From assembly GCF_003932955.1 (NCBI RefSeq), contig NZ_QOVY01000011.1, forward strand, positions 28,385 through 92,384: a stretch of DNA of 64,000 bases, in the 5' to 3' direction. The notes below the pieces were generated by a model. The model was not told the origin of the DNA and did no database searches. It worked only from the letters and a program-made list of their open reading frames with translations. Made by a program: the position numbers and the translations under genes. Positions 1 to 64,000 of this stretch are shown in pieces; the first letter of the stretch is position 1; every line of letters begins with the position of its first letter. This DNA is from Chryseobacterium sp. SC28 (GTDB taxonomy: Bacteria; Bacteroidota; Bacteroidia; Flavobacteriales; Weeksellaceae).

Positions 1-863
1 TCAATGACGGCTCGACAGATAACAGTGCTGCCATCTGCGACAAGTATGCCGCCGAAGACCCGAGAATACGGGTCTATCACAAAAAAAATGAAGGTGTGTC
101 TGCCACTCGAAATTTCGGAATCGGTAAGGCTGCCAACGAGTTTATTGCATTTGCGGATGCAGATGATGTTCTTTTGGATCATTACCTTTCGGATTTGATA
201 AGTGCTGCCAATGGCAAAGTGGATATGGTAGTGTCGGCGGTCGAACAGATTCGAAATAACGATACAGGCAAAACCACTGTACGATCTTATGACGGACTAA
301 TAATGAAAAATGATCTTCAGACTTTAACAGAAAAGTTGCAGATTGCGAATTTTGGATACGTCTATTCTATCTTGTATAGAAAGTCAATAATAGCTAAAAA
401 CAATTTAAAATTCGACACAAGACTTGCCCAGAGCGAGGATTTGCTATTTGTTCTAGACTATATTAGACATCTGGATAAAGATATTGCTTGTATCCCTTCC
501 GCAAATTATCTGTACATAATCGATGTACCCAATTCGGGCTCCAAAAGGAAAGCATCAAGTGGATCTATCACGTTGCAGCTAAGTTTGCTCTACGAGATGA
601 TTGCCAAAAAGTATGGCATAACTGATTTCACAGCCTTTCCTCTTTTAGGACAACTTTTAGATTATCTGTATTACAAAAAGCTATCGGAACTGGTAAGCAC
701 CGAGCAGACAGATACCGATACGATCCGGAGCCTGAGAAATCTTGATAAAGATATGATCCGATTTTACCAGCGGATCAAGAAAAAGAGTCTAAGAGCCTCG
801 CTGCTGGACTTCTTGTTGCTAAGGAGCCACTATCAATTATTTCTAAAACTTAGGAATTTTTAA
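1..863 (+). CDS. Glycosyltransferase family 2, 5' end outside window
   Basis: This gene is cut by the window start; the open frame begins at base 3 with the GT2 nucleotide-sugar motif NDGSTDNS and leaves 286 visible residues. A DxD-type metal/nucleotide site (FADADD) follows around bases 150-170. GT-A fold enzymes of this kind transfer an activated sugar to a growing glycan at the inner face of the membrane. Only about the first 30 residues of a usual GT2 seem to be missing. It ends one base before the ATG of the next glycosyltransferase, so it is translated as part of the polysaccharide operon. The sugar and acceptor cannot be read from the sequence. Confidence 0.9.
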   Translation, partial: NDGSTDNSAAICDKYAAEDPRIRVYHKKNEGVSATRNFGIGKAANEFIAFADADDVLLDHYLSDLISAANGKVDMVVSAVEQIRNNDTGKTTVRSYDGLIMKNDLQTLTEKLQIANFGYVYSILYRKSIIAKNNLKFDTRLAQSEDLLFVLDYIRHLDKDIACIPSANYLYIIDVPNSGSKRKASSGSITLQLSLLYEMIAKKYGITDFTAFPLLGQLLDYLYYKKLSELVSTEQTDTDTIRSLRNLDKDMIRFYQRIKKKSLRASLLDFLLLRSHYQLFLKLRNF

Positions 864-864
864 A

Positions 865-2010
865 ATGAGCGCCGTGAAAAGAAAGAATTTTTATACCATT
901 TTCCCGCGTACAGAGAATTTTCATCTGGTGAAAGATGTTGGGATGGTGCCGTATATTCTTCACAGATTTTACGGTTACCAATCCACCATCGCGACTTATA
1001 AGAATACCGATAGCTACCCATTTCTGAATACCGAAGTCCAAGGCTTGAAACTCGATTTTATTCCGCAAACATACAGAAGCAGAAATGCAAACGTGGCACT
1101 TTATATCCTGAAAAACTTTAGAAAAATAGACGCCTTGCAGTTTTACCATTTCGAAATCGATCAGGTGGATATGCTGGGATTATTCATCATTTTGAAAAAG
1201 ATATTTTTCCAGAAATCCTTTACCTGCATCAAATGTGATGGCAGCGACAGGTTTACCAACACCGATCTCAGCACCGTTAAATTCAAGTTTTTTAGAAAAT
1301 GGGTCATTAGCAAAATAAATCTTTTTACGGTAGAAACGAGTTGCGATTTCAACATCATAAAAAGTCTCAAAGATTATCAGAACATCAACCTTCAACTGAT
1401 GCCAAACGGCTTTTTTGATGGGGGCAAAACCATAGACATTTCGCCGAAAAAGGAAAAAATCATTTTGACCGTCGGAAGATTGGGGACGGCGCAGAAGAAC
1501 ACCGAATTTCTGCTGGAAGCTTTCGCAGCATTTGCCAAAACAGATCCCGAGTGGCAACTGTACTTGGTAGGCAGTATAGAGGAGAGTTTTCAACCGCAAA
1601 TAGAAAAATTTTACAGTAAAAATCCCGCTTTGAAAGCGCGCGTGGTCTTCACTGGTGCTATCACAGACAGAGAGATCATTGGGGAATATTATCGCAAATC
1701 GGCGGTATTTATACTCACCTCTCGGGCAGAAGGTTCGCCACTGGTGGTGCCGGAAGCACTCTCGGCGGGCTGTTTCCATCTGCTGTCGGACAGGATCAAT
1801 TTGAAAGATGATATCATCTGCAACGGACGATTTGGGAGAAGTTTTTCAATTCAGGACAAGGCAGATTTGATTGCCGCTTTCCATTCTCTTAATCAGATTG
1901 ATTTTGAAATTCTTAAATTTGAAATTCAGAATTTTGCCTACGATCTTTTTTATTGGCCAAAAGTGGTGGAAATTATAGATACACATTTTAAAAAGAGCAT
2001 ACATAATTAA
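865..2010 (+). CDS. Glycosyltransferase family 4 (GT-B)
   Basis: The 381-residue product has the two-domain GT-B plan. The C-terminal half shows the nucleotide-sugar binding signature: an NG turn at 181-182, VGRLG at 203-207, and an E-x7-E motif within SRAEGSPLVVPEALSAG at 286-302. It probably adds one sugar to a lipid-linked glycan in the cytoplasm. It starts 1 bp after the upstream stop, and its own TAA directly abuts the next ATG, so the genes are transcriptionally and probably translationally coupled. The N-terminal acceptor domain has no recognisable subfamily motif, so specificity is unknown. Confidence 0.88.
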   Translation: MSAVKRKNFYTIFPRTENFHLVKDVGMVPYILHRFYGYQSTIATYKNTDSYPFLNTEVQGLKLDFIPQTYRSRNANVALYILKNFRKIDALQFYHFEIDQVDMLGLFIILKKIFFQKSFTCIKCDGSDRFTNTDLSTVKFKFFRKWVISKINLFTVETSCDFNIIKSLKDYQNINLQLMPNGFFDGGKTIDISPKKEKIILTVGRLGTAQKNTEFLLEAFAAFAKTDPEWQLYLVGSIEESFQPQIEKFYSKNPALKARVVFTGAITDREIIGEYYRKSAVFILTSRAEGSPLVVPEALSAGCFHLLSDRINLKDDIICNGRFGRSFSIQDKADLIAAFHSLNQIDFEILKFEIQNFAYDLFYWPKVVEIIDTHFKKSIHN

Positions 2011-2874
2011 ATGAAAATTCTCGCCATCATCGTAACCTACAACTCCGAAAAATGGATTGAAAAGAATATCAGCTCCATAATGCAGGACGGATTTGAGGGA
2101 GATATTTTGGTAATTGACAACGGGTCTAAAGATCAAACGCCGGATATTATAAAAAACAATTTCCCGGATGTCAGAATAATAGAGTCGGGCGAGAATCTGG
2201 GATTTGCCAGAGCCAATAATGTGGGATTTGAAATCGCCAAACAAGGAGGCTATGATTTTGTTTTTTTGATCAATCACGACGGTTGGCTGTTACCGGATTT
2301 TTGGTCTCACGTAATTCCCGTTTTGACTGATCGGCGCTTCGCGAAATACGGATTGCTTTCGCCGGTTCATTTGGATGCTACCGAAAATGGTCTGGATCAT
2401 GGCTTCCGGAAATATGCAGGAGAAGCTTTAGGGAATCATTTTAATACAGTTTTCGACGTTGATCTTATGAATGCCGCTTTTTTATTCATATCCAGAAAAT
2501 GTCTGGAGGATCTAAAAGGTTTTGATCCCATTTTTTTCTTTTACGGAGAAGATATAGATCTTTGTGAGCGCGCCAAGCGAAAAGGCTACAAAATAGGTAT
2601 TATAAGAGGCGCAAAAGTAGTTCACGACCGCCACCAGAGAAAAATGACAAAAGAAAGATTGCAACTTCACCTATTCGCAAATGCCATCATACAGATAAAA
2701 TCTGGTAGAAATAACTTTTTGGAAAACTTCGGAAAGGCGCTTGTTTCAAACAGCTTATTTGCATTTAGAAAGAATCCGGTTTTAGGCTATATACCTTTTT
2801 TGTATTTTAAAAACATATTAAAATTGATGATAAATATCCGCCGTATCAAACATTCTTATTATCAATATAAATAG
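2011..2874 (+). CDS. Glycosyltransferase family 2, rhamnosyltransferase-like
   Basis: The 287-residue protein opens with the GT2 pattern IIVTYNSEKW and has VIDNGS near 35-39. An NHDG sequence at 88-91 sits in the usual DxD position, and GEDIDLCERA at 179-188 is the acidic acceptor/catalytic motif. GEDxDL with a preceding hydrophobic block is typical of WbbL-type rhamnosyltransferases of O-antigen clusters; that subfamily call is inference. The gene starts at the base after the preceding stop. A basic C-terminal tail suggests peripheral membrane association. Confidence 0.88.
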   Translation: MKILAIIVTYNSEKWIEKNISSIMQDGFEGDILVIDNGSKDQTPDIIKNNFPDVRIIESGENLGFARANNVGFEIAKQGGYDFVFLINHDGWLLPDFWSHVIPVLTDRRFAKYGLLSPVHLDATENGLDHGFRKYAGEALGNHFNTVFDVDLMNAAFLFISRKCLEDLKGFDPIFFFYGEDIDLCERAKRKGYKIGIIRGAKVVHDRHQRKMTKERLQLHLFANAIIQIKSGRNNFLENFGKALVSNSLFAFRKNPVLGYIPFLYFKNILKLMINIRRIKHSYYQYK

Positions 2875-2890
2875 TTAATTTTGATCCGGA

Positions 2891-3169
2891 ATGATTAAAA
2901 AATTGCGAAGATTGTTGTGGAGAATAATGGGCGTTTATTACGATCGGTTTTTTCGAAAAATAGATTACGTCTTGCTGAAGGATGACCCGTTTACTCAGAA
3001 AGGAACCGGTACCTACGACAATGGCGCCAAAGTATGGCGCTGGTCCGACGAAAAACTAATAATCGGAAAATATTGTTCCATTGCCCACAATGTCAATTTT
3101 ATTATCGACGATGGTTACCACGGCTTGTCCGCTATTACTTCCTATCCTTTTATCAATAAGCACCAATGA
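2891..3169 (+). pseudogene. Truncated CatB-like hexapeptide acetyltransferase
   Basis: The 92-residue frame has the N-terminal half of a CatB/xenobiotic-acetyltransferase-type protein: GTGTYDNGAKVWRW, IIGKYCSIAHNVNFI and a DDGYHG segment followed by SYPF. Family members run to about 200 residues and continue with further left-handed beta-helix turns and a catalytic histidine region; here the frame stops straight after SYPFINKHQ. No continuation is visible in the other + frames, because the next glycosyltransferase begins at once with an ATGA overlap. This looks like a deletion junction rather than a frameshift. The product is unlikely to be active. It points to a lost O- or N-acetylation of the glycan. 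Confidence 0.72.
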
Positions 3170-4299
3170 AGATTTTATATTGCATCGCGTCTTATTCAGC
3201 AAAGGGAGGCACCGAAAAAGTGCTTTCTTCGAAGGCTTCCTATCTGGCCGAAAACGGTCACCAGGTGACTATTTTGATATCGGATCAGCACCAAAAACCA
3301 TTGGCGTATCCCCTTTCTGACCAAATAGAACTGATCGACCTCCAAATTACCAAAAAAATGAGGGGGAAAATTAAAGTGATTGGTTTTGTGCAGAATGTGA
3401 TCTTCCTGAGAAAACTGTACCGCCGGGAAATTAAAAAAATCGACCCCGATGTCATTATTGTCCTCGAGAGAGGTTATGAAGATTTCATCCTGCCCTACAT
3501 CCTCAAAGAGATTCCCAAAATAAGAGAATATCATTTCTCCCGAAAAGCATCGGCGTACTTGGAAAGCCAGTTAGCCCCGTTTGAGAAATATAAGAAGAAA
3601 ATCATTAGAAAAATCTATGAGCATCTCTACAAGAAATATGACCGATTGGTGCTGTTGACGAAGAAAGATCAGCAGAGTTGGGCGGCCTATTCCAACACGG
3701 TAGTCATTCCCAATGTGGTAGAGCCCTCCGTAACACTTGCCAATCAACCCATTTTGACCCGACCTAAAAATATAATTGCAGTCGGAAGTATGGCAGATGA
3801 CCGCAAAGGCTTCTCTGCCCTCATCGACATCTGGAGCAGACTGGAAAACAAGTTCCCGGAGTGGTCTCTAAATATTTATGGAGACGGACCCTACAAAACA
3901 AATTATGAAAAAAAAATTCGGGATTTGAACTTGAACAATGTGCATCTGAAAGGCATCAGCGAACACATTGCGGAGAAATATGCCGAATCGCAACTGTTTG
4001 TGATGACGTCTAAGGGAGAAGGATTGCCCATGGTAATGATAGAAGCATTATCGCAAGGATTGCCCGCGGTTGTTTATGATTGCTATTGCGGCCCAAGCGA
4101 TATTATCGCAGGAAATAAAGGCGGATTTTTGATAGAATTCGGGAACGAAAACCAGTTTGTAGAACAATTGGAATTGCTAATGCGAAACGAGGCTTTGCGA
4201 GAGGCCAAAAGCAAAGAAACCGCGGCAGTGGCCAGCCAATATGCGTTAAAAGAAATGATGCCGCGATGGATCAACCTTTTTAAAGAGCTCGTCCGATGA
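3166..4299 (+). CDS. Glycosyltransferase family 4
   Basis: The 377-residue GT-B enzyme begins MKILYCIASYSAKGGTEKV, the GG loop typical of GT4 proteins. The C-terminal domain has AVGSMADDRKGFSALIDIW and the E-x7-E motif in SKGEGLPMVMIEALSQG. It is expected to transfer a sugar from a nucleotide donor to the polysaccharide intermediate at the cytoplasmic membrane. Its ATG overlaps the stop of the truncated acetyltransferase by 4 bp, and its own stop overlaps the next gene by 4 bp, so coupling was kept across the deletion scar. Confidence 0.9.
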   Translation: MKILYCIASYSAKGGTEKVLSSKASYLAENGHQVTILISDQHQKPLAYPLSDQIELIDLQITKKMRGKIKVIGFVQNVIFLRKLYRREIKKIDPDVIIVLERGYEDFILPYILKEIPKIREYHFSRKASAYLESQLAPFEKYKKKIIRKIYEHLYKKYDRLVLLTKKDQQSWAAYSNTVVIPNVVEPSVTLANQPILTRPKNIIAVGSMADDRKGFSALIDIWSRLENKFPEWSLNIYGDGPYKTNYEKKIRDLNLNNVHLKGISEHIAEKYAESQLFVMTSKGEGLPMVMIEALSQGLPAVVYDCYCGPSDIIAGNKGGFLIEFGNENQFVEQLELLMRNEALREAKSKETAAVASQYALKEMMPRWINLFKELVR

Positions 4300-5180
4300 A
4301 GGCCAGCATCATTATTACAACCTTTCGCCGCCCGGCTTTTTTGGAAAAAGCCATTCTAAGCTGTCTGCATCAACATACCGATTTTAGTTTCGAAGTCATT
4401 GTGGTGGATGATAACGGCAAGCATACCGAATGGCAGCAGCAGACGGAAGCCGCCCTGCCGACAGATGCCAGAATTAAATATTTGGCATTGGAGAAAAATT
4501 CGGGCGCCTGCGTGGCAAGGAACGAAGGCGCCGCCTTTGCCTCGGGAGACTATCTGTTTTTTTTGGACGACGACGATGCGTTTCTGCCCAACAAATTGGA
4601 CGTGCAGATCCGTTTTTTGGAAACTCATGCAGACTACGACGGTTGCTTGGCGGCCTTCAAAAGGATAGGGAGCGACGGTAAAGAAATCATAGCAGACAGC
4701 AACTATCCCGTAGTCGGAGATTTTAAAAATTTTGTATTGCGAGGCAACTTTTTTACCCCTATGATTTGCATTAGGAAAACAAGCTTTACGAAAAGTGGCG
4801 GTTTTATAGACATTCCGCGTTTTCAGGACAGATTTTATATGATGCATCTGCTGCGGGCCGGTTTTAGATTCGGTGTTTTGCGAGATCAACTGCATCTGAT
4901 GTATGAGCATTCTGAGGACAGAATAACGTCCCGATCGCTGGAGAAGACTCAGATCTCTGTTTCCTTGATAGATCGGTGGATGCGGCAGTTCAGAAATGAA
5001 TTTTCCTCAGAAGAATGGATGCAATTGCAATATAATAGTCTTAGAACTATGGCGGTTACAAAATATAATGCAACATCAAGAAGCGAAAGAATATCTGCAT
5101 CTGCGAGCTTTCTGCGTCTTTTTTCAATGAAAAAAAAGGGGTCGGATATTTTTTTGATGTTTAAAAGTTTAATTAAATAA
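4296..5180 (+). CDS. Glycosyltransferase family 2
   Basis: The 294-residue GT-A protein begins MKASIIITTFRRPAFLEKAI. It shows VVDDNG near 36-41, NSGACVARNEGA and an acidic FLDDDDA block, which together are the donor- and metal-binding elements of GT2. The ATG overlaps the previous stop as ATGA. About 130 bp of mostly non-coding DNA follow before the next intact gene, with a remnant of another gene start in it. Donor and acceptor are unknown. Confidence 0.9.
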   Translation: MKASIIITTFRRPAFLEKAILSCLHQHTDFSFEVIVVDDNGKHTEWQQQTEAALPTDARIKYLALEKNSGACVARNEGAAFASGDYLFFLDDDDAFLPNKLDVQIRFLETHADYDGCLAAFKRIGSDGKEIIADSNYPVVGDFKNFVLRGNFFTPMICIRKTSFTKSGGFIDIPRFQDRFYMMHLLRAGFRFGVLRDQLHLMYEHSEDRITSRSLEKTQISVSLIDRWMRQFRNEFSSEEWMQLQYNSLRTMAVTKYNATSRSERISASASFLRLFSMKKKGSDIFLMFKSLIK

Positions 5181-5181
5181 G

Positions 5182-5256
5182 ATGAAATTCCGCACAGACA
5201 TCAGTTTTTTAAAATGCACTATAAGCTTTTTGCGAAAACGATCGATGTTCAAATAA
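5182..5256 (+). pseudogene. Possible 5' remnant of an acyltransferase gene
   Basis: A 24-codon frame starts 1 bp after the preceding stop. It reads MKFRTDISFLK before turning into low-information sequence and a stop. The opening resembles the N-terminus of OafA-type acyltransferase family 3 proteins, which commonly begin with Arg, Asp-Ile and Leu-Arg ahead of the first membrane helix. The likeness covers only about ten residues, so it may be chance. If real, it is the stub of a deleted O-acyltransferase lying just before the intact one at 5310. Confidence 0.3.
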
Positions 5257-5309
5257 AAAATAGACCAAGAATAACAAGCCATCTCAATAAAAACCAAGTA
5301 AATTAAATC

Positions 5310-6338
5310 ATGGAAATCACAGTCAAACAATCAAATCACTTAAGGGTAACAGCAGTTTTTATGATGTTGTGTCTCCACCTATTTAACACTAATTACAAGG
5401 GACTTTTCGACTCTTTTATATTCATAAAACAACAGCCTCTTGTGTTTTACATTTCAAGATTTTGTGATGCTTGCGTTCCTATTTTTGCCTTTGTCAGTGG
5501 CTACGGGTTGTATTATAAATATGAAAAAGACGCAGGTTCTTTTGCGAAAGGTAACTTCAAGCGGTTAAAAAAGTTGTACCTCAATTTGTGGATTGTTATA
5601 TTGATTTTTCCGGTGCTTGTAGGTTGGCTCCTGCACCATCCCGGTATGCCGGGTTCTTTTTCCAAACTTTTTCTAAATTTGACGGCCATAAACGTTTCAT
5701 ACAGTTTTATTTGGTGGTATTTTACGACCTATGTATTGGTGGTGATTAGTGCTCCACTGCTTTTTTATTGGACTCAAAAGTATAACGAATGGCTTGTGTT
5801 GCTGATCTCTTTCGTCATTTATCTGGTCGCATTTTATTTTAGAGTTTATAAAACAGACATCTTTACAAATCAACTGCTCCATTGGTTTCATTTTCAGGGA
5901 GCCAGATATGGCTTGATTCAATTCCAATTTCTATTGGGTGCTGTGGCACTAAAAAACAAGTGGAATCACAGATTTGGTGTAGTCTTTGAAAGTCTTAAAT
6001 ATCCAACGCTTGTGGCAGTAATTCTCATAATTTTGCTTTTTGTTTTTCGAGCCTTTGTTGCCAATTTTATTGTGTCCCCTTTCACGGCATTGGCTTTTAT
6101 TTTGCTTTGGAATCAGATTTCATTAGGGGAATTTATGACCAAGTTTTTAGATTTTTTTGCACCGCACACCACCAACATTTGGTTGTGCCATTCGTTTTTC
6201 TATGTCACTTTTTTTAAAGATTTTATTTTTGGAGCCCGTTTTCCATTGTTAATCTTTATATTGCTTCTTTTTTGCTCTTTAGTGGCTTCCTATATTATTA
6301 ATTTATTCTACAATAGACTGCAAACTTATATCTCATGA
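5310..6338 (+). CDS. Acyltransferase family 3 membrane protein (OafA-like)
   Basis: The 342-residue protein is strongly hydrophobic, with about ten predicted membrane helices. The first helix carries the family's Arg-x10-His pair (R12 and H23), and a short loop with FAFVSGYGLYYKYE follows the second helix. Members of this family O-acetylate or otherwise acylate surface sugars, moving the acyl group across the inner membrane. It is placed among glycosyltransferases and overlaps the next gene by 4 bp, so polysaccharide decoration is the likely role. The acyl group and sugar position are not predictable. Confidence 0.85.
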   Translation: MEITVKQSNHLRVTAVFMMLCLHLFNTNYKGLFDSFIFIKQQPLVFYISRFCDACVPIFAFVSGYGLYYKYEKDAGSFAKGNFKRLKKLYLNLWIVILIFPVLVGWLLHHPGMPGSFSKLFLNLTAINVSYSFIWWYFTTYVLVVISAPLLFYWTQKYNEWLVLLISFVIYLVAFYFRVYKTDIFTNQLLHWFHFQGARYGLIQFQFLLGAVALKNKWNHRFGVVFESLKYPTLVAVILIILLFVFRAFVANFIVSPFTALAFILLWNQISLGEFMTKFLDFFAPHTTNIWLCHSFFYVTFFKDFIFGARFPLLIFILLLFCSLVASYIINLFYNRLQTYIS

Positions 6339-7120
6339 GCACCGCGATCCCCCGAGTGATTCACTATTGCTGGCTGAGCGGGGACCCGTTTCCACCCAGA
6401 ATTCAGCGATGTATTGATTCTTGGATAAAAAATTTGCCGGGCTACGAGCTTAGGCTTTGGGATACCGATGCTTTTGACATAGACTCAGTCCTATGGGTAA
6501 AGCAGGCCTACGAGCAGAGGAAATTTGCCTTTGCCGCAGACTATATCAGATTATATGCTTTATATAGCGAGGGGGGCATCTATTTGGATTCGGATGTCGA
6601 AGTTGTTAAACCTTTTGACGATCTGTTGCAACTGCCCTACTTTGCTTGCACAGAAGGCGATAATATCATAGAAGCGGGCGCAATGGGCGCCACAAAAGGC
6701 TTAGGCTGGCTTCGGGATTGTTTGGCATATTACGAGAATAGGTCTTTCATTAAAAACGACAACCGCTTAGATACTTGGCCTTTGCCACAGGTTATGATGG
6801 AACAAATAAAGGTTCACTATCTGCCGGAAGTTGTGCCAAAAGAAGATTTTATTAAAAATGTAAACCATTACGAAGCCGACAACAAGTTCTATATGCTTCC
6901 CAAAGAATATTTTTGCGCCAAGGATATGGGTACAGGCATCATCCAAAAAACAGACGAGACCTATTGCATTCACCACTTCGAGATGTCTTGGATGCCCAAA
7001 AGTCACACATTTTTACCCAATCTGAAAAGACGTATTATCCGAATCATTGGCGTTGATGCTGTGAATGCTCTGATCCACTTTTTTGCATTAAAGAAGATTA
7101 AAGATACAATAACAAAATGA
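6335..7120 (+). CDS. Glycosyltransferase family 32 (capsular type, DXD)
   Basis: The 261-residue protein starts IPRVIHYCWLSGDPFP, the hallmark of Och1/capsular GT32 enzymes. It has WDTDAFDID at 42-50, FAADYIRLYALYSEGGIY around 66-83 and the DXD donor motif DSD at 85-87. Such enzymes transfer hexoses from nucleotide donors. Its ends overlap both neighbours by 4 bp (ATGA), firmly inside the operon. The exact linkage is unknown. Confidence 0.9.
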   Translation: MSTAIPRVIHYCWLSGDPFPPRIQRCIDSWIKNLPGYELRLWDTDAFDIDSVLWVKQAYEQRKFAFAADYIRLYALYSEGGIYLDSDVEVVKPFDDLLQLPYFACTEGDNIIEAGAMGATKGLGWLRDCLAYYENRSFIKNDNRLDTWPLPQVMMEQIKVHYLPEVVPKEDFIKNVNHYEADNKFYMLPKEYFCAKDMGTGIIQKTDETYCIHHFEMSWMPKSHTFLPNLKRRIIRIIGVDAVNALIHFFALKKIKDTITK

Positions 7121-8331
7121 AAGACGAAACAATTCGTACGATTTTACTGATAATGCCTTACGGAAGCGTCGGAGGAATGGAACGTTTAGCAGAGACATTT
7201 TATACAAATTATAAGAAACAAGGCTACACAGTAAAAGCAGTAAAAATAATTGGGCTGGCAAATGATATCATCAACTTTGGTGAAGACGAAATCGTGCTTT
7301 CTGATAAGGATTTCTCCGGCTATTCGCCTGCAAAACGGCTTCTTTTTTATGCTAAAATTCCGTTGTTACTACGAACAATCATCAAAAAGTACAGCATAGA
7401 TGCCAGCATCGCATTTGGTGATATGGCCAATTGCTTTAGTGCCATTACAGGAACAAAGGAAAAAAAGATCGCGAGTTTCCACGCAGTTAAAAGTATAGAA
7501 TTTCAGAGAAGCAAAGGGATTTACAAATTTTTCCAATGGTCTATTCACCATACTTATAATAGGTTCGAAAAGGTGGTGGCCATCAGCAACGCCATCAAAA
7601 AAGACCTCATCCAAAACTGTGGATATCAATTTAAAAATTTGCAGGTAATTTACAATCCGCACGACACAGCTGCGATTATACGGAAGGCCACGGATTTTTT
7701 TGAGGACGAAGAAATGCACTATCTTAGCAAAGATTTTTTGCTTTTCTTGGGACGGCTCAGTGTTCAGAAAGCGCCTTGGCACCTCATCAAAGCGTTTTCG
7801 CTCATCGAGAAGGAATTTACCGATCTTAATTTATTGATGGTGGGGGATGGTGATGATCGGGTAGAATACTTCTGCAAAAAGCTCGCTGACCATTTGGGAT
7901 TACAAAACAAAATATTATTTGTAGGCAGGAAAAATAATCCGTACAAGTATCTTGTAAGAGCACGGGCTTTGGCACTTTCATCCTATTATGAAGGCACGCC
8001 AAACGTCATCGCCGAAGCCATGATTCTGAATGTGCCGGTAATTACAACAAATTGTACGGAGGGCATTTCAGAAATGATGGTCGATAAAATTAAGATGTTA
8101 AAAGACGGTCTGTTGCTGACTGATGCGGGGATAATTTGCCCTGATATATTACGGGGAACAGAGGGAAGCATACCATCTACTTATGACATTAATGCTGCAG
8201 ATGAAAAATATGCGGAAGGGCTGAGATTGCTTTTGAATCCGGAAATTAACAGTCGTATTAGAAATAATGATAAGAGTCTATTATTACAAAAATACGACAT
8301 AGAAGACGTTTTAAAGAAATACCTATCCTAA
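7117..8331 (+). CDS. Glycosyltransferase family 4
   Basis: The 404-residue GT-B protein begins with a hydrophobic strand and a YGSVGGMERLAE loop. The donor domain has FLGRLSVQKAPWHLIKAF and the E-x7-E motif in SYYEGTPNVIAEAMILN. Sequence layout resembles N-acetylgalactosamine-type GT4 enzymes of O-antigen clusters, but that is only a resemblance. It overlaps the GT32 gene by 4 bp, and the polymerase gene starts directly after its stop. Confidence 0.88.
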   Translation: MKDETIRTILLIMPYGSVGGMERLAETFYTNYKKQGYTVKAVKIIGLANDIINFGEDEIVLSDKDFSGYSPAKRLLFYAKIPLLLRTIIKKYSIDASIAFGDMANCFSAITGTKEKKIASFHAVKSIEFQRSKGIYKFFQWSIHHTYNRFEKVVAISNAIKKDLIQNCGYQFKNLQVIYNPHDTAAIIRKATDFFEDEEMHYLSKDFLLFLGRLSVQKAPWHLIKAFSLIEKEFTDLNLLMVGDGDDRVEYFCKKLADHLGLQNKILFVGRKNNPYKYLVRARALALSSYYEGTPNVIAEAMILNVPVITTNCTEGISEMMVDKIKMLKDGLLLTDAGIICPDILRGTEGSIPSTYDINAADEKYAEGLRLLLNPEINSRIRNNDKSLLLQKYDIEDVLKKYLS

Positions 8332-9426
8332 GTGTTTGATTTCATCCCTTTAAGTTCTTATACGACGGTTTATTATGTGGTAATGCTTATAATAGCCTTG
8401 CTCATTTTGGTGCATGCGCAGGCTTTTGATGTGCGGGACGTCGGCAGCTTGGCATTCTTCAATACTTTCGGGATTATTTTTCTAATTGTTTTCATTCTTT
8501 ATATCGGTCTGCGCCCCATCAGCGGCAGATATTTTGGGGATATGGCAACCTATGCCACAGGTTATTCTCTGATGCAGCGAGGAGGCGGTGTGCAAATTGA
8601 AAAAGATTTTGTCTTTAATTATTTCATGTGGTTGTGCGCCCGGATTATGCCCGTGAAGTACTTTTTTTTGCTCATCGATGTGCTTTATATTTTGCCGTGT
8701 TATTGGTTTTCGAAGATCTATTTCAAGAGATATTGGTTTTTTGCATTTTTTATGTTTATAGGGTCGTTTTCTTTTTGGACCTATGGAACCAATGGGATTA
8801 GGAACGGCTTAGGCACCTCTCTGTTTATCTTAGGGCTCTGTTTTTATAATCAGAAGAAGTGGGTGATGTATGCCATTTTTGCCCTCTCTTATTTTATGCA
8901 CAGTTCCTTGGTGATTCCTATAGCGGCGTTTATCGTGTCGGGCATTTATAAAAATCCAAGAATCTATCTTTATATTTGGCTCGCAGCAATTCCATTATCT
9001 CTGGCCGGCGGCGGTTTTTGGGAGGGCTTTTTCAGCCGCTTGGGCTTTGAAGAACGCACGAAAGGCTATCTCACGGGCGGGGAAGAGTTTCAAGATCAGT
9101 TTTCGCAGACGGGTTTCCGCTGGGATTTTGTCTTGTACAGCGCCTTTGGTATCGTGGCGGGATGGTATTTTATTTTTAAAAAGCATATCACGGACCGCTT
9201 TTATATCCATCTTTTTGGGATCTATTGTATTGCCAATGCGTTTTGGATCTTGGTCATCCGTGCAGCTTTCAGCAACCGCTTTGCTTACCTCTCGTGGTTT
9301 CTGATGGCGCCTGTGATTGCCTATCCGATGTTCCGGTACAAGATATGGAACGATCAATATAAGATATTTGGCTTTATACTGTTTGTTTATTATATGTTTA
9401 CATTTTTAATGTATTTTAAAAGCTGA
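8332..9426 (+). CDS. EpsG/Wzy-like polysaccharide polymerase
   Basis: The 364-residue, very hydrophobic protein has about ten membrane helices. FWTYGTNGIRNGLGTSLFILGL followed by SYFMHSS is the conserved core of the EpsG family of repeat-unit polymerases. It is proposed to join lipid-linked repeat units at the outer face of the inner membrane. The start is a GTG placed immediately after the upstream TAA; no good ATG lies nearby that would keep the first helix. Its stop overlaps the next start as TGATG. No flippase (Wzx) is visible in this window. Confidence 0.8.
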   Translation: MFDFIPLSSYTTVYYVVMLIIALLILVHAQAFDVRDVGSLAFFNTFGIIFLIVFILYIGLRPISGRYFGDMATYATGYSLMQRGGGVQIEKDFVFNYFMWLCARIMPVKYFFLLIDVLYILPCYWFSKIYFKRYWFFAFFMFIGSFSFWTYGTNGIRNGLGTSLFILGLCFYNQKKWVMYAIFALSYFMHSSLVIPIAAFIVSGIYKNPRIYLYIWLAAIPLSLAGGGFWEGFFSRLGFEERTKGYLTGGEEFQDQFSQTGFRWDFVLYSAFGIVAGWYFIFKKHITDRFYIHLFGIYCIANAFWILVIRAAFSNRFAYLSWFLMAPVIAYPMFRYKIWNDQYKIFGFILFVYYMFTFLMYFKS

Positions 9427-10505
9427 TGAGAGTTTTGCAAGTTATCGACAGCCTGCCTACTGGCGGAGGCGCAAGATTTGTTGTGAATCTCGCGCTGGCA
9501 CTAAGTCAAAAGAATATCGAAACAGATGTTTTATTGCTGGATGGCGCCGAAACAAGTTTCTACAAAGAATTACAAACAAGCTTTTCCGGCAAAATCATTA
9601 GCCTAACCACTGGAAAACGGTGGGACATTAGAAATATTTTCCGCATCGTTCCCTATCTTAAAACCTATGACATCGTGCATGTTCATATTTTTCCGGCATC
9701 GTATTTCGTAGCTTTGGCCAATATATTTACCAGAAATGCAAGCCCGATTATTTTCACAGAACATAATTCGCAAAACAGAAGAGCGGTTCATTTTCTTTTT
9801 CGATATATTGAGAAATTGGTATACGCGCAGTTCAAAAAAATCGTATGCTTGACACCGGCGGTGCAAAAGTTTGTTACAGATCATCTCGATACAGATCCTT
9901 CAAAACTGGTGGTCATCGAAAATGGAATTGATATTCAAAAAATCGTGGCAACGAAAGCATACGACAAAAAAGATTTTGGCTTCGGCGCATCTCAAAAGCT
10001 GATCCTAATGTCTGCAAGGTTCGAAACCCAAAAAGATCACGAAACACTCATCAAGGCATTGGCTCTTTTGCCCGAGCGGTTTTGTCTTATATTTGCCGGA
10101 GAAGGCAGCCTACTGAATTATTATAAAAAAATGGTGGAAAATTTTCAGCTGACAAGTAGAGTTACTTTTTTAGGCAATAGAACAGATATTTTTAAAATCA
10201 TGAAAATGTGCGATTTCAATGTGCTTAGTTCGCATTTTGAAGGTCTTTCTCTTTCGGCAATCGAAGGTCTCGCAGCGGGACGGCCATTCATCGCATCCAA
10301 CGTAGCGGGCTTAGACTTTATTAAAGATGCCGGCGTACTATTCCGAAAAGGAGATGAAAAAGAACTGGCCAGCATTATAAAAACACTCGCAGAAGACGAT
10401 ATTTTATATAAAAAAACAGCTGAAAAATGTTTGGAAAGAGCTTATGAATATGACATAAAATATATGATTGATAAATATGTGGCACTTTATAACGACCTAA
10501 CCTAA
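9426..10505 (+). CDS. Glycosyltransferase family 4
   Basis: The 359-residue GT-B enzyme begins MRVLQVIDSLPTGGGARFV. Donor-domain features are SARFETQKDHETLIKAL and an E-x7-E motif in SHFEGLSLSAIEGLAAGRP. ILEN-type turn residues (IENGID) precede the donor domain. The start codon shares one base with the polymerase stop codon. A 13-bp gap separates it from the next GT4. Confidence 0.9.
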   Translation: MRVLQVIDSLPTGGGARFVVNLALALSQKNIETDVLLLDGAETSFYKELQTSFSGKIISLTTGKRWDIRNIFRIVPYLKTYDIVHVHIFPASYFVALANIFTRNASPIIFTEHNSQNRRAVHFLFRYIEKLVYAQFKKIVCLTPAVQKFVTDHLDTDPSKLVVIENGIDIQKIVATKAYDKKDFGFGASQKLILMSARFETQKDHETLIKALALLPERFCLIFAGEGSLLNYYKKMVENFQLTSRVTFLGNRTDIFKIMKMCDFNVLSSHFEGLSLSAIEGLAAGRPFIASNVAGLDFIKDAGVLFRKGDEKELASIIKTLAEDDILYKKTAEKCLERAYEYDIKYMIDKYVALYNDLT

Positions 10506-10518
10506 ACAGTTTCTATTC

Positions 10519-11628
10519 ATGAAAAAAATAAAAGTGTTGCACGTGCTTACCGTTCTTGATAGGGGTGGATTGGAAACGATGCTGATGAATTATTTTCGAA
10601 ATTTGGACAGAACAATATTCGAATTTCAATTTCTTGTACACAGAGAGAGTGGTGCTTATGAAAAAGAGATTCTACAAAAAAATGGAACAATCCATCGGGT
10701 GCCGCCCCTCAATTTTTCTGTAAGAAATTTTCTCAAATATCAAAAAGAGCTTGATGTTTTTTTTCAAAATAATAAATTCGATGTTATTCATGTTCACAAC
10801 AACTCGTTTGGCTACTATCCACTGAAATATGCAAAAAAACATCGGATTCCGGTAAGGATTATTCACAGCCACATCAGCTCTTTAACCGATGATCGAAAGA
10901 AAATACTTTTGGGCAAATATCTGAATAAAAAAATCCCAAAGGTGGCCACTCAACTTTTTGCTTGCGGTAGAGAAGCGGGTAAGTGGATGTACGGTAACAA
11001 TACTTTTGAGGTGATTCCTAATGCGATTGACAGCCAACTGTTTAGTTATAATATTAAGGTAAGAAATCAAGCTCAAATGGCATTGAATTGCCAAGACAAG
11101 ATTAACATCATAAATGTCGCGCGGTTTAACAAGCAAAAGAATCATCTTTTTCTTTTGGAAATATTCGCAGAACTTTTGAAACTGAGTGCCAATTATCACC
11201 TCTATTTGGTGGGCGATGGGGATTTAAAACCCGATATTATGGGTAAAATTACAGAATTGGGAATCGGCGAGCAAGTAACGCTTTTGGGGGTGAGAGGTGA
11301 TGTCGCGGAATTGCTACAGGCGATGGATGTCTTTCTCTTGCCGTCGCTTTTCGAAGGACTCCCGGTTTCTTTGATAGAGGCTCAAGCGTCCGGAATAAGA
11401 TGCGTCATCTCAGACGGCGTCCCCAAAGAAGCCATCTTGGTGGAAGACAATGTCAAAGTCATTCCATTGAAGAAATCGGCGGCCGATTGGGCAGCGGAAA
11501 TCAAAGAATTTTCGGCGTATGATAGGAAAGATGTGTCCGAAGTCATTAAGGCCAGAGGCTATGACATCGTAGAAAATGCCCGCTCATTGGAACGCAAATA
11601 TCTCGAACTTTTACAAAAAAACTCATGA
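10519..11628 (+). CDS. Glycosyltransferase family 4 (EpsF-like)
   Basis: The 369-residue protein starts with KVLHVLTVLDRGGLETMLMNY, a pattern shared with EpsF-type exopolysaccharide glycosyltransferases. It has VIPNAIDSQLF before the donor domain, VARFNKQKNHLFLLEIF, and the E-x7-E motif in SLFEGLPVSLIEAQASG. It probably extends the repeat unit in the cytoplasm. Its stop overlaps the following GT2 start by 4 bp. The EpsF label is inferred from the N-terminal motif. Confidence 0.88.
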   Translation: MKKIKVLHVLTVLDRGGLETMLMNYFRNLDRTIFEFQFLVHRESGAYEKEILQKNGTIHRVPPLNFSVRNFLKYQKELDVFFQNNKFDVIHVHNNSFGYYPLKYAKKHRIPVRIIHSHISSLTDDRKKILLGKYLNKKIPKVATQLFACGREAGKWMYGNNTFEVIPNAIDSQLFSYNIKVRNQAQMALNCQDKINIINVARFNKQKNHLFLLEIFAELLKLSANYHLYLVGDGDLKPDIMGKITELGIGEQVTLLGVRGDVAELLQAMDVFLLPSLFEGLPVSLIEAQASGIRCVISDGVPKEAILVEDNVKVIPLKKSAADWAAEIKEFSAYDRKDVSEVIKARGYDIVENARSLERKYLELLQKNS

Positions 11629-12527
11629 AATCCTTAACCGTTTTTACACCGGCTTACAACCGAGCCCATCTGCTGCCAAGACTCTATGAAAGCCTGAAAA
11701 GGCAGACCGTTTCGGATTTTGTTTGGCTCATCATTGATGACGGTTCTGCAGACCACACGAGGGCGCTCGTAGATTCTTACATCCAAGAGAAGCGTCTTGA
11801 AATCCAATACATTTATCAAGACAATCAGGGCATGCACGGCGCGCACAACACGGCCTACGAAAATATCACGACAGAACTCAATACCTGTATCGATTCCGAC
11901 GATTTTATGCCCGAGAATGCCGTTGAAATGATATTAAATAAATGGAACGCCATCCCGCAAGATGACAGAAAGAAATACGCCGGAGTGGTGGGTTTGGATG
12001 CGGATATGAAAGGCAACATCATCGGCTCCAAGTTCACAACAGCCACCACCACCTTGGAAGATTTTTATCTGAACGGCGGCACCGGCGACAAAAAACTGGT
12101 TTACAGAACCGAGGTTATGAATCAATATCCGCCTTATCCACTTTTTGAAGGCGAAAAATACGTTGGGCTGGGCTATAAATATCTGCTGGCAGACAAGGAC
12201 TATCAGCTCGTCACCATGAATGAGGTGTTAGTCATCGTAGATTATCAGCAGGCCGGATCGTCCAACAATATGTTCCGCCAATATTATAAAAACCCACGGG
12301 GATTTGCGTTCATCCGGAAGCAAGGCATGGTGCTGTCCAAATCTGCCAAGAAGCGATTTCAGGAAGCCATCCATTATGTATCCAGCAGTTTAATAAGCAA
12401 AAACAAAAACTTCGTGCGCGAATCGCCGCGCAAAATGATGACCATTCTTGCTATTCCTGCAGGAGTGCTTTTGTACGCTTTGGTGAAATACAAAAACAGG
12501 AAACAAAGCGACAGCAATGAATTATGA
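11625..12527 (+). CDS. Glycosyltransferase family 2
   Basis: The 300-residue GT-A enzyme has IDDGS at 37-41, a GMHGAHNTA segment and the metal/donor motif DSDD at 90-93. A basic, hydrophobic C-terminus (IPAGVLLYALVKYKNRK) could anchor it to the membrane. It begins with an ATGA overlap. It is the last gene of the tightly packed run; a 486-bp repeat-rich gap separates it from the final GT4 gene. Confidence 0.9.
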   Translation: MKSLTVFTPAYNRAHLLPRLYESLKRQTVSDFVWLIIDDGSADHTRALVDSYIQEKRLEIQYIYQDNQGMHGAHNTAYENITTELNTCIDSDDFMPENAVEMILNKWNAIPQDDRKKYAGVVGLDADMKGNIIGSKFTTATTTLEDFYLNGGTGDKKLVYRTEVMNQYPPYPLFEGEKYVGLGYKYLLADKDYQLVTMNEVLVIVDYQQAGSSNNMFRQYYKNPRGFAFIRKQGMVLSKSAKKRFQEAIHYVSSSLISKNKNFVRESPRKMMTILAIPAGVLLYALVKYKNRKQSDSNEL

Positions 12528-12548
12528 ATTTTTCCGCCCCATTGTCCT

Positions 12549-12928
12549 CCTGAGCTTGTCGAAGGACGGATGAGGTAAACTGACGGGGCTTCGACGGGCT
12601 CAGCCTGAAAATGTTTACGGCTTAGCCACGAAGTGGCGAAATAACACAGCATCGGGTACAACCCGATGAAAAACAAATGGAATAACACAATATCGGGTGT
12701 AACCCCACGAAAAATAAATGGAATAACACAACATCGGCTTCGACGGGCTCAGCCTGAAAATGTTTACGGCTCAGCCACGAAGTGGCAAAATAACACAGCA
12801 TCGGGTACAACCCGATGAAAAATAACGGGATAACACAGCATCGGGCTTCGACAGGCTCAGCCTGAAAATGTTTACGGCTCAGCCACGAAGTGGCAAAATA
12901 ACACAGCATCGGGTACAACCGATGAAAC
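12549..12928. repeat. Hairpin-rich interspersed repeat block (REP/BIME-like)
   Basis: The gap between two glycosyltransferase genes holds three copies of a unit of about 83 bp, beginning at 12588, 12737 and 12845. Each unit has a GCTTCGACgGGCTCAGCC start, a hairpin GCCAC-GAA-GTGGC, and a second hairpin ATCGGGT-ACA-ACCCGAT. Shorter tails lie between them, such as AATAACACAATATCGGG at about 12682. At 12550-12565 there is an inverted copy of the first block (CTGAGCTTGTCGAAG). Bimodular inverted-repeat design is typical of REP/BIME elements, which can be mobilised by RAYT transposases; no transposase is present here. Small open frames on the minus strand across it are by-products of the repeat. 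Confidence 0.8.
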
Positions 12929-13013
12929 AAAATAGAATCTATTTTGAGATAAAATGCAAATGGATATAAACCCATCCATCAAAAACCGATATCTTTGAGC
13001 AGCCTAATTGATT

Positions 13014-14159
13014 ATGAAAAAACTCTTTCGGATCTCTACGGTACCTACTTCCCTCAATATCCTGTTGAAAGGTCAACTCAAGTATCTCAATCAGTATTTT
13101 GAAGTGACTGCCATTTCCGGGGCAGGTCGAGATCTGGAGGAGCTTGCGGAAAGAGAAGGGGTCAAAACCTATGCGATAGAGATGCAACGTCAGATTTCGC
13201 CCGCGAAAGATTTGATTACGCTGCTACAACTGTATAACTATTTCAGAAAAGAAAAACCCGATATCATCCATTCGATTACGCCAAAGGCGGGACTTCTGTC
13301 GATGATGGCGGGCAAACTGGCAGGCGTGCCGGTAAGAATCCACACCTTCACGGGATTGGTTTTCCCCTACAAAAAAGGATTGATGCAAAAACTGCTGATA
13401 GCGATGGATCGACTGTTGTGTTGGTGTGCCACCAATATCTATCCCGAAGGGCAAGGCGTAAAGAAGGATCTCGAAAAATACAAGATCACCAAAAAACCGT
13501 TGAAGATTATTGGGAATGGAAATGTCAACGGCATCGATGTAGGGTATTTTGATCCGGTTATATTCTCCGAGACGCAAAAGCTGGAATTCAGAAAGACATT
13601 AAATATTGCTGCCGGAGATTATATTTTTCTGTTTGTGGGTCGGCTGGTGAGAGATAAGGGCATTAATGAGTTAGTGGTAGCATTTGTGAAGCTTCATAGC
13701 AAGTTTCCTACTGCCCAATTGCTGTTGGTGGGTCCTTTCGAAGACCATCTGGATCCGCTGTCTCCGGAGACGAAAAACACCATCGAAAGTCATCCTCATA
13801 TTTTGTCCGTCGGCTTTCAAGAGGATGTCCGTCCGTACTTGGCCATCGCCGATATTTTTGTGTTTCCCAGTCATCGGGAGGGCTTCCCTAATGTTTTGTT
13901 GCAGGCCGGAGCGATGGGTCTGTTCAGCATCGTAACCGACATTAGCGGGAGTAATGAAATCGTGACCGACGGCATCAACGGCAAGATCATTCCCGTGAAC
14001 GACACAAAAGAATTAGGCGCCGCAATGCAAGACGCTTTAATGAAAAAAGAGGATTCGGCCACCGTGAAAAATACTTGTAGAATGTCGATCACCAATCGGT
14101 TTGAGCAAAGCGAAGTTTGGGAACATATTAAAAATGAATATTATTCCTTAATTCTTTAG
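13014..14159 (+). CDS. Glycosyltransferase family 4 (WcaL/PglA-like)
   Basis: The 381-residue GT-B enzyme starts MKKLFRISTVPTSLNILLKG; the ATG at 13014 is preferred over a TTG two codons upstream because this N-terminus is the usual one. It has HSITPKAGLLSMMAG, an NGNVNGID turn, FVGRLVRDKGINELV and HREGFPNVLLQAGAMG, where the second glutamate of E-x7-E is glutamine, as I recall for this subgroup. Members often add an early sugar of a repeat unit. It is set apart from the main operon by the repeat block and ends the polysaccharide cluster. Confidence 0.87.
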   Translation: MKKLFRISTVPTSLNILLKGQLKYLNQYFEVTAISGAGRDLEELAEREGVKTYAIEMQRQISPAKDLITLLQLYNYFRKEKPDIIHSITPKAGLLSMMAGKLAGVPVRIHTFTGLVFPYKKGLMQKLLIAMDRLLCWCATNIYPEGQGVKKDLEKYKITKKPLKIIGNGNVNGIDVGYFDPVIFSETQKLEFRKTLNIAAGDYIFLFVGRLVRDKGINELVVAFVKLHSKFPTAQLLLVGPFEDHLDPLSPETKNTIESHPHILSVGFQEDVRPYLAIADIFVFPSHREGFPNVLLQAGAMGLFSIVTDISGSNEIVTDGINGKIIPVNDTKELGAAMQDALMKKEDSATVKNTCRMSITNRFEQSEVWEHIKNEYYSLIL

Positions 14160-14404
14160 ATTCCGCCAATAAACCGGGAGGCAGCATCAGCGTCGTAAAA
14201 GAGGAAGTGGATGTTCTCATCACGAATACCACAGACCACATCACGGCGGTAGATGTTTTTGACGCGTCGGGAAAACTGGTTTCCGCAGTGTCCGGCAAAT
14301 ACGATAAAGAAATCAGAATAGATACCACCGGATTGATAAGAGGCGTTTACATCCTGAAAATCACTTCCGAGAAAGGTGTAGCGACCAAAAAAATAGTGCT
14401 GTAA
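14138..14404 (+). pseudogene. Orphan T9SS type A C-terminal sorting domain fragment
   Basis: An open frame without a good start runs from 14138 to a TAA at 14402-14404. It overlaps the end of the GT4 gene in another frame. Its last 65 residues match the type A Por-secretion sorting domain: VFDASGKLVS, then IDTTGLIRGVYILKIT and a terminal TKKIVL. In intact genes this is the last 70-90 residues of a secreted protein that T9SS exports and PorU cleaves. Here the passenger is gone, so this is the tail of a deleted gene. A GTG at 14207 could start a 65-residue peptide, but it would lack a signal peptide. Confidence 0.75.
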
Positions 14405-14424
14405 GCATTTTGTTTTCATAGTGG

Positions 14425-14456
14425 AAAAGCCAATCTCTCCGGAGCTTGGCTTTTTT
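14425..14456 (+). terminator. Rho-independent terminator
   Basis: AAAAGCCAA at 14425-14433 pairs with TTGGCTTTT at 14446-14454 around a 12-base loop, and the right arm runs into a T tract. It would end transcripts reading through the polysaccharide cluster and the sorting-domain fragment. Confidence 0.75.
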
Positions 14457-14614
14457 CATTTTTAACATTCAAAATGATATTTTTCGTTCAAAACGATATT
14501 TTTCATTCCTCTTGATTGATACAGGGATTCCAGAGCAAATTTCCTAAGGCCACGTGGATATGGCACAGCCTTTGTAAATTGAGAAGTGTATTAATATTAA
14601 CCAAAATTTAAAAA

Positions 14615-15205
14615 ATGAAAAAATTATTATTAGGTGCATTCGTGGTTGGAACTGGTTTGGTTTCTACGGCCAATGCACAAATCCAGGAAGGCAATTGGCT
14701 GGTGGGGAGTACCATTATCGCGAGTAATTTTGGACTAAATACTGGAGCAGGCTACAATATCGCGCTGCAACCTAAGGGAGCCTATTTCATAAAGGATAAT
14801 GTAGCTTTAGGGGCTTATATCGATCTTGGAATCAGTAAAGCGACTAAAGGCAGTCCTACAGGTTTTGATTACGGTGTGGGGGCTTTGGGGCGTTATTACG
14901 TCTCTCCAGGTCAGGCTGGCATAGACAATCTCCTGAATCACGGTCGTTGGTTCTTCGAGGGCAATTTAGGTATTGGCGGATATTCGGTGGAGGATGGCCC
15001 CTCAACCACAGGTCTTGATTTCGGCGTTGGACCGGGATATACCTACTTCGTGACGCCCAATATCGGAATCGAAGGATTGGTAAAATACAAAGGTAGAGCC
15101 GGCTTTGGCAATGAGGGTTTAAATTCAAACATCACTTTCAACGTGGGATTAAGTATCTATCTGCCGACTTCGCACGCAAGAAGAATTGCTAACGAAGCTA
15201 AATAG
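14615..15205 (+). CDS. Outer-membrane beta-barrel protein, secreted
   Basis: The 196-residue product has a clear signal peptide: MKKLLLGAFVV, a hydrophobic core and cleavage after ANA. The rest alternates polar and hydrophobic residues with many Gly and aromatic residues (GYNIALQPKGAYFI, GVGALGRYYV, GVGPGYTYFV, FNVGLSIYLP). This is the pattern of small eight-stranded outer-membrane barrels common in Bacteroidetes. No specific function is recognisable. It has its own upstream region and a downstream terminator, so it is probably a single-gene unit. Confidence 0.8.
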   Translation: MKKLLLGAFVVGTGLVSTANAQIQEGNWLVGSTIIASNFGLNTGAGYNIALQPKGAYFIKDNVALGAYIDLGISKATKGSPTGFDYGVGALGRYYVSPGQAGIDNLLNHGRWFFEGNLGIGGYSVEDGPSTTGLDFGVGPGYTYFVTPNIGIEGLVKYKGRAGFGNEGLNSNITFNVGLSIYLPTSHARRIANEAK

Positions 15206-15226
15206 TTTTTAGTTACATCATACAAT

Positions 15227-15250
15227 AAAACCGGCTTTGGTCGGTTTTTT
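15227..15250 (+). terminator. Rho-independent terminator
   Basis: AAAACCG at 15227-15233 pairs with CGGTTTT at 15242-15248, with an eight-base loop and a following T run. It ends the barrel-protein transcript 13 bp before the MscS gene start. Confidence 0.75.
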
Positions 15251-15262
15251 TAATATTACAAT

Positions 15263-16123
15263 ATGGAATATTTTGATACAGTTTACGAGGTTCTGGAGAA
15301 ATGGTACATCAGCCTTGCCCGGCTCACGCCACGTCTGGTGGTGGGGATTTTGGTCTTCGTGTTTTTCTTGATGACCAGCACCTATCTCAGCAGGTGGTCT
15401 GTGCGCCTCTTTCACAAGGTGTTTCCAAAAACCAAAAGCGACTCCGTCGTCACCTTGATTTCGGTATTCAAATTTCTGATTATTTTGATGGGTACCTTTA
15501 TCTCGCTGGAAATAATGGGTTTTAGCGGATTTTTCATCAAATTCTTGGGAAGTTTGGGAGTCGCCGGGGTTATCGCCGGGGTTGCACTCAAAGACTTGGT
15601 CTCCAGTTTGTTTTCAGGGATGCTGGTGGGCGCCGACAAAGCTTTTAAAATTGGAGACTATGTCACTATCGGCGGCAATTCGGGAACGGTTCAGGACATC
15701 GGATTGCTGACGACGAAAATGATTACCGATGATGGTAAGAAAGTGTATATCCCGAATCAGATTATCTTCAATGCACCGTTTGTCAACGTCACGGCGTCGC
15801 CGCAACGCAGAATTATTCTGGATTTCGAAATTCCAGTGGGCGAAGATATAGAAAAAGCAAAAGCAGCCATTGTGGACGAGGTCAAGATGCTGGAACATGT
15901 CGATAAAACCGACGCCACCGAAGTGTTATTCACCAACGTGAAACAAGGCGTTTTCAATCTCCAAGTGAGATTCTGGCTGGAGCAGGGCAATAATTTTGCT
16001 TATCTGAAAAGCGAGGCCATTATGAAAATCAATGAAAGATTAATGAAAGAAAAAGTAAATCTGGTAACGCCAACAAGCATTAATGTGGTACAGCCATCCA
16101 CCGGAGAAGCCGGTAAAATATAA
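15263..16123 (+). CDS. Small-conductance mechanosensitive channel (MscS family)
   Basis: The 286-residue protein has three membrane helices in the first 125 residues. The pore-lining third helix is the Gly/Ala-rich segment SLGVAGVIAGVALKDLVSS, followed by the beta-domain signature FKIGDYVTIGGNSGTVQDIG and VYIPNQIIFNAPFVN. This is the MscS core, which opens under membrane tension to release solutes during hypo-osmotic shock. The length equals the minimal MscS type. It has no close operon partner; the next gene is convergent. Confidence 0.93.
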   Translation: MEYFDTVYEVLEKWYISLARLTPRLVVGILVFVFFLMTSTYLSRWSVRLFHKVFPKTKSDSVVTLISVFKFLIILMGTFISLEIMGFSGFFIKFLGSLGVAGVIAGVALKDLVSSLFSGMLVGADKAFKIGDYVTIGGNSGTVQDIGLLTTKMITDDGKKVYIPNQIIFNAPFVNVTASPQRRIILDFEIPVGEDIEKAKAAIVDEVKMLEHVDKTDATEVLFTNVKQGVFNLQVRFWLEQGNNFAYLKSEAIMKINERLMKEKVNLVTPTSINVVQPSTGEAGKI

Positions 16124-16174
16124 CGTAAGAGAGCAGCCTGTCGTTTTTCTCGTTTAGGCTTTTAACTCCTTCTA

Positions 16175-16906
16175 TTAATCAACTTCATATTCCAATTTAA
16201 TAGTAATAGTCGCTTCTTTCTCTTTGGACGCCGTGTTATAAGTTCCGCCGTAGGAATAATCTTCATTAGAATTAGGTGCCGTTATTTGGATCACACCCAT
16301 TGTTGCCTTCTTAAGATTTCCAAGACTGCTTCCCGCATTTTCAGCGATTTTCTCGGCTCGTTCTTTGGCGTCTTTGGTGGCATTGGCAATCATTTGTAGT
16401 TTTACATTTGCCAATTTTGTGTAGAAATATTGAGGAGATGAAGAGGTGAACTCAATTCCACGATTTATAATTTCCGTAATATTTCTGGAGATATTTTCGA
16501 TTTTGGAAACTTCTTTGGATTTGATAGAAACACTTTGGGTAAGGTTGTATCCGGCAAATTCACCTTGCTGATAATTCCCACTGGCATCGGTAAAATTCCT
16601 AAATTGTTTCTGAATATCAACAGCAGAAAAAACCATTTCATTTTCCTTTACGCCTTTGGATTTCAGATAATCATAAATGATCTTTCTATCAACTGCCAAA
16701 GCATCGTAAGCCGTTTTGAGTTCGAAACTGTTTTTTGAAAAACTTCCAGACCAGGCAATGAGGTCAGAGGTAAAAGTTTTGGAACCAAGTCCGGTTACAG
16801 AAATGGTGTTTTCAGATTTGTTTCGGTTTTTGATGGCGTTTCCAAGGAGCGCGGCAGCAATCATAATGCCTAATGCAGCAATTGCAACTGCAATGTATGT
16901 TCTCAT
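16175..16906 (-). CDS. SIMPL domain protein (DUF541), membrane-anchored
   Basis: The 243-residue protein starts MRTYIAVAIAALGIMIAAAL, an uncleaved helix or signal anchor, followed by the SIMPL opening ENTISVTGLGSKTFTSD. Alternative starts exist at ATG 16933 and TTG 16942; the ATG at 16906 is chosen because the helix then sits at the very N-terminus. SIMPL proteins are periplasmic or envelope proteins of poorly defined function; some are oxidative-stress-linked (YggE). It is the last gene of the minus-strand group after folB. Confidence 0.82.
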   Translation of the reverse strand: MRTYIAVAIAALGIMIAAALLGNAIKNRNKSENTISVTGLGSKTFTSDLIAWSGSFSKNSFELKTAYDALAVDRKIIYDYLKSKGVKENEMVFSAVDIQKQFRNFTDASGNYQQGEFAGYNLTQSVSIKSKEVSKIENISRNITEIINRGIEFTSSSPQYFYTKLANVKLQMIANATKDAKERAEKIAENAGSSLGNLKKATMGVIQITAPNSNEDYSYGGTYNTASKEKEATITIKLEYEVD

Positions 16907-17055
16907 AAAATTTTGTATTTGAATCTTTTGCATCAAACGCAATACCAGATTTAAGATTTCTTAACATTTTAAGGTTCTTTTTGAATGTCTGGGCGATATA
17001 AAAAATGAAATGGTTTTGCCGTACTTTGGGGCGAGCCTCAGGACGATTTTTATGA

Positions 17056-17418
17056 TTATTGAATTTCCTTCTCGAATTCCACACTCACGCCTTTCATTTC
17101 GCCGCGCATTGGCGGACTTGTTTTGGTGAGTTTTACTTTGATATATGTAATCTGAGGAAACTGATTCTCGATTTTATTGCTGATCCTGGCAATGACGTGT
17201 TCCAACAATTCCGAACGGATTTCCATTTCCTGATGGATGATTTCGTTGATTTCAGCATAATTAATGGTGTCATGAAGATCATCAGATTGCGAAGCTTTTT
17301 CCAAGTCTGCATGCACTTCAAGATTCACAACGTAATGATTCCCAATAATGGCTTCTTCGGGCAAAACACCGTGGTAAGCGTAGATCTTGATATCTTCTAA
17401 CATGATTTTTGATTTCAT
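17056..17418 (-). CDS. folB: Dihydroneopterin aldolase
   Basis: The 120-residue protein matches FolB in length and order. It has IYAYHGVLPEEAIIGNHY at the N-terminus with the substrate-binding glutamate, SDDLHDTINYAE in the middle, and KVKLTKTSPPMRG with the catalytic lysine near the end. FolB cleaves 7,8-dihydroneopterin to 6-hydroxymethyl-dihydropterin and glycolaldehyde in folate synthesis. A second ATG five codons in (17403) is possible. The tandem hairpin repeats lie directly upstream in the transcript, between nadA and this gene. Confidence 0.93.
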   Translation of the reverse strand: MKSKIMLEDIKIYAYHGVLPEEAIIGNHYVVNLEVHADLEKASQSDDLHDTINYAEINEIIHQEMEIRSELLEHVIARISNKIENQFPQITYIKVKLTKTSPPMRGEMKGVSVEFEKEIQ

Positions 17419-17456
17419 TCTTTAAAAATAGAAAAAATACTTGAACCGGAAAGAAA

Positions 17457-17838
17457 GTCCCTCTCCTTCGGAGAGGGATTTAGGGTGAGGAAAAATTAGG
17501 GTGAGGAAAAAAGTCCCTCTCCTTCGGAGAGGGATTTAGGGTGAGGAAAAATTAGGGTGAGGAAAGAAAGTCCCTCTCCTTTGGAGAGGGATTTAGGGTG
17601 AGGAAAAATTAGGGTGAGGAAAAAAAGTCCCTCTCCTTTGGAGAGGGATTTAGGGTGAGGAAAAATTACGGTGAGGAAAAAGTCTCTCCTTCGGAGAGGG
17701 ATTTAGGGTGAGGAAAAATTAGGGTGAGGAAAAAGTCCCTCTCCTTTGGAGAGGGATTTAGGGTGAGGAAAATTAGGGTGGGGAAAAAAAGTCCCTCTCC
17801 TTCGGAGAGGGATTTAGGGTGAGGAAAATAGCGTGAGC
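17457..17838. repeat. Seven tandem hairpin repeats between nadA and folB
   Basis: Seven copies begin with GTCCCTCTCC (or a shortened GTCTCTCC) at 17457, 17513, 17570, 17627, 17682, 17735 and 17791, a period of 53-57 bp. Each has the hairpin CCCTCTCC-TTCG-GAGAGGG or the same stem with TTTG in the loop, then ATTTAGGGTGAGGAAA and a second TTAGGGTGAGG. The stem is conserved while the loop and A tracts vary. No coding capacity is evident. As DNA it fills the 424-bp gap between nadA and folB, so it would be in the untranslated part of a nadA-folB transcript. Confidence 0.9.
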
Positions 17839-17842
17839 AAAA

Positions 17843-18859
17843 TTATTTGATGCTTTTGGAAAGTTCCAGCATCGCCTCGATTGGCTTCAAAGCTTTCAGT
17901 CGGATTTCTTCATCCATTTTGATCTCGGGAAGTTCGTACTTCATGCACAGATAAAGTTTTTGCAGCGTGTTCCGTTTCATATAAAAACACTCGGAGCAGT
18001 TGCAGCTTTCGTCGAAAACCAAAGCCGGAATGAGTTCCTTATGCGGCGCTCGCTTTCTCATCTCGTGCAAAATCCCTTCTTCTGTTGCGATGATAAACTG
18101 CTGACAATCATCTTGTTCTACATAATTCAGCAGTGCAGAAGTCGATCCGATGAAATGTGCCAATTCCAAAACCGGCGCTTCGCTTTCGGGATGTGCTATC
18201 AGTTTTGCATTGGGATGATCGGCCATTTGTTTCGCGATCCGTTCCATAGAAAACGCTTCGTGTACGATGCAGCTGCCGTCCCAAAGGATCATATCGCGTC
18301 CTGTCTTTTTGCTGAGATAGCGACCCAGATTTTTGTCCGGAGCGAAGATAATTGGCCGGTCTTTCGGCAAAGCATTGATGATCTGCTCGGCGTTGGAACT
18401 TGTGACGATAATGTCGGAAGCGGCTTTGGTTTCTGCATTGCAATTGATGTAGGTGGCAACAATGGCATTGGGGTACTGTTCACGCATTTTGTTGAGACCT
18501 TCCGCGGAACAGCCGTCTGCCAATGAGCAACCTGCAAGCGTATCGGGCAGAACCACCTTCTTCGTTGGATTGAGGATTTTGGCGGCCTCGGCCATAAAAT
18601 GAACGCCGCAAAATGCGATCATATCGGCATCGGTATCCTTGGCCTGTCTTGCCAATTGCAAAGAATCTCCTAGGAAATCTGCTATATCCTGAATAGGTCC
18701 CGGCTGATAATAATGCGCCAGAATCACGGCATTTTTCTCTTTTTTGAGATCCAAAATCGCTTTTACCAAGTCGTCGCCGGTTGGGATGGCAAATTCTTTA
18801 AGATCAAGAAAACCTTTGACAGGCATATTATCGATCGCCGTTTCTAATGTATTTTTCAT
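17843..18859 (-). CDS. nadA: Quinolinate synthase A
   Basis: The 338-residue protein has the NadA pattern HYYQPGPIQDIADFLGDSL near residue 49. The three iron-sulfur cluster cysteine regions are GCSLADGC (C111), WDGSCIVHE (C197) and CNCSECFYM (C291). NadA condenses iminoaspartate with dihydroxyacetone phosphate to quinolinate, using a [4Fe-4S] cluster, in de novo NAD synthesis in the cytoplasm. nadB and nadC are not in the window. It lies 55 bp after gmk on the minus strand, and its 3' end borders the tandem hairpin repeats. Confidence 0.96.
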   Translation of the reverse strand: MKNTLETAIDNMPVKGFLDLKEFAIPTGDDLVKAILDLKKEKNAVILAHYYQPGPIQDIADFLGDSLQLARQAKDTDADMIAFCGVHFMAEAAKILNPTKKVVLPDTLAGCSLADGCSAEGLNKMREQYPNAIVATYINCNAETKAASDIIVTSSNAEQIINALPKDRPIIFAPDKNLGRYLSKKTGRDMILWDGSCIVHEAFSMERIAKQMADHPNAKLIAHPESEAPVLELAHFIGSTSALLNYVEQDDCQQFIIATEEGILHEMRKRAPHKELIPALVFDESCNCSECFYMKRNTLQKLYLCMKYELPEIKMDEEIRLKALKPIEAMLELSKSIK

Positions 18860-18914
18860 TTGTAAATTTAATTTCTAATGGCAAGATGTCACGTGGAGCG
18901 TTTTCATCTGCATA

Positions 18915-19478
18915 TCAGTTGTTTATAAAGTCTTGGATTACTTTCTCGACTTCTGCTTTTGCCGAGTCCAGATCGGTGTTGATGATGATCTTGTCAAAAT
19001 GTTTTTGGTAGCTCATTTCTTCTGCTGCTTTCTCCACCCGGGTTTTGATGGTTTCGGCTTTGTCGGTATTTCTTTTGATCAATCTCTGTTCCAACTCGGC
19101 AATGCTGGGCGGCATGACGAAAATGGATAAAGCTTTGTCTCCAAAGATTTCCTTTAGCCGGATTCCGCCTTTGACATCGACATCGAAGATCACCACTTTG
19201 CCTTCGTTCCAGATTCTTTCGACCTCGGATTTCAAAGTTCCGTAATATTTATCCGTGTAAACTTCCTCGAATTCCACAAATTCGTTTTGAGAAATTTTGC
19301 TTCGGAACTCTTCCGGGGTCAGGAAATAATAGTCTTGCGCATTCTTTTCGTCGCCCCGAGGCGGTCTGGTGGTGGCAGAAACAGAAAAGCTCAACAGCGG
19401 AAACTGCGACAAAGAATGCCGGACCAATGTGGTTTTTCCGCTTCCGGAAGGTGCGGAGAATATGATGACTTTTCCCAT
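18915..19478 (-). CDS. gmk: Guanylate kinase
   Basis: The 187-residue protein has the P-loop SAPSGSGKTTL at residues 8-18. It also has the guanylate kinase signature SVSATTRPPRGDE and the following YYFLTPEEF, EFVEFEEVYTDKYYGT block. It phosphorylates GMP to GDP with ATP. Length is typical of the bacterial enzyme. It follows yicC with a 66-bp gap, an arrangement widely conserved in bacteria. Confidence 0.97.
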   Translation of the reverse strand: MGKVIIFSAPSGSGKTTLVRHSLSQFPLLSFSVSATTRPPRGDEKNAQDYYFLTPEEFRSKISQNEFVEFEEVYTDKYYGTLKSEVERIWNEGKVVIFDVDVKGGIRLKEIFGDKALSIFVMPPSIAELEQRLIKRNTDKAETIKTRVEKAAEEMSYQKHFDKIIINTDLDSAKAEVEKVIQDFINN

Positions 19479-19544
19479 AATTAAGCAATGAATTTATAAG
19501 AAAGAAACGCAGGATCGATCATTTATCAATTATAATTTTATCTA

Positions 19545-20402
19545 TTATAAAACGTTCAGCGTTTGCTCTTTGATTTTCTCAAGATCGTCCTTCATCTCCA
19601 CCACCAGTTTCTGAATTTCGGAATGATTGGCTTTTGACCCCAGAGTATTGATTTCGCGTCCCATTTCCTGAGCAACGAAGCCTAATTTCTTCCCGTTGTA
19701 ATCCTCATTTCTCATCACTTCCAGGTAATATTTGATGTGCTGGGAAAGACGAACTTTCTCTTCAGAAATATCCAGTTTCTCGACAAAATAAACCATTTCC
19801 TGATAAAACCTTGTCTCATCGATATTGTCAAAATTCTTAAGCGCAGATTGATAACGCTCTTTGATGGGCTGGATTCTTTCTTCTTCATATTGAGCCACCT
19901 GATTCAAATTATTCTCAATATTCTGAACTATTTTTTCGATTTCCTCAGCCAAGTTATGACCTTCGGTTTGGCGAAATTCTATAAACTTGGAAACCGCCTC
20001 CTGCACCACTTCCTGGAGGGCTTTCCATTCGTTTTCGTCGAGCTCGGCATTTTTTGTGGCCAGTACGTCGGGCATCCTGACCGCCATTTTAAGATATTCG
20101 AATTCCGGCGCATGGGAAGCTATTGCTCTCAACTGCTGCATATAATTTTTGACGATATCCGGATTGATCGTCACGTCGGTACCATCTTCCAGATTTTCGC
20201 AATTGATGTAGCAATCTACTTTTCCTCGCAGAATCTTGTCGTTGAGAAGTTTTCTGATTTCGAATTCCTTTTCTTTGTATCGGAGTGGAATTTTTATATT
20301 CAGATCAAAGTTCTTGCTGTTCAGCGATTTGATGTCCACCGTAATTTTGGTTCCTTCATAAGCAGTTTCTGCTCTTCCAAAACCTGTCATCGATAATATC
20401 AT
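19545..20402 (-). CDS. yicC: YicC family endoribonuclease
   Basis: The 285-residue protein begins MILSMTGFGRAE, the invariant YicC N-terminus, and ends with the conserved C-terminal domain (GKKLGFVAQEMGREINTLGSKAN). YicC in E. coli is an endoribonuclease that acts on small RNAs; a similar role here is by homology. A Bacteroidetes-type -7 box lies 19 bp upstream of the ATG on this strand. It probably heads a yicC-gmk(-nadA) transcript. Confidence 0.94.
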   Translation of the reverse strand: MILSMTGFGRAETAYEGTKITVDIKSLNSKNFDLNIKIPLRYKEKEFEIRKLLNDKILRGKVDCYINCENLEDGTDVTINPDIVKNYMQQLRAIASHAPEFEYLKMAVRMPDVLATKNAELDENEWKALQEVVQEAVSKFIEFRQTEGHNLAEEIEKIVQNIENNLNQVAQYEEERIQPIKERYQSALKNFDNIDETRFYQEMVYFVEKLDISEEKVRLSQHIKYYLEVMRNEDYNGKKLGFVAQEMGREINTLGSKANHSEIQKLVVEMKDDLEKIKEQTLNVL

Positions 20403-20421
20403 GTTGCATATTTATAGAGTA

Positions 20422-20429
20422 CAAAGATA
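20422..20429 (-). promoter_or_regulatory. Putative -7 box for yicC
   Basis: Minus-strand TATCTTTG at 20429-20422 matches the Bacteroidetes -7 consensus TAnnTTTG and lies 19 bp before the yicC ATG. No clear TTG is seen at the -33 position. Confidence 0.5.
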
Positions 20430-20638
20430 AGGTTTATATCGATTTGAAAATAATGCTCGCACACAGAATCATTTATCGCAATGGCGCTCCTTAGAGAAAG
20501 TAAAATATCGCGTTACCCTACTGCAAAAGAAATTCGGAGCTTTACAAACTTAGCGATTTAAACCTTTTTAAAATTAAACTCGGCGTCTTTAATGATAAGA
20601 CTGATGTGTGAATTTTAACACTTTACTTTCCCATATTC

Positions 20639-20670
20639 TTGGTATTAGAAATTTGAAAATTGTATTTTTG
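20639..20670 (+). promoter_or_regulatory. Promoter of lpxK, TTG-N21-TATTTTTG
   Basis: TTG at 20639-20641, a 21-nt gap and TATTTTTG at 20663-20670 fit the Bacteroidetes -33/-7 consensus exactly. The ATG at 20677 follows after six bases, so the transcript would be leaderless or nearly so. The promoter also rules out the in-frame upstream GTG as start. Confidence 0.75.
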
Positions 20671-20676
20671 CACTCT

Positions 20677-21702
20677 ATGAAAAGATGGTATCTCTACCCC
20701 TTTTCCTTGGGTTATCATCTCGGCACTGCTCTCAGAAACCGGATGTACGACTGGGGATTATTTACTTCTAAGAAATTCAGCACACCAATCATTGGCGTCG
20801 GTAACTTGTCGGTTGGCGGCAGCGGAAAATCGCCGATGGTGATGTATCTGGCAGAATATCTATCCAAATATTACAGAACCGGCGTCCTCTCCCGAGGCTA
20901 TGGCAGGGTAACAAAAGGGTACAGCATTGTAAACTACAACAGCAATTACAAGTTGGTTGGGGATGAGGCGATGCAACTGTTTGAGCGCTTCCGAAATCGT
21001 TTTGTGATCGGCGTATGCGAAGACCGCGTCTATGGTGCCAAAAAAATCATTGAGGATATGGATTTGGAAGTCCTGATTTTGGACGACAGCTATCAGCACC
21101 GGGCGATACAGCCGGGATTGAATCTTCTTTTGACGGATTATAACGATCCTTATTTCAAAGATTATATTCTGCCCGCCGGCGATCTCAGAGAAAGCCGCCA
21201 CGGAATGAGCAGGGCTCATATCATAATGGTGACCAAATGTCCCGATGATCTCACGGAGGAAAAAAAGCTGTATTACATTTCCAGAATCAGACCTCGAAAT
21301 TATCAGAAAGTTTTCTTTTCGGCCATTGCTTATGACGAAAATATCATCGGCAGCGATAGTATGATGCCCGTGAAAAACCTCGATTATTACGATGTTTTGT
21401 TGGTAACCGGCATTGCAAATCCGGCGCAATTGTTAAAAGAAATCTCCAAATACAACCAGCGGGTCAAGCATCTGCAATACAAGGATCATCATAATTTCAC
21501 GGAGGACGATGTCAAAAAAATCTTAACGGAGTTCAAAAAACTCGGCGAATATGCCATTGTTTTGACAACGGAGAAAGATTATGTCCGCCTCAAATCATTT
21601 GATTCTCTGCGTAACAAGCTGTTTTATTGGCCCATCAATGTGGAGATAGACAAGCAGGAAGAGTTTAACAAGATCATTCAAAATTATGTTAGAAAAATAT
21701 AA
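20677..21702 (+). CDS. lpxK: Tetraacyldisaccharide 4'-kinase (lipid A)
   Basis: The 341-residue protein starts MKRWYLYPFSLGYHLGTALRN, the usual LpxK N-terminus with its amphipathic membrane helix. The Walker-type motif is GNLSVGGSGKSP, followed by VLSRGYGR and the DDSYQHR motif of the family. LpxK phosphorylates the 4' position of the lipid A disaccharide at the inner membrane. An in-frame GTG at 20608 is rejected because the promoter lies between it and this ATG. The gene overlaps punA by 17 bp. Confidence 0.95.
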   Translation: MKRWYLYPFSLGYHLGTALRNRMYDWGLFTSKKFSTPIIGVGNLSVGGSGKSPMVMYLAEYLSKYYRTGVLSRGYGRVTKGYSIVNYNSNYKLVGDEAMQLFERFRNRFVIGVCEDRVYGAKKIIEDMDLEVLILDDSYQHRAIQPGLNLLLTDYNDPYFKDYILPAGDLRESRHGMSRAHIIMVTKCPDDLTEEKKLYYISRIRPRNYQKVFFSAIAYDENIIGSDSMMPVKNLDYYDVLLVTGIANPAQLLKEISKYNQRVKHLQYKDHHNFTEDDVKKILTEFKKLGEYAIVLTTEKDYVRLKSFDSLRNKLFYWPINVEIDKQEEFNKIIQNYVRKI

Positions 21703-22498
21703 GGAAACGGCAGAATTTATCGGGAATATTATCGGAGAGACGCCCGATTTTGCCATAGTTTTAGGTTCTGGTTTAGGGAAACTTCGGGATGAGGTGCAGG
21801 CGGTTCATACGTTGGATTACAAAGACATTCCGAATTTTCCGCAGACCACGGTCGTAGGCCACAGCGGAACATTAATCTACGGACTCCTCGAAGGCAAAAA
21901 AGTCCTGATGATGAGCGGCCGTTTTCATTATTACGAAGGTCACTCGATGGAGACCGTTACTTTCCCGTTTCGCGTTTTCCATCTGCTGGGGATTAAAAAT
22001 CTGATTCTTTCCAATGCGTGTGGTGGCGTGAATCCGAATTTCAGAGTAGCCGATATTATGATTGTAACGGATCATATTAATATGTTGCCGGAACATCCTT
22101 TAAGAGGTAGGAATATCGACGAATTCGGGCCTCGTTTCGTCGATATGAGCGAGGCTTACAACCGCCGAATGATCGAACTGGCAAAATCTGTTGCTGCGAA
22201 AGAAAATATCGACATCAAAGAGGGCGTGTATGTGGCTTTGTCTGGTCCTACCTTCGAGACGCCTGCGGAATACGGCTTGGTGCGCGCCATTGGCGGCGAT
22301 GCTGTCGGGATGAGCACTGTTCCGGAAGTCATCGTGGCGAAACATCAAGGGATGGATTGCTTCTGCCTATCCATCATTACCGATCTGGGCGGACCTGAAA
22401 TTGCCTTTTCTGTTTCTCACGAAGAAGTTTTGGAAGCCGCGAACAAAGCGATGCCGAATGTCATTAAGATCGTGAAAGGTCTGGTAAGGAATTACTAA
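21686..22498 (+). CDS. punA: Purine-nucleoside phosphorylase (trimeric type)
   Basis: The 270-residue protein has the trimeric PNP features: IVLGSGLGKL near residue 25, the phosphate-binding GHSG, GRFHYYEGH, the SNACGGVNPNF loop and GDAVGMSTVPEVI with the base-binding region. It splits inosine or guanosine with phosphate in purine salvage. Its ATG lies inside the last codons of lpxK in another frame, a 17-bp overlap that implies co-transcription. The size and motifs separate it from the hexameric DeoD type. Confidence 0.94.
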   Translation: MLEKYKETAEFIGNIIGETPDFAIVLGSGLGKLRDEVQAVHTLDYKDIPNFPQTTVVGHSGTLIYGLLEGKKVLMMSGRFHYYEGHSMETVTFPFRVFHLLGIKNLILSNACGGVNPNFRVADIMIVTDHINMLPEHPLRGRNIDEFGPRFVDMSEAYNRRMIELAKSVAAKENIDIKEGVYVALSGPTFETPAEYGLVRAIGGDAVGMSTVPEVIVAKHQGMDCFCLSIITDLGGPEIAFSVSHEEVLEAANKAMPNVIKIVKGLVRNY

Positions 22499-22614
22499 AT
22501 TCCGGACAAAAATATGAAGACCGCTTTTCATTACTCGGCAGGAAGCGCAGTTGAGTAGTAGCAAGTTGGGGTGGGGAAGTGAGGCGGTAATTGAGAATGG
22601 TTTTTTCATTATGG

Positions 22615-25600
22615 TTACATTTTTCGTCTGGGTAATCCGATTTCCTGTTCTTGCGGGTAGGGCGCTCTCCAGGTAAGGCTCACATCTTCTTTGATTTTCT
22701 GGTAGGCTTCGTATTTTTTGTCATTGTCCAAAGTATATCGTGGATCGGGAACAAAGGGCATTTTGGCCATTTTTAAAATCGTAACGGTGGGGAAGTGAAA
22801 ATCTACTTCTACGGTTCCTAAAAGAAGATAGCATCCGCCGCCTTGGAATGGATATTGACTCAGATTGTCGGGGAAATGAGCCGTGTCAAAATATTCGCCT
22901 TCACAGTCTATCCAAGTTCCAAAATACATCGTTCCTCTTTTGGTGGGGACTTGTTTCCTTGATATCAAATAGGCTAACATTTTCACTTGGGTTTTATGGA
23001 ATTTCACAAGATCTTTGGCCATAACCGTTCCTCTGTATTTTGTCTGCAACAAATCGAACGGGCTGAACGACACCGGAAATCCTAAGATCTCAATTTCGTC
23101 AAATGCATCTTCGTAGGGATGTCTTTCTACTTCGGGAAGTGTGTAGTTTTTTTGCGGTTCTTCTAATAATGTCAGTTGTTGATGATTGGGTTTATCCCCG
23201 GACAAGAGAAAACGGGATTCGATAAGTAATTCATGTTTTGGTTTACCGGTAAATCGGAATGCCCCTATAAAAATCAATATCTGTAAGGTTTCGATACCGA
23301 TGGGGATTCGTTTGACGAAGTCTTCCAAGGATTTGTACTTACCGTTCAATTTTCTTTCTTCGGGGATCAGGGTGGCAATTTTGCTTTCCAATTTTTCGAT
23401 ATGCATCAGGCCAATATAGATATCCTTTCCGTACACCGTGGTCTTGTATTCTCCCTTGTTGACGCAGGGGTTTAAAATCGTTGCACCAGACATTTTGGCT
23501 TCGTGAATATAGACTTCTGTGCGGTAGAACCCTCCGCCATTATTGATGGCACAAACCATAAACTCGATAGGATAATAGGCTTTCAAATATAAACTCTGAT
23601 AACTTTCTACGGCATACGAAGCCGAATGTGCCTTGCAAAATGAATACCCTGCAAAGGATTCTATCTGGCGGTAAACTTCTTTGGCTAACTGTTCCGGATG
23701 TCCCAGCGCTTTGCACGATTCGAAGAAATGATCTTTTACTTTCTGCAAAGCGGCTAAGGATCTTCCTTTTCCGCTCATTGCCCTTCTGAGGACATCACCG
23801 TCGGGTGCCGATAATCCGCCAAAGTGAAGTGCAATCTTAATTACATCCTCCTGATATACCATAATACCGTAGGTTTCTCCGAGTTCTTTTTTAAAGACCT
23901 CGTGGAAGTATTCAAACTTATCCGGATTATTATGCCGAAAGATGTATTCCCGCATCATTCCGCTCTGTGCCACTCCCGGCCTGATAATGGAGGATGCTGC
24001 TACCAGAACTTTGTAGTTGTCACATTTCAATCTTCTTAATAGTCCTCTCATAGCGGGACTTTCTATATAAAAACACCCGATCGTCTTTCCAATACTCAGA
24101 TATTCGTTACATTTTTTCTCATTTTTTATCGAAGTATCTTTAATATCCACGGTGATTCCTCTTTTTTCTTTCAGAAGTTTTACGGTATCATTGATGGTTC
24201 CCAATCCTCTTTGGGACAGAATATCGAATTTTTCGAAGCCGATATCTTCCGCCACGTGCATATCGAACTGAACAATGGGGAATCCTTTTGGCGGCATTTC
24301 CAGTGCGGTAAAATTCGTTATCGGTTCCTCCGAGATTAAAATCCCACAGCTGTGCATGCTTCTTTGATTGGGAAATTTCTCCAATAGCTTTCCATACTTG
24401 TAAACCAATCTTGATACAGAATTCAGGTCGTGGGATTCTATGGGTTTTGTGGCTAAGGCGTCCAATTCTTCTTTGGGCAAGCCAAATGCCTTCCCCACTT
24501 CTCGGAAGATGGATCGGTATTTAAATTGGACGTTTGTGCCACAAAAAGCAACATGCTCTTTTCCGTATTTGTCGAAAATATATTGTAAGATGGTGTCCCG
24601 GTCTTGCCAGCTCCAGTCGAGGTCAAAATCAGGAGGAGTCTTGCGGTTCACGTTCAAAAATCTTTCAAAGTATAAATCCAATTCGAGAGGGCAAATATCC
24701 GTGATTCCCAGGCAGTAACTTACGATACTATTGGCGCCGCTCCCTCTTCCCACGTGCATAAATCCCATCCTGTTGCTGTATTGGACAATGTCCCAAGTAA
24801 TGAGGAAATATCCGCTGAAATTGAGGGTGTTGATGACATTTAGTTCCTTCATAACCCGTCTTCGGGCATTTTCGTTATCATCAGGGTATCGTTTTTTCAG
24901 GCCTTCGTAGGCCAGTTTTGTCAGTAATTCAAAATCCTTTTCTCTGCTCTCGGTATAATATTTTTTATTTTTTGGGGCAGAATAATCAAAGTCAAAATTA
25001 CATTGCGCCAATATCCGTTCTGTGTTTTCGATAATTTCCGGATGGTGTGCGTACTTTGCCCGAAGTTCCGTAGGCGGGATCATTTTTTCCGAGTCTTTGC
25101 AATAATCGCTTTCGTTCAGTTTGGTAACTAATGTATTATTATCAATGGCTCTAAGTATTTTGTGAAGATGGTATTCTCGTTGAGATTTCACCGTCACGGG
25201 TTGTAGGATCACCATTTTGGGGATGTATGTTTTCAGCTTTGGATGGATCAATAGATTCAAATCCTCCGGTCTTACCCCGATGTATTCGTTCCCGTAGAGT
25301 TTATCGGGGAAATCGTTTAAAGGATATATCACGATGACTTCGGAGAATTGGGGGTGGTGTTTTGGAAGATCTTTGCCTTCACAATTATGCGCAGTAAGGA
25401 GTTTGTTTATCTCGCCAATGCCCTTTTTGTTTTTTGCCAAACCAATGTAAAGCAGCTGATGAGCATCCCGGACTTCTACACCCACTACCGATTTTATATG
25501 ATGCTGTTTGCATAATTTATGAAACTCATAAATGCCCGTAATGGTATTGATATCCGTCAACGCCAAAACCTCGATATGAAAATCAGCAGCCTGATGGACC

Positions 25601-25665
25601 AATTCTTCGATAGAAATAACCCCATAACGTAAACTATGATAAGAATGGCAATTTAAAAACATCAT
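22615..25665 (-). CDS. dnaE2: Accessory DNA polymerase III alpha subunit (DnaE2/ImuC-like)
   Basis: The 1016-residue C-family polymerase has a PHP domain at the N-terminus (NCHSYHSLRYG, ALTDINTITG), GRGSGAN at 306-312, and the catalytic pair in PDFDLDW (D348, D350). A third acidic site lies in FEKFDIL, and an OB-fold region near the C-terminus. It is shorter than a replicative DnaE and lies 3 bp after a Y-family polymerase gene, the arrangement of damage-inducible mutagenesis cassettes. It therefore probably serves translesion synthesis rather than chromosome replication. ImuA and the catalytically dead ImuB are absent. The DnaE2 label is inferred from size and context. Confidence 0.85.
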   Translation of the reverse strand: MMFLNCHSYHSLRYGVISIEELVHQAADFHIEVLALTDINTITGIYEFHKLCKQHHIKSVVGVEVRDAHQLLYIGLAKNKKGIGEINKLLTAHNCEGKDLPKHHPQFSEVIVIYPLNDFPDKLYGNEYIGVRPEDLNLLIHPKLKTYIPKMVILQPVTVKSQREYHLHKILRAIDNNTLVTKLNESDYCKDSEKMIPPTELRAKYAHHPEIIENTERILAQCNFDFDYSAPKNKKYYTESREKDFELLTKLAYEGLKKRYPDDNENARRRVMKELNVINTLNFSGYFLITWDIVQYSNRMGFMHVGRGSGANSIVSYCLGITDICPLELDLYFERFLNVNRKTPPDFDLDWSWQDRDTILQYIFDKYGKEHVAFCGTNVQFKYRSIFREVGKAFGLPKEELDALATKPIESHDLNSVSRLVYKYGKLLEKFPNQRSMHSCGILISEEPITNFTALEMPPKGFPIVQFDMHVAEDIGFEKFDILSQRGLGTINDTVKLLKEKRGITVDIKDTSIKNEKKCNEYLSIGKTIGCFYIESPAMRGLLRRLKCDNYKVLVAASSIIRPGVAQSGMMREYIFRHNNPDKFEYFHEVFKKELGETYGIMVYQEDVIKIALHFGGLSAPDGDVLRRAMSGKGRSLAALQKVKDHFFESCKALGHPEQLAKEVYRQIESFAGYSFCKAHSASYAVESYQSLYLKAYYPIEFMVCAINNGGGFYRTEVYIHEAKMSGATILNPCVNKGEYKTTVYGKDIYIGLMHIEKLESKIATLIPEERKLNGKYKSLEDFVKRIPIGIETLQILIFIGAFRFTGKPKHELLIESRFLLSGDKPNHQQLTLLEEPQKNYTLPEVERHPYEDAFDEIEILGFPVSFSPFDLLQTKYRGTVMAKDLVKFHKTQVKMLAYLISRKQVPTKRGTMYFGTWIDCEGEYFDTAHFPDNLSQYPFQGGGCYLLLGTVEVDFHFPTVTILKMAKMPFVPDPRYTLDNDKKYEAYQKIKEDVSLTWRAPYPQEQEIGLPRRKM

Positions 25666-25668
25666 TAA

Positions 25669-26811
25669 TTATTTTAATAGACCGGATGCCCGGCCCACAC
25701 TATCGCTTCCAAATCTCAATTTTAGTTTGTCCATCGCCTGGTAAAGATTCATTTGTTCTTCCGTATCTTCGAACAAATTCATCTGGTGGTTTCCATGAAC
25801 CAAGCCCGTGAATTTTATCCCGATCAGTCGGATTCTCATTCTTCGGGAATAAAGTTTGTCAAATAATTCTAAGACATATTTCAATAAGGTGTGGTCGGAC
25901 GAGGTATAAGGAATCCTGTGCTGCTTGGTTTCCGTATCAAAGTTGGAATATCGGATTTTTACCACCACCACCGAGGTCAGCCATTTCTCACTTCGCAACT
26001 GGAATGCCAACTGCTCTACCATTCGAGACAAGAGACTTTTTATCCCTTGCATATCGATGGTGTCCCGAGAAAACGTATTTTCTGCCGAGATCGATTTTCT
26101 CTCCGAATAAGGGACTACGGGCGCCTCATCGATGCCGTTGGCTTTCTTCCAAAGTTCCCTTCCGTTTTTCCCAATCAGTTGTTGCAAAACTTCTATAGGC
26201 GTTTCGGATAGATTTTTAATGGTTCTTAGCCCAATTCTGGACAGCAGCTGAAAGGTGACGTTCCCAACCATCGGGATTTTCTTAATCGATAAGGGGTTCA
26301 GAAAGGATTTCACATCGGGCTCCCGAATCTCAAACCTCCCGGTAGGTTTGGATTCTCCGGTTCCGATTTTGGAAACTGTCTTGTTGGTCGATAAAGCAAA
26401 ACTGATGGGCAAGCCTGTATTTTTGGTAACAGAATTGGCAATCTCGGTTGTCCACTGATAACATCCGAAGAATTTGTCCATTCCTGATAAATCCATATAA
26501 AATTCATCAATGCTCGCCTTTTCCAGAATAGGTACTTTTTCCTGGATGATCTCCGTTACCGTGTGAGACATCTTGGAATACATTTCCATATCCCCTTTGA
26601 TAACTTTGGCATCGGGGCAAAGCCTCAGCGCCATCTTAATCGGCATCGCACTACGAACACCAAAATATCGTGATTCGTAGGAGCAGGAAGCCACAACGCC
26701 TCTGTCTCCGCCGCCAATAATGACGGGAATTCCGTTTAATTTGGAGTTTTTAAGCCTCTCACAAGAAACAAAAAAAGTGTCCAAATCCATGTGTACAATC
26801 GATTTTGACAT
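25669..26811 (-). CDS. dinB: DNA polymerase IV, Y family
   Basis: The 380-residue protein has the palm motifs of an active Y-family polymerase: HMDLDTFFVSCE with D9 and KASIDEFYMDLSG with D102 and E103. It also has the YESRYFGVRSAMP block and a C-terminal little-finger domain. It can insert opposite lesions with low fidelity. All catalytic acids are present, unlike ImuB. A minus-strand -7-like box TAATTTTG sits four bases before its ATG, giving an almost leaderless message. It is divergent from the XRE/S24 repressor, which probably controls it, and is followed by dnaE2 after 3 bp. Confidence 0.94.
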   Translation of the reverse strand: MSKSIVHMDLDTFFVSCERLKNSKLNGIPVIIGGGDRGVVASCSYESRYFGVRSAMPIKMALRLCPDAKVIKGDMEMYSKMSHTVTEIIQEKVPILEKASIDEFYMDLSGMDKFFGCYQWTTEIANSVTKNTGLPISFALSTNKTVSKIGTGESKPTGRFEIREPDVKSFLNPLSIKKIPMVGNVTFQLLSRIGLRTIKNLSETPIEVLQQLIGKNGRELWKKANGIDEAPVVPYSERKSISAENTFSRDTIDMQGIKSLLSRMVEQLAFQLRSEKWLTSVVVVKIRYSNFDTETKQHRIPYTSSDHTLLKYVLELFDKLYSRRMRIRLIGIKFTGLVHGNHQMNLFEDTEEQMNLYQAMDKLKLRFGSDSVGRASGLLK

Positions 26812-26815
26812 GCTA

Positions 26816-26873
26816 CAAAATTATAGACTATTTGTCCCAAAATTTGTATATTTGTTGGCACAATTTGTCCCAA
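26816..26873. promoter_or_regulatory. Divergent promoter/operator of dinB and the S24 repressor
   Basis: The 61-bp gap between the two divergent starts contains TTTGTCCCAA twice in direct orientation, at 26831-26840 and 26864-26873, 33 bp apart (about three helix turns). The second copy touches the repressor's ATG. The dinB -7-like box TAATTTTG is at 26823-26816 (-), and a -7 box TATATTTG for the repressor is at 26847-26854 (+). A TTGT-TGGC-ACAA inverted repeat lies between them. The direct repeats are the best operator candidates for the LexA-like protein. Confidence 0.6.
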
Positions 26874-27634
26874 TGTCGATATTCTCCGATAACATAAGAT
26901 TCCTAAGGGTTAAAAAAAAATTATCCCAACAAGGATTTGCCGAAATTCTCGCCGTCAGTCGAGATAGATATGCTAAATATGAGAGTGGCCGCTCCGAAGC
27001 ACCGTACGAACTCCTCGTAAAAATCTCCAAATATTATAAAATAAGTATTGATCTGCTTCTGACCGTAGATGTAAGGAAATATCCTTTAGACAATATGATC
27101 GAACTTCCAGAAAACAGAATCTTACTGCCCATACAAGTCGATGGCATGGGAGACAATAAAATTGAAATTATTCCGCACAAAGCCAAGATGGGATATTTGG
27201 AAGGTTATGATAATGCAGGGTATATCGAAAGTTTACAAAATATGTCGTTGCCATTTCTCCGAAACGGAAAATTCAGGGCTTTTCCGGTAGAAGGAGAATC
27301 TATGCCGCCCTACAACGATGGCAGTTATCTGCTCGGCAAATATGTGGAAAGCAAGGACTACCTGAAATCCGGACGATCTTATATTTTCATCACGAAGGAA
27401 GGCATTGTTTATAAACGTTTCGAGAAACAAAATAAAAAGGGAACGTCGGTAATTTCCGACAATGTATTTTACCAACCTTACGAAATTGAATGGGATGATG
27501 TTTTGGAAATTTGGGAATTTGCGGGTAGCGTAAATACCAAGGAATTACAAATTCCTAAATCGGATTCCTCCGAAATTAGACAGATATTGCTGGAATTGAA
27601 AAATGAAATAAAAAGCCTCAAATCAAATTCTTAG
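26873..27634 (+). CDS. XRE-family S24 peptidase, LexA/UmuD-like repressor
   Basis: The 253-residue protein, counted from ATG 26873, has an N-terminal helix-turn-helix (IRFLRVKKKLSQQGFAEIL to about residue 65) and a C-terminal S24 peptidase domain. The nucleophile is S143 in VEGESMPP and the general base is K181 in GIVYKRF; the 38-residue spacing fits LexA and UmuD. Such repressors self-cleave with RecA-ssDNA after damage. The expected cleavage site before GYLEGY reads Met-Gly (106-107) rather than Ala-Gly. An upstream in-frame ATG at 26720 is rejected because it would overlap dinB and the operators. It probably represses itself and dinB-dnaE2. Confidence 0.9.
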   Translation: MSIFSDNIRFLRVKKKLSQQGFAEILAVSRDRYAKYESGRSEAPYELLVKISKYYKISIDLLLTVDVRKYPLDNMIELPENRILLPIQVDGMGDNKIEIIPHKAKMGYLEGYDNAGYIESLQNMSLPFLRNGKFRAFPVEGESMPPYNDGSYLLGKYVESKDYLKSGRSYIFITKEGIVYKRFEKQNKKGTSVISDNVFYQPYEIEWDDVLEIWEFAGSVNTKELQIPKSDSSEIRQILLELKNEIKSLKSNS

Positions 27635-27725
27635 AAGGCATATAAAAAAATAATTGCCCAATTTTTTTTATTTTCTTGACTGCTGTAAGTCCTGCGTATT
27701 GGCTATCATTCTGAATTTGACAAAA

Positions 27726-27752
27726 AACGCTCCGGGAATTTCCCGAAGCGTT
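27726..27752 (-). terminator. Terminator of ahcY
   Basis: Read on the minus strand, AACGCT and a CGGGAA block pair with their complements around a one-base centre, and a run of six T follows. It lies 54 bp downstream of the ahcY stop. Confidence 0.8.
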
Positions 27753-27805
27753 CTAAGTATATTTTCGGTCATCCATCTTCAGACTTCCGACTTTGCAGCT
27801 ATTTT

Positions 27806-29119
27806 TTAGTATCTGTAATATTCCGGTTTGAAAGGGCCTTTCACGTCAACACCGATGTACTCTGCCTGTTCTGGCGTCAGCGTTTCCAATTCTGCACTTA
27901 ATTTTTTAAGGTGCAATTCTGCCACTTTCTCGTCCAGATGTTTTGGCAACATATAAACTTCGTTTCCGTAAGCTGCAGAATTTGTCCAAAGTTCGATTTG
28001 AGCCAAAGTCTGATTGCTGAATGAGTTGCTCATTACAAAACTTGGATGTCCCGTGGCACAACCAAGGTTTACCAATCGGCCTTCTGCCAGGATGATGACT
28101 TCTTTGCCTTCGATGGTGTAGATGTCGACCTGGGGTTTCACTTCGGATTTGGTGTGGCCATAATTTTCGTTCAGCCACGCCATATCGATTTCGTTATCGA
28201 AGTGTCCGATGTTGCACACTACGGCTTTATCTTTCATTTTCAGGAAGTGATTTCCTCTTACGATGTTGTAGTTGCCCGTGGCCGTGATGATGATGTCTGC
28301 ATTGTCCACCACGGTATCCAATCTTTTCACTTCGTAGCCGTCCATCGCGGCTTGCAAAGCGCAAATTGGATCGATTTCCGTTACCGTTACGATAGAACCC
28401 GCACCTCGGAAAGAAGCCGCCGTTCCTTTGCCAACGTCTCCATATCCGCAAACGACCACTCTTTTCCCTGCCAGCATCAGGTCTGTCGCTCTTCGCACGG
28501 CATCTACTGCAGATTCTTTGCAACCATATTTGTTATCGAATTTGGATTTGGTCACCGAATCGTTCACGTTGATGGCCGGCATTACCAAAGTTCCGTTTTT
28601 CATTCTTTCGTACAATCTGTGAACGCCTGTCGTGGTTTCTTCAGAAAGTCCTTTGATATTTTTTGTAAGTTCCGGATACCTGTCGAAAACCATATTCGTC
28701 AAATCGCCCCCGTCATCCAAGATCATATTCAAGGGTTTTCTGTCTTCGCCAAAGAAAAGGGTCTGCTCGATGCACCAGTCAAAATCTTCTTGGCTAAGAC
28801 CTTTCCACGCATAAACGGGGATTCCCGCCGCAGCAATGGCTGCAGCAGCATGATCCTGAGTAGAGAAAATGTTGCAAGAAGACCAAGTAACCTCAGCGCC
28901 AAGTGCTACCAAAGTTTCAATCAAAACTGCCGTTTGGATGGTCATGTGCAGGCATCCTGCGATTCTGGCGCCTTTCAAAGGTTGAGATGGGCCGTATTCT
29001 TCGCGGATTGCCATCAAGCCCGGCATCTCTGCTTCTGCCAATGTAATTTCTTTTCTTCCCCATTCTGCTAAGGAAATGTCCTTAACTTTATAAGGAACGT
29101 ATTGTGTTGTTGTACTCAT
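27806..29119 (-). CDS. ahcY: Adenosylhomocysteinase
   Basis: The 437-residue protein has the SAHase features: [15 protein letters not shown] near the N-terminus, [16 protein letters not shown], the NAD-binding [10 protein letters not shown], and a C-terminal end ADKYRY-type tail (FKPEYYRY). It reversibly hydrolyses S-adenosylhomocysteine to adenosine and homocysteine, keeping methylation reactions running. The neighbours are unrelated, so it is probably a single unit with its own terminator. Confidence 0.97.
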
Positions 29120-29229
29120 ATTTATAATTAAATAAATTTAAAATCAATTATTAATAGCAAGATGCAAATTTACAACATATAGTTAAGATATAAAAATGGA
29201 AAGTTTCGATCTGGGGCGAGCCGGTTGTG

Positions 29230-29703
29230 TTATTTTTTTTCTGGTGTCAGTGTTTTGGTAAATGAGAGCGAAGCCAGCTTCCAGTTCGTGCCTTTTTTGA
29301 CATAGACTTCCGTCACGATGAAAGGATTAGTTACTTCATTGCCGCCAACCACAGCCAGCAAATCCATGTTGGTCAAAATGATAGCGGTATTTTCTATGAT
29401 ATTGACAGAAACCTCGTGGATGTCGGCTTTTTTGTACCAGATTCCGCCACTTCTGATGACATCCAGTTCCTGCTTTTTGCCCCAAGATCCGCCCATGTGG
29501 ACGAACACCGATTTTTCATCAAAGAGCTGATCCAGCTTTTCGGAATTTTTTGCAGACATCCAGTCCCATTTATCTTTGGAAAGTTTGATGATTTCCTGTT
29601 CTGCTTTTGTTTCTTTTTTTACCACTGTTTCCACTTTGGTTTCCTGACCAAAAGAATAGGCGGAGCTTGCTGTTAATAGTAAAGCGCAAAGTAATGTTTT
29701 CAT
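29230..29703 (-). CDS. Secreted SnoaL/DUF4440-like protein
   Basis: The 157-residue product has a signal peptide (MKTLLCALLLTASSAYSFGQ) followed by an NTF2-like fold pattern: a helix with KDKWDWMSAKNSEKLDQLF, FVHMGGSWGKKQEL, and beta strands ending in VYVKKGTNWKLASLSFTK. DUF4440/SnoaL proteins bind small ligands or have hydrolase or isomerase activity; no substrate can be proposed. It lies 33 bp after the aldo/keto reductase on the same strand, so the two may be co-transcribed. Confidence 0.8.
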   Translation of the reverse strand: MKTLLCALLLTASSAYSFGQETKVETVVKKETKAEQEIIKLSKDKWDWMSAKNSEKLDQLFDEKSVFVHMGGSWGKKQELDVIRSGGIWYKKADIHEVSVNIIENTAIILTNMDLLAVVGGNEVTNPFIVTEVYVKKGTNWKLASLSFTKTLTPEKK

Positions 29704-29736
29704 TTTTTTTATTTTAATGTTAATTTAATTGATCAA

Positions 29737-30771
<1,035 letters not shown>

Positions 30772-30802
30772 TTACTAAGCAAATTTCCGACCTTCTGACT
30801 TA

Positions 30803-30897
30803 TATTTTTGTAGATGAATTACGGAATTAACTACCAATATTACGGATGCGCCTTGGACGATTCCAAAGAAGTGATTTTTATTTTTAGATTTACATAA
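30803..30897 (+). other. Possible short leader ORF with its own -7 box
   Basis: TATTTTTG at 30803-30810 matches the -7 consensus, and an ATG follows at 30814. It opens a 27-codon frame (MNYGINYQYYGCALDD...) ending at 30897, 13 bp before the AraC regulator. No -33 TTG is visible and the peptide matches nothing I recognise. It may simply be the 5' leader of the regulator gene. Confidence 0.3.
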
Positions 30898-30910
30898 AAA
30901 ATTACTCACA

Positions 30911-31804
30911 ATGGACGCTGCCATCAATTTCAAAACTGTAAAAGACTACAACGACTTTAATAAAAATCCAACACTGCATCCGCTTGTAAGCATTGTAGAT
31001 CTTTCAAAAGCAGATCCCAGATCGGCACGCAAAATGATGTTCGATATTTTCTGCGTTATCCTGAAAAGTGTAAAATGCGGCGATTTGCGCTATGGTAATA
31101 ACAACTATGATTATCAGGAAGGCACTTTGGTATTTTACGCGCCGGGGCAGGTGGTAGAAGTAGTGGGCAATGATGTCTATCAGCCGGCAGGCTTTGCTTT
31201 GGTTTTTCATCCCGATTTTTTACTCAATACCTCCTTGGGAAAAAGAATGCAGGAATTCGGATTTTTCTCCTACAAAACCAATGAGGCACTCCATTTGTCC
31301 GAAAAAGAGAAAAAACTGATTTTGGACTGCTTTGCGAAAATACAGTCAGAGCTGGAACAGGCCGTTGATAAGCACAGTAAGAAGTTGATCGCGTCCAATA
31401 TCGAGCTTTTCCTGAACTATTGCGAGCGATTTTACGACCGTCAATTTATCACCAGAGAACATATCAATCACGGAATTTTGGAAAGATTTGAAGAGGTGCT
31501 GAACCATTACTTCACTTCCGAGAAGCCCATTAGCTTGGGATTACCTTCGGTGGCTTATTGCGCAGATGAGCTCCATCTGTCGCCAAATTACTTCGGAGAT
31601 CTCATCAAAAAAGAAACCGGCAAAACGGCACAGGATCATATCCAAAACAAAATTATTGAAGTGGCAAAGCAAAGGGTTTTTGATGCCGACAGATCAATCA
31701 GCCAAATTGCTTACGACCTCGGATTCAAATATCCACAACACCTCACGCGCCTCTTCAAGCAACGTGTAGGCGTGACACCCAATGAATATCGGCATTTGAA
31801 TTGA
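30911..31804 (+). CDS. AraC-family transcriptional regulator
   Basis: The 297-residue protein ends in a typical AraC double helix-turn-helix: LHLSPNYFGDLIKKETGKTAQDHI, then ISQIAYDLGFKYPQHLTRLFKQRVGVTPNEYR. The first 170 residues form the cupin-like effector or dimerisation domain (FYAPGQVVEV). It sits divergently from the aldo/keto reductase and is its likely regulator. The inducer is unknown. Confidence 0.93.
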   Translation: MDAAINFKTVKDYNDFNKNPTLHPLVSIVDLSKADPRSARKMMFDIFCVILKSVKCGDLRYGNNNYDYQEGTLVFYAPGQVVEVVGNDVYQPAGFALVFHPDFLLNTSLGKRMQEFGFFSYKTNEALHLSEKEKKLILDCFAKIQSELEQAVDKHSKKLIASNIELFLNYCERFYDRQFITREHINHGILERFEEVLNHYFTSEKPISLGLPSVAYCADELHLSPNYFGDLIKKETGKTAQDHIQNKIIEVAKQRVFDADRSISQIAYDLGFKYPQHLTRLFKQRVGVTPNEYRHLN

Positions 31805-31869
31805 TTGGCATCATTAAATTTAATATTTTTAAAGCCCGGTTTGATAATTTTTGTACTTTGTAAAACCAT

Positions 31870-31877
31870 TATCTTTG
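31870..31877 (+). promoter_or_regulatory. Putative -7 box of the phosphopantetheinyl transferase gene
   Basis: TATCTTTG at 31870-31877 is a full match to TAnnTTTG, 29 bp before the ATG at 31907. A TTG ends 16 bp upstream of it, slightly closer than the usual 17-23 nt. Confidence 0.5.
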
Positions 31878-31906
31878 TCTTACCTCAAACAAATCAAAAA
31901 ATTACA

Positions 31907-32518
31907 ATGCCGCTCTACAAAGACTTTTCCGACGATGTTGCCACCATTTTGATATGGCAATTTGACGAGAATGAAGTGCTGAATCCCGATGTTTTGTTGG
32001 AAACCGAGAACCAGCATAAGATTTTGGATTATCATCCACACAAGATTGCTGAGGTTCTGATGGTGAGAAAAATGCTGAAATCGGTGCTTCCGGATCATAA
32101 AATTTTGTACAAAGAAGGCGGCGAACCTTATCTTTTTCCCAACGATTATGAGATTTCCGTGAGCCACTCTTTTCCTATGGCAGGCTTGGCCATTTCTAAA
32201 AATAAGATCGGAATCGATATTGAAAAACGGAAAGACAAAATCAAAAATATCCGCCACAAGTTTGTTCTTCACGAGAACGGCTTCATTGATGATGCACAAG
32301 AGGTGGATTTCCTGACGGCGATCTGGTGCGTGAAGGAGTCGCTTTACAAAATCCATCACAGCAAACATTGGTCGCTCAAAAAACATTACGACGTGCTACC
32401 TTTTCAGCTTCAAGAGCAATTATCGGTGAAATGTAGGGTTTACGATGATGACAATGAAGATTTTTATACAGCGAAAATCTTCTTCTTTGATAATTATTGC
32501 TTTGCTGTCGTAGATTGA
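31907..32518 (+). CDS. 4'-phosphopantetheinyl transferase superfamily protein
   Basis: The 203-residue protein has the Sfp/AcpT-type motifs: SVSHSF, then KIGIDIEK with the metal-binding Asp, and WCVKESLYKIHH with the conserved W-x3-KE-x3-K. It transfers the phosphopantetheine arm from CoA to a carrier protein. The ATG at 31907 is used; the in-frame TTG at 31805 would put the promoter inside the gene. Its last 25 bp overlap the end of the convergent FUSC gene. No carrier protein or synthase is nearby. Confidence 0.85.
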   Translation: MPLYKDFSDDVATILIWQFDENEVLNPDVLLETENQHKILDYHPHKIAEVLMVRKMLKSVLPDHKILYKEGGEPYLFPNDYEISVSHSFPMAGLAISKNKIGIDIEKRKDKIKNIRHKFVLHENGFIDDAQEVDFLTAIWCVKESLYKIHHSKHWSLKKHYDVLPFQLQEQLSVKCRVYDDDNEDFYTAKIFFFDNYCFAVVD

Positions 32519-34749
32519 TAGGTGAGGTACTCCTCAATGATTTTTCGCTGATCTTTGGCCACGTCGTAGATCAATTCCAAAAGTTCTCTGATGTTTTTGA
32601 TCTCCGTCAAATGGCTCACGCTGAATATTCTGTCTTCAGAAACAGCCTGATTTTCCAGTTCGGCTTTTCTTTTTTCCAACAAGTCCAAAACCTGATCTTC
32701 GGGATTTATTTTGCTGTCGAATTGGTGTTGTTCGTTCAGATCTTTTTGAAAAAGTAGAGCCGAGGTTCTCAGCAATTCTGCAGAGATCTTGATCTTCCAG
32801 CTCTGAAAGTCGATTTCGGGAAAGTCGTGTCCGGATTTTGCATATTGTGCCAAGGAGGTCGTATAGGCGGTGATCAGATGTGTGGTGGTCACAAACTGAT
32901 GCACGGTTTCCAGTTTTCTTTGCTGATTTTTGGGATCCGAGATCATCCGCTGAAAGTTGTCGGAAAGATTGGCAAGATCGATGATTGCATTCTTTCTGTA
33001 GAGCCTGAAATCCTGATCTGTAAGATGCTTTTTGCTAAAGTGATCCATTATTACTCGGAAATACGCCAGATTACTCTTGGAGGATTTTCTCATCAAGTCC
33101 AAATTCTGCGTGTGTTCCCAAACGGGCAAGATAAAATAGGCTACGAGGAATGTGACGGCGCCCGCAATCAAAGTATCGATGATTCGGTCTTTGAAAATGA
33201 CATTCACATTCCCTGGATTCAAAAAATTGAAAGAAAGGAAAATATAGATGGTCATAAATAGCACGGCCCAGAAGTATTTTGTCTTTAATAGGCTGAAACA
33301 GAGAATCATACTCAATAAAATAATAATGAGAAGTGCTCGCGAATCTGATACGAAATACAAAATCAAATAAGCAATGAAACCGCCGGTTACCGTTCCGAAT
33401 AATCTTAATAAATTTCTGTCTTTGGTCGTGGCATAGGCCGGTTTGAATATAGCGACAATGGTAATGAGAATCCAATAGGAATGCCCAATTCCAAGAACTT
33501 CGAACGTCGATACGATATAGCCCAGCAATAATGCCGTCGTGACCCGGATGGCATGACGAAAATGTGCCGATTTGAGAGAAAAATTGGAAAACAAAACCTT
33601 CAGATTGATCTCTTCTTCTTTCGGCAGAAACTTAGAATAGTCCAGACCCGAGGATAAGCTCTTGGCGAGTTTTATGTCTTGCGACAAAACCGTCACGATG
33701 GTTTTGATCTCATCCGTCATCTCCGTAACTCGCATCAAGACCTGCCGCATCATCATAAAATCTTCCAAGGTTTCGGATGAGAACCGTTTCGACCGATGGT
33801 CGAAGAATTCGTCATAGATCTTCTTCAGCTCCTGGTCGAAGTTGATGCCGGGGTGGAAAGCCGAACCGCTCTGAAGAGCTATTCCGATATTGCTTATTTC
33901 GTCGGCCAATTGCAACAGATAATCGTGGATGCTGCGAAGCAAATCGGTATCTCCGAAAAACCGATTTATCCTTTTGTAATCATTTTCGGATGTCAGAAGC
34001 TTGTCGAAAAGATCGAAAGAATTGAGAAAAACCAGCATCAGAATACGGCTTTGTGTGGTGGATTCGTTCACGATGGTTCTGGTTTTGAAAATCATTTCCC
34101 GCGTGTCTTCCTGATGATTTTTGATCTTGATCTGCAGGGAAATCAATTGATCCAGCAGCGCGTCGAAATCCGGATCCTTTGTATAATATTGGGCTTTGAT
34201 TCTCAAATAATCGGCCAACTCCAGGTAATGCTCGCCCACCATTTGGCTTGCCAGTTTGTAAGGCTGCAGCGTAGAAACAATCATAAATATGACGAAAAAC
34301 CACAGGCATCCCAAGAAAAATATGAAGGAACTTTTGAGAATGTGCTCGCCGGCAAGATGCCCGTCGATAAAAATACTGAGAACAACCAGGGCAATAGATC
34401 CGTAGGTGGCCAGCCGGGAGCCGTACACACCGATCATTGAAAAAAAGAATCCAAATACAATGATTTCCAAGTAAACGGCAACGGGGAATTCCCTGACCAG
34501 ACTTGCAAAGAGCGCAATGAAAAAAAAAGTAAATAGAGATAATAAAAGCGTATTTCGCCTTCTAATAAATGGTCCCGGCTGATCCGTCAGCCCCATAAAA
34601 CTGGTTCCCAGCGGAAACAAAAAATAGGCTTTGAGCAATCCGAAGTGTGCCAAGATAACGCTTGGAACCACTATTGCCAGAGCAATCCGCGCTCCGGAAT
34701 AGATGTAATGGCTGGTAAAGAATTTTTTGAGTTCGGAACGATAGTTCAT
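32494..34749 (-). CDS. FUSC/YccS-like integral membrane protein
   Basis: The 751-residue protein has two blocks of membrane helices (about residues 20-160 and 395-550), separated by a long soluble helical region and followed by a second soluble domain. This duplicated layout is that of the FUSC family (YccS, YhfK, AaeB relatives), linked to export of aromatic acids or other small molecules. HAIRVTTALLLGYIVST and SYWILITIVAIFKPAYATTKDRNLLRLFGTVTGG are the conserved second-block motifs. The substrate is unknown. It is convergent with the transferase gene. Confidence 0.88.
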   Translation of the reverse strand: MNYRSELKKFFTSHYIYSGARIALAIVVPSVILAHFGLLKAYFLFPLGTSFMGLTDQPGPFIRRRNTLLLSLFTFFFIALFASLVREFPVAVYLEIIVFGFFFSMIGVYGSRLATYGSIALVVLSIFIDGHLAGEHILKSSFIFFLGCLWFFVIFMIVSTLQPYKLASQMVGEHYLELADYLRIKAQYYTKDPDFDALLDQLISLQIKIKNHQEDTREMIFKTRTIVNESTTQSRILMLVFLNSFDLFDKLLTSENDYKRINRFFGDTDLLRSIHDYLLQLADEISNIGIALQSGSAFHPGINFDQELKKIYDEFFDHRSKRFSSETLEDFMMMRQVLMRVTEMTDEIKTIVTVLSQDIKLAKSLSSGLDYSKFLPKEEEINLKVLFSNFSLKSAHFRHAIRVTTALLLGYIVSTFEVLGIGHSYWILITIVAIFKPAYATTKDRNLLRLFGTVTGGFIAYLILYFVSDSRALLIIILLSMILCFSLLKTKYFWAVLFMTIYIFLSFNFLNPGNVNVIFKDRIIDTLIAGAVTFLVAYFILPVWEHTQNLDLMRKSSKSNLAYFRVIMDHFSKKHLTDQDFRLYRKNAIIDLANLSDNFQRMISDPKNQQRKLETVHQFVTTTHLITAYTTSLAQYAKSGHDFPEIDFQSWKIKISAELLRTSALLFQKDLNEQHQFDSKINPEDQVLDLLEKRKAELENQAVSEDRIFSVSHLTEIKNIRELLELIYDVAKDQRKIIEEYLTYQSTTAKQ

Positions 34750-34864
34750 ATTGCAAATTTACACGCTGTGGACTCCGAAAGCACCAAATAAGACATTACA
34801 TTGTAAAAAAAATGCCAAAGCAAAAAACTCCGGCAATTCTTGAAACGGCATCTAAGGCGTTGGC

Positions 34865-35992
34865 TTAATAATCCTGCGCATTGTAAGTTTCGCTACCGAT
34901 GTTCCAGGTCAATCCAAATCTCAAAGTATTATCCAGAGCAGTATTGATGTTGGAAGTATTGATCAGATAAGAAAGATCTAAGCCGAAAGAAGCATACTTG
35001 AACCCAACGCCAACCGTGGCATACTGTCTGGCGCCTTGCTCCGGCGCTTCTGTGAAATAGCCCGCTCGCAGAGCAAAAGTCTCATCATAAGAATATTCTG
35101 CAGCGCCGCTGAACATAATACTTTTCTTGTTGTTGAAGGATTTTCCAATTCCTTCGATTACGCCTACATTCGGAACATTCCCATTTTCATCCGGACCCGG
35201 AACGAGAATTTTGGAAGCTTCGCCACTTACGCTGAAACGGTTTTGGTCATCAATTAATAAATCATAGCCCAAGCCTAATCTTGCCATCGTCGGAAGGTAA
35301 GATCGGGATTCTTCGTCGCCTGTATAATCCAACCTTGGGCCTAAATTCTGAACAGCCCAACCTGCTTTCACGCGGCCTTCGTAGCCACTGATGCTCTCGT
35401 GCCTCGGAGAAACGAAATATCCGGAAACATCCACGGCAAAAGTATTGGCCGGTTGCAAGGTACTGTTGGAGTTGAAGCCGCCACCAATGTCGGATCGGAT
35501 GAATCTGCCGGTGACCGCCATTGAATAAGTATCGGTCAGTTTCAGTCCGTAAGCGACATCAATCGAAAATTCGTTGGGCTTCGCAGTACCGTTTTGGATG
35601 ACTTCATTGCCGACAATATCCGTCAGATCTACATCTCCCATATTGAAGTAATAGATACTGGCACTTATCGTAGAACGCTCGTCGTCTCCTAAAAAGGTGT
35701 AGTAAGATCCGTAAAGCAGGAATACATCATTCGTAAGCTTGCTCATATAGGGTGTATAATTGACTCCAAATCCGGAAGATACTCGTGCGAATGGATATTT
35801 CGCCGCGTTCCAGAATTGGGAGAAAACATCCGTAGAGGTCACGACGCCCTGATCTCCCATACCGCCGGCTCTTGCATCCGGAGAGATTCGAAGAAATGGG
35901 GCACCGGTAAGTACCGGCTGAATGTTTTGAGAAAAAGCAAAAATGCTTGCGCCAATTCCTAATCCTAAAAATAATCTTTTTGTTAAATTCAT
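34865..35992 (-). CDS. porV: T9SS outer-membrane protein PorV (LptO)
   Basis: The 375-residue protein has a signal peptide (cleaved after FAFSQ) and the PorV opening LTGAPFLRISPDARAGGMGDQGV, followed by a FadL-like 14-stranded barrel pattern to the C-terminus. PorV shuttles type IX cargo from the translocon to the attachment complex and binds the C-terminal sorting domains. It follows porU by 44 bp on the same strand, an operon conserved in Flavobacteriia. Length is close to other PorV proteins. Confidence 0.95.
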   Translation of the reverse strand: MNLTKRLFLGLGIGASIFAFSQNIQPVLTGAPFLRISPDARAGGMGDQGVVTSTDVFSQFWNAAKYPFARVSSGFGVNYTPYMSKLTNDVFLLYGSYYTFLGDDERSTISASIYYFNMGDVDLTDIVGNEVIQNGTAKPNEFSIDVAYGLKLTDTYSMAVTGRFIRSDIGGGFNSNSTLQPANTFAVDVSGYFVSPRHESISGYEGRVKAGWAVQNLGPRLDYTGDEESRSYLPTMARLGLGYDLLIDDQNRFSVSGEASKILVPGPDENGNVPNVGVIEGIGKSFNNKKSIMFSGAAEYSYDETFALRAGYFTEAPEQGARQYATVGVGFKYASFGLDLSYLINTSNINTALDNTLRFGLTWNIGSETYNAQDY

Positions 35993-36036
35993 TTTTGTTC
36001 TTTTAAGGTAAAATTTACCGATATATTATGTGTTTG

Positions 36037-39000
36037 TTATTTTAATAAAACCATTTTTTCAACAGCGGTTGCTCCGCCGGAACATTTTTCTTGGTTCTGG
36101 CTGCGTGCAAATATCTTAAAAATATATGTACCTTTTGCAACGGTATCGCCAAAATCATCTTTTCCGTCCCATTCTATAGCCTGCCTTGGTGTGCGGAAGC
36201 CCTGTAGAAAGGGTTCGGCCGAAACAGTTGTAGAAAGTGTTCTTACTATTTTGCCCGTGATGGTATAAATTTGGACATTCACATCCAGGAGATCATCGCA
36301 ATTGTGTTCAAACTGTACATAAGTCTTGTTGGTAAAGGGATTGGGCCAGTTCAGAAGTCTGTTGACTACTAATTTTTTCTCCGACTCGTCTTTGACTACA
36401 AAGTTTAACGTAGAGGACGCCGAATTATTGTTGATGTCCCAAACTTTGAAGACCAACTGATGCTCGCCGGGCGATAAACTTTTTAGAGGGAAGGTGACCG
36501 ATCCCTTCTGATAATCCTTCAAATCGCCAAAAACGCAACCATTCCCGTCGCCGGAGGCAAAATAATCGTTGACCGCTGTGGTATTGACGATATCGCCATC
36601 CAAAACGAAAGTGATGTCGTGACCGATTCCCGCACCCGTCGAGTTGATTCCCATATTGTCTTTCACGCAGGCCAGCAGCATGGGATTCTGATCTGTGATT
36701 CCGCCATTGGCAAAATTGGTATTGTTCATATAAAGATTGATTGTGGGTGGCTCCGAATCGTTGATGCCGTCGGGATTGATGTCGCCTACAGATTGCACTT
36801 GGTTTGTAAAAACGTCGTGGGCATTGACTTTTGCGTTTTCGAAATTATCGGCATAAGCTAGGATTCTTCCGTTTCCGGTTTCATAATTGATGTCTTTTGG
36901 CACATAAAACTCTACGGTGTAGTTACCATTCACCACCTTTCCCGAAGATTTGACGATGGCGCTGGGTTCTTCGTCGTAAACCAGCTTGGGATTGAGATCC
37001 GGCGCATTGTCATTATTCAAGGTTGTTTTCTTAATTTTTTTATCAAAAATATTAATGGCAATTCTCCCGTTGAAGCCGCTGTCCAAAGTTCCGTCGGCTT
37101 TGTTTACGTGGCCTTTTATTGTGACAAAGTCCAAAGCTCTTATCTTCCCCGGTACGGGCGTTTCAATATTGTCAATTTTCAGTAATCGTTGTGGTCTGCT
37201 CATTTTCATGGCGGGATCTCCTAAGAAGTTGACACGCAATGGGTCAGACGATCCGCCGTAAGACGTGTTGAACTGCTGTCTCGCGCGCAGATGGGCATCT
37301 CCGAGTGCTAAAAAGTCATCATTATAGAGTTTAAAAAGATTTGTCGTAAAAAACTGCGTGAACTGTCGGCCATACACCACCGAAATAGCTCGGCTGGAAG
37401 TAATCATCGTCGCAGCGCCGCCTGTGGAGAGTTTCATAAGCTGTTCTCCCGCGGAGTTGGCATTGGGTTCATCCCATAGAGTAAATTCGCAAGTAATGGT
37501 AGAAACCAACGGAAATCTGCTGTAAACGGATGTAAAATTATTAAATCCCTGAACTTCTGTGGGACTCAAGACGCGTTCTTGAGCCCAGCCATTGATGCCG
37601 CCATGGCCGAAATAGAAAAGATATAAACTATTGCCCACATCATTGGAAATGGCTTGATTGACCTGCGGAAATCGCTGCCCGCCTGCACTGGTGACTGCCG
37701 GAAAGGCATCAAGATAGAGTTTTCGGATGTTATATTCCGGCTTGTCTGTATTGGTTTCAAAATTTTGTTTTATGGAATAATCTACGAGGTCGTGGAAAGG
37801 TTTTCCTACCGGATATGGTCCGTCGCCATCAGAATCGTCATCGGCTACGAAATCCAACTTCATCCGCCATTCTCCAAAGGGTGAGGACTGCCCCGGGAGG
37901 GCGTTGTAATAAGCCAATGTTTTGTCCATCATAACTTTAGCTTCCGAAACATTGTCCGCAGGTAATCTGCCGATGGGTAAATCTGGAACGATATCGGTAG
38001 GCTTCGGTGCTGTTTGCGGCCTCGTCATCACGAAGTAATCATCGGTAACGTACGAACCTATACCGTCTGCACTGTACCCGCTCTGGTAGCTTGGCAGGAC
38101 ATCGGTATTGTTGGGGATTCTGTTTTTAAAATCATACGAAGTATCACCCAGGAGAAATACATATTTCAGGGAACCCAGAGGGGTGTTTAGTTTGGTTACA
38201 AAATCGCGGATTGCCGTGATATCTTTGCTGCCACTGCTATATTCGTTATAGATTTTATTGACATCTACTATTTGCACATTGAAACCACTTTTGGATTGGT
38301 GATAAGATGCGAGCCGCTGTGCTTGGCTAAAGTAAGTTGGCTGCGTAATAATCAAATAATCTATGTTTTGCAGTGCTGCCAAGTCCTGATTATCAATCTT
38401 GCCCACAAAACCGGGCTCAAAAGCCGCCGTATTTTTGAAAGCTACAAATTCATTATTAAAATAAGGACTGCCGGCGACGTATCCGAAATTGAAAATCGTA
38501 TTTTGCCCATTTTTATCGGTCACTTTCTTTGCATTGGTAAGATCGGATACATCCCAGACCTGATCGAGCGCGGCGGCATTGGAAATAGAAAAACCATAAG
38601 CAGTTCCCGTTCCCTCCATAATCTCGAAATCCCGGAAATTCATTTGGCTATCGTTAAAAGTTAAATCTTCCTTATATTGCACTTCGGCATAGTCAAAATA
38701 AAATTTGGCATTCGGATTGGCGCTTATGTTGGTATTATAATTGAATTTGACGGTGTTGCCGCTTTGATTGGTAAGTGTATCTACAAATTGTAGCGTGACA
38801 TAGGCATTCGAATTGCTGGCTACCGACATTTCGTTTTGGGTGCCGTTTACATCAAAAGCGATTTTGCCGGATTGAGCTTCGAACCCGATGACCTGTGTCT
38901 GAAATTTGATGACATCAGTAGGCTTCATAGGACTTCTTGTGCTGAAGATGATTTCTCTGGATCCCGAAATCACATCTCCCGTCCAGATTCTTCCCAATCG

Positions 39001-39975
39001 GGCAAGGTTGAATTTCTCCTCATTCACGACTTGGTAATCGTCGAAGCGAGTGATGAGGTCTGCCGGCAAATCATTATCTATGGTCTGAACTCTTTTTCCC
39101 GGACCTGTGTCGAAGTTTATGAAATAATAGGAAACGTCTTCATAGATATTCACCACATTATTCGGATAATAGTCTCTGGTTTCGATTCTCTTAAATCCGT
39201 TGCCGTTATCGGTGTTGTAGAGGTTGTATCCATTAGGTCCTTGTGCGTAGAAAAGTGCGTAATCATTATCGTCCCATACGCCGTCTTCTTCGCCGATGAC
39301 TTGGATGGCGTCTTCCTGCAAGGCTGCGAAACGATTGTCCTGATTGTGCTCCGGCAGCATCACGCCACCATTGCCGTATATTCTGAAATTTTTGGGATTG
39401 ATGCCGGCCGGGTTGATGCCGTTTTGTTGTAGAAATTGCTTGGTAATTTTGAAAACCCCGGATTTATCCACTTTTATTTTGTAAAAAGTTCCCGATTTCA
39501 GCGGGTTCTCGGTAGTACCCAATTTGTTGGTACCGTTTCTGAATAGGGAAGCCACGTTTTTCTCGGTGGGCGCAATATTGAAAGAAACTAATTTGTATAT
39601 TTTGTTGTTCTCAACTTTTATAGTTTCAACGCTGATGTTGGCGCTTTCGCTTTTTTCGATCTCATTGTAAAAATAATTGATGCTGCTTCGGGGTTTAGAG
39701 GATAAGGAATTGATTTTCAAATCTTTAATATCTTTTGCAGCCAAGGGTTCCCATACAAATTGATCCAGCCTCAGTTGGGAGGCTGTTTTCACGCTCAGAT
39801 TAACGTAGATGGAATTGGCTTCTATTCTATAAATATAATTGCTAAAGAAAGGATAGGTCAATTTTTCGATTCCGTAGTCTATTTCCTTATAGCCATCCCA
39901 GTTTAAAGAGATTTTTTGGGCATGCCCCAATATGGAAATTATACAGCAAACTAAAATAGAAAGATTGAATTTCAT
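36037..39975 (-). CDS. porU: T9SS C-terminal signal peptidase/sortase PorU
   Basis: The 1312-residue C25 (gingipain-type) peptidase has a signal peptide ending LGHAQ and a long N-terminal domain. The catalytic pair is H791 in YFGHGGINGW and C829 in STITCEFTLWDEP, and there is an Ig-like segment and its own C-terminal domain (NWPNPFTNKT to AVEKMVLLK). PorU removes the sorting domain of T9SS cargo at the cell surface and attaches the cargo to LPS in Porphyromonas. An ATG two codons upstream (39981) is also possible. It heads porU-porV and is divergent from gldJ. Confidence 0.96.
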   Translation of the reverse strand: MKFNLSILVCCIISILGHAQKISLNWDGYKEIDYGIEKLTYPFFSNYIYRIEANSIYVNLSVKTASQLRLDQFVWEPLAAKDIKDLKINSLSSKPRSSINYFYNEIEKSESANISVETIKVENNKIYKLVSFNIAPTEKNVASLFRNGTNKLGTTENPLKSGTFYKIKVDKSGVFKITKQFLQQNGINPAGINPKNFRIYGNGGVMLPEHNQDNRFAALQEDAIQVIGEEDGVWDDNDYALFYAQGPNGYNLYNTDNGNGFKRIETRDYYPNNVVNIYEDVSYYFINFDTGPGKRVQTIDNDLPADLITRFDDYQVVNEEKFNLARLGRIWTGDVISGSREIIFSTRSPMKPTDVIKFQTQVIGFEAQSGKIAFDVNGTQNEMSVASNSNAYVTLQFVDTLTNQSGNTVKFNYNTNISANPNAKFYFDYAEVQYKEDLTFNDSQMNFRDFEIMEGTGTAYGFSISNAAALDQVWDVSDLTNAKKVTDKNGQNTIFNFGYVAGSPYFNNEFVAFKNTAAFEPGFVGKIDNQDLAALQNIDYLIITQPTYFSQAQRLASYHQSKSGFNVQIVDVNKIYNEYSSGSKDITAIRDFVTKLNTPLGSLKYVFLLGDTSYDFKNRIPNNTDVLPSYQSGYSADGIGSYVTDDYFVMTRPQTAPKPTDIVPDLPIGRLPADNVSEAKVMMDKTLAYYNALPGQSSPFGEWRMKLDFVADDDSDGDGPYPVGKPFHDLVDYSIKQNFETNTDKPEYNIRKLYLDAFPAVTSAGGQRFPQVNQAISNDVGNSLYLFYFGHGGINGWAQERVLSPTEVQGFNNFTSVYSRFPLVSTITCEFTLWDEPNANSAGEQLMKLSTGGAATMITSSRAISVVYGRQFTQFFTTNLFKLYNDDFLALGDAHLRARQQFNTSYGGSSDPLRVNFLGDPAMKMSRPQRLLKIDNIETPVPGKIRALDFVTIKGHVNKADGTLDSGFNGRIAINIFDKKIKKTTLNNDNAPDLNPKLVYDEEPSAIVKSSGKVVNGNYTVEFYVPKDINYETGNGRILAYADNFENAKVNAHDVFTNQVQSVGDINPDGINDSEPPTINLYMNNTNFANGGITDQNPMLLACVKDNMGINSTGAGIGHDITFVLDGDIVNTTAVNDYFASGDGNGCVFGDLKDYQKGSVTFPLKSLSPGEHQLVFKVWDINNNSASSTLNFVVKDESEKKLVVNRLLNWPNPFTNKTYVQFEHNCDDLLDVNVQIYTITGKIVRTLSTTVSAEPFLQGFRTPRQAIEWDGKDDFGDTVAKGTYIFKIFARSQNQEKCSGGATAVEKMVLLK

Positions 39976-40135
39976 CAACATTATTTTATTTAAGATTACA
40001 AAATAAACGAATTTTTTAAAAAAATGGTATATAATAAAATTTATTTAATTGCGTTTCATCAAAAAAAGGCAAACAATATTTGATTAATCAAAGAATTTCT
40101 ATTTTCTTTGTACTTTGAAAATTTCTATATCTATT

Positions 40136-41743
40136 ATGAAAAAACTCAGGCTGTTTTCGGTAATTACTTTAAGCGCAACAATGATTTTGGTAAGTTGTGG
40201 TGGAGGTAGTGGCTCCAAGAAAGGTGGCGGTACGAAAGGTTTTGTGAGCAAGACCGGCTGGAAACCCAACGAAAAAGACGGATGGTTCTTTTCTGGTAAG
40301 CAACAAAAAATAAAGGGATGGCCGGGGATGGTCTATGTAGAAGGAGGAACTTTTACGATGGGATTGGTAGAAGACAATGTGATGCACGATTGGAATAATA
40401 CCCCAAGAAGAATGCAAGTCAGCTCTTTCTTCATCGGAGATACCGAGATTACAAATTCAGAATACAGAGAGTACACCACCTGGCTCAAATTCATATTCCC
40501 ACCCTCCGATCCCGGCTTCAAGCATATCTATACAGGCGCCCTGCCCGATACATTGGTGTGGAACAATAAGCTTTCCCGCAACGATTATGCCGAGACTTAT
40601 TTCCGTTCTCCGGAGTACGACTACTATCCGGTAGTTGGGGTTTCTTGGTTGCAAGCGACGAAGTACTGCGACTGGCTTACGGATAGAGCCAACGAAAAAG
40701 CGCTCATGAGGCAAGGCGTCATCGCAAAAGATATCTACAGCGCAGACAAAGCAGCAGCACCCGGCGCCACCTTCAATATGGATAAGTTCAAATCGAACGA
40801 TCCGGAAATGGAAGCCTACATCGATCAGAAAAAGCTACAGCAGCGAAGCGGGATCCGGACAACTAATGAGAAAATTGCTGCTGCTAACAGAAACGCCGTC
40901 TCAGGCGTTGTAGAAAAATTCAGACTTCCCACAGAAGTAGAGTGGGAGTTTGCAGCGCTGGGTCTTCAGAAAAAAAGAGACTACAACAATTACCTTGGAA
41001 AAAGCCCGGCCATTGAAAACATCAAGGGCAAAAAAGGAAGAAACAAAGGAATGTACCTCGAAAACTTCAAAATGGGAAGAGGCGATTACTCCGGTGTCGC
41101 CGGCTGGAAAAACGACGGTTCGCCAACCACCTCAGACGTCAAACAATATCCTGCTAATGATTTGGGAATTTTCGGGATGTATGGCAATGTTGCCGAATGG
41201 GTAGCAGATATCTACAGACCAATTATCGACGAAGAATTTAGTGATTTTAACTATTTCCGTGGCAATATGGTCGTCCAAGCCGTTAAAAATCCCGACGGTA
41301 CGTATAAAAAAGTCGGAAATGTCGATATCAAATACGACACATTGGCAGACGGCCGATTGGTTTACAAAGGATTACCGGGCGAATTTGAAAGAAAAGTGGT
41401 AGAAGATAACAGAAACTACCGAGATGGTGACTATCAGTCTTCATTGGATGCCGGCGGAACGCCCCCAAGCGACAGTTCGGATTTTAATATGTATAACTCT
41501 GTAAAACCAAGATTCATCGTGGATAAAGATGGCAACGTCGTAATGCAAAAAAGCAAAGAAAGAGCAACTTCACCAGTCAATGATTACAGCAGAGTGGTGA
41601 AAGGCGGATCTTGGCTGGACTCAGCTTATTGGCTGGATCCGGGACAAAGAAGATTCAAAAATCAAATGAAAGGTTATGGATGGATTGGCTTCCGCGTTGC
41701 ACAAGATGCCAAAAACAACAAATCAAAAAGAACAAAAAGATAA
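40136..41743 (+). CDS. gldJ: Gliding motility/T9SS lipoprotein GldJ
   Basis: The 535-residue protein has a lipoprotein signal with lipobox LVSC. An SUMF1/FGE-like domain follows: MVYVEGGTFTMG, VSSFFIGDTEITNSEYREY, YYPVVGVSWLQATKYCDWL, KFRLPTEVEWEFAALG, MYGNVAEWVADI and VVKGGSWLD near the end. GldJ forms part of the periplasmic ring of T9SS and stabilises other Gld proteins. ATG 40136 is chosen over a TTG seven codons upstream because it gives a normal lipoprotein signal. It is divergent from porU and followed by murF, a common order in this class. Confidence 0.95.
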   Translation: MKKLRLFSVITLSATMILVSCGGGSGSKKGGGTKGFVSKTGWKPNEKDGWFFSGKQQKIKGWPGMVYVEGGTFTMGLVEDNVMHDWNNTPRRMQVSSFFIGDTEITNSEYREYTTWLKFIFPPSDPGFKHIYTGALPDTLVWNNKLSRNDYAETYFRSPEYDYYPVVGVSWLQATKYCDWLTDRANEKALMRQGVIAKDIYSADKAAAPGATFNMDKFKSNDPEMEAYIDQKKLQQRSGIRTTNEKIAAANRNAVSGVVEKFRLPTEVEWEFAALGLQKKRDYNNYLGKSPAIENIKGKKGRNKGMYLENFKMGRGDYSGVAGWKNDGSPTTSDVKQYPANDLGIFGMYGNVAEWVADIYRPIIDEEFSDFNYFRGNMVVQAVKNPDGTYKKVGNVDIKYDTLADGRLVYKGLPGEFERKVVEDNRNYRDGDYQSSLDAGGTPPSDSSDFNMYNSVKPRFIVDKDGNVVMQKSKERATSPVNDYSRVVKGGSWLDSAYWLDPGQRRFKNQMKGYGWIGFRVAQDAKNNKSKRTKR

Positions 41744-41766
41744 ATTTTATTGCCGCAGCAAAATAT

Positions 41767-41794
41767 AAAAACAGCAGAATTTTCTGCTGTTTTT
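41767..41794 (+). terminator. Terminator after gldJ
   Basis: AAAAACAGCAGAA at 41767-41779 pairs perfectly with TTCTGCTGTTTTT at 41782-41794, giving a 13-bp stem. The stem is AT-rich at its base and ends in T residues. The right arm overlaps the TTG used as -33 element of murF. Confidence 0.8.
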
Positions 41795-41825
41795 GTTTAA
41801 AAAGAAGACCATTTGTTTACTTTTG
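41793..41825 (+). promoter_or_regulatory. Promoter of murF, TTG-N22-TACTTTTG
   Basis: TTG at 41793-41795, a 22-nt gap and TACTTTTG at 41818-41825 fit the Bacteroidetes consensus. The murF ATG follows after four bases, so the message would be leaderless or nearly so. Confidence 0.7.
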
Positions 41826-41829
41826 AATT

Positions 41830-43101
41830 ATGAATATTGAGCAATTTTATCCGATTTTTTTGCAGAGTTCCAATGTAGTAATCGACAGCCGAAAAGTTGA
41901 AAAGGGAAGCATTCTTTTTGCATTCTCGGGCGAAAATTTCAATGCGGCGGAAAAGGCCGATGAAGCAATGGCCAAAGGTGCTTTAGCCGTCATCGTGGAA
42001 GATGAAAAATTTGCAGATGCCGACAAAAATATTTTCTACGTACCATCGACCTTGATTTTTTTGCAACAACTGGCGATTTTTCACAGAAATCAGCTTCATA
42101 TTCCCATCATTGGTCTCACAGGAAGCAACGGAAAAACCACCACCAAGGAACTGATAAGTGCCGTTTTATCCGCCAAATTCAATACACAACACACGCTCGG
42201 AAATCTGAACAACCATATCGGCGTTCCTCTGACCGTGCTTTCCATCAAAAGCCAGCACCGGATAGCCGTTGTAGAAATGGGTGCCAATCATCAGAAAGAA
42301 ATCGAAACGCTTTGCAAAATGGCCAAGCCGACAATTGGTTACATCACGAATTTTGGTAAAGCGCACCTCGAAGGTTTTGGAGGCTACGAAGGCGTTATCA
42401 AAGGGAAGTCGGAGCTGTATGATTATTTGATGGAGAATGGGCAGCAGATTTTAGTCAATGACAATGATCCCATTCAAAAAGAAAAAACCAAAGATTATTC
42501 ATCGAAAATAAGCTTCGGAACTGCTGATTCTGATTATCAGTTTGAGGCCATTTACAAAGATCATTTTGTGGGTGTAAAATATCAAGAAACAGAAATTTTT
42601 TCCAATCTTACAGGGAATTACAATTACGACAACATCTCTGCCGCCGTCGCTTTGGGTCTGTATTTTGACGTGCCAATTGAGGACATTAAAAGCGCTATCG
42701 GAAACTATTTCCCAACCAATATGCGATCTCAAATCCAGAAAAGGGGAAATAAAACGCTGGTTTTGGATACTTACAATGCCAATCCCAGCAGTATGCTGGT
42801 TTCCTTAGAGAATTTTAAATCTTTCGAAGGCAGCAAAACCGTTATTATCGGCGATATGCTGGAGTTGGGCGAAGAAAGTCGGAAGGAACATCAGTCTATT
42901 CTGGATTTTGCGAAATCCTGTAATTTTAATGAAATCATTACCGTCGGGCCGCATTTTCAGTCTGTCTATCATTCGGAAAACGCCTTTCAAAATACATCAG
43001 AATTAGTCGAAAGGCTGAAACTACGCCCCATCCGGAACGAAAATATCCTGCTGAAAGCTTCCCGAGGAATTGCTCTGGAAAAGATTATCGATTTTTTGTA
43101 A
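41830..43101 (+). CDS. murF: UDP-MurNAc-tripeptide-D-alanyl-D-alanine ligase
   Basis: The 423-residue Mur ligase has the N-terminal DSRKVEKGSILFAFSGENFNA block, the P-loop GLTGSNGKTTTKEL, the central VEMGANHQKEI and NFGKAHLEGFGG motifs, and the C-terminal DTYNANPSSM. MurF adds D-Ala-D-Ala to the UDP-MurNAc tripeptide in the cytoplasm, the last soluble step of precursor synthesis. It is separated from gldJ by a terminator and has its own promoter. Confidence 0.96.
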   Translation: MNIEQFYPIFLQSSNVVIDSRKVEKGSILFAFSGENFNAAEKADEAMAKGALAVIVEDEKFADADKNIFYVPSTLIFLQQLAIFHRNQLHIPIIGLTGSNGKTTTKELISAVLSAKFNTQHTLGNLNNHIGVPLTVLSIKSQHRIAVVEMGANHQKEIETLCKMAKPTIGYITNFGKAHLEGFGGYEGVIKGKSELYDYLMENGQQILVNDNDPIQKEKTKDYSSKISFGTADSDYQFEAIYKDHFVGVKYQETEIFSNLTGNYNYDNISAAVALGLYFDVPIEDIKSAIGNYFPTNMRSQIQKRGNKTLVLDTYNANPSSMLVSLENFKSFEGSKTVIIGDMLELGEESRKEHQSILDFAKSCNFNEIITVGPHFQSVYHSENAFQNTSELVERLKLRPIRNENILLKASRGIALEKIIDFL

Positions 43102-43122
43102 TATTAAGAAAATTCCCAAATT

Positions 43123-43737
43123 TTAAGATTGAGGATTTTTATTTTTAAAATCATTAAGAATCAGCCTAATATTCTCAAAAGTCGACGGCAATATTTCGGT
43201 TTGGATTTCTTCTTCGTTTTTCCAGCCTACTTCGCTGATACCTTCCTCGATTTGCGGTTTTGGGGTTTCGTTTCCGCGATAAAACATCTCAAACCAATAC
43301 GTCGTTTTCAGAACCTTGGAGCCGTCTCTTTCTGTATAAATATGATAGGTAGCGTTGATGAAATCCCTGAGTTCCAGATCCGAAAGCCCACATTCTTCCT
43401 GCACTTCCCGCACCGCGGCCAGCTCCTTGGATTCGCCTTTTTCGATTTTCCCTTTCGGAAGATCCCATTTTCCCAGGCGGTGGATGAATAGGATTTGGTG
43501 TTCAGGATTCAAAACGAGGCCGCCCGCTGCCTCGATATTTCTAAAAAATCCTTTGAAATCTGCCCAGAGTTGATCCAGATCTTGATGATAAATATTGATG
43601 CCTTGGGATGGCGTATTGGTCAAAAGATCGACCGCGAATTCGAAGCTATGCATTCCATCGTAATTCATTGTTTTCGGGCTGTTTTCGGGCTTCTCGCTCA
43701 AAACTATTTTTTTTTCATTGATAAAAACTTTATACAT
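43123..43737 (-). CDS. Nudix hydrolase
   Basis: The 204-residue protein carries the full Nudix box from GKIEKGESKELAAVREV to QEECGL at about residues 95-117, and an AGGLVLN strand before it. Nudix enzymes hydrolyse nucleoside diphosphates linked to another group. The N-terminal 70 residues are an extra domain of unknown role. It is convergent with murF and divergent from the SRPBCC gene, 37 bp away. Confidence 0.92.
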   Translation of the reverse strand: MYKVFINEKKIVLSEKPENSPKTMNYDGMHSFEFAVDLLTNTPSQGINIYHQDLDQLWADFKGFFRNIEAAGGLVLNPEHQILFIHRLGKWDLPKGKIEKGESKELAAVREVQEECGLSDLELRDFINATYHIYTERDGSKVLKTTYWFEMFYRGNETPKPQIEEGISEVGWKNEEEIQTEILPSTFENIRLILNDFKNKNPQS

Positions 43738-43774
43738 TTGCAGGGCTTTTGATATAATTACAAAAATATAAAAA

Positions 43775-44161
43775 ATGAATTTAGAAGGACGAAAAATTAT
43801 AGTAAATAAATCTTCATCAGAACTGGCAGAAATGCTGAAAACCCCGCAAGATTACAAAGATCTGATGCCGGAAAGTCTGCAGAAATTCGAGACAAGCGAG
43901 GATGGTTTCAAATTCGGACTTAAAGGAATGCCGGAAATCGCTTTGAAAATCGAAAACGTTTCTGATAAAGAAGTAGTCCTCAGATCTGCAAGCTCCAGTC
44001 TTGATTTTACTTTAAAAGGAACCATGAATCCTTTGAACGGAAACCAAACGGAAGTTCAACTGTTATTTGAAGGGCAATTCAATCCGTTTATCAAAATGAT
44101 GGTGGAAAAACCATTGCAGAATTTCATTAACACCTTGACGGATAAAATCGAGCAACTTTAA
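43775..44161 (+). CDS. SRPBCC-family protein
   Basis: The 128-residue protein shows the START/SRPBCC pattern: an N-terminal strand with ELAEMLKTPQDYKDLMPES, a run of beta strands and a long C-terminal helix (FIKMMVEKPLQNFINTLTDKIEQL). No signal peptide or catalytic motif is visible. Proteins of this fold bind hydrophobic ligands; the function here is unknown. Its stop is followed after one base by the convergent anmK end. Confidence 0.75.
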   Translation: MNLEGRKIIVNKSSSELAEMLKTPQDYKDLMPESLQKFETSEDGFKFGLKGMPEIALKIENVSDKEVVLRSASSSLDFTLKGTMNPLNGNQTEVQLLFEGQFNPFIKMMVEKPLQNFINTLTDKIEQL

Positions 44162-44162
44162 A

Positions 44163-45218
44163 TCAACAAATCAGTCCCGAAGAATGATCCCTCAAACTTC
44201 CGGTGGCTGACGACAGCACATTGTTGAGGTTCAACGATCTCAAAACACCCATAAAAGCAAAAATCAAAGCTTCTTTGTATTCGATAATTTCTTTTGTCGG
44301 AATGCTGATTTCGGTTTTGGTCTTTGCTTTTATTTTTTCGATGAGATAGCTGTTGTACGTTCCTCCGCCCGTGCTCAAGACATTTTTAATTCGAAAATCA
44401 TCAAATATTTTAGCAATTTGAACCGAAGAATGTTCCGTGAAAGTTGCCAGAAGATCTTCCGGTTTTTGATCTTTAATTAATGGAAAAATATACTCATTGA
44501 TCCATTCAGTTCCCAAAGACTTTGGTGCTTTTTCTTGGTAGAATTCTAATTGATTCAGTTCCGTCAGAAGGTCATAATCGATCGTGCCGCTTCTAGCGAA
44601 GTCGCCATTTTCGTCGTGTTTTTTTCCTAATTTGAAGGCTAATTCATTAAGGATAATATTCACGGGACAAATATCGAAAGCGATTCGTTTTCCGTTTCTT
44701 TTCAAGGAAATGTTGGAAAATCCACCCAAATTAAGGCAGGCATCAAACTCTGGAAACAGCAGTTCATCGCCAATAGGAACCAGCGGCGCCCCATTGCCAC
44801 CCAACAAAACATCCTGAGTTCGGAAATCGTAAACGACGGTTTTGTTGGTTCTGATTTTTATGCCTCGCCCGTCGCCAATCTGAAATGTAAATTTTTTCTT
44901 TGGCTGATGAAAAACCGTGTGACCGTGCGAGGCAATCAAATGTAGTTCTTCGATGCTATTTTTTGAAATGAATTCCTGAGTTTTTTCGCCGAGATAAAAG
45001 CCGTATTCGGCATTCAGCGCCAAAAGTTTTTCGCTGGAAATATGGATGGCGTTTTTCAGATTATTTTCCCAGTAAAAAGAGTAGGCGATGGTTTCGCATT
45101 TTAGGATTTCGAAAGTCCAACCGAAATCATTCTTGATAAATTTGGAATAGCAAATGTCCAATCCGTCCAGACTGGTGCCTGACATCAAACCGATGGCGTA
45201 AAAAGTCTGCGTCTTCAT
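44163..45218 (-). CDS. anmK: Anhydro-N-acetylmuramic acid kinase
   Basis: The 351-residue protein starts with the AnmK signature GLMSGTSLDGLDICY and has ASHGHTVFHQP, LGGNGAPLVPIGD, LNLGGFSN and LSTGGGTYN, the ATPase/kinase loops of the family. It converts 1,6-anhydro-MurNAc to MurNAc-6-phosphate in peptidoglycan recycling. It starts at the base after the lptC stop, so lptC-anmK are co-transcribed, linking LPS export and cell-wall recycling genes. Confidence 0.95.
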   Translation of the reverse strand: MKTQTFYAIGLMSGTSLDGLDICYSKFIKNDFGWTFEILKCETIAYSFYWENNLKNAIHISSEKLLALNAEYGFYLGEKTQEFISKNSIEELHLIASHGHTVFHQPKKKFTFQIGDGRGIKIRTNKTVVYDFRTQDVLLGGNGAPLVPIGDELLFPEFDACLNLGGFSNISLKRNGKRIAFDICPVNIILNELAFKLGKKHDENGDFARSGTIDYDLLTELNQLEFYQEKAPKSLGTEWINEYIFPLIKDQKPEDLLATFTEHSSVQIAKIFDDFRIKNVLSTGGGTYNSYLIEKIKAKTKTEISIPTKEIIEYKEALIFAFMGVLRSLNLNNVLSSATGSLRDHSSGLIC

Positions 45219-45812
45219 TTACTTGCTGGTGACCGGCAGATTGGTAGAGTTGAAACTTCCGGAATTATTGAAGAAGGTATATTCGGTGAAGTCGTCTTTT
45301 GCCACCATTCCGTGCGCGCCCACAAGGATATTTCCGTCTTTGTCGGAAACGTACACGGTGTCTTTGGTGTACATTTGTTTTTTTCGTTTGTCCCAATTGA
45401 TGGTTTCTGTGACGAAGGTTTGACCTTCTGTCGTAATGATTTTCACGCGGCCTTTTGCAAAGTAGAAATCTTTTTTAAGGTCATTTTTTGCATATTTTGC
45501 CCAGATTTTGCCCGGAACTTTAGGATTCTTCTTATCGAAGAATTCCAGATATATTCCTTTTCTTGCTTCGATGTAAGGCGAGTCTATCAGCTCGTATTGC
45601 TCTATCAATGGCGCTTTGAAGCGTACTTTTACCATGCCGGAATCTCTCTGAATGATGGTGCCATTGTGAATGATGGTAGAAGCGAAATTGGTCTTCTTGT
45701 TGCGGTTGATTTTCGTGAGATCTTCTTCGCAGGACTGCATAAGAAAAAACATCAGCAACAGGAAAAGTTGTGATGTTTTGAACTTAAATATTTGTAAGCA
45801 ATAATCTTTCAT
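45219..45812 (-). CDS. lptC: LPS export protein LptC
   Basis: The 197-residue protein has a hydrophobic N-terminal segment with a lipobox-like LMQSC. The LptC pattern of beta strands follows: MVKVRFKAPLIEQYE, GIYLEFFDKK, AKNDLKKDFYFAKGRVKIITTEGQTFVTETINWDKRKKQMYT. LptC passes LPS from the LptBFG ABC transporter to the LptA bridge in the periplasm. In Bacteroidetes it is often a short protein of this size. It lies between an outer-membrane barrel gene and anmK. Confidence 0.88.
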   Translation of the reverse strand: MKDYCLQIFKFKTSQLFLLLMFFLMQSCEEDLTKINRNKKTNFASTIIHNGTIIQRDSGMVKVRFKAPLIEQYELIDSPYIEARKGIYLEFFDKKNPKVPGKIWAKYAKNDLKKDFYFAKGRVKIITTEGQTFVTETINWDKRKKQMYTKDTVYVSDKDGNILVGAHGMVAKDDFTEYTFFNNSGSFNSTNLPVTSK

Positions 45813-45832
45813 AGATTATCTGAAGCCGTTCG

Positions 45833-47107
45833 TTAATTGTAAAGTCGTTTTGAAAACCATTTATCAGCAAAATTAATACCTATTCTAAGATTGACAAAAT
45901 TCTGGCGGATCATATTGTTTTTTAAGGTTCCTCTGTTGCCCAGTTCCACTCCCAGATCGATGCCGCTCATGCGATTGATGGTGCTTTTTTGAAAAGGAAG
46001 CGTCACGCCCGCCGTGATTGCATATTTGTTGATGTTGGTTCCGTTGATTTGCAGATTTCCCTTTTCGTAATAGGCGCCATATCGGTAGATAACTCTTGAA
46101 AAATAAGACCGGAAGTTATTGAAGTTGGGTAGATACCAACCACCGAGGGAATATCTGTAGGAATCCTGATAAGCTAAAGTATTGCCCAAGAAATTAAAAT
46201 TTTCTCCTTTCTTGTAATCGAACTGCGTGCCAAGAAACCATTTGGTATCTTTTCCGTAGCCCAGGCCGAGCGATCCTTCTTGTGGAAGAAATTTTTTGTC
46301 GTAGTTGGACTGTTGTTCCACAATGTTCTCGTAAGCTTTGGTCTCTCCGATAAGGTAGAAATACGTACTATTGGTGTACATATTTTTCATATTGCCGGTG
46401 TTGCCTAAGGTGTAAGTTGCACCCACCGTCAGTTTATGGTCATTGGGCATTTTTTTCTGGTACGTGGTACCCAGCGTAAAGTTGAATGCTTTCACCCGAT
46501 AGCTGTTCGAGTAGCCGCTGACGAGTTCGGCTCCTGTAAAAGCTACTTCCTCGATGTCATACAGCTTTCCGAAGTAGAAATTGGATCGGAGACCCACTGC
46601 AAATTCTTTGTTTATCTGATAAGAAAGAGCCGCCTGAATAATGCTGACCGAGCCTTCGCCATGAAAACTGTGGTACTCCGTCACCTCGTCATTCACTACC
46701 TTGTTGGTTACCACATCATAACTTTTGGAGCTGTACGGCTGGAATCCCAGACCAAACTTTACCGTTCTCGAGAGGGGGAAGGCAATGCTAATATTTGAAA
46801 GATAAGTGGAATGCTTGGTAGATTTCAGATTGTTGAAATCTGATTTATAGTAATTGTTCTCATTGGCGGCTTCTATTTTGACCGATGTAAGTTCTAAATT
46901 GGTATTGGCAGCGGGATTCCTAAAATTAAAAGTGTTGTTGAAATCCCAAATGTACGCCGTAGAAATCCCCCCCATCGCATTGATGTCCGCTGTATTATCA
47001 TATTTCCCTTCTCCGATTCCATAGGCGCCGTAAGGTGAGTTTCCGATACTTTGCGCATTTAGGAAAAATCCTGCAACCAATGATGATAAAACAAAAATTC
47101 TTTTCAT
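45833..47107 (-). CDS. Outer-membrane barrel protein, FadL-like layout
   Basis: The 424-residue protein has a signal peptide (MKRIFVLSSLVAGFFLNAQ) and opens SIGNSPYGAYGIGEGKYDN. Alternating strands rich in Tyr, Phe and Gly continue to a C-terminal RLYN. Segments such as ISIAFPLSRTVKFGLGFQPYSSKSY and LTVGATYTLGNTGNMKN resemble FadL/OmpP1-type barrels of Bacteroidetes. No substrate is identifiable. It precedes lptC by 20 bp on the same strand, so a role in envelope biogenesis is plausible but unproven. Confidence 0.75.
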   Translation of the reverse strand: MKRIFVLSSLVAGFFLNAQSIGNSPYGAYGIGEGKYDNTADINAMGGISTAYIWDFNNTFNFRNPAANTNLELTSVKIEAANENNYYKSDFNNLKSTKHSTYLSNISIAFPLSRTVKFGLGFQPYSSKSYDVVTNKVVNDEVTEYHSFHGEGSVSIIQAALSYQINKEFAVGLRSNFYFGKLYDIEEVAFTGAELVSGYSNSYRVKAFNFTLGTTYQKKMPNDHKLTVGATYTLGNTGNMKNMYTNSTYFYLIGETKAYENIVEQQSNYDKKFLPQEGSLGLGYGKDTKWFLGTQFDYKKGENFNFLGNTLAYQDSYRYSLGGWYLPNFNNFRSYFSRVIYRYGAYYEKGNLQINGTNINKYAITAGVTLPFQKSTINRMSGIDLGVELGNRGTLKNNMIRQNFVNLRIGINFADKWFSKRLYN

Positions 47108-47442
47108 ATGTAGATATTGATCGTTTTTTTAAGGGCATAAGGCACCGCTCAATATCCAGCTCCGTGTTTTAACTTGAATTTTGGCGATATCATCCTTTAA
47201 AATTTCAATCCGCAAATATCTTAATTAATAATGAATTGCAAAAATATATTTCGGTTAAAGTTTGTTAAGTAATTTCGATCGATGGCGCTTTTTTTTCTGT
47301 TGGTGGTGCCTATTTTTAGATGCTTTGCTATCCAATTTTTTCAAATCCATCGGCTCAAAATTGATTAAATGATAAAAAAAAATGCTGAAATCTTTCAATC
47401 TGTTAAATCCGTCTTCTTTTCTAAAATATTATCTTTGCGGTT
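47108..47442. other. Intergenic region between divergent genes
   Basis: No coding or RNA gene is evident in these 335 bp. The right end contains TATCTTTG at 47430-47437, a full -7 box five bases before the holB ATG. The rest is AT-rich with short T runs and presumably holds the promoter of the barrel protein gene on the other strand. Confidence 0.6.
47430..47437 (+). promoter_or_regulatory. Putative -7 box of holB
   Basis: TATCTTTG at 47430-47437 matches TAnnTTTG. The ATG is at 47443, so transcription would start at or next to the start codon. No clear TTG is present at the -33 distance. Confidence 0.5.
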
Positions 47443-48546
47443 ATGAAATGGGAACAGATAATCGGCCAAGCAGCGCTTAAAAATATATTACAGGATAGTG
47501 TTAAAAATGGCAGAGTGGCGCACGCTCAGCTTTTCTTGGGCGAGGAAGGTTATGGCGTTCTTCCTCTGGCGCTGGCAATGGCACAAGAAATACTTACCAA
47601 AGAACATCCCACAGCGGTTCACAAAATCGAAAATCTCAACCACCTCGATCTGCATTTCAGTTTCCCTGTTTTTTCCGAGAAAAATAATTCGCTCAGCAAG
47701 CGATATTTTGATCAATGGCGGGAAATGATCTTGGAAAATCCCTACTCATCCTTCGATGATTGGACAGGTTTTTTAGAGTCCGAAAACAAACAGTTGTTCA
47801 TTTCGGCAGACGAAGCCGATGACATCAGCGAGCGTTTTGTACTCAAGAGTTTCGAAGGCGGCAGCAAAATCCTTATTATGTGGCGTGCCGATAAAATGAA
47901 CGATAGGGCAGCCAATAAAATTCTGAAGTTCATAGAAGAACCACCAAAAAATACCTACATCATCCTTTGCGCCCCAAATGCCAATGATATTTTGCCCACC
48001 ATTTTGTCCAGATGTCAGCTCATCGACGTTCCCAGAATCAGTGACGAAGATCTCTTGGAATACTTTAAAGATCAAGAGTCTGCCCGAGAATTGATCTACC
48101 AAGCGCAAGGCGATTTCAATCTGGCAAAATCTTTGGCCGAAAATACCGCTGCATCGGAGTTTGAGACTTTATTTATTCAATGGGTACGCAATGCGTTTCA
48201 GGCCAAAAAAAAACCCGAAGTCCTGCGCGAAATTGTAAAATGGGCGCGCCAAATCGCAGAGTGGAACCGCGAAAAACAAATGAAATTCCTCGGTTATTGC
48301 ATCGAAATCTTCCGGCTGGCAATGCTTCAGAATTACGGCAATGATCATTTGGTTTACAAAAAACTCTCCCAAGGCAATTTCAATTGGCAATCGTTTTCAA
48401 AATTCATTCACGGTGCCAATATTGTTGCGATTACAGAAGAGATTTCAGAGGCCGCCTATCACATTTCCAGAAATGCGAATTCCAAAATCGTGCTCACGGA
48501 TATGGGAATCAAACTGACGCGCTACATTCACAAGTCTCCGAACTGA
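47443..48546 (+). CDS. holB: DNA polymerase III delta' subunit
   Basis: The 367-residue clamp-loader protein begins MKWEQIIGQAALKNILQDSV and has HAQLFLGEEGYGVLPLALA where active AAA+ proteins have a P-loop. WRADKMNDRAANKILKFIEEPP and the SRC motif (ILSRCQ) follow. The loose P-loop (GEEGYG, no GKT) is expected, since delta' does not hydrolyse ATP. It opens the sliding clamp together with DnaX and delta. Confidence 0.92.
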   Translation: MKWEQIIGQAALKNILQDSVKNGRVAHAQLFLGEEGYGVLPLALAMAQEILTKEHPTAVHKIENLNHLDLHFSFPVFSEKNNSLSKRYFDQWREMILENPYSSFDDWTGFLESENKQLFISADEADDISERFVLKSFEGGSKILIMWRADKMNDRAANKILKFIEEPPKNTYIILCAPNANDILPTILSRCQLIDVPRISDEDLLEYFKDQESARELIYQAQGDFNLAKSLAENTAASEFETLFIQWVRNAFQAKKKPEVLREIVKWARQIAEWNREKQMKFLGYCIEIFRLAMLQNYGNDHLVYKKLSQGNFNWQSFSKFIHGANIVAITEEISEAAYHISRNANSKIVLTDMGIKLTRYIHKSPN

Positions 48547-48795
48547 TAAAAGAAAAGTATTGCACATTTGGCTCGTCTGGACTGTCTTTGCAAACGGTAC
48601 CGAATTATTTTTGGCATCAATTTTTAATGCTTCCTGATTATATCAAATCTGTTTAAAAGTTCTTCGTTAGCTCACGATAAGCTTTTCCTACGCTGCCTTT
48701 CTTGGGTTTCTCGAAGATTTTAAATGATAAGGATTATTTTGCAATTATATTGGCTATCAAGGTTTTTTGTCTAATCTATTTTAAAAACAATTCCG

Positions 48796-49233
48796 ATGGA
48801 TCTCACCTCTCAAATTATTTATCTCTTCGTCATCGCAATCCCTGTTTCCTGCATCGCTTGGACCGTCACGCACGAGGAGATTTTTCGCGAACCAAGAGAA
48901 TATTGCCAAAAAATTTCCCGTACTGCAACATCCATTTGGAAAAGAAAGTTTTTTTACCTTTTCACCTGCGAGTATTGCTTCAGCCACTATGTCAGTCTGC
49001 TGTTTATCATCATTGGGCAGTACCAATTGCTCTACGCCGGCTGGCGCGGCTATCTTGTGTCATTTTTTGCCGTGGTCTGGGTAGCCAACTGGTATATGAG
49101 CCTGTTCGGATTTCTGCGCCAAAGTCTAAAAGTAGAGAAGATCGAAGCGACCATTATGGACATCGACCTGCAACATCTGGAAGAAAAACTGGACAATAAA
49201 GTGGAGGAAGCTGACAGCAATTTGCCCTCTTAA
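48796..49233 (+). CDS. Small membrane protein with CxxC motif
   Basis: The 145-residue protein has about three membrane helices (residues 5-22, 50-78 and 84-105), an FTCEYCFSHY motif between the first two, and an acidic C-terminal tail predicted to be helical. DUF1360-type membrane proteins have a comparable cysteine pair near a helix, but the match is weak. Function unknown. It stands alone between holB and the convergent ligA. Confidence 0.65.
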   Translation: MDLTSQIIYLFVIAIPVSCIAWTVTHEEIFREPREYCQKISRTATSIWKRKFFYLFTCEYCFSHYVSLLFIIIGQYQLLYAGWRGYLVSFFAVVWVANWYMSLFGFLRQSLKVEKIEATIMDIDLQHLEEKLDNKVEEADSNLPS

Positions 49234-49248
49234 TTTCAATCTAAAATT

Positions 49249-52091
<2,843 letters not shown>

Positions 52092-52104
52092 AAAATATCT
52101 CACA

Positions 52105-52172
52105 AAAAAAAGCGAGTTGCCCCGCTTTGAATGTTTTCACAACGGAATAATCCTTATTGTGAATTGCTTTCG
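52105..52172 (-). ncRNA. tracrRNA of the type II-C CRISPR-Cas system
   Basis: Read on the minus strand, 52171-52157 gives GAAAGCAATTCACAA, a 15-base perfect complement to the start of the crRNA-sense repeat, extended by one G-U pair. A small hairpin around GGA-TTAT-TCC follows, then the terminator AAAGCGGG-GCAA-CTCGCTTT with a GNRA loop (52129-52110) running into eight T. A -7-type box lies just upstream, so the predicted RNA is about 67 nt and starts at the anti-repeat. An anti-repeat, nexus-like hairpin and terminator next to cas9 is standard for tracrRNA. The 5' end is inferred. Confidence 0.85.
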
Positions 52173-52176
52173 GTTA

Positions 52177-52184
52177 CAAATCTA
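52177..52184 (-). promoter_or_regulatory. -7 box of tracrRNA
   Basis: Minus-strand TAGATTTG (52184-52177) matches TAnnTTTG. The predicted start is near 52172, directly at the anti-repeat. A good -33 TTG is not seen at normal spacing. Confidence 0.5.
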
Positions 52185-52271
52185 AAAAAAATTTTTAAAA
52201 TCTTTGCGGATTTCCAAATTTCTGTGATTTTTTTTTTACTAATTTTAACAGTTTCAATAAACTAAATAATT

Positions 52272-55200
52272 ATGAAAAGAAAAATACTAGGATTAGACTT
52301 GGGAACGAACTCGATTGGGTGGGCATTGATCGAGGTAGATGATAATAATATCCCTTTATGCATCATTGCAATGGGTTCAAGAATTATTCCTTTATCATCA
52401 TCAGATAAGGAGGAATTTCAAAGAGGGTTGTCAATTACGAAGAATCAAAGCAGAACGATTAGTCGTACCCAAAGAAAAGGGTATGACAGAAAACAATTGA
52501 AAAAAAGAGACTTAAAGAAAATTCTTGAAGAATATAATATTTTTCCATCTGAAGAATTATTGAAACTCCCTATGCTTGATTTATGGAAGTTAAGAAGTGA
52601 TTCTGCTAATCCCAACGAAAATATATCTGCTGAACAATTAGGGCGTATTTTTTATATGCTCAACCAAAAAAGAGGATATAAATCTGCAAGAAGCGAAGCA
52701 AATGCTGATAAAAAAGACACCGATTATGTTCAGGCAGTCAAAGGACGTTATGCCCAGCTGAAAGATAGAAATCAGACTATTGGGCAGTATTTTTACGAAG
52801 AATTATATAATGCAAACGCAAACAATTCTTATTTCAGAATCAAAGAAGAGGTATATCCACGTGAAGCTTATATAGAAGAGTTTGACGCTATTATAAATGC
52901 ACAAAAAAACAAGCATGATTTTCTAACAGATGAATTTGTTCACAAATTGCGTAATGAAATCATTTACTTTCAAAGGAAACTGAAATCTCAAAAAGGATTA
53001 GTCAGCATTTGCGAGTTTGAGGGTTTCGAGAAAACCATTTTCGATAATGAAAAGGGTAAAAATAAAGTTGTGTTTGTAGGACCAAAAGTTGCACCGAAAA
53101 CTTCTCCTTTGTTTCAGCTCTGTCGGATTTGGGAAGTGGTAAACACGATTACTTTAAAAATAAAAAATCCCGAAGGAAGCAAATATAAGTGGGGTGAGAA
53201 AACTCCCAATTTAAAAGAGAGGGAGATTTTAGCAGACTATTTGTTTAAAAATGATAATTTAAGTTTTACAAAGCTTCTTGAAATTTTAGGATTAAATAAA
53301 AATGATGTTTATGTAAATAAGCAAATTCTCAAAGGTATTAAAGGAAATGAAACTTACTCTACACTTCATACTATTTTAGGTGATAACGAATTTTTAAATT
53401 TTAATGTGTCCATCATTCCGTCAAATCATACTTCAATGTTGGTGGATAAAAAGACAGGTGAGATTCTGGAAGAAAGAGCTGGTTTGGAATTGGATGCTTC
53501 ATTGGAGAAAGAACCATTGTATCAACTGTGGCACACAATCTATTCCATAAAAGATTTAGATGAATGTAAAAGTGCACTAATAAAAAGGTTTGGTTTTGAT
53601 GATGAAATTGCCGATCAATTGTCTCGTATCGATTTTAATAAACAGGCTTTCGGGAACAAATCGAACAAATCGATGCGGAAAATCCTGCCTTTTCTGATGG
53701 AAGGCTATGATTATTCCCAATCCTGCAGTTTGGCTGGTTACAATCATTCTAATTCTTTGACGAAAGATGAAAGAGAACAGCAAATTACTTTAGACCGATT
53801 AGAACTTCTCCCCAAAAATAGTCTTAGACAACCTATTGTAGAGAAAATTCTGAACCAGATGATTAATGTGGTCAACGCAATCCTTGAACAATATGGAAAA
53901 CCATCTGAAATAAGAGTTGAACTTGCACGTGAACTTAAACAAAGTAAAGACGAGCGAAATGATGCCGATTTACAAAATTCCAAAAATAAAAAACTCAATG
54001 AGGAAATCGGGAAACGATTAGCTGAATTGGGGTTGCCTGTAACCAAGCGGTATATTCAGAAATATAAATTTATTTTTCCATCGCTCAGCAAAAATCTTAA
54101 AGATGCTCAAGTCAATAATCAATGTATTTATTGTGGGGAAACATTTAATTTAACTGAGGCTCTCAGTGGTGATGCATACGATGTTGACCATATTGTACCA
54201 AAAGATTTATTGTTTGATGATTCTCAGACCAACAAAGTATTGGTTCACAGGAAATGTAATTCGACAAAAACCAATCAAACTGCGTACGATTACATTGCTA
54301 CAAAAGGCGAGGAGCAATTGCGTCGCTATTCCGAGCGGATAGATGATTGGTTCAAAAGAGGTATTATTTCTTACAATAAAATGCAAAGATTGAAAGTTTC
54401 TCACAAGGAATATCTGGAAAGAAAAAAGGTAGGAAAAGAAACAGAAACCGATAAAAAACTATGGGAAAACTTTATCGACAGACAATTGAGGGATACTCAA
54501 TATATTTCTCGAAAAGCAAGAGAAATCTTACAGAAAATATGTAATAACGTTACTACAACAGAAGGTGGAGTTACGGCAAAACTTCGTAATTTATGGGGCT
54601 GGGACGATGTTTTGATGAATTTACAAATGCCTAAATATAGAGAATTAGGACAAACCGTTATCAAAGAGTGGACAAGCGAACACGGAAAAAGAAAACATCA
54701 AAAAGAGGAAATCGAAAATTGGACAAAAAGAGATGACCACCGTCATCACGCCATAGATGCTTTGGTTGTTGCTTGCACAAAGCAAGGTTTTATTCAACGG
54801 ATAAATACCTTGAATTCTAGTGATACCAAAGATCTGATGCAACGAGAAATTAAAGAAGCAAAAAAACTCTTAGGAGAAAATTATAACGAAAAAGAATTTG
54901 AAAATGATAATGAGTTAGTTAAAAATCACAAAGAAAGATTATCCCAATTAGATGATTATTTGCGTTTGCAGAAACCTGTTAAATTCGATACAAAATATGT
55001 TGAACAAGAGGCAGATAAGATTTTAGTTTCTTTTAAACCGGGTAAAAAAGTTGCAACAATAACTAAATTTAAAGCAACAGGAAGGAATAAAGATACTGGA
55101 GTAATTGTTCCAAGAGGAGCATTGCACGAGCAATCTGTTTATGGTAAAATTAAAGTTATCGAAAAAGATAAACCTTTAAAATATCTATTTGAAAATCCAG

Positions 55201-56132
55201 ACAAAATTGTAAATCCGAAAATCAAAAATCTTGTTGAAATTAGACTCTCAGAAAATCAAAATAGTTCTAAAATAGCCTTGTCCACTTTAAAGAAAAATCC
55301 AATCTTCACGAACAGACAAAAGACAGAAGTTCTAGAAAAATCATCTTGTTACAATGATGTTACTGTATTGAAATACAAATTACAAAGTTTAAAAGCCAGC
55401 CAAGCTGATGATATTGTTGATGAAAGAGTAAAGTTTTTAGTAAAAGAAAGACTAGCTCAATTTGGGAACAAAGAAAAAGAAGCTTTCAAGGATACACTTT
55501 GGTTTAACGAAGAAAAACAGATCCCGATTATCACCGTTCGTTTGTTTGCTCGTCCTGATGCTAATAATTTACAGGCAATTAAAAAAGATGAGAACGGTAA
55601 AGAAATAGGGTTTGTAGTGATGGGCAACAATCATCATATCGCTATTTATGAAGATAAGGACAATAAACTTATTCAGCATAGTTGCACTTTCTGGCACGCA
55701 GTAGAAAGGAAAAAATATAAGATTCCGCCTATTATTAAAAGTTCGTCAGATGTTTGGAGTCAAATATTAAACAAAGAACTTCCAGAATCATTTTTAAATA
55801 ATCTACCAGCTGATAATCTTAATTTAAAATTTAGTATGCAGCAAAATGAAATGTTTATTCTGGGTTTATCACAAGAAGAATTTGACGAAGCTCTGAAAAA
55901 TAATGATAAGTCTTTATTGAGTAAACATTTGTACTTGGTTTGGAGTGTCTCTGAAGGAGATTATTGGTTTAGACATCACTTAGAAACCAAAAATACAGAG
56001 TTAAAGAAAACTGTAGGCGCAAAAGAGAGTAAGAGATATTATCGATTAAGCACAAAAGGATTAATTGATTTAAATCCTATTAAAGTAAGATTAAATCATT
56101 TAGGAGAAATTACTAAAATAGGAGAGTACTAA
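52272..56132 (+). CDS. cas9: CRISPR-associated endonuclease Cas9 (type II-C)
   Basis: The 1286-residue protein has all nuclease sites. RuvC-I is GLDLGTNSIGWA with D9; RuvC-II is IRVELARELK with E550; HNH is DVDHIVPKDLLFDDS with D639, H640 and N663; RuvC-III is DDHRHHAIDALVV with H826 and D829. CIYC before the HNH and HRKC within it may bind zinc. An arginine-rich stretch near residue 60 (RTISRTQRKGYDRKQLKKR) is the bridge helix. The C-terminal ~350 residues form the wedge and PAM-interacting region. It cuts dsDNA guided by crRNA:tracrRNA. cas1 begins two bases after its stop; no csn2 or cas4 is present, hence II-C. Confidence 0.98.
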   Translation: MKRKILGLDLGTNSIGWALIEVDDNNIPLCIIAMGSRIIPLSSSDKEEFQRGLSITKNQSRTISRTQRKGYDRKQLKKRDLKKILEEYNIFPSEELLKLPMLDLWKLRSDSANPNENISAEQLGRIFYMLNQKRGYKSARSEANADKKDTDYVQAVKGRYAQLKDRNQTIGQYFYEELYNANANNSYFRIKEEVYPREAYIEEFDAIINAQKNKHDFLTDEFVHKLRNEIIYFQRKLKSQKGLVSICEFEGFEKTIFDNEKGKNKVVFVGPKVAPKTSPLFQLCRIWEVVNTITLKIKNPEGSKYKWGEKTPNLKEREILADYLFKNDNLSFTKLLEILGLNKNDVYVNKQILKGIKGNETYSTLHTILGDNEFLNFNVSIIPSNHTSMLVDKKTGEILEERAGLELDASLEKEPLYQLWHTIYSIKDLDECKSALIKRFGFDDEIADQLSRIDFNKQAFGNKSNKSMRKILPFLMEGYDYSQSCSLAGYNHSNSLTKDEREQQITLDRLELLPKNSLRQPIVEKILNQMINVVNAILEQYGKPSEIRVELARELKQSKDERNDADLQNSKNKKLNEEIGKRLAELGLPVTKRYIQKYKFIFPSLSKNLKDAQVNNQCIYCGETFNLTEALSGDAYDVDHIVPKDLLFDDSQTNKVLVHRKCNSTKTNQTAYDYIATKGEEQLRRYSERIDDWFKRGIISYNKMQRLKVSHKEYLERKKVGKETETDKKLWENFIDRQLRDTQYISRKAREILQKICNNVTTTEGGVTAKLRNLWGWDDVLMNLQMPKYRELGQTVIKEWTSEHGKRKHQKEEIENWTKRDDHRHHAIDALVVACTKQGFIQRINTLNSSDTKDLMQREIKEAKKLLGENYNEKEFENDNELVKNHKERLSQLDDYLRLQKPVKFDTKYVEQEADKILVSFKPGKKVATITKFKATGRNKDTGVIVPRGALHEQSVYGKIKVIEKDKPLKYLFENPDKIVNPKIKNLVEIRLSENQNSSKIALSTLKKNPIFTNRQKTEVLEKSSCYNDVTVLKYKLQSLKASQADDIVDERVKFLVKERLAQFGNKEKEAFKDTLWFNEEKQIPIITVRLFARPDANNLQAIKKDENGKEIGFVVMGNNHHIAIYEDKDNKLIQHSCTFWHAVERKKYKIPPIIKSSSDVWSQILNKELPESFLNNLPADNLNLKFSMQQNEMFILGLSQEEFDEALKNNDKSLLSKHLYLVWSVSEGDYWFRHHLETKNTELKKTVGAKESKRYYRLSTKGLIDLNPIKVRLNHLGEITKIGEY

Positions 56133-56134
56133 AT

Positions 56135-57363
<1,229 letters not shown>

Positions 57364-57381
57364 AATTAAAATCCTAAAAAC

Positions 57382-57417
57382 AAAAATAATCTACTGACAA
57401 TCAGTAGATTATTTTTT
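57382..57417. terminator. Bidirectional terminator between cas2 and the array
   Basis: A perfect 16-bp stem, with arms at 57382-57397 and 57401-57416, closes on a CAA loop. The + strand ends in a T run, and the minus strand ends in TTTTTGTTTTT. It can stop both the cas transcript and an RNA coming from the array. Confidence 0.88.
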
Positions 57418-57420
57418 GAG

Positions 57421-57467
57421 GTTGTGTTGTATCCCAAAGATACACAAAAATGAAAGCAATTCACAAC
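57421..57467 (-). promoter_or_regulatory. In-repeat crRNA promoter (terminal copy shown)
   Basis: In crRNA sense, repeat positions 2-4 are TTG and 26-33 are TATCTTTG, with a 21-nt gap, a full match to the Bacteroidetes promoter. In this cas2-proximal copy the -7 box is at 57442-57435. The same sites occur in every repeat, so each spacer would have its own start about four to seven bases before the repeat end. This last copy would fire straight into the bidirectional terminator. Confidence 0.65.
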
Positions 57468-60400
57468 TGCCGTGAAGAGCTCCTTCCTGACTCTTGGGTT
57501 GTGTTGTATCCCAAAGATACACAAAAATGAAAGCAATTCACAACTCGACAAAGTATTTTCCGAAATAAATGAAGGTTGTGTTGTATCCCAAAGATACACA
57601 AAAATGAAAGCAATTCACAACTCATTCAGCCGATGCCGCACATACTCTATCGTTGTGTTGTATCCCAAAGATACACAAAAATGAAAGCAATTCACAACTC
57701 TCCAGACTATTGCTACACACGAAGAAAAGTTGTGTTGTATCCCAAAGATACACAAAAATGAAAGCAATTCACAACGGTTGATGCAGAGACAGGGGTTTAT
57801 ACAGCGTTGTGTTGTATCCCAAAGATACACAAAAATGAAAGCAATTCACAACGATGTCATCGATTAAGATGATGTCTGGTCTGTTGTGTTGTATCCCAAA
57901 GATACACAAAAATGAAAGCAATTCACAACGCTAATACCCCGTTAAATGCTATTCCACAAGTTGTGTTGTATCCCAAAGATACACAAAAATGAAAGCAATT
58001 CACAACCGGAAAAGACGTCTATTGGACATCGACTTTGTTGTGTTGTATCCCAAAGATACACAAAAATGAAAGCAATTCACAACTACAACAGTTGTAGTTA
58101 ATTGGGGAAATGGGTTGTGTTGTATCCCAAAGATACACAAAAATGAAAGCAATTCACAACGTCAAGCGCAATCTTAATCTCTGTTTCACAGTTGTGTTGT
58201 ATCCCAAAGATACACAAAAATGAAAGCAATTCACAACCCTGTCTTGTCCATTATCTTGTTGCCGTCCGTTGTGTTGTATCCCAAAGATACACAAAAATGA
58301 AAGCAATTCACAACAGGGTTTACGATAACTACCATAGAAAATTAGTTGTGTTGTATCCCAAAGATACACAAAAATGAAAGCAATTCACAACGTGCTATCT
58401 TTGGTTTAGTTACAAGTACTCGTTGTGTTGTATCCCAAAGATACACAAAAATGAAAGCAATTCACAACTCTCATTTGAAAGTTTATATCAGTCAGTTCGT
58501 TGTGTTGTATCCCAAAGATACACAAAAATGAAAGCAATTCACAACCACGTAGAAGATATGACGCAAAGCTTTGTAGTTGTGTTGTATCCCAAAGATACAC
58601 AAAAATGAAAGCAATTCACAACCAGAAGCGATAGAGTATAATTTCGAAAACAGTTGTGTTGTATCCCAAAGATACACAAAAATGAAAGCAATTCACAACT
58701 ATAGCCTCGAACGGATTTTTATTAATAACGTTGTGTTGTATCCCAAAGATACACAAAAATGAAAGCAATTCACAACAGCATTTTTTTTCATTTGAAAACA
58801 AAAATAGTTGTGTTGTATCCCAAAGATACACAAAAATGAAAGCAATTCACAACACATTTACTTGAGGGAAAAAATCGGTTTACGTTGTGTTGTATCCCAA
58901 AGATACACAAAAATGAAAGCAATTCACAACAAACAATTTAAAAGACCTGCTATCCAAGTAGTTGTGTTGTATCCCAAAGATACACAAAAATGAAAGCAAT
59001 TCACAACGGTTTGGCGGGATATATTTCTGCACATGGTGTTGTGTTGTATCCCAAAGATACACAAAAATGAAAGCAATTCACAACTAAAACTTTAACAAAA
59101 ACTTTAACATACGAGTTGTGTTGTATCCCAAAGATACACAAAAATGAAAGCAATTCACAACTTAACGTCATCGTGTTCAATATCTAACTCAGTTGTGTTG
59201 TATCCCAAAGATACACAAAAATGAAAGCAATTCACAACTGACGAAATACTTGCAAGGTTTGAGTATCTGTTGTGTTGTATCCCAAAGATACACAAAAATG
59301 AAAGCAATTCACAACGCGCTACTTGGCGTCGTGAAAGACGGCATAGTTGTGTTGTATCCCAAAGATACACAAAAATGAAAGCAATTCACAACAATCCGGC
59401 AACTCGCTGGCTATGATGATTCGTTGTGTTGTATCCCAAAGATACACAAAAATGAAAGCAATTCACAACGTAATCAGTATTGTCATAGTAAGGTGTGTAG
59501 TTGTGTTGTATCCCAAAGATACACAAAAATGAAAGCAATTCACAACATGCAACCTATGTAGAAAGCAGAGGATTTAGTTGTGTTGTATCCCAAAGATACA
59601 CAAAAATGAAAGCAATTCACAACTGCTGAGAAATCAGTTAAATAAAATTCTTGGTTGTGTTGTGTCCCAAAGATACACAAAAATGAAAGCAATTCACAAC
59701 CTAAATGTGCTTCATGTTCGGTATTGAAATGTTGTGTTGTGTCCCAAAGATACACAAAAATGAAAGCAATTCACAACTGTAAATGATATTCTGGATGCCT
59801 CATAATTGTTGTGTTGTATCCCAAAGATACACAAAAATGAAAGCAATTCACAACTCGGGATGCGCGCGGACGGGCGCTTCTATCGTTGTGTTGTATCCCA
59901 AAGATACACAAAAATGAAAGCAATTCACAACTGATGAAGATGAAGCTAATACGGCTAATTGGTTGTGTTGTATCCCAAAGATACACAAAAATGAAAGCAA
60001 TTCACAACTTAAGTCATCTTCATCAATTAGCTTTATGTGTTGTGTTGTATCCCAAAGATACACAAAAATGAAAGCAATTCACAACGCATTAAGCTCTTCT
60101 TCGTTTAAGTTATCCGTTGTGTTGTATCCCAAAGATACACAAAAATGAAAGCAATTCACAACCCGACGATGAATGGCTTCAACGGGGCCGCAGTTGTGTT
60201 GTATCCCAAAGATACACAAAAATGAAAGCAATTCACAACTATAGACGATATGGGTTATTATATCGTACCGTTGTGTTGTATCCCAAAGATACACAAAAAT
60301 GAAAGCAATTCACAACCGCTCGTGCTAATGGATATACAGACGACAGGTTGTGTTGTATCCCAAAGATACACAAAAATGAAAGCAATTCACAACATCCTTA

Positions 60401-63400
60401 ACCCACTCTGTGATAACGTGTATGTTGTGTTGTATCCCAAAGATACACAAAAATGAAAGCAATTCACAACTAAAACACCAGAAGATAATGGAAAATGATA
60501 GTTGTGTTGTATCCCAAAGATACACAAAAATGAAAGCAATTCACAACTATGCTTTGAGAATCAATTTTCCGGAAAAAGTTGTGTTGTATCCCAAAGATAC
60601 ACAAAAATGAAAGCAATTCACAACGTGAATAATAATGACAGCATTTCAGGCGTCGTTGTGTTGTATCCCAAAGATACACAAAAATGAAAGCAATTCACAA
60701 CCATAGTCTCGATCACGTCAATCCGTTGTGGGTTGTGTTGTATCCCAAAGATACACAAAAATGAAAGCAATTCACAACTGCAGTTTTATTGTTATTTTTG
60801 ATTCAAATGTTGTGTTGTATCCCAAAGATACACAAAAATGAAAGCAATTCACAACCATCTTGGTTATGGACGGGCGCGAGCTGGAGTTGTGTTGTATCCC
60901 AAAGATACACAAAAATGAAAGCAATTCACAACCGGTGCAGTTGTAGTTTACGATTACGGAAAGTTGTGTTGTATCCCAAAGATACACAAAAATGAAAGCA
61001 ATTCACAACCGTATAACGTGGTGTGTAGCCGATAGGGCGGTTGTGTTGTATCCCAAAGATACACAAAAATGAAAGCAATTCACAACATGTTATCAATGAT
61101 AACTAATCCGCAATTAGTTGTGTTGTATCCCAAAGATACACAAAAATGAAAGCAATTCACAACGCGCATTTCCAGCACTCTCAAAGTTTTGCCGTTGTGT
61201 TGTATCCCAAAGATACACAAAAATGAAAGCAATTCACAACCACACCGAATGGGATGATAACGAACTTGCCGTTGTGTTGTATCCCAAAGATACACAAAAA
61301 TGAAAGCAATTCACAACACTGCTATTTTTTGTTCCATTGAATATTGTGTTGTGTTGTATCCCAAAGATACACAAAAATGAAAGCAATTCACAACTCAAAG
61401 TTTTGAAGAAAAATCAACTGTTATGTTGTGTTGTATCCCAAAGATACACAAAAATGAAAGCAATTCACAACGGAATTCACGGCCGATGCCGATGAGTTCG
61501 GTTGTGTTGTATCCCAAAGATACACAAAAATGAAAGCAATTCACAACTGTAGCTTTTGAAGAAAAATTTTCACAGAAGTTGTGTTGTATCCCAAAGATAC
61601 ACAAAAATGAAAGCAATTCACAACAAATAAGTCAGATTAATGGTCAAATAGAGGGTTGTGTTGTATCCCAAAGATACACAAAAATGAAAGCAATTCACAA
61701 CAATCTGTAACGATGTGATAATGTATATTACGTTGTGTTGTATCCCAAAGATACACAAAAATGAAAGCAATTCACAACGCATTTTTATTCGACAAAATCT
61801 CTGGTAGAGTTGTGTTGTATCCCAAAGATACACAAAAATGAAAGCAATTCACAACCCCAAATCAATATGCACTTTGATAAAACAAGTTGTGTTGTATCCC
61901 AAAGATACACAAAAATGAAAGCAATTCACAACAGGTGTGTATACTTTATGTTGATCCCGTCGGTTGTGTTGTATCCCAAAGATACACAAAAATGAAAGCA
62001 ATTCACAACATATTGAATTTTTGATTAAAATGCCTGCCCGTTGTGTTGTATCCCAAAGATACACAAAAATGAAAGCAATTCACAACTGATAGGTTATTGT
62101 TAACGGAATTGACCTTGTTGTGTTGTATCCCAAAGATACACAAAAATGAAAGCAATTCACAACTACCATTAAAATCTTCTGTAAATAAAGATAGTTGTGT
62201 TGTATCCCAAAGATACACAAAAATGAAAGCAATTCACAACTAAGCGGATAAGGTCTTCTACTTTCATTACGTTGTGTTGTATCCCAAAGATACACAAAAA
62301 TGAAAGCAATTCACAACACTTAAATCTGTGTTGTAGAAATTTGAACAGTTGTGTTGTATCCCAAAGATACACAAAAATGAAAGCAATTCACAACAACAGA
62401 TTGACGCTTACCGAGAAGAATCTTGTTGTGTTGTATCCCAAAGATACACAAAAATGAAAGCAATTCACAACAGATCTAGCCGTCGTGCTGGCCATGTACT
62501 TGTTGTGTTGTATCCCAAAGATACACAAAAATGAAAGCAATTCACAACATTCGGAAATATTATCAATTTCCTCTATCGGTTGTGTTGTATCCCAAAGATA
62601 CACAAAAATGAAAGCAATTCACAACGGATGAGCAGCCCGTTGCACGACGCCGCGGGTTGTGTTGTATCCCAAAGATACACAAAAATGAAAGCAATTCACA
62701 ACAACGGTTGCTTCCGATACTGGCATAATTATGTTGTGTTGTATCCCAAAGATACACAAAAATGAAAGCAATTCACAACATTCTTCGCTTTATTAATTGG
62801 AGCAAACGAGTTGTGTTGTATCCCAAAGATACACAAAAATGAAAGCAATTCACAACCTAAATCAACAAGTTTTTTAAATTCAATATGTTGTGTTGTATCC
62901 CAAAGATACACAAAAATGAAAGCAATTCACAACTATCGTCAAAATGAAAGATTATGCCAGCTCGTTGTGTTGTATCCCAAAGATACACAAAAATGAAAGC
63001 AATTCACAACAGTATTTAACTGCATCTAAATTGCCGGTTAGTTGTGTTGTATCCCAAAGATACACAAAAATGAAAGCAATTCACAACCGATGTTTGTTAA
63101 TATTATTTATAAATCTTGTTGTGTTGTATCCCAAAGATACACAAAAATGAAAGCAATTCACAACTAACTTTGCTATGTGCTTTTCGGTAAAAAAGTTGTG
63201 TTGTATCCCAAAGATACACAAAAATGAAAGCAATTCACAACGAATTCTTAATGCGGTGATAGCGATTTCTCGTTGTGTTGTATCCCAAAGATACACAAAA
63301 ATGAAAGCAATTCACAACAAGCCGAAAGTTTCCGCCTAAACCCTTGTAGTTGTGTTGTATCCCAAAGATACACAAAAATGAAAGCAATTCACAACAGCAC

Positions 63401-64000
63401 CTTTGTCCAACAACGCTTTTCCGAGGTTGTGTTGTATCCCAAAGATACACAAAAATGAAAGCAATTCACAACAGCGCAAAGTATGAGGTTTGAGCAGGGA
63501 TAGTTGTGTTGTATCCCAAAGATACACAAAAATGAAAGCAATTCACAACTAAAAAGCTGATGTCTGATACCTGATTGGGGTTGTGTTGTATCCCAAAGAT
63601 ACACAAAAATGAAAGCAATTCACAACAAAAACATTGACGATCACGAGAGACTTATTGTTGTGTTGTATCCCAAAGATACACAAAAATGAAAGCAATTCAC
63701 AACCCTGTAACATTGTTTCCGGAGGCCAGACGAGTTGTGTTGTATCCCAAAGATACACAAAAATGAAAGCAATTCACAACATGCTATCAGCCGCGAAGTG
63801 GCAAAAGAAAGTTGTGTTGTATCCCAAAGATACACAAAAATGAAAGCAATTCACAACCGTTCAGGAATTGCTTTCTGTGGATAGAATGTTGTGTTGTATC
63901 CCAAAGATACACAAAAATGAAAGCAATTCACAACACCACATACAATTCATCAGACGGCTTCCGGTTGTGTTGTATCCCAAAGATACACAAAAATGAAAGC
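57421..64000 (-). CRISPR. Type II-C CRISPR array, 85 full repeats plus a partial one
   Basis: The 47-bp repeat starts GTTGTGTTGTATCCC and ends GAAAGCAATTCACAAC on the + strand. It occurs 85 times in full from 57421 to 63934, with a 37-base piece of the 86th at 63964-64000. The 85 spacers are all different; 83 are 30 bp and two are 29 bp (61472-61500 and 63935-63963). Period is 77 bp. All repeats look identical except those at 59654 and 59731, which share one A-to-G change at position 11. Read on the minus strand, each repeat holds TTG-N21-TATCTTTG, and its first 16 bases pair with the tracrRNA. Transcription toward cas2 is therefore inferred, with the leader outside the window. Confidence 0.98.

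Follow-up and report, generated by a model that had tools for sequence, protein, structure and literature searches.

In Neisseria, crRNA transcription from the type II-C CRISPR array starts at the repeat end. Promoters embedded in the II-C repeats of Neisseria meningitidis and Campylobacter jejuni were reportedly described by Zhang and by Dugar, both in 2013. The available portions of PMC12080349, PMC13187072, and PMC8616872 also describe these repeat promoters, and in the same portion of the first (Feussner 2025), the oldest II-C repeat is mutated mostly in its first 15 nt and must stay a promoter. For Bacteroidota, the accessible text of Hoikkala 2021 (PMC8092290) proposes a TTG located 33 bp upstream of the spacer as the repeat promoter of Flavobacterium columnare. 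That of Chen 2023 (PMC10309648) claims a repeat-encoded promoter for the F. psychrophilum Fp2Cas9 system, again with a TTG; both of its mentions of TAnnTTTG there concern the cas9 promoter. According to the sections available, PMC5006608 finds no promoter in Riemerella repeats, and PMC6008519 shows by experiment that Riemerella adds spacers next to cas2. Our literature search, which covered few subscription papers, found no paper naming TAnnTTTG in a CRISPR repeat. Per-repeat II-C promoters are known, and the TTG proposal in Flavobacterium means that the idea is not wholly new for this phylum.

Here, we examined a stretch of 64,000 nt from Chryseobacterium sp. SC28 (the window), in which an earlier note had proposed that every CRISPR repeat contains a complete Bacteroidetes promoter. 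We consider it likely that each repeat starts its own short crRNA from a Bacteroidota -7 element, TAnnTTTG, with no leader promoter needed.

Organization of the locus

Three genes on the plus strand precede the array. The product of cas9 (52272..56132; 1286 aa) scored 476.7 bits against TIGR01865 (cut-off 100), that of the type II cas1 (56135..57028) scored 288.5 against cas1_NMENI (cut-off 120), and that of the type II cas2 (57025..57363) scored 56.7 (cut-off 24.5); the cas2 start codon was placed by eye, as the listed open reading frame opens at 56980. The genes abut and the array follows, with no other plus-strand open reading frame of at least 80 aa between cas9 and the array. The Cas9 models used here do not by themselves separate type II-C from II-A, and the assignment to II-C takes Cas9 together with a type II Cas1 and Cas2, an operon that lacks csn2 and cas4, a tracrRNA anti-repeat near cas9 with a terminator after it, and an array with new spacers at the cas2 end and a decayed oldest repeat at the far end.

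The plus strand at 52157-52171 is identical to positions 2-16 of the minus-strand repeat. Thus, the tracrRNA anti-repeat (GAAAGCAATTCACAA; 52157..52171) lies on the minus strand, complementary to those repeat positions, and the minus-strand repeat would be the crRNA handle. This pairing supports the earlier view that crRNA is made from the minus strand. Also on the minus strand, a TAnnTTTG sequence (TAGATTTG; 52177..52184) located just before the anti-repeat is the predicted -7 element of the tracrRNA promoter, and a predicted tracrRNA terminator (52109..52128) comes after the anti-repeat.

The array (57421..64000), with the minus strand as the predicted crRNA strand, has 85 full 47-nt repeats (83 identical and 2 with one change each) plus one partial copy cut by the contig end, which is also the window end (64000) and falls inside the array. 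Its 84 spacers are all distinct; 83 are 30 nt long and one is 29 nt. A second contig of the same genome, C10, carries 33 more copies of the repeat, with an ISL3-family transposase gene after the tenth. The last of these copies (C10:3940) is degenerate and differs at minus-strand positions 2-3. The newest end of the array is placed at 57421, adjoining cas2, and the oldest end on C10. An intrinsic-terminator-like hairpin on the minus strand (57382..57416) sits 4 nt beyond the newest repeat, towards cas2.

Read on the minus strand, the repeat is GTTGTGAATTGCTTTCATTTTTGTGTATCTTTGGGATACAACACAAC. As the earlier note said, TTG at positions 2-4 is separated by 21 nt from TATCTTTG at 26-33, and the same gap is present at its comparison site, named there the lpxK promoter (TTG at 20639-20641 and TATTTTTG at 20663-20670). 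In the first repeat (57421-57467), the -7 element lies at 57435..57442, the TTG proposed as a -33 box at 57464..57466, and the transcription start predicted from the position of the -7 element at 57428..57432 (repeat positions 36-40), all on the minus strand. Across the window and C10, TATCTTTG is found in 117 of the 118 copies, including all 85 full copies in the window, and the TTG in 116 of the 118. The 85 window copies arose by duplication of a single sequence and do not count as 85 independent observations. When the window repeat was shuffled with its dinucleotides kept, TAnnTTTG arose in 6.9% of shuffles, and 1.3% had the arrangement TTG-N17-23-TAnnTTTG with both parts on the same strand. 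A single repeat is suggestive of a promoter, not decisive, and comparative tests have to decide.

Conservation of the -7 element among Bacteroidota repeats

We searched 395 Bacteroidota genomes for Cas9 and found 65 above the family cut-off. From 63 of these, 64 stretches were taken; the window's own genome and one with a partial match were left out. To these we added named loci found with a Cas1 profile, limited to the best 80 of 583. Of the 144 sources scanned for arrays (the window and L041-L183), 29 had none and four (L111, L139, L156, and L163) were dropped for a partial or irregular consensus, leaving 111 usable loci whose repeats form 43 clusters at 80% identity. One further locus, L026, was scanned once, had no array, and was otherwise unused. 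Two genomes are counted twice among the 111 (L077 is L180, and L089 is L126), and not all are surely Bacteroidota, as L157 is named Eubacteriales and L153 Melioribacter. The orientation of L086 was set by hand, and L146 was shortened by its two leading bases. Labels for groups, Weeksellaceae for example, were assigned by hand from record names; that set also holds a Capnocytophaga (L123) and, from a different family, the genome of L084.

Among all patterns of the form XXnnXXXX from repeat position 18 onward, TA..TTTG ranked first on the crRNA strand (weight 14.9; 18 of 43 clusters) and was absent from the opposite strand of the 111 repeats. Exact TAnnTTTG was found in 35 repeats, two of them (L063 and L167) out of register. 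A further 18 had TTTA in place of TTTG, 10 had TTAG, and 8, close relatives by Cas1, had the weak form TAnnTTCG. The remainder comprised 11 with TTCTTTG-type motifs lacking the TA, 3 with GATCTTTG, and 26 with no element. The clusters are related by descent, so the following shuffle comparisons overstate independence: among long repeats, 12 of 32 cluster representatives had the exact element against a shuffled mean of 1.17 (maximum, 6; 2000 rounds), rising to 24 of 32 against 2.42 (maximum, 8) when TTAG, TTTA, and TTCG were included; among 36-nt repeats, 2 of 11 representatives had the exact element against 0.19 expected.

Type I repeats of the same phylum (45 loci; 15 more showed no array) had the element in 0 of 11 clusters on either strand, compared to 14 of 43 clusters for the related Cas9 loci (Fisher P = 0.048, from a plain table). 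Twelve plasmid regions were fetched, of which four had no array, and six of the type II repeats obtained came from other phyla. The exact element was on neither strand of these six, three of which end in TACAAT or TATAAT, the sigma-70 form. Two Bacteroidota plasmid repeats have TATCTTTG (Phocaeicola) and TACCTTTC (Persicobacter). Taken together, these data give good support to the -7 element as a conserved module of the repeat, one that is not universal in Bacteroidota. Of the two boxes that the earlier note singled out for comparison across loci, TAnnTTTG is supported, and the TTG as a -33 box is not.

The conserved stretch could instead be a small hairpin (GTATC-TTTGG-GATAC) that serves processing or spacer integration, with an accidental likeness to a promoter. 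In the window repeat, five pairs do flank TTTGG, and among close relatives 5 or 6 pairs are possible across the element in 8 of the 19 repeats scored. Elsewhere, however, no more than 2 pairs form there in 42 of the 56 repeats scored, even though these repeats carry the element or one of its variants. Variation is greatest at the nn bases (TC, AC, TT, AT, GT, GA, AG, and TA), which would take part in the pairing. Within the array itself, 24 of the 33 copies on C10 and 2 of those in the window have a T to C change at minus-strand position 37, outside the -7 element; this change breaks the middle pair and spares the -7 element. We regard the hairpin reading as very unlikely.

A second alternative is that the CTTTG core is an RNA antitermination signal resembling boxA and not a promoter. 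The 11 repeats with TTCTTTG-type motifs would suit such a signal, as would TCTTTGACA, present in 8 repeats; the rRNA leader of one genome of the TTCTTTG group (G361, repeat L062) has GTTCTTTGACA. The rRNA leader of one genome from the genus of the window reads GTTCATTGACA, unlike TATCTTTGGGA, and a boxA in the repeat was rejected for the window's lineage on this ground. Moreover, the variants TATTTTTG, TAATTTTG, and TAGATTTG keep the promoter code and break TCTTT. Such a signal is the least credible of the readings we weighed and can be given very little weight.

TTG and the decay of the oldest repeats

TTG at positions 2-4 is present in 103 of the 111 related repeats and in three of the six type II repeats of other phyla, and it sits within the arm of the repeat that pairs with tracrRNA. 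To see whether it behaves as a promoter box, the oldest repeats are informative. The oldest repeat has no spacer upstream, so its pairing arm is not needed. Among 87 arrays with a visible oldest end, 51 oldest repeats were altered from the arm side by at least 3 nt (L122 among them is an insertion or deletion and not a loss, and L089 and L126 are one array), and in 47 of the 51 the alteration does not reach the -7 position. The newest repeat was unaltered in all 87 arrays. Where a shortened repeat has the element or a variant of it, the mismatch fraction was 0.51 in the arm, 0.039 in the -7 element, and 0.031 after it; the -7 element is thus not preserved any better than the sequence around it in the 3' half. 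Repeats that have no element lose their arms too and behave in the same way, as in 7 of 7 shortened 36-nt repeats. Loss of the arm with a kept -7 half fits a retained promoter half. Arm loss itself is not a new finding, having been described by Feussner 2025.

In the 28 oldest repeats that had lost at least 5 nt and kept the -7 element, TTG was found 17-23 nt from it in 4, compared to 5 of 28 in a control interval. TTG thus does not appear to behave as a needed box, and we set positions 2-4 aside as a functional -33 element; they are more likely part of the pairing arm or the terminal inverted repeat. Of the complete promoter first proposed for the repeat, the -7 element stands as a conserved module, and the -33 TTG, located in the pairing arm and not preserved where that arm is gone, lacks support.

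TAnnTTTG as the probable promoter code of the host

We measured the density of TAnnTTTG in the window and 20 further 20-kb stretches of the same genome. It was 3.44 per kb in the regions upstream of genes, compared with 0.80 per kb in those between convergent genes and 0.41 per kb within coding sequence. Of the 115 upstream sites, 75 had their end no more than 40 nt from the start codon (gene starts were called by a simple open reading frame rule). Over 403 upstream regions from this genome and close relatives, it was found 103 times against 20.4 in shuffles, a 5-fold enrichment. The single deviations most enriched upstream of genes, TTAG (2.4-fold) and TTTA (1.5-fold), both recur in repeats, and TATTTTTA is enriched 3.3-fold in genomes with TTTA or TTAG repeats. 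TAnnTTCG was not clearly enriched, with 6 sites against 4.7 in shuffles (1.3-fold) and 12.8 when scaled from convergent regions.

Counts over whole upstream regions were set aside as uninformative. Across all loci, they gave 320 forward and 291 reverse TAnnTTTG sites, and a ranking by strand bias left the motif outside the top 25, with only its position near start codons standing out. These regions are contaminated by remnants of repeats and by gene pairs that diverge, and short windows upstream of start codons, compared with shuffles, were used in their place. Each full repeat of the array carries this -7 promoter element on its predicted crRNA strand. The reader of this element would be the housekeeping sigma factor, as we infer from PMC7366714.

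The same element is found at the anti-repeat. We scored an anti-repeat in 104 loci, and in 50 of them (26 of 42 clusters), the window's locus among them, TAnnTTTG lies no more than 45 nt upstream of it. From the genome densities, a share of about 4 to 15% would be expected; some of the 104 anti-repeat matches are stray array copies (e.g., L117, L131, L161, and L165). In 47 of the 50, the distance is 0-15 nt. Transcription of the tracrRNA is thus predicted to start from this element, at the anti-repeat. Some loci whose repeats have no element also show it before the anti-repeat (e.g., L042, L043, L091, and L098), and this result therefore supports the promoter code and not the repeat promoter itself.

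Leader sequences and an outside promoter

The array might also be transcribed from a single promoter outside it, in the leader or the flank of the oldest end, with the -7 match in the repeats unused. The available part of PMC5006608 predicts leader promoters in Riemerella, and one cluster of the phylum (L054) offers a candidate for such a system. Its eight arrays have 36-nt repeats with no -7 element, and cas9 lies on their opposite side. In 6 of the 8, GTTC(A/T)TTGACA is present 68-94 nt before the array. The sequence also occurs in rRNA leaders of the phylum, and we take it to be boxA by name and consensus. None of the 71 arrays that carry the -7 element or a variant has it, and it is likewise absent from the 32 other arrays with no element. 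On the crRNA strand, TAnnTTTG lies within 150 nt upstream of the oldest repeat in 2 of 23 arrays with the exact element, and in 7 of 23 on the other strand. The motif is rare in this flank in every class (0 of 21 in element-less 36-nt arrays), so its absence does not separate array types. An outside promoter also does not explain why TAnnTTTG is the top pattern in the repeats, and we judge it unlikely. It looks like transcription is leader driven in cluster L054 and repeat driven in another. This contrast in boxA leaves the remaining element-less arrays unexplained, as most are without boxA either.

Repeat units in phages

The Riemerella anatipestifer repeat matched 12 phage records over its whole length. 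All ten Riemerella phages that were fetched have the same arrangement of a gene end, an armless half-repeat with TATCTTTG, a 30-nt spacer, a full repeat, and a terminator-like hairpin. The spacer is identical in nine of the ten, and it matches the tape-measure gene of another record, labelled GDF21, at 27 of 30 positions. Phage CRP19 carries two additional units, and these have a second spacer. In IMG/VR, 12 stretches have a full repeat carrying the element. One of them (L253) is another mini-array, with the half-repeat TATATTTG, and in five the repeat stands alone, with no other copy found within 300 nt; a sixth such repeat (L255) is cut by the stretch end. The window array matched one record in the phage collection, that of the Riemerella phage repeat, and the Bacteroidales repeat L072 had no phage match.

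Short phage mini-arrays and RNA anti-CRISPRs are described in PMC7099407, PMC11656645, and PMC10651486, and by the titles and abstracts of these papers the Riemerella units fit that description. We are evenly divided on a wider reading in which Bacteroidota II-C arrays are tandem crRNA genes, with a sigma-specific -7 element in each repeat and the same element at the tracrRNA anti-repeat. A half-repeat, spacer, repeat, and hairpin would then form a guide cassette of about 150 bp, self-sufficient because its promoter travels with the repeat, that Riemerella phages may have taken up to load the host Cas9 with their own guide.

Discussion

We propose that the repeat consists of two modules. Positions 2-16 would pair with the anti-repeat and form the handle of the spacer upstream, and the second half, with the -7 element at 26-33, would start the crRNA of the spacer that follows, at a point about 8-12 nt short of the repeat end. 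The tracrRNA would start at its anti-repeat from an element of the same kind. Transcription would run from the oldest spacer to the newest and be halted by the hairpin before cas2, and the 3' end of each crRNA would be formed where the next repeat pairs with tracrRNA, with or without RNase III. The start sites, RNA lengths, and 3' ends in this model are predictions from the sequence, its conservation, and the strand of pairing. Terminator hairpins were rejected as proof of direction, as both strands had them alike near the leader (49 versus 52 of 110).

If this model is true, crRNA synthesis from a start in every repeat would extend to a phylum with another housekeeping sigma factor, and repeats would follow the promoter code of their host. 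It would explain which part of the long 46- to 50-nt repeats does what, and an array moved into a sigma-70 host would be predicted to be poorly expressed. Two published readings would be corrected, namely, TTG as the promoter and the lack of one in Riemerella. Phage mini-arrays would have a built-in promoter. Should TATCTTCG repeats start no transcripts, they would mark lineages that lost the mechanism.

The closest systems within the phylum differ mainly in what was named as the promoter. F. columnare, in the available part of PMC8092290, shares the transcription direction (eight reads) and a promoter proposed for each repeat; its repeat has 36 bp and the TTG was named with no -7 element, whereas here the -7 element is supported and the TTG is not. 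R. anatipestifer CRISPR1, as far as the available parts of PMC5006608 and PMC6008519 describe it, shares the locus plan, 47-nt repeats, and an anti-repeat (TGAAAGCAATTCACAA) upstream of cas9. The authors found no repeat promoter there, yet the repeat of one R. anatipestifer strain analyzed here (L122) has TATCTTTG. Phage mini-arrays (PMC7099407, PMC11656645, and PMC10651486), by title and abstract, likewise consist of short host-like units, and the Riemerella phage unit opens with the -7-side half-repeat. The account of Feussner 2025 (PMC12080349) has no phylum-specific element, and "Bacteroid," "Flavobacteri," and TAnnTTTG are absent from the main text available.

The II-C systems of Neisseria and Campylobacter share with this locus the order cas9-cas1-cas2, a promoter (here a probable one) in each repeat, new spacers at the far downstream end, and an oldest repeat with a decayed arm. 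The differences here are the TAnnTTTG of the Bacteroidota code, repeats mostly of 46-50 nt, and a predicted start inside the repeat. The parallel with these species drawn in the earlier note is supported, and the mechanism is likely the known II-C one written in another promoter code.

Variants of the −7 element and an interrupted array

Along with TAnnTTTG, the Bacteroidota −7 element, we found that TAnnTTAG and TAnnTTTA were likewise enriched upstream of genes in the window and in L184-L203, L104-L124, L066, L080, and L084. This enrichment suggests that the −7 consensus is looser in these relatives. On C10 (L009), a second contig of the same genome, an ISL3-family transposase gene (Pfam PF01610) interrupts the repeat array at about 800-2240. 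The repeat copy adjoining this gene lacks its final plus-strand bases, and the −7 element is retained in the array parts on both sides.

CRISPR repeats in phage and viral sequences

CRISPR mini-arrays were present in Riemerella phages (L229-L238) and in an IMG/VR contig (L253), with a layout of a half-repeat carrying the −7 element, a 30-nt spacer, a full repeat, and a terminator-like hairpin. The mini-array precedes a gene annotated as DNA-damage-inducible protein D in all 10 of the Riemerella phages fetched. Record OQ791282.1, named Shigella phage Henu10, carries the Riemerella anatipestifer II-C repeat and the Riemerella phage spacer at coordinates identical to those in phage PT15; this record is possibly mislabeled.

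Single II-C repeats with TAnnTTTG were also seen on six viral contigs. No second repeat copy was found within 300 nt in L248, L249, L250, L252, or L257, and in L255 the repeat's surroundings are cut by the end of the stretch. Solitary viral repeats of this kind are possible RNA anti-CRISPR units.

Cas9 arrays lacking TAnnTTTG

The Cas9 arrays L054, L085, L086, L091, L097, and L098 have repeats lacking the −7 element and an rRNA-like boxA in the leader. TTCTTTG replaces TAnnTTTG in the repeats of L061, L062, L073, L094, L099, L103, L148, L153, L165, and L171, and TTATTTG stands at this place in L071. The motif of these 11 loci is similar to boxA, the antitermination signal of rRNA leaders.
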